Source of the DNA: a bacterium
GTDB lineage: Bacteria; Patescibacteriota; Minisyncoccia; Moranbacterales; UBA9337
DNA: 42,129 bases
Assembly: GCA_021159185.1 (NCBI GenBank)
Contig: JAGGSH010000016.1
Coordinates: 1 to 42,129, forward strand
Direction of reading: 5' to 3'
Part shown: in pieces, positions 1-42,129 of the stretch
Layout: each line of letters starts with the position of its first letter
Position numbering within the stretch: position 1 is the stretch's first letter
The notes under the pieces: model-generated
What the model was told of the DNA's origin: nothing
The model's input: the letters and a program-made list of their open reading frames with translations, nothing else
Databases searched by the model: none
Translations under genes and position numbers: made by a program

Positions 1-44
1 TAGATTTCACAGCGTTGTTTGCATTTTTTGTTAATTATTTTCAC

Positions 45-214
45 TTGTCATTCCAAAATTTTTTCTGTAACGCAGTGGAAGAAAAAATGTCTGGAATCCA
101 GAGTCAGATTGCAAGAGCCTTTAAATTAACTGTTTATTTTATTGCATTTGCGATTTCTCGTCCTAGATTCCGGATAAATTTCTCCGTTGCTGCTCCGAAA
201 TTTTCCGGAATAAC
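45..214 (-). repeat. dRS3/NIME-like palindromic repeat copy (ATTCCGGA...TCCGGAAT plus GTCATTCC-type ends)
   Basis: The reverse strand reads ATTCCGG...CCGGAATCTAGGACGAGAAATCG...CTGGATTCCAG...GGAATGACA, the same layout as the element inside murE at 18301-18384. Confidence 0.5.
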
Positions 215-271
215 AGAGAAAGAAAATGTAAACAACGCTAGTGATTTTTACATATAAAATTATATCATTAA

Positions 272-354
272 GCCCCGATGGTGGAATCGGCATACACACA
301 CGCTTGAGGGGCGTGACCATTTTTTGGTATGAGGGTTCAAATCCCTCTCGGGGT
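272..354 (+). tRNA. tRNA-Leu(GAG)
   Basis: GCCCCGA acceptor, long variable arm, GGTTCAAATCC T-arm; anticodon loop TTGAGGG in stem CACGC/GCGTG. Confidence 0.85.
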
Positions 355-363
355 ACGAGATAT

Positions 364-437
364 GGATGATTAGCTCAGTTGGCTAGAGCGCTTCTCTTAC
401 AAAGAAGATGTCACTGGTTCGAGTCCAGTATCATCCA
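364..437 (+). tRNA. tRNA-Val(UAC)
   Basis: GGATGAT/ATCATCC acceptor, D-arm TAGCTCAGTTGGC, anticodon loop CTTACAA, T-loop GGTTCGAGTCC. Confidence 0.9.
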
Positions 438-445
438 CATGCTTA

Positions 446-517
446 GCCGAGGTAGCTCAGTGGTAGAGCAAAGGACTGAAAATCCTTGTGTCGCGAGTTC
501 AATTCTCGCCCTCGGCA
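446..517 (+). tRNA. tRNA-Phe(GAA)
   Basis: GCCGAGG/CCTCGGC acceptor; anticodon loop CTGAAAA in stem AAGGA/TCCTT; GTTCAATTC T-loop. Confidence 0.9.
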
Positions 518-555
518 CACAATGGGACCATAGCTCAGTGGTAGAGCAACCGGCT

Positions 556-1177
556 CAAATAGTTCATTTCAAATTGTGTTTCGGATTATGTAATTCAGAA
601 TGGCAGTTATGGCAAACAAGAATGCATTTCTTGATCTCAGTATCAATTCGGGATTGCTTTCGATTTGATAAAGATCTCATATCTAGCTGGAAACTCTTTT
701 TTTTCTGGTTCGGTATGGTGAAAAGTAAGCGCGGAAAGATTTTTGTTGTATCCACAAATAGAGCAGCATCCTCCTAATTTTTTTACAAGAAACATTTTCC
801 TTTTTAACCCTCGAGCTTGTTGTGCTTGATAGGATTGAAGGGCTTTATTCTTGCAAGAAAGAGAACAAAATTTTTTTTGCTTGCCACCTAATGGTTTACC
901 GCAAATTATACAAGTTATGATTTTTTTCATAACTTAATTATAGCACAAGTTGAATGATTTTAACAGGGCTGCTTGAGAAGTAATTTTCAAGTGAATATCT
1001 GTCAAACTCGGGGAAGTCTAAGGTTATTTAATATAACTATGTTAATCCCGAGCCAAGCCTCGCTATAGCGAGGAAGGTGTAGAGACTAGACGGCAGACTC
1101 CATAATTTATGATTTATGGATGAAGGGATAGTCCAGCTCACAAATTCAAAAGAAGTTGCGAAAGCAATAGTGAGAAG
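556..1177 (+). mobile_element. Group I self-splicing intron in tRNA-Met(CAU)
   Basis: 5' exon ends in T and intron ends in G. Core strings: ATCCCGAGCCAAG; GTAGAGACTAGACGGCAGACTCC; AAGGGATAGTCC. P7 is GACTA(1084-1088)/TAGTC(1129-1133); P8 is CCATAA(1100-1105)/TTATGG(1114-1119). Confidence 0.9.
564..930 (-). pseudogene. Intron-encoded HNH homing endonuclease on the strand opposite to the intron, frameshifted at an 8-A run
   Basis: ORF 643-930(-) ...CSICGYNKNLSALTFHHTEPEKK, continued in another frame by 564-755(-) SFQLDMRSLSN...EIKKCILVCHNCHSELH. Joined, they form one HNH domain; the frame changes at T697-T704. Confidence 0.8.
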
Positions 1178-1224
1178 CATAACCGGTTAGTCGCAGGTTC
1201 GATCCCTGCTGGTCCCACATATCG

Positions 1225-1296
1225 GCGAGAGTGGTTCAGTGGTAGAACGCTTCCTTGCCAAGGAAGAGGCCGCGGGTTCAATTCCCGTCTCTCGCT
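1225..1296 (+). tRNA. tRNA-Gly(GCC)
   Basis: GCGAGAG/CTCTCGC acceptor, anticodon loop TTGCCAA, GGTTCAATTCC T-arm. Confidence 0.9.
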
Positions 1297-1444
1297 CACT
1301 TACTCCAATTTACCATTTTTTAACCTTTATTTAAACCAAATTAGCTATTGACTTTTTTAGCATAATGGTGTATGCTAGTTTGAAGTGCCTTGAAAACCGA
1401 ATATTAATTTTTCTCCGGAAAAAATCCGGGAAGGAGGCAAGAAG

Positions 1445-1891
1445 ATGAGAAGATTATTGATTTTAGCCTGTAGTGTTGTTTTGTTGGTGAGCTTGGTTGG
1501 TTGCGCTGGTATGAGTAGGCAGTATCAGGAAGATACGATAGCCAATTCTATAGCTGGCGCTGCCATTGGTGGCGCTACGGGAGCAATAGGCGGTCTAATT
1601 TTTGGAGGAGGAGATAATATTTGGAAGGGAGCCTTAGGGGGCGCAACTATTGGCGCTTATGGAGGCGCACTGGGTACTCAGCCTCGCCAGCGGAGGCGAG
1701 GACAGCGAGAAGTTATCGTTGTTCAGCCTATCCCTTCTCAATGTCGGCAGCCTGCCGATATTGATTGCTCCGCCTTCTCTACAGAGGAGGAGCGCCAGGC
1801 CTGCGAACGCGGACGCGTTCAATGGCTAAAGGAAGTAAAAAAGGTGCGGCTAAGGCGCGCCTATCGATATGGCAGGTATGGAGGAAACTAG
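1445..1891 (+). CDS. Glycine-zipper lipoprotein (surface-antigen-like)
   Basis: GGAGG RBS; signal peptide with lipobox LVGCAG; IAGAAIGGATGAIGGLIFGGG glycine zipper. Confidence 0.8.
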   Translation: MRRLLILACSVVLLVSLVGCAGMSRQYQEDTIANSIAGAAIGGATGAIGGLIFGGGDNIWKGALGGATIGAYGGALGTQPRQRRRGQREVIVVQPIPSQCRQPADIDCSAFSTEEERQACERGRVQWLKEVKKVRLRRAYRYGRYGGN

Positions 1892-1959
1892 ATGGGGTAC
1901 TTCAGCGGGGAGAGGTTGGATTCCAATCTCTCCCGTATTTCTTTTAAAGGAGGTGGAAG

Positions 1960-2220
1960 ATGAAAAAAATTATAGTTGCTTTTATAGCTATACTAATGTT
2001 CTCAGCAGTTCCTTGTTACAGTGTAATTTCTTGTTACAGTTACCAATACCAGTGAGTAGCACCAGCCCACGAGTATCGTGGGTATACAAGATCTTATTAT
2101 AGTCCCCGATTTCGTATTCGCACAAAAAACTTTTATTTCCGCGGCGGAGGTAGAGGAAGTTCCCATTTCTATTATTATGGACATGGGAGAAACAGGAATT
2201 CTTTTTCGCTAGACTGGTAA
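1960..2220 (+). pseudogene. Small secreted protein gene interrupted by an in-frame TGA (2053-2055)
   Basis: AAAGGAGGTGGAAG RBS then MKKIIVAFIAILMFSAVPCYSVISCYSYQYQ*VAPAHEYRGYTRSYYSPRFRIRTKNFYFRGGGRGSSHFYYYGHGRNRNSFSLDW*; the frame stays open after TGA to TAA at 2218-2220. Confidence 0.55.
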
Positions 2221-2242
2221 TTTATACAGTCTAGCAAACCAC

Positions 2243-2269
2243 AGACCGAATTAAATTCGGTCTTTTTTT
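2243..2269 (+). terminator. Rho-independent terminator
   Basis: AGACCGAA TTAA(A) TTCGGTCT followed by T7. Confidence 0.85.
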
Positions 2270-2298
2270 ATTCCCGAACTAATCATTTCATCAAACTT

Positions 2299-2330
2299 AT
2301 CACTTATACGCGATCGCTTATAAGTGAGTA
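2299..2330. repeat. GCGATCGC-centred palindromic repeat, copy 1
   Basis: ATCACTTATACGCGATCGCTTATAAGTGAG. Confidence 0.85.
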
Positions 2331-2379
2331 GAAAGAAGTGATTTTTTTGTGCAAGTTTATTAGCAAGAAAATATATCTG

Positions 2380-2412
2380 CTCGCTTATACGCGATCGCTT
2401 ATAAGTGAGTAA
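2380..2412. repeat. GCGATCGC-centred palindromic repeat, copy 2
   Basis: CTCGCTTATACGCGATCGCTTATAAGTGAGTA. Confidence 0.85.
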
Positions 2413-2433
2413 TTTTATTCTTATTTTTTATTG

Positions 2434-2497
2434 TTTACTGCTTATGGTTTACTGCTTATGGCTTACTACTTGCTACTTATAGCTTACGGCTTGTGCT
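2434..2497. repeat. Interrupted period-7 array (TTACTGC/TTATGGC/TTACTAC/TTGCTAC...)
   Basis: TTACTGC TTATGGT TTACTGC TTATGGC TTACTAC TTGCTAC TTATAGC TTACGGC read directly. Confidence 0.9.
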
Positions 2498-2508
2498 ATA
2501 CTGAAAAT

Positions 2509-3018
2509 ATGGAAAAAGTTATCACAACCAGCGTTGAAGAAACCAGAAAATTAGGCGAAGCGCTGGCAAAAGAATTAAAAGGCGGGGAGGTTATTTGTTT
2601 GGAAGGAGAATTAGGATCAGGTAAAACCACTTTCGCGCAAGGAATATTGAAAGGCTTAAAAGTTGAGGGACCGTACACGAGTCCTACCTTTGTGATAATG
2701 AAGCATTATAAGAAAGAAATCCCAAATCCAAAATCACAAATTCCAAATAAATCCGAAAATTACAAATTACAAATTACAAATTATCTGGCTACGCCAGATC
2801 TGGCAAAGCTAGACAATTTACAAGATATCTATCATATTGACGCTTACAGAGTTAATTCCGCGGATATATTAGAGTTAGGCTGGGAAGAAATCGTAAAAAA
2901 CAAAAACAATGTTATAATTATAGAATGGGCGGACCGAATTAAAAAAATAATTCCCAAATCAGCGATATGGTTTAAGTTCAGATTGGCAGGAAAGAATAAG
3001 AGAGAAATTAAGTCTTAA
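2509..3018 (+). CDS. tsaE: tRNA threonylcarbamoyladenosine biosynthesis ATPase TsaE (YjeE), with internal repeat-encoded insertion
   Basis: GELGSGKTTFAQGI Walker A, SPTFVIMKHY, HIDAYR, IIEWADRI motifs; likely ATG at 2509. Confidence 0.92.
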   Translation: MEKVITTSVEETRKLGEALAKELKGGEVICLEGELGSGKTTFAQGILKGLKVEGPYTSPTFVIMKHYKKEIPNPKSQIPNKSENYKLQITNYLATPDLAKLDNLQDIYHIDAYRVNSADILELGWEEIVKNKNNVIIIEWADRIKKIIPKSAIWFKFRLAGKNKREIKS

Positions 3019-3031
3019 GTCTTTACGTCTT

Positions 3032-5782
3032 ATGTCTGGAAATAAACGGCTGCTTCTTATTGACGGCAACGCGATTATCCATCGGGCTTATCACGCTTTG
3101 CCGCCGCTGACAACCAAGAAAGGGGAATTGGTTAACGCGGTTTACGGCTTTGCTTCAACTTTGCTGAAAGTTATTGATAAATTTCAGCCGGATTATATCG
3201 CGGCTTCTTTTGATTTAGCTGGTCCGACTTTTCGCCATAAAAAATTTAAAGACTATAAAGCCACGCGAGTAAAAGCACCCGACGAACTTTACGAACAAAT
3301 TCCCAAAGTTAAAGAAGTGACTAAGGCTTTTAATATTCCCATTTACGAAAAAAAAGGTTTTGAAGCAGATGATGTGATCGGCACTTTAACTCACAACTCA
3401 CAACTCAAAACTCACAACATAAATATTGTTATCGTGACGGGAGATTTGGACACTTTGCAGCTAGTAAATGACAAAACAAAAGTTTATACTATGCGGCGGG
3501 GAATCAGCGACTCGGTTTTGTATGACGAAAAAAAAGTTAAAGAACGCTATGGATTAAAACCGGAACAGTTGAAAGATTTTAAAGGTCTGCGCGGCGATCC
3601 GTCCGATAATATTCCGGGCGTAAAAGGGGTTGGAGAAAAAACGGCCTCCAGCCTTCTGCGAGAATACGGCACTCTGGAAAATGTTTATAAAAATCTAGAT
3701 AAGATAAAAAAGGCGGTTAAAGAAAAGCTGGAAAGGGACAAAATGCAGGCCATTATGTCTAAAGAATTAGGCACGATAAAAACAAATGTTCCAATTAAAC
3801 TTGATTTGAAATCTTGCGCCACTCAAGATTTCAATCGCCAAAAAATCGTTAATCTTTTTCAGGAACTGAATTTTTTTAGTTTGATTAAGAGACTGCCTAA
3901 TGGTGATGTTAATGACGCGAATATTGATGCAAATAATGCGGATACGCGAAAAGGTCGGGAAGGAAGCAACGATGGGGTAAAGGATTTAAAATATGAAGTG
4001 GTTAGTGGTGTGAATCTAGGCGAATTTATTAAAGAATTAGAAAAGCAAAAAGAGATTGCGCTGGCTATTGAGTGTTCTCATCCCAACCTTCTCCCGGAGG
4101 GAGAGGGAGCTGATGTAAAAGGCGCAGCTTTTTCTTGGAAAACGGGGAGGGCTTATTCCGTGGAAAGCAAAGATAATAATTTGAAAAAACTAAAGTCTAT
4201 TTTAGAAAATAAAAACATAAAAAAAATTGGCTATGATTTAAAAAGCGTTTACAAGAATTTAAAAGAGCGGGGAATAAAGCCGAACGGTATTTATTGGGAT
4301 GTAATGCTGGCGGCTTATGTTTTGAATCCGGGAAGCAAAATAGAATTTTCAAAATTGGTTTTAGAGGAGCTGGGAGAAGAATTGCCGGAAGAGAAGGCGG
4401 GACAGTTGAATTTAGGCATTCCCGGGCAGGAAAGCCAATCGCAGAAAATTTGCCAAAAGGCGGATTATTCCTTGAAACTCAAAAGCATTTTAGAGAGAAA
4501 AATAGAAGAAATAAGCCGAAAACAAAAAGGCATCGCGGGAAATTTAAAAACCGTATTTGAAAAAATTGAAATGCCCTTGGTGGAAGTTTTGGCTGAAATA
4601 GAATTAGCGGGTGTTAAGGTAAATCCTTTGATTTTAAAAGGCATTTCGGAAAAAATGGCGGCCCGGATAAATAATTTAGAAAAATCAATTTATAAGCTGG
4701 CTGGCAGAAAATTTAACATTAATTCTCCCAGCCAGCTGGCCGAAATTTTATTCGCGATATTAAAATTGCCGACTGATGACATCAGAAAGATTAAAACGGG
4801 ATTTTCCACCGCGGCGGCGGAATTGGAAAAGCTTCGCGATAAGCACGAAATTATCGGGAAAATTGAAAGCTATCGCGAACTATTCAAACTAAAAACCACT
4901 TATCTGGACGCCTTGCCTGATATGATAAGCGAGGATTTCCGCATTCACACTACTTTCAACCAAGCGGTGACGGCCACCGGGCGGCTTTCTTCGGAAAATC
5001 CGAATCTGCAAAACATTCCCAAACGAACGGACATCGGGAAACTTGTCCGCACGGCTTTTGAAGCCGAAGAGGGTTTCGTTTTCGTGTCGGCGGATTACTC
5101 CCAAATTGATTTGAGGGTAATGGCGCATATGAGCGGCGACAAGAAATTAATAGAAACTTTTATGGCGGGGGAGGATGTCCATCGGGCAACGGCGGCGGAA
5201 GTTAATAAAATTACTTTATCGCGGGTTACGGAAAAAATGAGAAGCGCCGCCAAAGCGCTCAATTTTGGAATAATTTACGGAATGAGCGCTTTTGGTTTTG
5301 CCCAGGCGGCAAAAGTCAGCCGCGACGAGGCTAAAGAATTTATCAGCCGTTATTTGGAAAAATTTCCTCAAGTGGCGGAATTTATTAAAAACACCAAAGA
5401 ACTTGCCCGCAAAAACGGTTTTGTGGAAACGGAGACGGGCCGCCGCCGCTATTTGCCGGAAATAAATTCCCCTAATTTTCAAGTGGCCGGCGCGGCGGAA
5501 AGAATGGCAATTAATATGCCCATCCAAGGACTGGCGGCGGATATTGTGAAGCTGGCGATGATAGAGGCGTATCGTTATATTACAAGCGATGCCAACCTGC
5601 GAACACAAAAGAACGCCGCGAAGATGGTATTGCAGATTCATGACGAGATAATTTTGGAAGTGCGAGAAGATATGGCGAAAGAAGTTTCCGGGAAAGTTAA
5701 GGAAATTATGGAAAATGTCTACAAACTAAAAGTCCCGCTTACGGTGGATGTGAAGATCGGAGATAATTGGGGAGAGTTATAA
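3032..5782 (+). CDS. polA: DNA polymerase I
   Basis: N-terminal 5'-3' exonuclease (LLLIDGNAIIHRAYHAL, DPSDNIPGVKGVGEKTA); polymerase motifs DYSQIDLRVMAHMSGD, AAKALNFGIIYGMSAFG, QIHDEIILEV. Confidence 0.97.
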   Translation: MSGNKRLLLIDGNAIIHRAYHALPPLTTKKGELVNAVYGFASTLLKVIDKFQPDYIAASFDLAGPTFRHKKFKDYKATRVKAPDELYEQIPKVKEVTKAFNIPIYEKKGFEADDVIGTLTHNSQLKTHNINIVIVTGDLDTLQLVNDKTKVYTMRRGISDSVLYDEKKVKERYGLKPEQLKDFKGLRGDPSDNIPGVKGVGEKTASSLLREYGTLENVYKNLDKIKKAVKEKLERDKMQAIMSKELGTIKTNVPIKLDLKSCATQDFNRQKIVNLFQELNFFSLIKRLPNGDVNDANIDANNADTRKGREGSNDGVKDLKYEVVSGVNLGEFIKELEKQKEIALAIECSHPNLLPEGEGADVKGAAFSWKTGRAYSVESKDNNLKKLKSILENKNIKKIGYDLKSVYKNLKERGIKPNGIYWDVMLAAYVLNPGSKIEFSKLVLEELGEELPEEKAGQLNLGIPGQESQSQKICQKADYSLKLKSILERKIEEISRKQKGIAGNLKTVFEKIEMPLVEVLAEIELAGVKVNPLILKGISEKMAARINNLEKSIYKLAGRKFNINSPSQLAEILFAILKLPTDDIRKIKTGFSTAAAELEKLRDKHEIIGKIESYRELFKLKTTYLDALPDMISEDFRIHTTFNQAVTATGRLSSENPNLQNIPKRTDIGKLVRTAFEAEEGFVFVSADYSQIDLRVMAHMSGDKKLIETFMAGEDVHRATAAEVNKITLSRVTEKMRSAAKALNFGIIYGMSAFGFAQAAKVSRDEAKEFISRYLEKFPQVAEFIKNTKELARKNGFVETETGRRRYLPEINSPNFQVAGAAERMAINMPIQGLAADIVKLAMIEAYRYITSDANLRTQKNAAKMVLQIHDEIILEVREDMAKEVSGKVKEIMENVYKLKVPLTVDVKIGDNWGEL

Positions 5783-5805
5783 GAAAAAAACAAAAGCAAT
5801 TCTTA

Positions 5806-5918
5806 TTACTCACTTATATGCTATCGCTTATAAGTGAGTAGATTTTGCGATGGGTCTTCTATTTTCAGCCCAAAATCCAACACCCTTTTCCTTTATCTAA
5901 ACCAAGAATAGCTAACTT
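5806..5918. repeat. Dispersed ~115-bp intergenic repeat (palindrome copy 3 plus tail), partner of 9986-10100
   Basis: ATTACTCACTTATATGCTATCGCTTATAAGTGAGTAGATTTTGCGATGGGTCTTCTATTTTCAGCCCAAAATCCAACACCCTTTTCCTTTATCTAAACCAAGAATAGCTAAC closely matches the 9986 copy. Confidence 0.85.
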
Positions 5919-5951
5919 CAAATAGTTAACTTCGCTTGACAAATCTTTTAC

Positions 5952-5980
5952 GATATGCTAAGCTGGCAAGTCAAGTTAAG
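5952..5980 (+). promoter_or_regulatory. Putative sigma70 promoter upstream of the 6114 gene
   Basis: TTGACA (just upstream, ~5937) with 17-nt spacing to TAAGCT in TTGACAAATCTTTTACGATATGCTAAGCT. Confidence 0.4.
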
Positions 5981-5998
5981 AAAGGTTCTTTAACAAAT

Positions 5999-6058
5999 CC
6001 CAAAAAACAGCATTGCGGTTGTCTGGCAGTCCAGGCAATTGCAGTTCTGTTTTTTGGG
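5999..6058. promoter_or_regulatory. 60-nt extended hairpin in the leader of the 6114 gene
   Basis: CCCAAAAAACAG/CTGTTTTTTGGG 12-bp stem, ATTGC/GCAGT, symmetric GGTT/AATT internal loop, GTCTGG-CAGT-CCAGGC tip. Confidence 0.7.
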
Positions 6059-6113
6059 TGAATAAATTCAAATTTAGGAGTTCTATAAAAGTAGGACAAA
6101 AAGGAGAAATAAG

Positions 6114-6794
6114 ATGAATGACAATGAATTATTTGATTATTTGATAGATGAGACGAGGAAGTTAGGTGTAATGGACATGTCTGTATTGAGCGAAAATAAA
6201 AAAAAGGTATTAGCATTAGCTTATGCAAATGCAAAAAGTGTTAACGCAGGCACAATTCCTTTTTTGCCAGTTCCAGTTATAGAACCGGTTACAGATTTAA
6301 GCATTGTAAAATGTAATGAAGTTTATGCAGAAAAACCAGAAATTTTTCGAGTTGAGTCTAACATAGACTTCAGTCTATTCCGTCAGATAATGAGAAATGG
6401 AAGTAGTTTCGACGGTGGTATTCCCAAACCAGAGGACAAAATAATGCTGCCAAGACATCCGTGTCCATATTGGATTTTCGATGTGGGTATGCATTTCCTA
6501 GAAGGAAAGTGCTGGAAAGATATTGATAAAGGAAAACATAAAAGAAATTTCCTTACTTTGCGAGAGAGCATATCTGTAGCTTTGTATACAGATGTTCTCC
6601 GACACTATAATATTGGAGTATTGAATACAAACATCATGGGATGGGTGCCCTTTATTCCTTGGTGCAGGGCAGATATTGATAAGAGGAAACTGAGGTATAA
6701 TTGTTATGCAAATGGAGATAGGGATAATGCCCAGAAGTCAGTTTATCTGACAACTGGAAAAAGATGGACAAACTGGTGGAAATGGATCGTATAA
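6114..6794 (+). CDS. Hypothetical protein
   Basis: 226-aa ORF with AAAAAGGAGAAATAAG RBS; no family recognised. Confidence 0.75.
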   Translation: MNDNELFDYLIDETRKLGVMDMSVLSENKKKVLALAYANAKSVNAGTIPFLPVPVIEPVTDLSIVKCNEVYAEKPEIFRVESNIDFSLFRQIMRNGSSFDGGIPKPEDKIMLPRHPCPYWIFDVGMHFLEGKCWKDIDKGKHKRNFLTLRESISVALYTDVLRHYNIGVLNTNIMGWVPFIPWCRADIDKRKLRYNCYANGDRDNAQKSVYLTTGKRWTNWWKWIV

Positions 6795-6882
6795 AAAAGG
6801 AATAGTCCCGGCATAATTTGCCGGGAATCCATTTCTTTATTAACCGTGTCGCCAAACGGCGACTGTAAAAGGAGAACTTGCA

Positions 6883-7383
6883 ATGACAACCATAAATAAA
6901 TTCCTCAAACTCATTTCCGATAACAGAAAACTTGGCGGAAATGGCGGAAAACCCGTCATTAATGGGTGCGATGGTTCAGAGATCATCGCGAATGTAAAAG
7001 ACATACCAGCATTTATAGAATTTGTAGACCCAAATTTCAAAAAGTGGGGCGCGGATGAAAAAGGTCCGGCGACAGAGGAAACCCTCGTCCAAGTTTATGA
7101 AATGAGAAGGGATGGGACGTTTTCTCAGTTATTCGGCTCATTTAATCCGCATAAGGTATGCCTTACTCAAAGTCAAATTCTGAATTTCGTGAGAAATTAC
7201 AGAATTTTGCTCTGTTGTGACGGTTATGAAACATTTTTTCTATTTGAGTCTAAGTGGGAGTTCTTCATTGCCCATGTTGAATTCACTCGTGACTATCAGC
7301 TCAAGATACATGTACACCGATTTGGAAACTCCACTATCTGGCTTGCCATAAGTCATCATCGAGTTGTAATTCCGCAGTTGTAA
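6883..7383 (+). CDS. Hypothetical protein
   Basis: 166-aa ORF preceded by AAAAGGAGAACTTGCA RBS; no family recognised. Confidence 0.7.
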   Translation: MTTINKFLKLISDNRKLGGNGGKPVINGCDGSEIIANVKDIPAFIEFVDPNFKKWGADEKGPATEETLVQVYEMRRDGTFSQLFGSFNPHKVCLTQSQILNFVRNYRILLCCDGYETFFLFESKWEFFIAHVEFTRDYQLKIHVHRFGNSTIWLAISHHRVVIPQL

Positions 7384-7474
7384 TTCCGCAACTGGTTTGA
7401 GGCTCTGTTATCTTGTTCCCTTAAACTTTTATCCCTTGGATTCTTTGATGCTTTAGCGCTTTGAATCTAGGGGA

Positions 7475-7506
7475 TTTTTTATTCCCAAATTTTTGCGTTA
7501 TTTTTT
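7475..7506 (+). repeat. 32-bp exact direct repeat, copy 1 (copy 2 at 10161-10192)
   Basis: TTTTTTATTCCCAAATTTTTGCGTTATTTTTT at both sites. Confidence 0.85.
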
Positions 7507-7607
7507 GGGAAAACCGTATTTTAATAGCGGATGTGAAGATTGGGGAAGAATGCGAAAAAAGAGACAAAAACATTCCATAAACCTCAAAAATTTGCTATAA
7601 TATAAGT

Positions 7608-7880
7608 ATGAAAAAGAAAAAAGACATTCACGAATTTATTAAAAGAAGGAAGCATTTAATTTGGTGGACTAAAAATTGGGACGGGCTTGACGATGAAGCT
7701 ATCGTGGAAGCGGTTTTGAATTACGGCGATTGGGACGATGTGCGGGAGCTTTTTGATATTTTGGGAATTAAGCGGGTGGCGGAAATTTTTCGCAAACAAA
7801 CCGCGCCGGAGCGGATGCGGTGCAATTATCGTTCCGATATAAAACATTATTTTAATTTGTATTTTAACAAGCATGCATAA
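7608..7880 (+). CDS. Small protein, putative antitoxin/partner of an AbiEii-like nucleotidyltransferase
   Basis: 90-aa ORF overlapping the start of 7873..8490. Confidence 0.65.
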   Translation: MKKKKDIHEFIKRRKHLIWWTKNWDGLDDEAIVEAVLNYGDWDDVRELFDILGIKRVAEIFRKQTAPERMRCNYRSDIKHYFNLYFNKHA

Positions 7881-8490
7881 AGAAATATTAACAGAAGAAC
7901 AAAGAAAATTATTGCCGTTAGTTTCCAAATTTTCCAGACGATTTGGTTTGGTTGGAGGGACAGCGATTGCTTTGCATATTGGACACAGAGAATCTGTTGA
8001 TTTTGATTTATTTACGATAAAAAACAAATCCTTTAATAATAACAGCATAAAAAGAAAGATTTTAGAGACAAATCATATAGATGAGACGATCGTTAATAAG
8101 TTGGGAGAATTTACGTTTGTGATAAGTACGGTTAAATTTACGTTTTTTCATTATTTCTTTGAGATAGATTTTTCCGAGAAATTTGATGGCATCATTAAAA
8201 TGCCTAACCTATTGACTTTGGCGGCGATGAAAGCTCATGCATTGGGACAACGAGCCAAGTGGAAGGACTATGTGGATTTATATTTTATTATTCGGGATTT
8301 TTATTCCATAAATGAAATTGGCAAAAAGGCCAATAATCTTTTTGGAAACGAATTTAATGAAAAAATGTTTAAAGTTCAGCTGGGTTATTTTAAAGATATT
8401 AATTATTCTGAAAAAGTTATTTACAGAAAAGAATTTGAAGTGGATGATGAAACGATTAAAAAATTTTTGGTTGAAGCTAGTTTGTCTTAA
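7873..8490 (+). CDS. AbiEii/AbiGii-like nucleotidyltransferase (putative toxin)
   Basis: RFGLVGGTAIALHIGHRESVDFDLF: G-G-T-A-x6-HR-x-S-x-DFDLF nucleotidyltransferase motif. Confidence 0.8.
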   Translation: MHKEILTEEQRKLLPLVSKFSRRFGLVGGTAIALHIGHRESVDFDLFTIKNKSFNNNSIKRKILETNHIDETIVNKLGEFTFVISTVKFTFFHYFFEIDFSEKFDGIIKMPNLLTLAAMKAHALGQRAKWKDYVDLYFIIRDFYSINEIGKKANNLFGNEFNEKMFKVQLGYFKDINYSEKVIYRKEFEVDDETIKKFLVEASLS

Positions 8491-8496
8491 TAAATA

Positions 8497-9966
8497 ATGG
8501 CAAAGCTAACGGAATACTTATTTTACGCGCTTATCTTTCTTTTGCCGTGGCAGACGGTTTTTTTATTGCGGGAAATTTTTATTGGTGGAGAAAAATGGCA
8601 ATACGGAACAATAGGAATTTATTTGTCGGATGTAATTCTGGTGTTTTGGATGGTTTTAGTGTTAATAGCGAGCATTAAGCGACAAGCATTAAGCGGCAAG
8701 CAAATCCAAAAAAATTATAAGTTTGATAAAAATTTATATTTACGTTTGCTACTTGCTACTTGCTACTTGTTGCTTACTTGGTCTTTTATCTCCATTCTTT
8801 GGTCGGCGGATAAAACTCTGGCTTTTTATTTTTCTTTGAAATTATTGCTGGGCGCGGGATTGTTTCTGGCTTTGCGGGAGGTAAAAATAAATTGGCGGAA
8901 AATTGTTTTTGTATTCTTGGCGGCGGCGGTTTTGCAAAGCGCTTTGGCGATAGGACAGTTTGCTTTTCAAAGCGGTTTTTCCAGCAAGTGGCTGGGAATG
9001 AATAATTATGAATCTTGGCAAGGAGGAGTATCGGTTTTGGAAAACGAAGGAGGACGCTGGCTGCGCGCTTACGGAAGTTTGCCGCATCCTAATATTCTGG
9101 GCGGATATTTAACGCTCGCTTTCATCGCCGGACTGTATTTTTTATCAAGTAATTATAGAGGCGGCATAAACTATGGAAATATGAAAATAACAAAAAAGCG
9201 AGCAAATTTTCAATTTTCAATTTTCAATTTTCAATCAATTTTCAATGATATAATTTCTAATGTTAGAAATAATAAAACTAAATTAAATCAAATAGTTATT
9301 TTAACCAGCCTTCTGGTTATTCTTCTCGGAATACTTTTAACTTTTTCCCGCTCCGCGTGGCTGGCTTTGGCGGTTGGAATTATTTTTTTAGGCGTTGCCA
9401 TATGGCCGCGAACAGCCCGTTCCGAGAGCGAACAGTCCGCTAAGCAAAGTTTTATTAAATTATTATTGGTTTTCAGCTTAGCCGGAATAGTTTTTGCGAG
9501 CGTGAATTATAAAAACTTTTCCACCCGCTTTGACGCGGGAAAACGCTTGGAGCAAAAATCAATCAGTGAAAGAAACTCGTATTTCAACCAAGCTAGAGAA
9601 ATTATCAAAGAAAATTTTTGGCTGGGAACCGGCGCGGGAAATTACACCCTGGCGGTTTTTCAATCCACCTTCGCGTTTGCTTCGGCGGACAAGAAAAATG
9701 AAATCAAAAAACCCATTTGGCAATGCCAGCCGGTCCATAATGTTTTCGCGCTAATCTGGGCAGAACTGGGAATCGTCGGCTTGATACTGTTTGTTTTAAT
9801 TTTAGCGCAAATATTTTTAAAATCCTTAAAAAATAAAACCCTCTTTTGTTGTTTGTTGTTTGTTGTTTGTTGTTTGTTGTTTGTTGATCATTGGCTCTGG
9901 ACTACGCATTTTGGGATACTCTTATTCTGGCTGATAGCGGGATTAGCGATAAAACCTAAATCATAA
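8497..9966 (+). CDS. O-antigen ligase/Wzy-like polymerase membrane protein
   Basis: Multi-TM; FSRSAWLALAVG and NYTLAVFQ...VHNVFALIWAELGIVGLILF motifs typical of the Wzy_C/O-antigen ligase family. Confidence 0.85.
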   Translation: MAKLTEYLFYALIFLLPWQTVFLLREIFIGGEKWQYGTIGIYLSDVILVFWMVLVLIASIKRQALSGKQIQKNYKFDKNLYLRLLLATCYLLLTWSFISILWSADKTLAFYFSLKLLLGAGLFLALREVKINWRKIVFVFLAAAVLQSALAIGQFAFQSGFSSKWLGMNNYESWQGGVSVLENEGGRWLRAYGSLPHPNILGGYLTLAFIAGLYFLSSNYRGGINYGNMKITKKRANFQFSIFNFQSIFNDIISNVRNNKTKLNQIVILTSLLVILLGILLTFSRSAWLALAVGIIFLGVAIWPRTARSESEQSAKQSFIKLLLVFSLAGIVFASVNYKNFSTRFDAGKRLEQKSISERNSYFNQAREIIKENFWLGTGAGNYTLAVFQSTFAFASADKKNEIKKPIWQCQPVHNVFALIWAELGIVGLILFVLILAQIFLKSLKNKTLFCCLLFVVCCLLFVDHWLWTTHFGILLFWLIAGLAIKPKS

Positions 9967-9985
9967 AATAAATAAAATAAAAATT

Positions 9986-10100
9986 TATTACTCACTTATA
10001 CGCGATCGCTCATAAGTGATGGATTTTGCGATGGATCTTCTATTTTCAGCTCAAAATCCAGCATCTTTTTCCTTTATTTAAACCAAAGATAGCTAACCTC
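9986..10100. repeat. Dispersed ~115-bp intergenic repeat, partner of 5806-5918
   Basis: ATTACTCACTTATACGCGATCGCTCATAAGTGATGGATTTTGCGATGGATCTTCTATTTTCAGCTCAAAATCC...CCTTTATTTAAACCAAAGATAGCTAAC. Confidence 0.85.
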
Positions 10101-10132
10101 AATAAGAATTCCATAGTTAATTTATTTTCTGT

Positions 10133-10168
10133 AGTCCCTTACGGAATTCCGTGAGGGACTTTTTTTAT
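10133..10168 (+). terminator. Rho-independent terminator
   Basis: AGTCCCTTACGGAATTCCGTGAGGGACT palindrome followed by T7. Confidence 0.85.
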
Positions 10169-10288
10169 TCCCAAATTTTTGCGTTATTTTTTACGCACTA
10201 TGCTATTACGCGCTATGCTATTGACAAAAAGTCAAGTTTCTAATATAATAGAAATGAAGCTATAAATTATTATTAAAAAGCGAAAGTA

Positions 10289-10876
10289 ATGAGTAAAAAA
10301 GAGCTTATTTGGCGGGAAATTATTTTTCAAGCTATTGAAAAGAAAAAATTAGAATTTACCCAGAAGGGATTGGCGGAAAAGTTTGGCTTTTCACTAAGCA
10401 CGGTTTTTAACGCGCTCAAAATCCCGCGCCAAAGTGGAGCTATCAAGGTGACGGGCAGGAATTTTTCTGTCGTTGACGCGGAAAAATTTTTATATATTTG
10501 GGCGACTCAAAGAAATATGCGGAAAGAAATAATTTATGAAACTAATGTTTCGGAAAATGTTCAAAAAATAGAGGGACAGATGCCGGATGGAATAATTTTC
10601 GGAGGTTATAGCGCCTATGTCATGAGATACAAAGACGCTCCGGCTGATTACGCTAAAATTTATGTTTATGCCGGGCGCGAGAAATTGGAGGAAATAAAAA
10701 AACGCTTTCCCAAAAAACAAGGCGAGCCCAATTTTTTTATTCTTGAGAGCGATCCGCGGCTGGAAAATTTTGGCGGCATCGCGCCCGACATACAGCTATT
10801 CGTTGATTTTTGGAACATGGAAGATTGGTACGCGAAAGATTTTTTAAACGCTTTAAAAAATAAACTTTTTTTATAG
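10289..10876 (+). CDS. AbiEi-like winged-helix antitoxin/regulator
   Basis: N-terminal HTH (TQKGLAEKFGFSLSTVFNALKIPRQSGAIK); followed directly by a nucleotidyltransferase gene. Confidence 0.7.
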   Translation: MSKKELIWREIIFQAIEKKKLEFTQKGLAEKFGFSLSTVFNALKIPRQSGAIKVTGRNFSVVDAEKFLYIWATQRNMRKEIIYETNVSENVQKIEGQMPDGIIFGGYSAYVMRYKDAPADYAKIYVYAGREKLEEIKKRFPKKQGEPNFFILESDPRLENFGGIAPDIQLFVDFWNMEDWYAKDFLNALKNKLFL

Positions 10877-10880
10877 GTGT

Positions 10881-11498
10881 ATGCAATACTATAACGATAT
10901 TATCACACAAAAAAGTTTTGCTTATTTGCAAGATCTGAAGAGAAAGCACAAATTTATTCTTATTGGCGGATGGGCGGTTTATTTGTATTCAAAAAGCCTG
11001 AAATCTAAAGATGTTGACATCATTGTTGACTATGAAGTTTTAGCCAAAATGAAAGAGGCAAACGAAGTTTTTAAAAACGAAAGATTAAACAAATACGAAA
11101 TTAACGAAGGTAATTTTGATGTGGATATTTATGTTCCCCATTATTCAAAGTTGGGCGTAGAAATTGAAGAAATAAAAAAATTCTCCATCAATAAAGAAGG
11201 ATTTATTGTTCCCGCTTTAGAGAGCTTGCTGCTTATGAAACTATTTGCGTGGCACAGTCGCCGCGGTTCAAGCAAGGGGCAGAAAGACGAGTTGGATATC
11301 TTAAGCTTAGCTTTTTTACCGGAATTTGATTGGGAAAAATATGTGAAATTTGCCAAAAAATTCAATCTTTTAGAGTATGGCAAGGAATTCATTCAGCTTT
11401 TAAAAAGCACTCATAGCATCAAGGAGCTAAATATTAATGAGCAAAAAATGTCAAAAATGAAAAAGAATATTATGTCAAAACTAGAACTTTGTACGTAA
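10881..11498 (+). CDS. Nucleotidyltransferase, AbiEii-like putative toxin
   Basis: FILIGGWAVYLYSKSLKSKDVDIIVDYEVL nucleotidyltransferase signature; 4 bp downstream of the HTH gene. Confidence 0.75.
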   Translation: MQYYNDIITQKSFAYLQDLKRKHKFILIGGWAVYLYSKSLKSKDVDIIVDYEVLAKMKEANEVFKNERLNKYEINEGNFDVDIYVPHYSKLGVEIEEIKKFSINKEGFIVPALESLLLMKLFAWHSRRGSSKGQKDELDILSLAFLPEFDWEKYVKFAKKFNLLEYGKEFIQLLKSTHSIKELNINEQKMSKMKKNIMSKLELCT

Positions 11499-11503
11499 TT
11501 TTT

Positions 11504-12544
11504 ATGCCTGAATTGCCCGAAGTCCAAACAATTGTTAATGACCTGAATAAAAAAATCAAAGGCGATACGATCGTTGGCTTTTGGAGCGGCTGGAAAAAAG
11601 CGGTTAAGAATATTTCAGTCAAAAAATTCGGAGAAGAAATCCAAGGCCGAAAAATTTTGGGAGTGAGAAGGGTCGGCAAGAATATTTTTATTGATTTAAG
11701 TTATAACAAAACTATTTATATTCATTTGAAGATGACGGGACATCTGTTGGTAAAATTTCAAAATCCAAAATCCAAATTTCAAATCAAGCCCAAACCCCAA
11801 ATTATAAATCAAAAGTCAAAGGAGGAAAAATCTCCCCTAATCCTTTCTGGTCATCCGACGGGACAGGCTTTTTTAAAAAAAGGTGAAAATGGGAATTATT
11901 TTGACGAGAGGGTTAATCAGTATGTGCGGCATATATTCTATTTAAATCAAAAATCAAAAATCAAAAATCAAAATGACAATGTAAAATTAAAAATCAATTC
12001 CAAGTTCAGAATTCAAAATTTCAACAAGACTCTAGAGTTTTCGGATTTGAGGAAATTTGGAAAAATTGTTTTGGCGGATACGGATAAATTGGAAAGTTTA
12101 AAAGAAATAAAAAGCTTGGGAATAGACGCGCTAAGCAGAAAATTTACGCTGAAAAGGTTTAAAGAAATTTTAAAAAAAAGACAAAACAGCTTAATTGGAA
12201 TAATTTTAATGAACCAAAATTTAATTGCCGGCATCGGCAACATTTATCGCAGTGAAATTCTTTTTGACGCCAAAATTTTACCGACAAGAAAAGCGGCTAG
12301 TTTAAAACCGGCGGAGATAAAAAGTCTTTATGGTTCTATTAAAAAAATCCTTAAAAAAGCGGTTAAAATGCGCGGGACTTCGGACAGCGACTACCGTGAT
12401 ACAGCCGGCGCTCCCGGCGGATTTCATAAAATCCTAAAAGTCTATCGCCGGGAAAAGCAAAAATGTAAAAAGTGTGATACAATGATAAAAAGAATTAAGT
12501 TGGGGCAGAGGAGTGTGTATTATTGCCCCAATTGTCAAAAATAA
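11504..12544 (+). CDS. mutM: Formamidopyrimidine-DNA glycosylase (with two repeat-encoded insertions)
   Basis: MPELPEVQTIV N-terminus, IAGIGNIYRSEILFDAKI, C-terminal zinc finger CKKCDTMIKRIKLGQRSVYYCPNCQK; start at ATG 11504. Confidence 0.96.
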   Translation: MPELPEVQTIVNDLNKKIKGDTIVGFWSGWKKAVKNISVKKFGEEIQGRKILGVRRVGKNIFIDLSYNKTIYIHLKMTGHLLVKFQNPKSKFQIKPKPQIINQKSKEEKSPLILSGHPTGQAFLKKGENGNYFDERVNQYVRHIFYLNQKSKIKNQNDNVKLKINSKFRIQNFNKTLEFSDLRKFGKIVLADTDKLESLKEIKSLGIDALSRKFTLKRFKEILKKRQNSLIGIILMNQNLIAGIGNIYRSEILFDAKILPTRKAASLKPAEIKSLYGSIKKILKKAVKMRGTSDSDYRDTAGAPGGFHKILKVYRREKQKCKKCDTMIKRIKLGQRSVYYCPNCQK

Positions 12545-12690
12545 ATAATATAAATCACTAATCAACGCGAATTCTTCACTAATTATCACGAATAGTAAAA
12601 TCCCCCCAACCCCCTTTTACAAAGGGGGAGGAAAAAGCGAATTAGGGATTATTCGGGAAAAATCAGTGTTGATTCGGGATTTAGATCATT

Positions 12691-13788
12691 ATGACTAGAC
12701 AACAAAAAATAATCATCGCTGTTGTGGCGATAGTAATCGCTGGAATACTGGTTTATTTCACGGTCGGGCGCGGCGCTATGCGAACCAAAAGAGTGAAACA
12801 GATTCAAACGGAAAATAATGAAGTCCAGAACAATCTGCCTATTGCCAACGAAGGCAATGTCAGCCCGATTTCCGGATTAGCTTGCGAAAATTGGAACCGC
12901 CGCCCGATTGCGGTAATGCAGCCTTCCGATGTCGCGGCGCGTCCGGCTTCCGGATTTTCCGAAGCGGATATGGTGATAGAAATGCCCGTGATTACCGCCA
13001 CCATTACTCGGCTGATGGGAGTTTATGTTTGCAACAGTCCGGAGGAAGTGGGATCAATAAGAAGCGCCCGGCACGATTTCGTGCATCTGGCCAAAGGGCT
13101 GGACGCTATTTTTGTCCATTGGGGAAGATCGCAGATGGACTGGTTTATAGAAAAACTGAATAGCGGAATAATAGATAATATAAACTGCAACAGCGACGCG
13201 GGAAAATCAGCCAATGGATATTGCTTCCGGCATCCCGATCTTGTTGGCATGCACTCGGGATATATAAAGTTCGCCAAAATTCTTGAGGCCAGTCGCGATT
13301 TCGGATACCGGATGGAAAATAAATTCTCCGGATATGCTCACCAGCCGGAAGCCTCCATAGATGAACGACCGGAAGGCGGACATTTGCGAGTGGCTTTTGC
13401 CGGCATTTACGCGGCGGATTATGATTATGACAAAAATAGCAATTCTTATTTAAGAACTTGGGGAAAGAAGGAAGATAAGGATAGAAATAATGGAGAGAGA
13501 ATTGCTCCGAAGAATATTGTGGTAATGATGGCTAAATCCTATCAAATTGAAGGGCAGTATAATAATGTGGAATTAGGCGATCCTTGGCAAGATTCATCTG
13601 ACAGTGGCGAGGCGCATTATTATTTTAACGGGAAAGAATATCACGGCACTTGGAAAAAAGATAAATCTGACATAGCCAGCAAATTATTTTTCTACGACGA
13701 ATCCGGACAGGAAATTAAATTTGTTCCCGGACAAATCTGGGTGGAGATTCTAGAGCCGGGACAAAGATTAAAGTGGGAAGTAAAATAG
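12691..13788 (+). CDS. DUF3048 (YerB-like) membrane-anchored protein
   Basis: N-terminal TM; RPIAVMQPSDVAARPASGFSEADMVIEMPV...EEVGSIRSARHDFVHLA. Confidence 0.8.
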   Translation: MTRQQKIIIAVVAIVIAGILVYFTVGRGAMRTKRVKQIQTENNEVQNNLPIANEGNVSPISGLACENWNRRPIAVMQPSDVAARPASGFSEADMVIEMPVITATITRLMGVYVCNSPEEVGSIRSARHDFVHLAKGLDAIFVHWGRSQMDWFIEKLNSGIIDNINCNSDAGKSANGYCFRHPDLVGMHSGYIKFAKILEASRDFGYRMENKFSGYAHQPEASIDERPEGGHLRVAFAGIYAADYDYDKNSNSYLRTWGKKEDKDRNNGERIAPKNIVVMMAKSYQIEGQYNNVELGDPWQDSSDSGEAHYYFNGKEYHGTWKKDKSDIASKLFFYDESGQEIKFVPGQIWVEILEPGQRLKWEVK

Positions 13789-13789
13789 T

Positions 13790-14857
13790 ATGTTACTATT
13801 CTTGTACGGTGAAGATAGTTTTCGCTCCGGCGAAAAACTTGCCGGAATAAAAAATAAATTTCTGCAAAAAGATAAAATAGGCTCTGGCTTAAGTATTGTT
13901 GATTTTGAGGAAAACGGCGAGGAAGCCAATCTGCCGGAGATAGCGGGCGCGCGAGGGCTTTTTTCCGTCAAGCGGTTGGTAATAGCCAAAAATTTAATTT
14001 TAAGCGGGACCGCCGGCAATCAGTCAGAAGCTTTGAATTTTTTAGAGTCCAATAAAAAAAATCTTCAAGCCAGCCAAGATTTAGTGTTAGTTTTTTGGGA
14101 AAAAGGATTGCCCAGAAAAAATAATAAGCTGTTTAAATTTTTATTGGCTAATTCTAAAAGCCAGAATTTTGAAAAATTAAGCGGCGGCAAGCTTTCCGCT
14201 TGGATATTGAAGCGAGTTCAAAGTTTGGGCGGAAAAATATCGCTGCCAGCTTTAAATAAATTGGCGGCTTATGTCGGCAGTGATCTTTTTCAGATGGATA
14301 ATGAAATTGAAAAGCTGGTAAATTATGTATCTCCTTCTGAAAAAGGCCTGTCTGCCGGCGAGGCAAAGGTTGAGAGCGGGGAAAAAAACGGCATAATTAC
14401 CGAGACCGACATTGATCTTTTAGTAAAATCTAAAATTAAAGCTAATATCTTTGAAACGATTGACGCTTTGGCGTCCAAAGATAAAAAAAAGGCGCTGGAA
14501 CTTTTGCATAACCAATTGGAAAAAGGCGATGATCCCTTTTATATTTTCTCAATGTATGTTTACCAATTCCGCAACCTTTTAAAAATTGGCGGGTTTTTCG
14601 CCCAAGGCGCCGCGCCTGCCGGCGGGCAGGGATCAGCCTCGGGCCGATATTTTCAGGGAAACACCAATCAATATGAAATTGCCAAGTTGGCCAAACTTCA
14701 CCCTTTCGTGGCGCAAAAAGGAATAGCCCAGTTGCGGGGATTTACTCTGGCGCAGCTCAAAAAAATTTACAAAAAACTCGGAGAAATAGATTTCCAAATC
14801 AAAACCGGAAAAGTTGATATTATCCTAGCGCTGGATAAGTTTGTGGTTGGGATATAA
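13790..14857 (+). CDS. holA: DNA polymerase III subunit delta-like protein
   Basis: MLLFLYGEDSFRSGEKL N-terminus; NEIEKLVNYV, IFETIDALASKDKKKALELLHNQLEKGDDPFYIFSMYVYQFRNLL typical of HolA. Confidence 0.85.
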   Translation: MLLFLYGEDSFRSGEKLAGIKNKFLQKDKIGSGLSIVDFEENGEEANLPEIAGARGLFSVKRLVIAKNLILSGTAGNQSEALNFLESNKKNLQASQDLVLVFWEKGLPRKNNKLFKFLLANSKSQNFEKLSGGKLSAWILKRVQSLGGKISLPALNKLAAYVGSDLFQMDNEIEKLVNYVSPSEKGLSAGEAKVESGEKNGIITETDIDLLVKSKIKANIFETIDALASKDKKKALELLHNQLEKGDDPFYIFSMYVYQFRNLLKIGGFFAQGAAPAGGQGSASGRYFQGNTNQYEIAKLAKLHPFVAQKGIAQLRGFTLAQLKKIYKKLGEIDFQIKTGKVDIILALDKFVVGI

Positions 14858-14943
14858 AATGCATTATTATGCAAGGAATAAAAAACAGGTTTAAAATTTT
14901 AAAACTTTAAACCTGATACGGTTTAATTTTTTTGCCTTGTTTA

Positions 14944-15213
14944 TTATTTCTTCACCAACCCTTTCACCAACTTATTTAACCGCGATTTGTAACGAGCCGC
15001 GGTGTTTTTTTTAAGAACTTTTTTTTGAGCGGCTTTATCTAAAGCTTTAATGGATTTTTTGAGCCATTCTTGGGCGATTTTGATTTTCTTATTCGCTACC
15101 GCTTCGCGGGTTTTTTTAATGGCGCTGCGGTAAACACCTCTTACGACTTTATTTCGCAATGCTTTTTTAGCGCTGACCCGCATATATTTTTTGGCTGATT
15201 TTTTGATGGGCAT
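14944..15213 (-). CDS. rpsT: 30S ribosomal protein S20
   Basis: MPIKKSAKKYMRVSAKKALRNKVVRGVYRSAIKKTREAV...; lysine-rich S20 pattern. Confidence 0.9.
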   Translation of the reverse strand: MPIKKSAKKYMRVSAKKALRNKVVRGVYRSAIKKTREAVANKKIKIAQEWLKKSIKALDKAAQKKVLKKNTAARYKSRLNKLVKGLVKK

Positions 15214-15329
15214 AATTCGCTTTGCTCAAATGCAAAATGCAAAAATAAAAATGCAAAATTGATCTGAAATAAAAAATTTAACTTACTTATTTTTAGCACA
15301 AGGTGGATTTTTTGGCAAGAGATGCTAGA

Positions 15330-15396
15330 ATGCTAATAGTCGCGAATGTTTTAATGCTAATGTTTGCGAATGTTTTAATGCTAATAGTCGCGAATG
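15330..15396 (+). repeat. 24-bp tandem repeat, ~2.8 copies, upstream of ruvA
   Basis: ATGCTAATAGTCGCGAATGTTTTA / ATGCTAATGTTTGCGAATGTTTTA / ATGCTAATAGTCGCGAATG. Confidence 0.9.
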
Positions 15397-15465
15397 CGAA
15401 AACGAATATTTATGAATATTTATTTGGAATTATTCGTTTTGTAATTTGCGATAATTTGCGAACCA

Positions 15466-16038
15466 ATGATAAGCAAATTACGGGGGATAATTGAATATCT
15501 AAAAGATAATTACGCTGTGGTGGACGTGAGCGGCGTGGGCTATAAAGTTTTTGTGACTGATTATACTTTCGGGAAATTGGCGGGGAAGGAAGAAGTTGAA
15601 TTGCATATTTATACTCATGTGCGTGAGGATACGCTGGCCTTGTACGGTTTTTTGGATTTGGAAGAAAAAGAAATGTTTGAACTTTTGATTTCTATTTCCG
15701 GAATCGGTCCCAAAGCGGCGCTGGGGATTTTATCCATCGCTGATCCGAAAACAATTCGTACGGCTATCGCCAATGATGACCCTTCTATTTTAACCAGAGT
15801 TTCCGGGGTGGGCAAAAAAACAGCGGAAAGGGTTATTTTGGAATTGAAAAATAAAGTGGCTAATTTAACCGAAGGCGAAAAAGAAATGGCGACGGTGGAC
15901 AGTGAAGCTATTGAAGCGCTAGTCGCTTTGGGATATTCTGTCGCGGAGGCGCGCGAAGCGCTTAAATCAATTCCCGCGAATACAAAAAGCGTAGAAGAAA
16001 AAATAAAAGCGGCGCTGAAGAGTTTGGGAAAAAAATAA
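15466..16038 (+). CDS. ruvA: Holliday junction branch migration protein RuvA
   Basis: MISKLRGIIEYLKDNYAVVDVSGVGYKVFV...LYGFLDLEEKEMFELLISISGIGPKAALGIL...GVGKKTAERVILELK. Confidence 0.97.
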   Translation: MISKLRGIIEYLKDNYAVVDVSGVGYKVFVTDYTFGKLAGKEEVELHIYTHVREDTLALYGFLDLEEKEMFELLISISGIGPKAALGILSIADPKTIRTAIANDDPSILTRVSGVGKKTAERVILELKNKVANLTEGEKEMATVDSEAIEALVALGYSVAEAREALKSIPANTKSVEEKIKAALKSLGKK

Positions 16039-16109
16039 GCGGGATTAGTATAGTGGCAGTACGTATCCTTCCCAAGGATAAAACGCGAGTCCGATTCTCG
16101 TATCCCGCT
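16039..16109 (+). tRNA. tRNA-Gly(CCC)
   Basis: GCGGGAT/ATCCCGC acceptor; anticodon loop TTCCCAA in stem TATCC/GGATA; starts directly after the ruvA TAA. Confidence 0.88.
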
Positions 16110-16150
16110 CATTTTTAGAATCATGAATTGTGAATTACGAATTGGGTTAT

Positions 16151-17182
16151 ATGCAAAAAGATTTTCTACAATCTGAAGAATGGCGAAAATTTCAGGAAGC
16201 GGTTGGAAGGAGGACTTTTAATGTTTCTAAAGATGATTTTTGCGTGAATATCATAGAGCATAAACTGCCGATAGCCGGGAGGTATTTTTATGTTCCGCGC
16301 TGGCCGGAGGCCAGAAATCCTAAATCTGAAATCCTAAATCCCAAACAAATTCCAAATTCCAAATTTCAAGCTTGTCTTTCTAAAATAATTAGTTTAGCGA
16401 AGAAAGAAAACGCCGGGTGGATAAGAATTGACATCGGTGATTTGCGGCTATTGGATTTAATTCGCGATTATTGGCGGGTTGTAAAAGCGCCGCACGATAT
16501 GCAGCCGCGCCAAATTTTCGTCATAGATATTTCAAAACCTGAAGAAGAGCTGTTGGCGGAAATGAAGCCGAAGACAAGATACAATATCAGGCTTTCACAG
16601 AAACGAGGCGTTGCCGTGAAAGCAATTTCCAATTTTCAATTTCCAATTTCCAAACAAAAACAAAAACAAACTACAAACTACAAACTACAAACTACAAGCC
16701 ACGCTGATGAATTTTTAAGATTAATAAAAATCACTTCAAAAAGAAATAAGATAAAATCCCATCCGGAAAATTATTATCGCGAAATGCTGAAAATTCCCTG
16801 CGTTAGATTATACGCGGCGGAATATCAGGGAAAAGTTATCGCGGCTAATTTAATGGCTTTTTACGGAAACACTGCCATTTATTTGCACGGCGCGTCGGAT
16901 AATGAATTCCGCAATGTGATGGCGCCGTTTCTCCTGCAATGGCGGGCGATATTGGACGCGAAAAAAGCGGGGTGTGGAAAGTATGATATGGGAGGAGTAA
17001 AAATCCAAAATCCAAAATCCAAAATCCAAAATCCTTCATGGGCGGGAATTACCAGGTTTAAGCTGGGCTTTTCGCCGAAAACGAAGCCAATTGAATTTCC
17101 GGGAAGTTATGATATAGTGGTTAGTTCTTGGAGATATTGGGTATATAGGGTAATTCAATTAATAAAAAGTTTTGCGAAATAA
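16151..17182 (+). CDS. FemAB-like peptidoglycan bridge peptidyltransferase (GNAT fold)
   Basis: FLQSEEWRKFQEAVG...FYVPRWPEA...MKPKTRYNIRLSQKRGV...AANLMAFYGNTAIYLHGASDNEFRNVMAPFLLQWRAI...YDMGGV. An upstream ATG at 16130 lies within a heptad array. Confidence 0.9.
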   Translation: MQKDFLQSEEWRKFQEAVGRRTFNVSKDDFCVNIIEHKLPIAGRYFYVPRWPEARNPKSEILNPKQIPNSKFQACLSKIISLAKKENAGWIRIDIGDLRLLDLIRDYWRVVKAPHDMQPRQIFVIDISKPEEELLAEMKPKTRYNIRLSQKRGVAVKAISNFQFPISKQKQKQTTNYKLQTTSHADEFLRLIKITSKRNKIKSHPENYYREMLKIPCVRLYAAEYQGKVIAANLMAFYGNTAIYLHGASDNEFRNVMAPFLLQWRAILDAKKAGCGKYDMGGVKIQNPKSKIQNPSWAGITRFKLGFSPKTKPIEFPGSYDIVVSSWRYWVYRVIQLIKSFAK

Positions 17183-17338
17183 TGTTAAAAATCTAAATTC
17201 CAAAATCTAAATTGTTTCAAATCAAATCCAAAATCCAAATAGCTAAAATAAGATTTTTTGGATTTTAGATTTCGGGCTTGATTTGAAATTTAAGTTTTGT
17301 AATTTGGATTTAATCGCAGAATTATAATATTGAAAGCA

Positions 17339-18865
17339 ATGCTTTTCAAAAAACTCATTCCCCAATCAATCAAAAACATTTATCATTTAATCCAAGCGGT
17401 TTTGGCTAATTTTTGGTATGGTTTTCCGTCGCGAAAAATAAAAGTGATTGGCGTAACGGGAACTAACGGGAAAACGACGACTGCGCAAATGATCGCGAAA
17501 ATTTTGGAAGAAGCCGGACATTCCGTAGCGATGATTTCAACCATTAATTTTAAGTTAGGCGATAAAGAGTGGATAAATAAAACCAAATTTACAACACTTT
17601 CTTCTCGGGCAACGCAGAAATTTATCAAACAGGCGGTTAACGCCGGCTGTGAGTATTTAGTTTTGGAAACATCTTCGCACTCTCTGGATCAGAATAGAGT
17701 ATGGGGCGTGAAATATGGGACGGCGGTGATTACCAATATAACGCGGGAGCATCTGGATTATCACAAGACGATGGAAAAATACCGCCGAGCCAAGCTCGCG
17801 CTTTTCAAAAAAGCGAAAAACATTGTAGTGAATTTGGATATGGAGCATCCGGAGGAATTCATTTCGGGCGATGCAAATAAGATGTATGGATATGGTGTTG
17901 AAATTCCAAATTCAAAATCACAAATCCTAAATAAATTACAAATTACAAATTACAAATTACAAACTATTATTGCTGAAGATATTAAGTTAGGAACTAATTA
18001 TTCAAAATTCAAAATTTCCGCCCAAGGCGGACCAGCCTCGGGCTGGCAAAATTCAAAATTCAAATTACACTTGCCCGGAAAATTCAATATTGAAAACGCT
18101 TTGGCGGCGGTTTGCGCGGGATTGGCGGAGGGAATAGATTTAAAAATAAGCGCGAAAGCTTTAGAAAAAATAAAAGGTATTCCCGGGCGGTTAGAAAATG
18201 TGCCGAATAATAAAGGACTGAATATTATCATTGATTACGCCGTCACGCCGGATTCGCTGGAAAAATTGTATGAATTAATTAGCGAAATGAAAAATAAATG
18301 TCATTCCCGACTTGATCGGGAATCTAGGATGAAATCGCTAGTCTCAGAAATTACTCTGGATTCCCGCTTTCGCGGGAATGACATAAATCACGAGAATGAC
18401 ATAAATCGCGGGAATAACAATAATAAAAAAATCATATCAGTGTTTGGCGCTTGCGGAGAAAGAGACCGCGGAAAACGGCCGATTATGGGAGAAATCGTTT
18501 CCCGCTTCGCGGATTATATAATTATTACGAACGAAGATCCCTACAATGAAGATCCGCAAAAGATAATTGACGAAGTTTTTAGCGGAGTAGTTGGGGGAAA
18601 ATCCAAAATCCAAAATTACAAATCCCAAATAAATTCAAAGTCCGAAATTATAAATTCAAAACGGAGGGCGAAAATTTTCATAGAAGGAAAAAATTGCTGG
18701 CGGATTTTGGATAGAAAAAAAGCCATAAAAAAAGCCTTGCGATTGGCAAAGCCGGGGGATTTTGTCGTAATTACGGGAAAAGGAGCGGAAGAAACTATGG
18801 CCGTGGGAAATAAGAGGATTCCTTGGAATGATAAAAAAGTTGTGATGCGAATACTTGCAAGTTAA
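17339..18865 (+). CDS. murE: UDP-N-acetylmuramyl-tripeptide synthetase-like Mur ligase (MurE)
   Basis: VIGVTGTNGKTTTAQMIAKIL, ETSSHSLDQNRVWGV, NITREHLDYHKTMEKYRRAK, PGRLENV, DYAVTPDSLEKLY, FGACGERDRGKRPIMG, ITNEDPYNEDP. Confidence 0.95.
   Translation: MLFKKLIPQSIKNIYHLIQAVLANFWYGFPSRKIKVIGVTGTNGKTTTAQMIAKILEEAGHSVAMISTINFKLGDKEWINKTKFTTLSSRATQKFIKQAVNAGCEYLVLETSSHSLDQNRVWGVKYGTAVITNITREHLDYHKTMEKYRRAKLALFKKAKNIVVNLDMEHPEEFISGDANKMYGYGVEIPNSKSQILNKLQITNYKLQTIIAEDIKLGTNYSKFKISAQGGPASGWQNSKFKLHLPGKFNIENALAAVCAGLAEGIDLKISAKALEKIKGIPGRLENVPNNKGLNIIIDYAVTPDSLEKLYELISEMKNKCHSRLDRESRMKSLVSEITLDSRFRGNDINHENDINRGNNNNKKIISVFGACGERDRGKRPIMGEIVSRFADYIIITNEDPYNEDPQKIIDEVFSGVVGGKSKIQNYKSQINSKSEIINSKRRAKIFIEGKNCWRILDRKKAIKKALRLAKPGDFVVITGKGAEETMAVGNKRIPWNDKKVVMRILAS
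18301..18384 (+). repeat. dRS3/NIME-like palindromic element inside the murE reading frame
   Basis: ATTCCCGACTTGATCGGGAAT and ATTCCCGCTTTCGCGGGAAT (ATTCCC-N8-GGGAAT) flanking TCTAGGATGAAATCG...; translated in frame as HSRLDRESRMKS...LDSRFRGND. Confidence 0.8.
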
Positions 18866-18930
18866 AACTGCCCGCGAATAAATGGGGAGTAAATAAATAA
18901 AAGGCGAATAAGAACGAATAAAGTAAAATT

Positions 18931-19383
18931 TTAGGAGAGCAGTTTTATAAGAATCAAAGTTAAAATAAATCCCAAAATTCCGCCGGCGACAACTTCGCTC
19001 AATTTATGCCCCACGCGCTCTTTAAGGCGGGGAAATTGCTTTTCGTTAACTGGCAATTGGCGGATAAGCATATTCAAATATCTTCCCTGATCGCCCGTGT
19101 AAACGCGGAGCCGAACCGCGTCGTCAATAATAATGATAGCCAGCGCCACGGAAATAGCAAAAGCGCCGGAGGCAGTTCCTGTATAATACCCAATGGAAGT
19201 GACTAAAGAAATAATAAAAGCGGTGTGGGCGCTGGGCATATGCCCGTGAGTCATAGCGTAGCTGATATCCCAGCCGTGCTTAATGGAAAAAATTATATAC
19301 TTTAACACTTGGGTAAAAGCTCCTACGGCAATGGGAATAATGAACATTTTATAGTTGTCTATAAATAGGATTAAGTATTCCAT
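18931..19383 (-). CDS. Divergent PAP2 family (DUF212) membrane protein
   Basis: GHMPSAHTAFIISLVTSIGYYTG...DDAVRLRVYTGDQGRYLN...LKERVGHKLSEVVAGGILG. Confidence 0.9.
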   Translation of the reverse strand: MEYLILFIDNYKMFIIPIAVGAFTQVLKYIIFSIKHGWDISYAMTHGHMPSAHTAFIISLVTSIGYYTGTASGAFAISVALAIIIIDDAVRLRVYTGDQGRYLNMLIRQLPVNEKQFPRLKERVGHKLSEVVAGGILGFILTLILIKLLS

Positions 19384-19499
19384 TTGTTTTAAACTTAAAC
19401 TTTCTTTGATGTAATCTTAACATATTTTTTCCATTTGCAACATTATTTAAAAATATTGTCTATAGTTAGTTTCTAAAATTTAAATAATTTTAAAGTTTT

Positions 19500-19531
19500 C
19501 TTCATTTAATCACGATCGTGAATAAATGAAG
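19500..19531. repeat. 32-bp near-perfect palindrome centred on CGATCG
   Basis: CTTCATTTAATCACGATCGTGAATAAATGAAG. Confidence 0.8.
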
Positions 19532-19682
19532 AAATATTGCTAAATTTTATATTATTTGGAAACAGTTATTTGGAAACGCTTTATTTTCCAATGGATATGT
19601 AATATAATTAAAGCGCTTAATAATTAACTTAAAATATATTGCCATCTGCTTAAAAAACAGCTGGGAGTATATCAAACGCCCT

Positions 19683-20231
19683 ATGTTGGGAATAATAATA
19701 TTAGCTGTTTTAGCGGTAATTGTTATTTGGATCATCGCCGTTTATAACGGATTAATTAAATTAAAAAATCGGGTGGACGAAGCCTGGAGCGATATAGATG
19801 TGCAGTTGAAAAGGAGATATAATTTAATTCCTAATCTGGTAAGCGCTGTCAAAGGATACGCTACTCACGAGAGGGAATTATTTGAGAAAGTGACTCAAGC
19901 GCGAACAGCCGCCATGGGCGCTCAAACTCCGGGAGAAAAAGAAAAAGCGGAAAATATGCTGACCGGCACGCTGAAATCCCTTTTCGCGGTGGCGGAAAAT
20001 TATCCGGATCTGAAAGCTAACCAAAATTTTTTGGAACTGCAGAGGGAATTATCCGACACAGAAAATAAGATTCAAGCCTCCCGCCGTTTCTACAACGGCA
20101 ATGTCCGCGACTTCAACACTAAAATTCAAATCTTTCCCAATAATATTATCGCCGGAATGCTGAAATTTACCCAGCGGGAATTTTTTGAAGCGGAAGGAGA
20201 GGAGAAGGAGAATGTGAAAGTGGAATTCTAA
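19683..20231 (+). CDS. lemA: LemA family protein
   Basis: [43 protein letters not shown]...[43 protein letters not shown]. Confidence 0.96.
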
Positions 20232-20232
20232 T

Positions 20233-21123
20233 ATGACATTATATACTCAAGCGGATAAAAACACGCGATTAACCTGGATTTACATCACAGGTTTTTTGGC
20301 GTTTGTGATCGGGGTGGGATATGTTTTTTCGCAAGCGATGGGCAATAGCGTTATTTTATATATCGCTGTTATTTTCGCGGTGTCTATGAGTTTTGGATCT
20401 TATTGGTGGAGCGATAAAATTGTATTGGCGATGAGCAAAGCCAAAGAAGTAAAATTTGAAAACAACAAAGAATTATATAGGTTGGTGGAAAATCTTTGCA
20501 TCACGGCCGGACTGCCCGTTCCCAAAATTTACATAATCCAAGACAGCGCGCCCAACGCTTTCGCCACAGGCAGAGATCCCGAACACGGAGTAGTTTGTCT
20601 GACAAGCGGAATAATTGATAAGTTAGAGAAGTCGGAGTTGGAAGGCGTAATTGCCCACGAACTTTCTCATATCGGCAACCGCGACATTTTGATTTCCACT
20701 GTTGTGGTGGTGCTGGTGGGATTTGTGGCGCTTTTGGCGGATTGGTTTCGCTATTGGGCTTTTTGGGGTGGACGAGGGAGGGACAACAATCGCAGCGGGC
20801 AGTTGCAAATGATTATGATGATTGCCGCCATTGTATTATCAATTCTGGCTCCTATCGCGGCGGTTTTAATGCAAATGGCCATTTCCCGCAAGCGGGAATT
20901 TTTGGCGGATGCTTCCGGCGCGTTGCTTACTCGCTATCCGGAAGGGCTGGCCAGAGCTCTGGAAAAAATTTCAGCTGATCCGGAAAAACTGGAAGCGGCC
21001 AACCGCGCCACCGCCCATCTTTTTATATCCAATCCTTTTAAAGGCAAGAAAGTTTCTAAATTATTTATGACTCACCCGCCGATAGAAGAAAGAGTGGCGA
21101 AATTAAGGGGAATGGATATTTAG
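20233..21123 (+). CDS. htpX: Zinc metalloprotease HtpX homolog (M48)
   Basis: PNAFATGRDPEHGVVCLTSGI, GVIAHELSHIGNRDIL (HExxH), SRKREFLADASGA. Confidence 0.97.
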   Translation: MTLYTQADKNTRLTWIYITGFLAFVIGVGYVFSQAMGNSVILYIAVIFAVSMSFGSYWWSDKIVLAMSKAKEVKFENNKELYRLVENLCITAGLPVPKIYIIQDSAPNAFATGRDPEHGVVCLTSGIIDKLEKSELEGVIAHELSHIGNRDILISTVVVVLVGFVALLADWFRYWAFWGGRGRDNNRSGQLQMIMMIAAIVLSILAPIAAVLMQMAISRKREFLADASGALLTRYPEGLARALEKISADPEKLEAANRATAHLFISNPFKGKKVSKLFMTHPPIEERVAKLRGMDI

Positions 21124-21141
21124 AATTATGAATCAAGAATT

Positions 21142-21549
21142 ATGAATTATGAACTGGGGAAAAATTTTGAAGGAGCTTTGGCAATTAATAAAAAGCCAAA
21201 AAAAGAAAATCCAACGAGCAGGATTGTGGTTGAAAATTTCGGCAATTGGAGTAATTTTAGAAGAATACTTAAAGATGCGCGGGAAAATGTTGATTATAAT
21301 CCTCTGGAAAATAAATTCAGCCAGCGCAGATTTACCCGCGAGATTTTACAAAGCAACACCGAAAAGATTAACGCCGATGATTTTAAAAAACTTTCTTATT
21401 TAATCACAAAAGAGATAAAAGAGCTGGAGCGCCGTGAGGAAAAAGCTAAATTAAAAAGCCAAGAAAAAGAAAAAACCGTGAAAGAAAAATATATCCAACG
21501 GGATATGCCGTTTAGCGGCGGAGAAAAAGAACGGAGTAGTAATATTTGA
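21142..21549 (+). CDS. Hypothetical protein
   Basis: 135-aa ORF; its start codon region (MNYELG) lies in a GAATTAT heptad array. Confidence 0.6.
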   Translation: MNYELGKNFEGALAINKKPKKENPTSRIVVENFGNWSNFRRILKDARENVDYNPLENKFSQRRFTREILQSNTEKINADDFKKLSYLITKEIKELERREEKAKLKSQEKEKTVKEKYIQRDMPFSGGEKERSSNI

Positions 21550-21606
21550 CAAATTGTTTAACTTTGGTTAAACTTTAAGCAAAGTTAAGAATATGATTAC
21601 AAATTT

Positions 21607-21855
21607 ATGGAAACTCAAATTATCGGAGTAAAACAATTGCATAAAGAACTCAAGGAAATCTCCCGGAAAACTCTGCGGGGACATTCTTTTATTGTGGTTA
21701 AGAATTCCAAACCTGTTTTCAAAATTGAACCGATAAGCCAAAAGGGCTTAAAAAAGAAAAAACACACCATGAATGATTTATGGAAAATCAGGTTTAAGAG
21801 CCGGGATAAAAATCTTAGCAAGAATATTGACAAAATTTTATACCATAATGTATGA
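21607..21855 (+). CDS. Putative antitoxin (Phd/YefM- or VapB-like)
   Basis: 82-aa ORF; METQIIGVKQLHKELKEISRKTLRGHSFIVVKNSKPVFKIEP; ATGA overlap with the PIN gene. Confidence 0.75.
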   Translation: METQIIGVKQLHKELKEISRKTLRGHSFIVVKNSKPVFKIEPISQKGLKKKKHTMNDLWKIRFKSRDKNLSKNIDKILYHNV

Positions 21856-22232
21856 CAATTTTAGATTCCAATATTTGGATCGCCTTTTTTAATGAAAACG
21901 ACAATCAGCATAAAAAAGCGGAAAAGGTTATCAAGGAACTAGGTAGCAATTCAGTAGTTGTGCCGGAATATATCGTTACAGAAATTGCTTCTATTCTATG
22001 CTTTAAGGCCGGGAAAGAAGTTGCTAATGATTTTATCAAGAATATTATTGATAATAAGGATATAAAAATTTTGCTGTCAAATAAACTTTTCTTTAGTAAT
22101 GTTATTGATAATTTTGTAAACCTTGACGGACATAAATTGTCTTTTATTGATATGGCCATCCTATACTTGTCAAAAACTTATGAAGTTATCACTTTTGATA
22201 AGAATTTAGGGAAAGCCATAAAAAGTCTGTAA
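21852..22232 (+). CDS. PIN-domain ribonuclease toxin (VapC-like)
   Basis: MTILDSNIWIAFFNENDNQHKKAEKVI...SFIDMAILYLSKTYEVITFDKNL. Confidence 0.9.
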   Translation: MTILDSNIWIAFFNENDNQHKKAEKVIKELGSNSVVVPEYIVTEIASILCFKAGKEVANDFIKNIIDNKDIKILLSNKLFFSNVIDNFVNLDGHKLSFIDMAILYLSKTYEVITFDKNLGKAIKSL

Positions 22233-22242
22233 AAACCGCGGG

Positions 22243-22265
22243 AACGCGGAATTCCGCGTTTTTTT
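22243..22265 (+). terminator. Rho-independent terminator
   Basis: AACGCGGAATTCCGCGTT palindrome followed by a T-run. Confidence 0.85.
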
Positions 22266-22366
22266 GATTTTTTAGAGATAAAATTAGCAGAAAAATCCTT
22301 TATTCAAGCCGAAATTGTGAATTCAAGAATTTAGAGCCCCTTCTTTAGCTCACTGGCGAAAACTTT

Positions 22367-22807
22367 ATGCGATTTAAAATTCCCAAAAATACGGAGAAGT
22401 ATTATTGGACCAGGCATTCTATTGGAAAAATGATGCATTACGGCTTGAGCGCCCAGAGAATTTTGCGGGTCATCAGAAGCCCCCAAAGAACGGAAAAAGG
22501 CATCGTGAAAAATACCATCGCGGTAATGCAACCGGCGTCCACCAGAATTAAAGACGGAAAAAGATTTTGGAGCCGGGAGATTTGGGCGATGTACCAAACC
22601 CGCGAAGCGGGAAATTCAAAATTCAAAATCTTAAATTCCAAACAAATTCAAAATTCAAAACTTGTCCCCGAGAGGCATCGGGGATTCAAAATTCTAAATT
22701 CCGCGAATCAGCAGATTCGCGTTATTAGCGCTTGGATATATCCGGGAATAAGCCCTAAAAATAATCCCATTCCGGAGGATATTTTAAGGGAGCTTGAAGA
22801 GATTTAA
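22367..22807 (+). CDS. Hypothetical protein with repeat-encoded insertions
   Basis: 146-aa ORF MRFKIPKNTEKYYWTRHSIGKMMHYGLSAQRILRVI...VISAWIYPGISPKNNPIPEDILRELEEI; the middle is encoded by AAATTC-type heptads and hairpins. Confidence 0.65.
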   Translation: MRFKIPKNTEKYYWTRHSIGKMMHYGLSAQRILRVIRSPQRTEKGIVKNTIAVMQPASTRIKDGKRFWSREIWAMYQTREAGNSKFKILNSKQIQNSKLVPERHRGFKILNSANQQIRVISAWIYPGISPKNNPIPEDILRELEEI

Positions 22808-23005
22808 CGGACAAAATTCAACTCTCTCTCAATCTCCCCCTTAGTAAAGAGGGAGAGGCGGAGAAAACCCCCTCTCTAAAGATCTCTCTTAATTTTCCTA
22901 ATTACTAATTATACTAATCTGTCAATTGCGCATTTTTAAATGTATGCTAAAATAAAACCAGTGTAAAGTTTAACACGAGTTTTAATTAAGAAAGGAGGTG
23001 GAATT

Positions 23006-23413
23006 ATGGAAGAAAATATGAATCCAACCGGTCAACCAGAACAACCAACGGGACCTACGCAGCCAGTTGAACCTAGGTCGGCTCAAGAATCCGGACAAGA
23101 AGGGGGAGGAAATGAAGATAAGGATGTTCAGGAAAATAAGGCGATAGCAATACTGAGCTATATTGGAATTTTGTGCTTAGTGCCGTTGCTTGCCAAAAAA
23201 GAAAGCAAGTTCGCCCAGTTCCACGCCAAGCAAGGATTGGTAATTTTTATCGTTGAAATTATTGGAATGTTTTTAATCCCTCTTTTTGGATTGGGAGCGC
23301 TTATCAATTTAGCGGCATTGATTTTCTCGGTCATAGGCATTGTCAATGTAGCTGGCGGGAAAATGAATAAACTTCCGCTTATAGGCGATTTAGCGGAGAA
23401 GTTCAACTTGTAA
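23006..23413 (+). CDS. Membrane protein, DUF4870-like
   Basis: AAAGGAGGTGGAATT RBS; AILSYIGILCLVPLLAKKESKFAQFHAKQGLVIFIVE. Confidence 0.8.
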   Translation: MEENMNPTGQPEQPTGPTQPVEPRSAQESGQEGGGNEDKDVQENKAIAILSYIGILCLVPLLAKKESKFAQFHAKQGLVIFIVEIIGMFLIPLFGLGALINLAALIFSVIGIVNVAGGKMNKLPLIGDLAEKFNL

Positions 23414-23441
23414 TGTTTCAAAGTTATCACATACTTGCGTT

Positions 23442-23555
23442 AAAACAGGCAATTATTTTTTCCGCTTTTTAGTTAGCGATCCACTAGGCTAAACAGCGTG
23501 GTGAGATTGCCTGTTTTGGTTAGTATGCGAACAGCCTTAACGAACAGGCGCATAC
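23442..23555. promoter_or_regulatory. Two-hairpin structured leader between the DUF4870-like gene and pyk
   Basis: AAAACAGGCAAT(23442-23453)/ATTGCCTGTTTT(23506-23517) and GTATGCG(23523-23529)/CGCATAC(23549-23555). Confidence 0.6.
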
Positions 23556-23581
23556 AAACTTTTAATTGTTAGTATCGGCTT

Positions 23582-25009
23582 ATGAAAAAAACAAAAATAG
23601 TAGCCACTATCGGTCCCGTATCTGAAGATGAAAAAACATTGCGGGAAATGATCAAGTCGGGAATGAATGTCGCTCGGCTTAATTTTTCGCATGGAAGCCA
23701 TGAATGGCACGCCAAAATAATTAAAACTATCAGGAGCTTAGCGTTGGAAATGAGAACAAATGTGGGAATATTGGCTGATTTGCAGGGGCCTAGAATTAGA
23801 ATCCAAACAGCGGAGAATATTAGCGCCAGAGAGGGAGAGGAAATTTTAATTAGCGATGTTTTATATAAAAAATCAGTGGCGGATTTCTCGTCCAAGATTT
23901 TTTATTTGGATTGTCCCGGCATAATAGACGGTATACAGAAAGGAAACGAGATTTTAGTTGAGGACGGTTTGATAAAAGTAAGAGTTTTAAGAAAAGAGAA
24001 GCATCTATTGAGAGCCAGAGTTATTAACGGAGGAGTAATAAAAAATCGCAAGGGCGTTAATATTCCCGGCGCTAAGCTTAATTTAAGCGCTATAACGCCT
24101 AAAGATAAAAAAGATCTTGAATTCGCGCTGGAATATAATGTTGATTTTGTCGCTCTTTCTTTTGTAAGTTCGGCTAAAGATATTTTAAGCCTTCGCCGAA
24201 AAATAGAGAGAAAACCGGGGAAGAAAAAACGCCGTCCGCAAATTGTGGCTAAGATTGAAAAAAGAGAAGCTATAAAAAATTTGGATGAAATTGTAAAAGC
24301 CACGGACGCGGTTATGGTGGCTAGAGGAGATTTAGGCATTGAGATGGATGAGAATAAAGTAGCGGTATTGCAGAAAAAGATAATCGCGGTCAGCCTGGAA
24401 AATTTAAAGCCGGTAATCGTGGCTACCCAAATGCTGGACAGTATGATCAAAAATCCGCGCCCTACCAGAGCGGAAGTGAGCGATGTTTCCAACGCGGTCA
24501 TTGACCACGCCGACGCTGTGATGCTTAGCGGGGAAACAGCCAGCGGAAAATATCCGGTGGAAAGCGTGAAGACAATGAGCGAAATTATAGAAGACACCGA
24601 AGAATCTCCTTTTGACGATATTTTTAAAGCTTTAGATTTTAATATTTCTTCCGAATACGCGGTGATTATCAGAAGCGCTTACGAGTTGGCGAGGAGCTTC
24701 AACGCTGAAGCGATTTCAATGGTGAGCGTTAGCGGATTTACCGCTAAGTTAGTATCGCATTTTCGCCCGGAACAAAAAATCTTAATGGCTACCAACAGCC
24801 AAAAAACTTTTAACCAATCCTCGTTAGTCTGGGGCGTGGACAGCTATCTTTTCAAGCCAAGCGACAAACTAGACGGCCTTATTGAAAAGATGATAAAAAA
24901 AGCTAAGTCCGACAAGAAGTTAAAAAAAGGAGACAAAGCGGTAATTATCTTAGGAAAACTTCCGGGAGGAGAGAGGATGAGATTGGTGGGGGTGAAGGAG
25001 ATAAACTAA
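23582..25009 (+). CDS. pyk: Pyruvate kinase
   Basis: MKKTKIVATIGPVSEDEKTLREMIKSGMNVARLNFSHG, DLQGPRIR, VDFVALSFV, MVARGDLGIEM, PVIVATQMLDSMIKNPRPTRAEVSDVSNAV, DAVMLSGETASGKYP. Confidence 0.98.
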   Translation: MKKTKIVATIGPVSEDEKTLREMIKSGMNVARLNFSHGSHEWHAKIIKTIRSLALEMRTNVGILADLQGPRIRIQTAENISAREGEEILISDVLYKKSVADFSSKIFYLDCPGIIDGIQKGNEILVEDGLIKVRVLRKEKHLLRARVINGGVIKNRKGVNIPGAKLNLSAITPKDKKDLEFALEYNVDFVALSFVSSAKDILSLRRKIERKPGKKKRRPQIVAKIEKREAIKNLDEIVKATDAVMVARGDLGIEMDENKVAVLQKKIIAVSLENLKPVIVATQMLDSMIKNPRPTRAEVSDVSNAVIDHADAVMLSGETASGKYPVESVKTMSEIIEDTEESPFDDIFKALDFNISSEYAVIIRSAYELARSFNAEAISMVSVSGFTAKLVSHFRPEQKILMATNSQKTFNQSSLVWGVDSYLFKPSDKLDGLIEKMIKKAKSDKKLKKGDKAVIILGKLPGGERMRLVGVKEIN

Positions 25010-25073
25010 CAACCTACAACCTACAACTAAATTTCTTTATTGCAAATTGTAAGTTATTTATTGTAAGTTTCTT

Positions 25074-25163
25074 GGTGGGATGGCTGAGTGGTCGAAAGCG
25101 CTTGCTTGGAGTGCAAGTGTATGGGAAACCGTACCGTGAGTTCGAATCTCACTCCCACCGCCA
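25074..25163 (+). tRNA. tRNA-Ser(GGA)
   Basis: GGTGGGA/TCCCACC acceptor, anticodon loop TTGGAGT, long variable arm TATGGGAAACCGTACC, encoded GCCA end. Confidence 0.95.
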
Positions 25164-25324
25164 GTATTAATTAAGGTTCACCCTGCCATTCGACAGGGTG
25201 CCGCGGGTTTATCCCGCGGCAAATCCTATCCTTTCCGCTTTGGGCGGGAGAGCGCGGGCATGCAAAAAAATGCTCTTAGTTCGCCCTGTTATGCAACAGG
25301 GTAAAAATCTCACTCCCACCGCCA
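25145..25324 (+). repeat. 19-bp exact direct repeat of the tRNA-Ser 3' end (25145-25163 and 25306-25324) flanking a hairpin-rich cassette
   Basis: AATCTCACTCCCACCGCCA at both positions. Confidence 0.9.
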
Positions 25325-25333
25325 AAAAAATTT

Positions 25334-27172
25334 ATGAACTCCAGCGTGGAAGACATAAAATCCCGAATCAATATCGTTGATTTTATCGGGGAATACGTGA
25401 AATTGCAAAAAGCGGGCGTTAATTGGAAAGCGCTTTGCCCTTTCCATAATGAGAAGACGCCTTCTTTTGTGGTGAGCGAGGAAAAACAGATTTGGCATTG
25501 TTTCGGGTGCGGCAAAGGCGGAGACATATTCAGTTTCTTAATGGAAATGGAAGGGGTGGATTTTAAAGAAGCGCTGAAAGTATTAGCGGAGAAAGCGGGA
25601 GTGGAACTCGCGCGCTACGGGTATAATCCGCAGGCGGCCGCCAGCAAAAACAGGACATTGGAAATTTTAGAGCTGGCGTCTAAATTTTATGAGAAGCAAT
25701 TATGGGATGGCTCGGGAAAAGAAAAAATTTTGGGATATTTGCGGGAGCGGAGCTTAAAGGATAAAACCATTAAAGAGTTTCGCTTGGGATACGCGCCTCC
25801 GGGCTGGAGAAATATACTGAAATTTCTAATCAATCGCGGATATGGGCTTGAAGAAATTTTGAAAACAGGATTGTTAGTTCAACGAACAACAAACAACGAA
25901 CAACAAACAACGAACAATGAGCAGGGTAATAGCTGTTACGACAGGTTCAGAAATCGGATTATTTTCCCCATCGCGGATGTTATGGGAAGAGTAGTCGGCT
26001 TCTCGGCCAGAGTGGCGCCGGGCGGAGATGAATCGCAAGCCAAATATGTCAACACGCCTGAAACAGAGGCTTACCATAAGAGCGCGGCGCTTTACGGAAT
26101 TGATAAAGCGAAACAGGAAATTAAGGATAAAAAATTCGTTTTGCTGGTAGAGGGCAATATGGATGTTATCGCTTCGCATCAGGCGGGAATAAAAAACACG
26201 GTGGCGGTTTCCGGAACGGCTTTAACGCCGCGGCAATTGGATATACTGAAACGTTACAGCGGCAATATTAAAATGTTTTTTGATATGGATGAAGCCGGCC
26301 AGGCGGCGGCGTTAAGAAGCGCGGAGCTGGCATTTCAGAAAGACATTAACGTTTCCATTGTGCGATTGGAAAAAGGAAAAGACGCCGCCGACGCCGTAAA
26401 AGAAAATCCAAAAGAATTTTTGGAAGCGGTGAAAAATTCCGTTTTGGCTATGGAGTATTTTTTTCGCCAGGCTTTTGAAAAGCATAATAAGGACAGCGCC
26501 CGCGGGAAGAAAATGATTGCCGAAGAGCTTTTAAATATTATAAAAAACTTTTCCAACGAGATTGAAAAAACGCATTGGGTAAAAAAACTGGCGCAAAGAT
26601 TGGAAGTGGATGAAAAAATATTATTGGACACATTAAATAAAGCCGCCGCGCGGGAATTTATCGGGAAAGCTAATAGAGAAAATGAAGAGGATGAAGGAGA
26701 ATTTTTGGCGGAAGAAAAAAAGTCAAAAATTATCGGAAGAAAAATAATAGGTTTGGCGCTGGCGAATCCCCGCGCTTGGAAAAAAATAGTTAAAGAAGAA
26801 GCGAATAAATTTCGCGCGCTTTTTCGGAGCGACGGATTATTTATGGAAATTTTAACCAAAGGCGCGCCAGCCGAGTTTGGTTTTGAAAAGTTTCTAACGC
26901 TTTTAGATAATGAAACGCAAAGAAAAATAGCTCGAAAACTTTATTTTGAAGCTAGGTATCAGTTTGAAGAAAATCAGGAAATTAAGGAGAATTCCTTGAA
27001 AAATTCATGGCCGCTAATAGAACAATATTTAAAGGATGTTGAAAAAGAGCTTTACAAAGAAAAATTAAAGGCTATTATTAAAGATATTGAAAAAGCGGAG
27101 AAGGCTGGAGATAAAAACATGGCGGGAATTTTGATGAAAGAGTTTTCTAAAATTTCAAAAAAATTAAAATAA
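25334..27172 (+). CDS. dnaG: DNA primase
   Basis: CPFHNEKTPSFVVSEEKQIWHCFGCGKGGDIFSFLMEMEGVDFKEAL zinc finger; VGFSARVAPGGDESQAKYVNTPET; FVLLVEGNMDVIASHQAGIKNTVAVSGTALT; FFDMDEAGQAA. Confidence 0.98.
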   Translation: MNSSVEDIKSRINIVDFIGEYVKLQKAGVNWKALCPFHNEKTPSFVVSEEKQIWHCFGCGKGGDIFSFLMEMEGVDFKEALKVLAEKAGVELARYGYNPQAAASKNRTLEILELASKFYEKQLWDGSGKEKILGYLRERSLKDKTIKEFRLGYAPPGWRNILKFLINRGYGLEEILKTGLLVQRTTNNEQQTTNNEQGNSCYDRFRNRIIFPIADVMGRVVGFSARVAPGGDESQAKYVNTPETEAYHKSAALYGIDKAKQEIKDKKFVLLVEGNMDVIASHQAGIKNTVAVSGTALTPRQLDILKRYSGNIKMFFDMDEAGQAAALRSAELAFQKDINVSIVRLEKGKDAADAVKENPKEFLEAVKNSVLAMEYFFRQAFEKHNKDSARGKKMIAEELLNIIKNFSNEIEKTHWVKKLAQRLEVDEKILLDTLNKAAAREFIGKANRENEEDEGEFLAEEKKSKIIGRKIIGLALANPRAWKKIVKEEANKFRALFRSDGLFMEILTKGAPAEFGFEKFLTLLDNETQRKIARKLYFEARYQFEENQEIKENSLKNSWPLIEQYLKDVEKELYKEKLKAIIKDIEKAEKAGDKNMAGILMKEFSKISKKLK

Positions 27173-27223
27173 ATTATCAAAGCAGCTTGAAAAAGCAAGC
27201 TGTTTTAGTGGTTGCAATACTTT

Positions 27224-28681
27224 ATGAAAAAAAAGGTGAAAGCAAAAAGAAAAAAATCTTCAAGTGTTAAAAAAAGAAATAAGGCTAAGTCCGCTAAAAT
27301 CGCCGCGCCCGGGAAAGTAAAAAATATATCCAAGGCCAAAAAACGCGACTCGAAAAAAAAGATAAAAAAAACTGTCAAAAAAAGAACGCCCTCTTCCCGC
27401 AAAAAAACTGCCGGAAAAAAAAGGCGAAGAATTACCAAAGTATCTTACAAAAAAGCGGTCAAAAAAAAGGCCAAAAAGGCACCTAAGAAAACTGCCGGAA
27501 AATATGCCAAAAGCAAAAGAGTCGGAAAAACCAAGCGTTCTAAAAAAACTGAGGGTAAAGATGTAATTAAAGAACTGCTAAGCAGGGGAAAGCAGCGCGG
27601 TTTTGTTACGGAAGATGAAATTATTCACATCATGCCGGAGATTGAAAAGAATCTGGAAAGCCTTGAAGAACTTTATGAAAAAATGGAAGTTTCTGGAGTT
27701 AAGATGATTAATTCCGGCGAGATGATAAAGATGGAGACGGACAAGCTGGCAGAAAATCACGAGGAAAAAAAAGATAAAATTCGCAACAAGAAAAACGAAA
27801 GAGCGGCGCGAAAAGAAGCTAAAGAAAGAATCAAGGAAGAAACGGGCGGCAATGTCGCGGATTTGGTGCAAATGTATCTTAAAGAAATTGGGAGAGTGCC
27901 CTTGCTTAAAGCGGAAGATGAAGTGAGGTTGGCCAAGCTGATTGAAAGGGGAGATCCGGCGGCTAAGCAAAATTTAACGGAAGCTAATTTAAGGCTAGTG
28001 GTGAGTATTGCCAAAAAATATGTGGGCAGGTCGCACAACCTTTCGCTTTTGGATTTAATTCAAGAGGGAAATATCGGGCTTTTTCGGGCGGTGGAAAAGT
28101 TTGATTACCACCGAGGGTACAAATTTTCCACTTACGCCACTTGGTGGATTCGCCAAGCCATTACCCGGGCGCTGGCAGACCAATCAAGGACTATTCGCAT
28201 TCCCGTTCATATGGTAGAGACTATTAATAAGTATATTCAAATAACGCGGCGGTTGGTTCAAGAGTTGGGGCGAGAGCCCGCGGCGGAAGAAATCGCAGCT
28301 GAAATGAATTTAGAAGTGGAAAAAGTGAGGCATATCCAAAAAATTTCCCAAGAAACCGTTTCACTGGAAACTTCGGTAGGAGACAGCGACGATGACAGCA
28401 TTTTAGGAGATTTCATTGAAGATACTGAAACTATTATGCCTCATCAAGCGGCGTCAAGAAAATTATTAAAAAACCATGTCGGCGAAGTACTGAACAGGCT
28501 TACGCCCCGAGAACAGAAAATTCTCAAGATCCGTTTTGGATTAGAGGATGGAGTAACGCATACCTTAGAGGAAGTCGGGCAGGAGTTTGGAGTTACCCGC
28601 GAGCGTATCCGCCAAATTGAAGCTAAGGCGCTGGAAAAAATCCGCGAACAAAGAAAGTCTGTAAAATTAAAAGATTATTAG
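27224..28681 (+). CDS. rpoD: RNA polymerase primary sigma factor (sigma70/RpoD) with lysine-rich N-terminus
   Basis: [102 protein letters not shown]. Confidence 0.98.
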
Positions 28682-28779
28682 CGTCGCTAATAATTGCAAA
28701 TGTTAAGGCGAATGATTAACACAATAGATTAACAATGGCTTGATTATTTTTTTATTTTTTAATATACTGAAGTTTATAT

Positions 28780-28854
28780 TCCGAGGTAGCTCAACGGTAG
28801 AGCAGTTGGCTGTTAACCAATTGGTTGGCGGTTCGAATCCGCCCCTCGGAGCCA
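28780..28854 (+). tRNA. tRNA-Asn(GUU)
   Basis: TCCGAGG/CCTCGGA acceptor, anticodon loop TGTTAAC, GGTTCGAATCC T-arm, encoded GCCA. Confidence 0.93.
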
Positions 28855-28869
28855 AATTGTATGTTCGGC

Positions 28870-29470
28870 GTTTGTTGCCTCTCCCGCCACGGCGGGATCG
28901 AGCGCCCTGCGGGCGCTAAGGGCTGATTTTGAAAGGATTTGCCACGCTCCGCGTGGTTCAAAAAACAATTCCCGTTCCCGCAAAATGCGATTCAAGCCAA
29001 TCTTTTTTAGAAAATCTTTTTTCTCAAAAAGATTTTCCTGCAAAGCGATAATCGCGGCTTGTTTACTGGCTAAAATGAATTTTTTGGCAGGTTCGAGCCA
29101 ATGATTGCCGTTTTGCTCAAAATCATTTAATTTCTCGGAAATCTCAATCTTTTGGTTGAGGATTTTTTGTTTTTTGGCGGTGTATTCATCTTTGGTAATT
29201 GTTCCGTCTAAGTATGTATCCAAAAGTATGTCCAACTTATCCTCAAGCTCTTTAATTTGAGATTTTAGATTTTGAGCAAAAACGGCTCCGTCTTTGGCTT
29301 CTTGCTCTTTGTCTTTTTCCAATTCAGCAATCATCTTGTCAGCCCAAGACGGAGGCAAAGAAACTTTCTGAATTTGTTGGTTTATCTGATCCGCCAAAAC
29401 TTCCTCGCGGATGTATCCTTGTGAAGAGTTATCCCGTTTTTTAGTGCGAAACTTCCTAATTTTGTTTGAC
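28870..29470 (-). pseudogene. Truncated large serine recombinase (zinc-ribbon/coiled-coil C-terminal remnant)
   Basis: Reverse-strand reading RTKKRDNSSQGYIREEVLADQINQQIQKVSLPPSW...DKLDILLDTYLDGTITKDEYTAKKQKILNQK resembles the C-terminal part of large serine recombinases; the N-terminal catalytic domain is absent and an in-frame TAG lies upstream. Confidence 0.75.
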
Positions 29471-29553
29471 TAAATGCTAAAAATTTCATATACTAACTAC
29501 TGATAATAAGAGTTTTATATCCTTACTAACTATAATAGTAAAACTATACGAAT

Positions 29554-29763
29554 ATGTCAAAGGAAAAATCAGTAATTAGCAAGAATATAAAAAAATACCG
29601 CAATAAATTAGGTATTTCTCAAGATATACTCTCAAAGAGAGCAAATCTTGCTTTTCATACAATTGCAAAGATTGAGGCGGGTTCAACACCAAATCCAACA
29701 ATTAATACGGTTAAAAAAATTGCGGACGCGCTAGGCGTTACGCTTGATGATTTAATGAAGTAA
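29554..29763 (+). CDS. XRE-family HTH regulator (possible R-M controller protein)
   Basis: VISKNIKKYRNKLGISQDILSKRANLAFHTIAKIEAGSTPNPTINTVKKIADALGVTLDDL. Confidence 0.93.
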   Translation: MSKEKSVISKNIKKYRNKLGISQDILSKRANLAFHTIAKIEAGSTPNPTINTVKKIADALGVTLDDLMK

Positions 29764-29767
29764 AACT

Positions 29768-32284
29768 ATGGCAAATTCAAAAGAAGCAAAGGCACGAATA
29801 AAAATCAACAAATTACTTGAAGAATCAGGTTGGAGATTTTTTGATACAGAAAAAGGACAAGCGAATATTCAACTTGAGCCAAATGTAAAAATCACTCAAA
29901 AAGATATTGACGCTTTTGGTGAAGATTTTGAAACTACTAAAAACGGTTTTATTGATTTTTTACTTTTGGACGACAAAGGTTTTCCGCTTGTTATTTTGGA
30001 AGCCAAAAAAGGAGAAAAAGATCCGCTAAACGGGAAAGAACAAGCTCGCCGATACGCAAAAAATGAAAATGCTCGTTTTGTTATTCTTTCAAATGGCAAT
30101 CTACATTATTTTTGGGATTTGGAACGAGGCGATCCTGAAATAATTACCGAATTTCCAACTCAAGAATCTTTACTACATCGCCTTGACTTCAAGCCCGACA
30201 ACAAACGCCTTGCCGATGAAGAAGTTAATGCCGATTACATCGCACTAACACAAAATCCTAATTTTAAAGATGATCCTCGTTATCAAGACGAAGGAACTCG
30301 CACAAAATATTTATGGGATGAGGGTTTGCGAATTTTGCGTCTTTATCAACTCAAATCAATTCACGCTTTGCAAAAATCCGCTGAAAGCGGAAATGATCGT
30401 TTTCTTTTTGAAATGGCGACTGGGACAGGAAAAACACTTATTTCTGCCGCGATTATCAAACTATTCTTACGAACAGGAAACGCAAAAAGAATTTTGTTTT
30501 TAGTAGATCGCTTAGAGCTGGAAGACCAAGCGCAAAAAAACTTTATTCAGTATTTAAGTAATGACTTTCAATCTGTAATTTATAAACAAAATCGTGATGA
30601 CTGGAAAAAAGCGGATATTGTCGTTTCTACTGTACAAAGTTTATCGGCGCAAGATAAATACAAAAAACTATTCTCGCCGACTGATTTTGACTTAGTTATT
30701 GCCGATGAATCACATCGCGCCATTGGCGGAAACTCCCGAGCCGTTTTTGAATATTTTATCGGCTACAAACTTGGACTTACCGCAACTCCAAAAGATTATC
30801 TCAAGAATGTTGATCCACAACAATTGTCCGCCAAAGACCCGCGAGCGTGGGAACGAAGGCAACTTTTAGACACATATACAACTTTTGGCTGTTCAAATGG
30901 TGAGCCAACTTTTAGATATAGTTTACTTGACGGAGTGAAAGACGGATATTTGATAAATCCAATTGTTTCTGACGCTCGCACTGATATTACCGCCGAATTA
31001 CTTTCAGAAAAAGGCTACGCCGTTATGGTAGAAAATGAAGACGGTAAAGAAGCAGAAGAAACATTTTTCCAGAGAGATTTTGAAAAGAAATTCTTTTCCG
31101 AAAAAACTAATCGTGTGTTTTGCCAAACCTTTCTTGAAAATGCCTTAAAAGACCCAATCAGCGGAGAAATAGGCAAAAGTATTATTTTTTGCGTAAGCCA
31201 AAAACACGCTTCAAAAGTTGCGCAAATGCTTAACAAAATGGCAAGCCAGCTTTGGGCTGATAAATATAATTCTGATTTTGCGGTGCAAGTTACATCACAC
31301 ATTGCGGACGCTCAACAATTCACAATCAATTTTGCAAATAATCGTCTTAATGGAACTAGCAAATTTTTAGAAGGATATAAAACAAGTAAAACAAGAGTTT
31401 GCGTTACTGTCGGAATGATGACAACTGGTTATGATTGCCAAGATATTCTCAATCTTGCTCTTATGCGACCGATTTTTTCACCAACTGATTTTATACAGAT
31501 TAAAGGACGAGGAACACGAAAATTTGTTTTTGAATATACTGATGAATATGGAGAAAAGCATAAACACGAAAAAGAAAATTTTAAACTTTTTGATTTCTTT
31601 GCTAACTGCGAATATTTTGAAGAAAAGTTTGATTATGATGAAATTCTAAAATTACCAGTCAAACAAAAAGGGACTGGCACAGAAGGACCAGTTGGCGTTG
31701 ATATTGATGAAATAGAAGTTTTTGATCCTGACAAAGTAAAAACACTTACTGAAAAGCCAATTGGTGTTGAGGGAATGAAAGTAGACCGACGACTTTTTGA
31801 AAAAGCGCGCGAAGAATTACAAGAAGATGAAGAAATTAAAACTGCCGTGAAAAATGAACAATGGGATAAAGCTGTGCATATTGTCCGTAAGAAATATGAA
31901 GACAAGCCAAAACTTTTCTTAAATCTTGAAAAAATCCGTAAAAGCGAAAATCTTGACCGCCGTTTATCTTGGCGTGAATTTTTAGAAAGGATTTTTGGTT
32001 TTATTGACGGTTTCAAAGACAAAAACGAACTTTTGGAAGAAGAATGCGAAAAGTTTATTTCTATTCACAAACCAGAAAGCAAATATGTTCCGTATATCAA
32101 AAATTATCTCAAAGCATATGTTACGGATGAAAAGTTTAGAGATATTATCAATAACAAACACTTTGCGGAGCTTAATGTTTATGCGGGATTTACAATGTCA
32201 GAGTTTAAAGCGTTAAACGGATGGCGCGAAACTGTACCAGAATATGTAAAAGATTATGTTCCCGTTAATCAATTTATGAAATAA
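29768..32284 (+). CDS. hsdR: Type I restriction endonuclease subunit R
   Basis: FIDFLLLDDKGFPLVILEAKK nuclease motif; FEMATGTGKTLISAAII; IADESHRA; YKLGLTATP; VGMMTTGYDC; QIKGRGTR. Confidence 0.96.
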   Translation: MANSKEAKARIKINKLLEESGWRFFDTEKGQANIQLEPNVKITQKDIDAFGEDFETTKNGFIDFLLLDDKGFPLVILEAKKGEKDPLNGKEQARRYAKNENARFVILSNGNLHYFWDLERGDPEIITEFPTQESLLHRLDFKPDNKRLADEEVNADYIALTQNPNFKDDPRYQDEGTRTKYLWDEGLRILRLYQLKSIHALQKSAESGNDRFLFEMATGTGKTLISAAIIKLFLRTGNAKRILFLVDRLELEDQAQKNFIQYLSNDFQSVIYKQNRDDWKKADIVVSTVQSLSAQDKYKKLFSPTDFDLVIADESHRAIGGNSRAVFEYFIGYKLGLTATPKDYLKNVDPQQLSAKDPRAWERRQLLDTYTTFGCSNGEPTFRYSLLDGVKDGYLINPIVSDARTDITAELLSEKGYAVMVENEDGKEAEETFFQRDFEKKFFSEKTNRVFCQTFLENALKDPISGEIGKSIIFCVSQKHASKVAQMLNKMASQLWADKYNSDFAVQVTSHIADAQQFTINFANNRLNGTSKFLEGYKTSKTRVCVTVGMMTTGYDCQDILNLALMRPIFSPTDFIQIKGRGTRKFVFEYTDEYGEKHKHEKENFKLFDFFANCEYFEEKFDYDEILKLPVKQKGTGTEGPVGVDIDEIEVFDPDKVKTLTEKPIGVEGMKVDRRLFEKAREELQEDEEIKTAVKNEQWDKAVHIVRKKYEDKPKLFLNLEKIRKSENLDRRLSWREFLERIFGFIDGFKDKNELLEEECEKFISIHKPESKYVPYIKNYLKAYVTDEKFRDIINNKHFAELNVYAGFTMSEFKALNGWRETVPEYVKDYVPVNQFMK

Positions 32285-32291
32285 TAAAAAT

Positions 32292-33722
32292 ATGAAAAAA
32301 TTTATTGAATTAATATTAAATGTACCTGAAGAAACTCAAACAATTGAGTTTAAGCGCCTTAATGGTGATAAGGTCGTAAGAAAAATTATTCAAACTATTG
32401 TTGCAATGGCAAATACTGATGGAGGAATAATTGTTTTAGGTATTGAGGATCCAGAAAAATCAAAACTAAAAGGTGAAGAAAGAATTTTTGGTATAGAAGA
32501 AAATAAAGAGCTTTACGACGAGATATTTCATGAAATAAAGAGAATAATCCCCCCAATATCAAATTTGGAGCCAGATTTATATAAAATAGATGAGAAAAGA
32601 ACTGTTGCTATTTTAAGTATCCCAAAGGCAACAGAGTGTTTTTATTCAATTGATAATCAGGTTTATATTAGGCTTCATAAAAGTAACAAAAAACTTACTC
32701 CACAAGAGATTGTAAAGTTTAATTATGCTAAGGGATTTGAAAAAGCCGATAAGGAACTTGTTGATATTGATTTTGAATTATTAAAAACGCATTATTTTGA
32801 TGACTGGAGAAAAAATAGAAAAATATCGGAGGCAAACATTGAGGATATTTTATTCAAAACTGGTTTAGCTAGAAAAAACAAAGAAGGAATATTACACCCA
32901 ACAAGAGCGGCGGTATTGTTATTTGCACAATTTCCAACCGACTTACTTGAAACAAAATGCTCCATTAGGATTATTCAACTAAGAGGAACTATAGAAAAAT
33001 TTGGTGAGGCTCCAAACTATTTAGGTACGCCAAAAACCATAGGAGGACCAGTTATTGATTTAATAAAAAACAGTCAAGAATATGTACTTAATCTTTTAAA
33101 GTCTGGCATTGTTGTTCGCTCTGGTTTTGTAAATACATATAGAATTCCAGAAAGAGCTGTAAGAGAAGCAATTACAAACGCGGTTATTCATAGAGATTAT
33201 CATTTAAAACGAGATATAGAAATTCGTATTTATGAAGATAGATTGGAAATCTTAAACCCTGGACTCTTTCCCTATAATATAACAAAAACAAACATTGGTT
33301 TTGTTCGCGCCGATGGTGAGAGAAACAACTTGCTTGTTAAGCATTTAAGGGAATTTCCGGAACCACCAAACTTGAACTTAAATGAGGGAGTACGAGCAAT
33401 GCGAGAGGAAATGAAAAACAATAATTTATATCAACCAATTTTTTTCACATATCCAATTTATGAAGATTCGGTGAAAGTAGTACTCCTCAATGAGGAACAG
33501 CCAACCGAGTGGGAAAAAATTAAAAAATATTTAGAAGATAAAAAATATATTAACAATAAAATTGCGAGAGATATTACCGGAGTTGTTCAGATACATAAAA
33601 TGTCTAGAATGTTTAGAAAATGGGTTGAAAAAGGATTATTATTAAAAATTGATGGAGAATCTAAAAACCCAAGAGACACGAGATATAAATTAGCTGATGT
33701 TAATGAAATTAAAGATATATAA
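32292..33722 (+). CDS. AlbA_2/Schlafen-type ATP-binding protein (RecG-like C-terminal region)
   Basis: ETQTIEFKR...IVAMANTDGGIIVLGIED; RAVREAITNAVIHRDYHLKRDIEIRIYEDRLEILNPG. Confidence 0.9.
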   Translation: MKKFIELILNVPEETQTIEFKRLNGDKVVRKIIQTIVAMANTDGGIIVLGIEDPEKSKLKGEERIFGIEENKELYDEIFHEIKRIIPPISNLEPDLYKIDEKRTVAILSIPKATECFYSIDNQVYIRLHKSNKKLTPQEIVKFNYAKGFEKADKELVDIDFELLKTHYFDDWRKNRKISEANIEDILFKTGLARKNKEGILHPTRAAVLLFAQFPTDLLETKCSIRIIQLRGTIEKFGEAPNYLGTPKTIGGPVIDLIKNSQEYVLNLLKSGIVVRSGFVNTYRIPERAVREAITNAVIHRDYHLKRDIEIRIYEDRLEILNPGLFPYNITKTNIGFVRADGERNNLLVKHLREFPEPPNLNLNEGVRAMREEMKNNNLYQPIFFTYPIYEDSVKVVLLNEEQPTEWEKIKKYLEDKKYINNKIARDITGVVQIHKMSRMFRKWVEKGLLLKIDGESKNPRDTRYKLADVNEIKDI

Positions 33723-33806
33723 TCTCTTTGCAACGGCTTATGTAAAGAGAAATAATGCCCTTTAAGTAAGCCAAAAAACAGCAATTCTCTTTGCAAAAAA
33801 ATTATT

Positions 33807-36191
33807 ATGCTTGATCAAACTACAAAACGAAAAATTGACTCCGCAAGAAATATTCTTGTCGGCAAAGTCCCCGACCCAAAAGCACAAGTAGAGCAAATCA
33901 CGACGGCACTTGTTTATAAGTTTATGGACGACATGGACAAAGAGTCGGAAGAACTTGGCGGAAAGGCGAGATTTTTTACAAATGGTTTTAGTCAATATTC
34001 GTGGACGAAACTTTTGGACAAAAAACTTTCAGGACAAGAGCGGCTTGATCTTTATGTTCAGGCAATCACGAATATGTCCAAAAATCCGCATATTCCACAA
34101 CTGTTTCGTGATATTTTTAAAGGCGCATTTTTGCCATTTCGTGATCCGCGAACGCTTACTTTATTTTTGAAAGAGATCAATGAATTTTCTTATGACCACA
34201 GTGAAGATTTAGGAAATGCTTTTGAATATTTGCTTTCAATTCTTGGTTCACAGGGCGACGCGGGGCAATTCCGCACTCCGCGACATATTATTGATTTTAT
34301 TGCCGAAGTGATTGACCCAAAGAAAAATGAAACAATTCTTGACCCTGCTTGTGGAACGGCTGGATTTTTGATTTCTGCCTACAAACATATTTTGAAAAAT
34401 CATGACGGGCTAGATAATAAAACAGGAAAACCAACAAATAAAGAAAAAAACCTAACTCCCGAAGAAAAAACAAAATTGATGAATAATATTGTCGGTTATG
34501 ATATTTCGCCCGATATGGTGAAGTTATCTTTGGTGAATATGTATCTACATGGTTTTTCCAATCCTAAAATTTATGAATACGATTCTTTGACAAGTGAAAA
34601 GCGTTGGGACGAAACTTTTGATGTAATTATGGCAAATCCGCCATTTATGACGCCAAAAGGTGGAATACAACCGCATAAAAGATTTTCTATTCAAGCCAAT
34701 CGCGCCGAAGTGCTTTTTGTGGATTACATTATGGAGCATTTGAGCATCAAAGGGCGCGCGGGAATTATTGTGCCAGAGGGAATAATTTTTAAAGGCGACA
34801 AAGCCTATAAAGTGCTTCGTAAAAAACTTGTAGAAGACGGACTTTTTGCAGTAGTAAGTTTACCCGCTGGAGTTTTCAATCCTTACGCTGGAGTGAAAAC
34901 CAGTATTTTGTTTTTTGATAACCAAGTCGCGAAACGAACTGATAAAATTTTGTTTGTCAAAGTAGAAAACGACGGTTTTGATCTCGGCGCGCAACGGCGA
35001 CCGATTGATAAAAATGATTTGCCAAAAGCAATTGAGATTTTAGAAAGCTGGAAAAAAGGCGAAAAGCAAGAAAATGAAATGGCTTTGTGGGTGGAAAAAG
35101 AAAAAATCGCTGAAAGTGGTGATTATAATTTGACTGGTGAGCGGTATCGGGAAGTTGAGGTTTATAAAAATCAGAAATGGCTGATGGTGGAGTTGGGAAA
35201 TGTTTTAGATGTTAATTTTGGAGAAAGAATCACTAAGAAAAATAATCTCGGCACAAAATACCCTGTATATGGTGGTGGTGGAGAAAGCTTTAGAACTGAT
35301 AATTATAATCGCGAAAATGAATTTGTTATATCAAGATTTGCAATGGCAGAAAATTGCGTTCGTTTTGTGAACGGAAAATTTTGGATGATGGACTCAGGTG
35401 GAACATTTTCTATCAAAAAAGAATATGAAGATAAGCTAAATAAGACTTTTGTTGGTAAAGTTTTATTGGGGAAACAGAAACAAATATATTCTTGTGCAAG
35501 AGGTAATGCACAGAAAAATCTAAATGTTGATTATTTTAAAAAAATCAAAATCCCACTCCCACCACTTTCCGTCCAAAAAGAAATTGTGGAGCAGATTGAA
35601 GTTAAACAAAACGCCATCAATCACGCCAAAGAAGTTATTAAAAATCTCGAGAGAGAGAGACGATATTTTGGCCAAGAGCTTAGAAAGTTAGAAGATGTTG
35701 AAATGGTGGAGTTGGGAAAAATAATAAAAACCATAACACCACCAAAGAAAATTAAGAAGAGTAATTTTTGCAAGAAAGGTAGCTTCCCAATCATTGATCA
35801 ATCTCAAAATTTTATTGCTGGTTGGACTGATGATAAAAATGCAGTTGTTAAAGTGCAAAAACCATTAGTTATTTTTGGTGATCATACTTGTATTTTAAAA
35901 TTAGTAGAGCAAGATTTTGCACAAGGCGCTGACGGGATTAAGATTTTAGAAACAAAAGAAAATATATTGCCTAAATTTTTATATTATTTTTTGCAAGCAA
36001 ATCCTGTTGATGATGGAGAATATAAAAGACATTTCACAAAATTAAGAAAACTAAAAATCCCCCTTCCACCCCTCGCTATCCAAAAACAACTTGTTGCTGA
36101 AGCGGAAAAAGAAGAAAACATCATCGCCTCCAACCGCCGCCTCATTAAGATTATGGAGCGGAAAATTGAAAAAGTGTTGAACACGATTTAA
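33807..36191 (+). CDS. Fused type I HsdM methyltransferase and HsdS specificity protein (two TRDs)
   Basis: LDPACGTAGFLISAYKH (SAM motif), FDVIMANPPFM (NPPF); then two HsdS half-units ending IKIPLPPLSVQKEIVEQIE and LKIPLPPLAIQKQLVAEAE. Confidence 0.93.
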   Translation: MLDQTTKRKIDSARNILVGKVPDPKAQVEQITTALVYKFMDDMDKESEELGGKARFFTNGFSQYSWTKLLDKKLSGQERLDLYVQAITNMSKNPHIPQLFRDIFKGAFLPFRDPRTLTLFLKEINEFSYDHSEDLGNAFEYLLSILGSQGDAGQFRTPRHIIDFIAEVIDPKKNETILDPACGTAGFLISAYKHILKNHDGLDNKTGKPTNKEKNLTPEEKTKLMNNIVGYDISPDMVKLSLVNMYLHGFSNPKIYEYDSLTSEKRWDETFDVIMANPPFMTPKGGIQPHKRFSIQANRAEVLFVDYIMEHLSIKGRAGIIVPEGIIFKGDKAYKVLRKKLVEDGLFAVVSLPAGVFNPYAGVKTSILFFDNQVAKRTDKILFVKVENDGFDLGAQRRPIDKNDLPKAIEILESWKKGEKQENEMALWVEKEKIAESGDYNLTGERYREVEVYKNQKWLMVELGNVLDVNFGERITKKNNLGTKYPVYGGGGESFRTDNYNRENEFVISRFAMAENCVRFVNGKFWMMDSGGTFSIKKEYEDKLNKTFVGKVLLGKQKQIYSCARGNAQKNLNVDYFKKIKIPLPPLSVQKEIVEQIEVKQNAINHAKEVIKNLERERRYFGQELRKLEDVEMVELGKIIKTITPPKKIKKSNFCKKGSFPIIDQSQNFIAGWTDDKNAVVKVQKPLVIFGDHTCILKLVEQDFAQGADGIKILETKENILPKFLYYFLQANPVDDGEYKRHFTKLRKLKIPLPPLAIQKQLVAEAEKEENIIASNRRLIKIMERKIEKVLNTI

Positions 36192-36194
36192 TTT

Positions 36195-37586
36195 ATGGAT
36201 GATCTAAAGAAATTCAAACAATACTTTAATCGAGATTTTTGGCGAGCTTTTCAAGACAAGCAGTCTTTTTTTGATATACCAAAGAATAAAGCGAACAAAA
36301 ACGCATTTGTTGAAAATTTATATTCGGAAATACAAAAGCGAAAGTATTACCCTTCCGTCCCGCAGTGTTATATTGACCGCGACAAAGGAAACGGAGTTAC
36401 AAGAATTGTGCCAGTTTTTACGCTCAAAGATTATTGCGTCTATTATTACTGCATTAAAAAAATTGAGGATAAAATTGCTTACAACCGAATAGAAAATACT
36501 TTTGGCGGGTGGACTTTGGGGGGACTAATGAGAAAAAATGAAGATGATGAAATGGAAAAAAGGAAAAGGCACTTTAACCGCAAAGAGGATTTTATCGCTG
36601 AACTGCATGGAATATCTGTTAGCGAATATTCTTTCAACCCTGCGGCGTGGGCTAAAGCTTATGGTGATTTAAACGCGAAGTTGTATGCTACGGCGAAAGC
36701 GAGGAATTACAAATATCTCGCCGAACTCGATATCGCCAATTATTACGATTCAATTCGTTTGGATATTCTAGAAATGAGAATTCGCGAATTAGTAAACGAA
36801 GAACACGCAGATATAGTTAGCTTGCTTTTCCATTTTTTGAACTATTGGAACAGAAATACAAATCTATATAACAAGCAAACCGTTGGTATTCCTCAAGATG
36901 CTATGGGCGACTGTTCCCGAATTTTGGCGAATTTCTATTTACAGCCATACGATAAAATTGTTTTTGATTTATGCAAGGAAAATAAATGTAAATATTTGCG
37001 ATATGCAGATGATCAATTTCTGTTTTCTGAAGACAAAAACAAGTTTCATATCTTAATTTTTAAGATCTCTAAAGCACTCAATTCTTTTGGATTATCTGTC
37101 AATCAGAAAAAGGTTAAGGTTAGCACAACGGAAGATTTGATAGATTATAGATCGTTTAAAGTATTTGATTTGCTCAAAAACGACGACGACAAAAGAGATA
37201 AAGAGAAAGTTGAGAAATTCGTAGATTATTATATCGAATTACTTGATAGCTCCGGGTTATCCAATATCAAAGGCAACGGAACCCCATTGCTCAATAGGGC
37301 ATTGTTTTGTCCCGCACTTCATAGTATAGATATCTCGAAAAGAACCAAGTTGATGAGTTGTTATTTGGATGATGAATATTTAAAAGATGCGAGAGCAATT
37401 CATCTTGAGAAAATATACAAATTGCTCACTAAAGTGGATAAGCTAGAGTTTATAAAAAAGCTCAATTCTCTTTCAGAGAAATTGATTCATAACGCATTTC
37501 ATTACGAGTTATTAAATTTTTATAGAAGGAATAAAATTGATAGTAAAAAAATAGTAAAGAGAATTGAGAAATTGAGCAAAATCTAA
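36195..37586 (+). CDS. Reverse transcriptase (Abi/UG-like defence-type candidate)
   Basis: Motif A YLAELDIANYYDSI, motif B GIPQDAMGDCSRILANFYL, motif C YLRYADDQFLF, then LNSFGLSVNQKKVKV; begins 3 bp after the hsdMS stop. Confidence 0.92.
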   Translation: MDDLKKFKQYFNRDFWRAFQDKQSFFDIPKNKANKNAFVENLYSEIQKRKYYPSVPQCYIDRDKGNGVTRIVPVFTLKDYCVYYYCIKKIEDKIAYNRIENTFGGWTLGGLMRKNEDDEMEKRKRHFNRKEDFIAELHGISVSEYSFNPAAWAKAYGDLNAKLYATAKARNYKYLAELDIANYYDSIRLDILEMRIRELVNEEHADIVSLLFHFLNYWNRNTNLYNKQTVGIPQDAMGDCSRILANFYLQPYDKIVFDLCKENKCKYLRYADDQFLFSEDKNKFHILIFKISKALNSFGLSVNQKKVKVSTTEDLIDYRSFKVFDLLKNDDDKRDKEKVEKFVDYYIELLDSSGLSNIKGNGTPLLNRALFCPALHSIDISKRTKLMSCYLDDEYLKDARAIHLEKIYKLLTKVDKLEFIKKLNSLSEKLIHNAFHYELLNFYRRNKIDSKKIVKRIEKLSKI

Positions 37587-37589
37587 CCC

Positions 37590-37860
37590 CATCCACCACC
37601 CTTTTTAATTTATAGCCTCGCCCCAGTAGTAGAAATCCCATTTCACTATAGGACAGGCAAAAAAATCGGGCACTGCTATCCAGCGGGATAAACTCCGCGG
37701 AGGCGGGCGGAAACGCGCCTTTTGCGAAGACAGGCAAAAAGCGCCGGAACGCATAAGGCCGCAAACATATCGCGCTCTTTGATGCGAAGGCGGTTCAATA
37801 TCTGAAAAGATTTAAAGAATGCTTTGGCTTAGGAGTGGCTAAACAGAGCAGTAGATTACT
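37590..37860. other. GC-shifted noncoding segment, candidate structured RNA or island boundary
   Basis: No convincing ORF; direct repeat GACAGGCAAAAA (GGACAGGCAAAAAAATCGGG and AGACAGGCAAAAAGCGCC) and several short inverted repeats; lies directly 3' of the RT. Confidence 0.35.
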
Positions 37861-37863
37861 TTT

Positions 37864-38601
37864 ATGAGACCAGCATATGATTTAGATAAAATTAAATTTG
37901 GAGTTGGCAGTCCGACATTTGAGCGAGCGGTTGGTTTGTATGAAGATAAGAAGGTGACCGAATTCAAAGAGGATTTTGGCGGTTATTCAGCTGTTGTTTT
38001 AGGAACTCATCCCTATGATGTTTCTGTTTCAGCTCGTCACTATGATCGGGGCAGTTGCAATTGTTATCTTGGCCAAAGGGACGAGCTTTGCAAGCATGTG
38101 GTTGCCGTGGCTATTTATGCCGTTATGGGCGGGAAAGAATTAAGCGATGAAGACAAAGAAATAATTAGTAGCCCGGTATGCAGCGGCAAGCCGGGGGAGT
38201 TAAGCAAAGAAGAATTATCTGAAACCAAAAAAGCCATCACTTCAGCAATGAGATATATTAAAGCATACACTGGGCCTTCTCGAATTTGGTTTGCTTATCA
38301 AAATTCCCTTTCAGAAGGATGTCTCAGGTTGTCAAAATTAGTATCAAAACTGCCGGTCAGCCGGCAAACAGCAAGATTATTGGTGGATTTGCTTTTGCGT
38401 CTGGATAAAAAGTTATGCAGAGGCGGCGTTGATGATTCGGATGGCGCCGTGGGCAGTTTTATTTACGAAACCGCAGAAGTGTTAAAAGAATATGCTAAAT
38501 TTGACCCATCTTGCGTCAAAGCATTTAAAAAACTTCGCGGCCAAAAGACCTGCTTCGGCTGGGAAGAACCATTGATTAAGATATTTAATGAAAGTTGGTA
38601 A
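37864..38601 (+). CDS. SWIM zinc-finger protein
   Basis: YDRGSCNCYLGQRDELCKHVVAVAIY matches the CxCx(n)CxH SWIM pattern. Confidence 0.88.
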   Translation: MRPAYDLDKIKFGVGSPTFERAVGLYEDKKVTEFKEDFGGYSAVVLGTHPYDVSVSARHYDRGSCNCYLGQRDELCKHVVAVAIYAVMGGKELSDEDKEIISSPVCSGKPGELSKEELSETKKAITSAMRYIKAYTGPSRIWFAYQNSLSEGCLRLSKLVSKLPVSRQTARLLVDLLLRLDKKLCRGGVDDSDGAVGSFIYETAEVLKEYAKFDPSCVKAFKKLRGQKTCFGWEEPLIKIFNESW

Positions 38602-38725
38602 AAAATAAATTTATTTGCTATGGCTAGCCATTTTTAAGTCGCGGGGTTGATTAAGGATTGAAAATAATGTAGATTAGAAGAAGGGAAAAAGGTAAAAATC
38701 TCTCTTGAAAAGGAAATAAAAGACT

Positions 38726-39787
38726 ATGCAATTAAAAAACTGCAACACTTATTTTTTTATTCTGGCGCTGGCCGCTATCAGCGCTCTGGCTTTTCTTTTA
38801 TTCAAACCGTTTTTGACGGCTATTTTGATGGCGGTAATTTTGGCTATAGTTTTTAGAAAGCCATATAAGTTTTTTCTTAAAATTGTAAAAAACAAAAAGC
38901 CGGCTGCTTCCGCGCTCACCTGCGTTTTGGTTTTGCTGGTTATAATTTTGCCTGTTTCAATGATGCTGGGACTGATGGCTAACGAAGCGAGTGACACATA
39001 CAAGAAAGTTTCAGCTGAAGAAAATTTTTATCAGAATCGCGTAATTGCCGGCCTAAACTATATCAAGAGCCTTCCCTTCGTTCAAGATATGGGCATTGAA
39101 AAAATGCTAAGCCAGGAAGAATTGGCGAGATCATTTAAGGACGCGAGCCATAACTTTTTAGTTTTTATCCAAAAAGCTTACCAAAATGTTGCCGGATTTA
39201 TTATCTGGGTTTTTGTGATGTTTTTCACTTTGTATTATTTATTAATGGAAGGAAAGAGTATAGCTAAAAAAATTATATTCATTAGCCCTCTGCGGGACGC
39301 TCACGAAAAAGTATTGCTGGGAAAATTTATTTCTATGGCGAGAGCCACGCTGAAAGGAACGATTATAATCGGAATAATCCAAGGCACCATTGGAGGCATA
39401 ACCTTTGCTATAGTGGGAGTTCCTTCTCCGGTTATTTGGGGCGTGATAATGATCATCCTTTCCATTATTCCCGCCATAGGATCCGGACTGGTCTGGTTTC
39501 CGGTGGGAGTGGCTATGTTTTTTATGGGAAATATTTGGCAGGGAATTACTATTCTGGCGGTGGGGCTGGGAATAATTTCCATAATTGACAATTTTCTCCG
39601 TCCAAAGTTAGTTGGAATGGATACTCAAATGCATCCGCTTTTAGTTTTCTTTGCCACTTTAGGCGGCATCATTACTTTCGGCCTAATCGGATTTATAATC
39701 GGTCCGATTATTATGGCGCTTTTCTTGGCTCTTTGGGAAATTTACGCGGTGGAATTTAAAAGACAACTTAAGTCATGGAACGCGTAG
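38726..39787 (+). CDS. AI-2E family transporter (PerM-like)
   Basis: Multi-TM; GIIQGTIGGITFAIVGVPSPVIWGVIMIILSIIPAIGSGLVWFPVG...NFLRPKLVG. Confidence 0.93.
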   Translation: MQLKNCNTYFFILALAAISALAFLLFKPFLTAILMAVILAIVFRKPYKFFLKIVKNKKPAASALTCVLVLLVIILPVSMMLGLMANEASDTYKKVSAEENFYQNRVIAGLNYIKSLPFVQDMGIEKMLSQEELARSFKDASHNFLVFIQKAYQNVAGFIIWVFVMFFTLYYLLMEGKSIAKKIIFISPLRDAHEKVLLGKFISMARATLKGTIIIGIIQGTIGGITFAIVGVPSPVIWGVIMIILSIIPAIGSGLVWFPVGVAMFFMGNIWQGITILAVGLGIISIIDNFLRPKLVGMDTQMHPLLVFFATLGGIITFGLIGFIIGPIIMALFLALWEIYAVEFKRQLKSWNA

Positions 39788-39816
39788 CGCGTATCGTGTA
39801 GTGTGAAGTTAAATTC

Positions 39817-40722
39817 ATGTTCCTGGATTTTTATCAGCATCTATCCGAATACATTAATCCGATTGCTTTTTCAATCGGGTTTTTTTCTATTCGCTGGTAC
39901 TCATTGATGTACTTAGTAGGGCTGGGAGTGGTTTATTTTTTATCAAAACAAAGCATAATAAGAAAAAAACTTAATGGAAATCAATTTTCAATTTTCAATT
40001 CACAATTTTCAATCAATTTTCAATTTTCAAATGATCAATTTCAAAAACTTTTTCTTTATATTTTAACAGGAATTTTAATCGGCGGGCGTTTGGGATATGT
40101 ATTATTTTACGATCTAACTTATTTCATTCAAAACCCATTAGAAATATTTTTACCTCTTAATATTAAAGCATGCTACATGTTACATACCACATGTTACTCG
40201 GGATTTTACGGTATGAGTTACCATGGCGGGCTGATTGGCGCGATTCTAGCGGGGATTATTTTTGCCGGAAAATACAAAATTAATTTCTGGAAACTGGCGG
40301 ATTGGATAATTCCCGCTGTCCCCGCCGGATATTTTTTCGGTCGCTTGGGAAATTTTTTGAACGGCGAACTGTATGGAAGAACAACAGATATGCCATGGGG
40401 CATGTATTTCGGAGATGGAATTTTGCGCCATCCCTCGCAATTATATGAGGCGTTTTTTGAAGGAATTATATTATTCTTAATTTTATGTTTAGTTTCCAGC
40501 TTATTAAGAAACAAATATAACAAATATTATTTTCCCGGATTTTTATTTAGTATTTATCTCCTTGATTATGGCTTATTCAGATTTATTTTAGAGTTTTTTA
40601 GGGAACCGGACGAACAATTGGGATTTATTTTTAACTTTTTAACTATGGGACAGATTTTGTCAGCCGGAATGGTAATTTCTTCTTTAATCATTTTTTGTCA
40701 GAAAAAGAGAGATGTGGTATAG
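39817..40722 (+). CDS. lgt: Prolipoprotein diacylglyceryl transferase (with repeat-encoded insertions)
   Basis: FSIRWYSLMYLVG, GILIGGRLGYVLFYD, GMSYHGGLIGAI, PAGYFFGRLGNFLNGELYGR, RHPSQLYEA. Confidence 0.96.
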   Translation: MFLDFYQHLSEYINPIAFSIGFFSIRWYSLMYLVGLGVVYFLSKQSIIRKKLNGNQFSIFNSQFSINFQFSNDQFQKLFLYILTGILIGGRLGYVLFYDLTYFIQNPLEIFLPLNIKACYMLHTTCYSGFYGMSYHGGLIGAILAGIIFAGKYKINFWKLADWIIPAVPAGYFFGRLGNFLNGELYGRTTDMPWGMYFGDGILRHPSQLYEAFFEGIILFLILCLVSSLLRNKYNKYYFPGFLFSIYLLDYGLFRFILEFFREPDEQLGFIFNFLTMGQILSAGMVISSLIIFCQKKRDVV

Positions 40723-40772
40723 TAATCGCATAGTATGTTATAAATCGCGAGTTGCGAAGAAAAAAGCCAAGA

Positions 40773-41846
40773 ATGGCAAATATGAAAATTGACGGCAAAC
40801 AAACAAGATTTTTTTTGGATAGCGCCTTGGGCCGTAAGAAGGGCGAAAAAGAAAAGGCGGCCAACCTGAAAAGGAAGCTGAAAATAATTAAAGAAAATCG
40901 GCTTAAGCCGGATTCAACCTTGTTCTCAAAAGGGAAGAGAATGAAGGTTTTTTTTACCGAAGATTCAAAGTTATATATTACTCCCCGCGAATATGATTTA
41001 ATAAAGAATGGGAAACGGCTTAACCGAAAAATTAAGCAATGGGACAGCTTAAGCGCGAGAATAGTTGATGAATATGTTCGTTGTTGTCCTAGCCGAAGAG
41101 GTATTTTATACAGTCAATTTCTAAAAAGATACGCTAAAATTTCCGAAAATTTAGCCGAACAGTCAGATAATTTATTTAAACATTTTACTCCGCCCAAGCT
41201 TTGGAACGCTTCAATTATCGGCGCGATTTTACTGGGAATGTTTTCCATGTCAATGATATATCGGTATTTAGGGCAGGAAGTTTCAGCGGAAGACGTCCAT
41301 AATAATATCGCCAGCGGAGAAAAAGTAATATCCGCTGATTTATCAAGACCTCAAGTTTTGGGTGAAGAAAAAACAAAGCAAAACACAAAGGAAATAGTGG
41401 AAAATTTAGAGAAACTGGAAAAGAAAGAGCTGGAAAAGAAAATTAAGAAAATGGTCAAGGGCTACCCGATAGAAAAGATGGTGCCGTATATTATGACAAA
41501 AGACAAAACGGTAATCGCTTTTTTAATCGGAATCGCCAAAAAAGAAAGCAATTGGGGAAAACGCGTGCCTGTGCTTAACGGACAAGACTGTTATAATTAT
41601 TGGGGATATAGAGGGAAAAGAAGATTGATGGGGAGTGGCGGGCATACCTGCTTTAACAGCCGCAAGGACGCAGTGGACGCGGTAGCGAAGCGGCTGGACT
41701 GGCTGGTTAATAACAGAAAATTGAACACGCCTTCCAAAATGGTTGTCTGGAAATGCGGATCGTCCTGCGCCGCCACTGGCGGACAAGCAGCGGCCAGAAA
41801 ATGGATCAGCGATGTAAATTTTTATTTTAAGAAATTGAATAAGTGA
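40773..41846 (+). CDS. Hypothetical protein with single TM and C-terminal glucosaminidase/lysozyme-like domain
   Basis: TM around SIIGAILLGMFSMSMIYRYLG; C-terminal FLIGIAKKESNWGKRVPVLNGQDCYNYWGYRGKR...FNSRKDAVDAVAKRLDWLV. Confidence 0.7.
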   Translation: MANMKIDGKQTRFFLDSALGRKKGEKEKAANLKRKLKIIKENRLKPDSTLFSKGKRMKVFFTEDSKLYITPREYDLIKNGKRLNRKIKQWDSLSARIVDEYVRCCPSRRGILYSQFLKRYAKISENLAEQSDNLFKHFTPPKLWNASIIGAILLGMFSMSMIYRYLGQEVSAEDVHNNIASGEKVISADLSRPQVLGEEKTKQNTKEIVENLEKLEKKELEKKIKKMVKGYPIEKMVPYIMTKDKTVIAFLIGIAKKESNWGKRVPVLNGQDCYNYWGYRGKRRLMGSGGHTCFNSRKDAVDAVAKRLDWLVNNRKLNTPSKMVVWKCGSSCAATGGQAAARKWISDVNFYFKKLNK

Positions 41847-41850
41847 TTTT

Positions 41851-41874
41851 AAATACCTATTTAAATAGGTATTT
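41851..41874. repeat. 24-bp perfect palindrome
   Basis: AAATACCTATTTAAATAGGTATTT. Confidence 0.9.
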
Positions 41875-41897
41875 AATTTTCTGAATTCTTTTCTAAG

Positions 41898-41920
41898 AAC
41901 GAGACATTATCTCGTTTTTT
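41898..41920 (+). terminator. Rho-independent terminator
   Basis: AACGAGACATTATCTCGTTTTTT. Confidence 0.8.
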
Positions 41921-42129
41921 GTTTTTTATGAAAAAATAAATACCACTAATTTGCGGCCGCAACGCAATGGTGCATAAAAAAGTTTATAATTACAATTAAA
42001 TATTGATTTTTTATTTCCAAAATTCCACATTTCCACAAAATAATTATGGCTTAAATAAGCCATTTTTTTGGCTATGCATAAGATGAGATACATATTGGAC
42101 ACCCCTTATGTTAAACTAAAGGGTTAAAA

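Follow-up and report, generated by a model that had tools for sequence, protein, structure and literature searches.

The window, i.e., the whole stretch of 42,129 nucleotides analysed here, contains a restriction-modification (R-M) operon that ends in a reverse transcriptase (RT) gene. All genes of this operon lie on the forward strand. They encode an EcoAI-like HsdR-type restriction subunit (29768..32284; Pfam ResIII, 1e-38, and HSDR_N), which scores 250 bits against the NCBIfam EcoAI family, under the cut-off of 550; an AlbA_2/HATPase_c_4 accessory protein (32292..33722; Pfam SLFN_AlbA_2, 3e-17, and HATPase_c_4, 1e-11); an HsdM-HsdS fusion, in which an N6 methylase is joined to two specificity domains (33807..36191; PADLOC MTase_I; Pfam N6_Mtase, 1e-58, HsdM_N, and Methylase_S in two stretches); and, as the final gene, the RT (36195..37586), which starts only 3 bp past the end of the fused hsdM-hsdS gene. 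Since hsdR, hsdM, and hsdS are all found, the operon is of type I. A promoter scan gave no excess of sites over shuffled sequences; judging from the gene spacing, the RT is probably co-transcribed with the R-M genes, and its translation may be coupled to that of hsdM-S. The only free non-coding room beside the RT is an intergenic stretch of 277 bp that follows it on the same strand (37587..37863), beyond which lies a gene for a SWIM-motif protein, with a Pfam score slightly below the cut-off.

The R-M island adjoins a minus-strand ORF (28813-29397) that overlaps a tRNA-Asn (28780-28854) and by eye is a candidate C-terminal remnant of a serine recombinase; a tblastn search with the recombinase of another locus, L034, gave no match there. 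At L034, a complete serine recombinase adjoins the R-M/RT operon. At the island ends at tRNA-Asn, repeats of at least 12 bp are absent apart from A/T runs. Elsewhere in the window, a tRNA (524-1218) has its anticodon loop split by a group I intron (Rfam Intron_gpI at 949-1158, 65.8 bits). ARAGORN, run with introns allowed, reads a 622-bp intron and Leu(caa), a different joining of the exons would give the anticodon CAU, and an ORF in this stretch (643-930, minus strand) has only weak zinc-finger-like Pfam matches. Dispersed repeats of approx. 50-80 bp, 68-87% identical, occur at 2716, 11754, 16315, 17900, 18599, and 22611; they lie in or at protein-coding genes, where in-frame reading yields NSKSQIPN/KLQITNYK-like inserts.

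The RT gene begins with ATG and encodes 463 aa. Motif A, DIANYYD (residues 179-185; 36729..36749), stands within the context LDIANYYDSI and is followed by motif B, GIPQDAMGDCSRILANFYL (residues 231-249; 36885..36941), and by the catalytic YADD (residues 270-273; 37002..37013), whereas the stretch ENTFGGWTLGGLMRK occupies residues 100-114 in the N-terminal part; the ORF and all of these elements were found where the earlier note had placed them. The active site is intact, as D179, D185, D272, and D273 are invariant in 10 homologues, as are G231, Q234, S241, R242, L244, A245, N246, Y248, and L249 of motif B. Pfam finds RVT_1 (E 8e-14) and no other domain. The N-terminal region of approx. 170 residues described in the earlier note does precede motif A; however, RT-class profiles align from about residue 4, and the region therefore resembles RT fingers, not an extra domain. 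Purifying selection on the gene is strong (dN 0.04-0.13 between relatives; dN/dS 0.03-0.05 in the two pairs with estimable dS), and therefore the ORF is not a chance one. In most pairs, synonymous sites are near saturation, with four-fold identity of 0.34-0.39.

On profile scores, the RT is firmly assigned to a named UG/Abi class, UG13b: the PADLOC model RT_UG13b (PDLC03750) matches residues 4-462 along profile positions 3-429 of 430 with 461.6 bits (E 7e-139), more than 350 bits ahead of the next family, UG21 (110.3 bits), and UG13b is the best PADLOC model in all 10 homologues scanned. The earlier description of a stand-alone UG/Abi-like RT was right as to type but not as to "stand-alone", since the gene is the last of a type I R-M operon. 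No functional description of UG13b, and no experiment on it, was found in the open literature searched. The class is nevertheless already known, and it is the operon context of this RT that is informative.

UG/Abi RTs fall into classes. Class 1 enzymes synthesize DNA with no nucleic acid as template, Class 2 enzymes use cis-encoded ncRNAs, and Class 3 enzymes bear nitrilase or phosphohydrolase domains (PMC12632851, PMC13275509, PMC13174585); among Class 2, DRT2, DRT9, and DRT10 rely on a cis-encoded ncRNA (PMC12632851, PMC12483538). The RT of the window, with RVT_1 as its sole Pfam domain, carries neither of the Class 3 domains. For a diversity-generating retroelement (DGR), comparison of the window with itself gave no adenine-biased template/variable repeat pair; this search covered the whole window, and the remainder of the genome was compared with the last 371 bases at the RT's 3' end as query. 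The best retron model reached 55.5 bits against a cut-off of 235, upstream room is limited to 3 bp, and no msr/msd RNA family matched. A group II intron RT is likewise not indicated (71 bits against a cut-off of 300), and no group II RNA reached its gathering score. These results bear out the earlier statement that DGR, retron, and intron parts are not in view.

Comparison of 13 UG13b loci, the window included, extends this conclusion to any conserved RNA beside the gene. When the DNA is aligned with that of the four closest relatives, similarity begins between the ATG and approx. 6 bp upstream of it and ends by the stop codon. With synonymous sites near saturation, flanks free of constraint would be too diverged to align, but a conserved RNA would still align. 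At four loci there is no room on either side of the RT (L002, -8/6 bp; L003, 3/4 bp; L007, -4/6 bp; L031, 44/51 bp). Around the RT of the window, no Rfam family reaches its gathering score, and the 277-bp gap, which is single copy in the genome and folds modestly better than its shuffles (z -1.79), has no similarity to the flanks of the relatives. Nor does the search favour an RNA hidden within the ORF, as a synonymous-conservation scan gives no sign of RNA-like constraint (permutation p 0.53-0.94). With similarity bounded by the ORF, RTs wedged between their neighbours, and no internal constraint, DGR, retron, group II intron, and Class 2 are all unsupported. The earlier note regarded the template RNA as unknown and thereby presumed that there is one; the 13-locus comparison leaves a conserved neighbouring template RNA no place, and a template-independent enzyme is therefore at least as likely. 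That an RNA template would find no space next to the RT suggests, as far as sequence comparison can, that DNA may be made without a template.

The predicted structure of the RT was compared with those of known classes. An AlphaFold2 model of the whole protein has a pLDDT of 74, and when its Foldseek matches are ranked by E-value, DRT4, DRT9, UG15, DRT6, Abi-P2, and AbiK lead, with low TM-scores (0.36-0.44 by query); the matches also include group II and G2L4 RTs. The C-terminal region (residues 319-463; 37149..37583), modelled on its own by AlphaFold2 with a pLDDT of 87.5, is all-helical and helical-repeat-like. In Foldseek, a designed helical-repeat protein ranks first for this region but falls short of significance (E 0.035), and no Abi or DRT structure is among the 50 matches listed for it. 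For this reason, the alphaRep domain that marks the C-terminus of Class 1 enzymes is only suggested here by the model. Class 1-like chemistry is favoured by elimination of the other classes.

The RT has evidently crossed phyla. According to contig labels, RTs 79-86% identical to that of the window occur in Patescibacteria (L002), Doudnabacteria (L003), Sedimentisphaerales (L004), and Melioribacter (L005), all of them metagenome bins; the L005 label is less sure, as the contig is of 4.6 kb and the RT reading frame is broken. Pyruvate kinases of the planctomycete (L004) and Melioribacter (L005) genomes share only 41% identity with their counterpart in the window genome. It follows from this difference that the RT moved horizontally between phyla. 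Its presence is sporadic: among the genomes sampled, it was found in 3 of 380 Patescibacteria (own genome counted), 2 of 384 in the window genome's own class, 3 of 396 in the phylum of L005, and 1 of 343 in that of L004. No relatives were found in viral contigs or phage records. A tree was built within UG13b, in which long branches leave the deep forks unsure.

Directly downstream of the RT, attC-like hairpins, one site each, lie at L005 (3088-3206) and L006 (7524-7659); their scan scores exceed those of all 20 shuffles, and their fold z is about -4. No integrase was confirmed at either site, and a scan of the same type found no such integron site at the RT of the window. Carriage of the RT on an integron-type cassette is conceivable at these two loci. 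The L006 RT, from Gracilibacteria, is also flanked by inverted repeats (5839-5930 and 7461-7530; 26 nt perfect, 28 nt at 89%) and bracketed by the direct repeat TGCAAACGTTGTA at 5832 and 7646.

R-M partners recur at 4 of the 13 UG13b loci, i.e., type I systems in the window, L002, and L007 and an HpaII endonuclease with Vsr upstream of the RT in L005; at the other nine, R-M genes are not adjacent. Between the window and L002, the RTs are 86% identical, but HsdMS is only 41% and HsdR 42% identical, and the RT therefore entered this position in the two operons independently. In L007, whose RT is 52% identical, the RT comes after hsdM, hsdS, and a small gene and is followed by hsdR, all unlike those of the window. 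Viewed from the R-M side, no RT was seen near window-type HsdM-S in other Patescibacteria (49-76% identity). The equivalent slot is visible in 8 of the 11 nearest HsdM-S relatives, each with another gene there; in L037, L041, and L045, the view stops before the slot. Given R-M partners at 4 of 13 loci and HsdM-S relatives devoid of the RT, the RT is an optional cargo of such operons.

Taken together, the evidence is best explained by a catalytically intact UG13b RT that is carried as cargo at the end of a type I R-M operon and defends against phages by making untemplated DNA, an explanation whose chances we consider to be about even. A phage-defence role is inferred from class and context, and by analogy with Class 1 Abi/DRT systems, the enzyme is presumably a mobile single-gene defence RT whose DNA synthesis needs no dedicated RNA template encoded nearby. 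Probably expressed with the R-M genes, it would start such synthesis upon phage attack, and priming might come from a residue of the enzyme itself, as is often the case in Class 1 (AbiK, Abi-P2, DRT4, and DRT6). The conserved Y43, Y51, Y84, and Y248 are candidate priming residues. The DNA product, or a protein-DNA adduct, might then halt growth or trap phage proteins, so that the RT would act as a second line once restriction fails. A bolder version, in which UG13b is a self-sufficient, template-free DNA writer that inserts repeatedly behind the specificity genes of restriction operons as a fail-safe for evaded restriction, R-M and RT forming one layered unit, is doubtful at best.

Other explanations have to be weighed against this one. 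It is possible, albeit rather unlikely, that the enzyme is an ncRNA-templated defence RT resembling DRT2, DRT9, and DRT10, with its RNA in the 277-bp gap, within one of the adjoining genes, or at some other place in the genome. The gap is structured and GC-rich, DRT9, an ncRNA user, is among the top structural matches, some relatives have free non-coding room, and an RNA encoded in trans, or one poorly conserved, would escape the flank comparison. Nonetheless, the gap lacks a counterpart in the relatives, the four wedged loci leave no room, and neither an RNA-family match at gathering score nor synonymous constraint in the RT was detected. Sporadic presence (3 of 380 sampled Patescibacteria), cross-phylum spread, and repeated R-M partners, which are typical of defence cargo, make it unlikely that the RT is a housekeeping or repair polymerase comparable to the G2L4 RT, with an incidental R-M neighbourhood. 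In favour of such a role, the L031 RT (3726-5069, minus strand) has as its neighbours a NUDIX gene and an elongation-factor-G-like gene of 701 aa, far from any defence gene seen, the L033 RT likewise lies among ordinary genes, and group II and G2L4 RTs are among the structural matches.

The RT could also be a working part of the R-M machine that, for example, acts on restriction ends or is triggered by anti-restriction. Tight junctions with hsdM-S or with a gene behind hsdS at three type I loci, and with Vsr/HpaII at a fourth, would fit this proposal, but a fixed interface should lead to co-evolution, whereas the R-M partners are unrelated or approx. 41% identical; moreover, R-M relatives of the window lack the RT and most UG13b loci lack R-M neighbours. 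We regard this as quite unlikely. Finally, homology limits within a few bp of the ORF might be expected of a self-moving gene, whose RT copies its own message and pastes the copy into operons. However, with synonymous sites near saturation, unconstrained flanks would look unrelated regardless, and Pfam finds no endonuclease domain, no target-site repeats were found, and the RT gene is single copy in its own genome, all of which renders such a gene very improbable.

For UG13b, a named class of defence RTs, the comparison predicts that the RT ORF alone suffices and that no cis RNA is needed. It is also a class in which the same RT enters divergent restriction operons independently and crosses phyla, ultra-small Patescibacteria included. 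Among UG13b RTs, that of the window is a full-length member that nothing separates from the others, its R-M slot being a matter of context rather than a family trait. With Class 2 DRTs, it shares the UG-type RT core, and DRT9 is among its structural matches, but a cis ncRNA is theirs, and none was found at the window RT. The Class 1 RTs (AbiK, Abi-P2, DRT4/UG15, and DRT6/UG12) are its top structural neighbours in Foldseek; like them, it is a single protein in which an RT is joined to a helical C-terminus, with no cis ncRNA found, although its C-terminal region is shorter and has no significant match to any solved protein. As accessory cargo of type I R-M operons, it fills the slot behind hsdM-S where R-M relatives carry other genes; the difference is that the cargo here is a reverse transcriptase.
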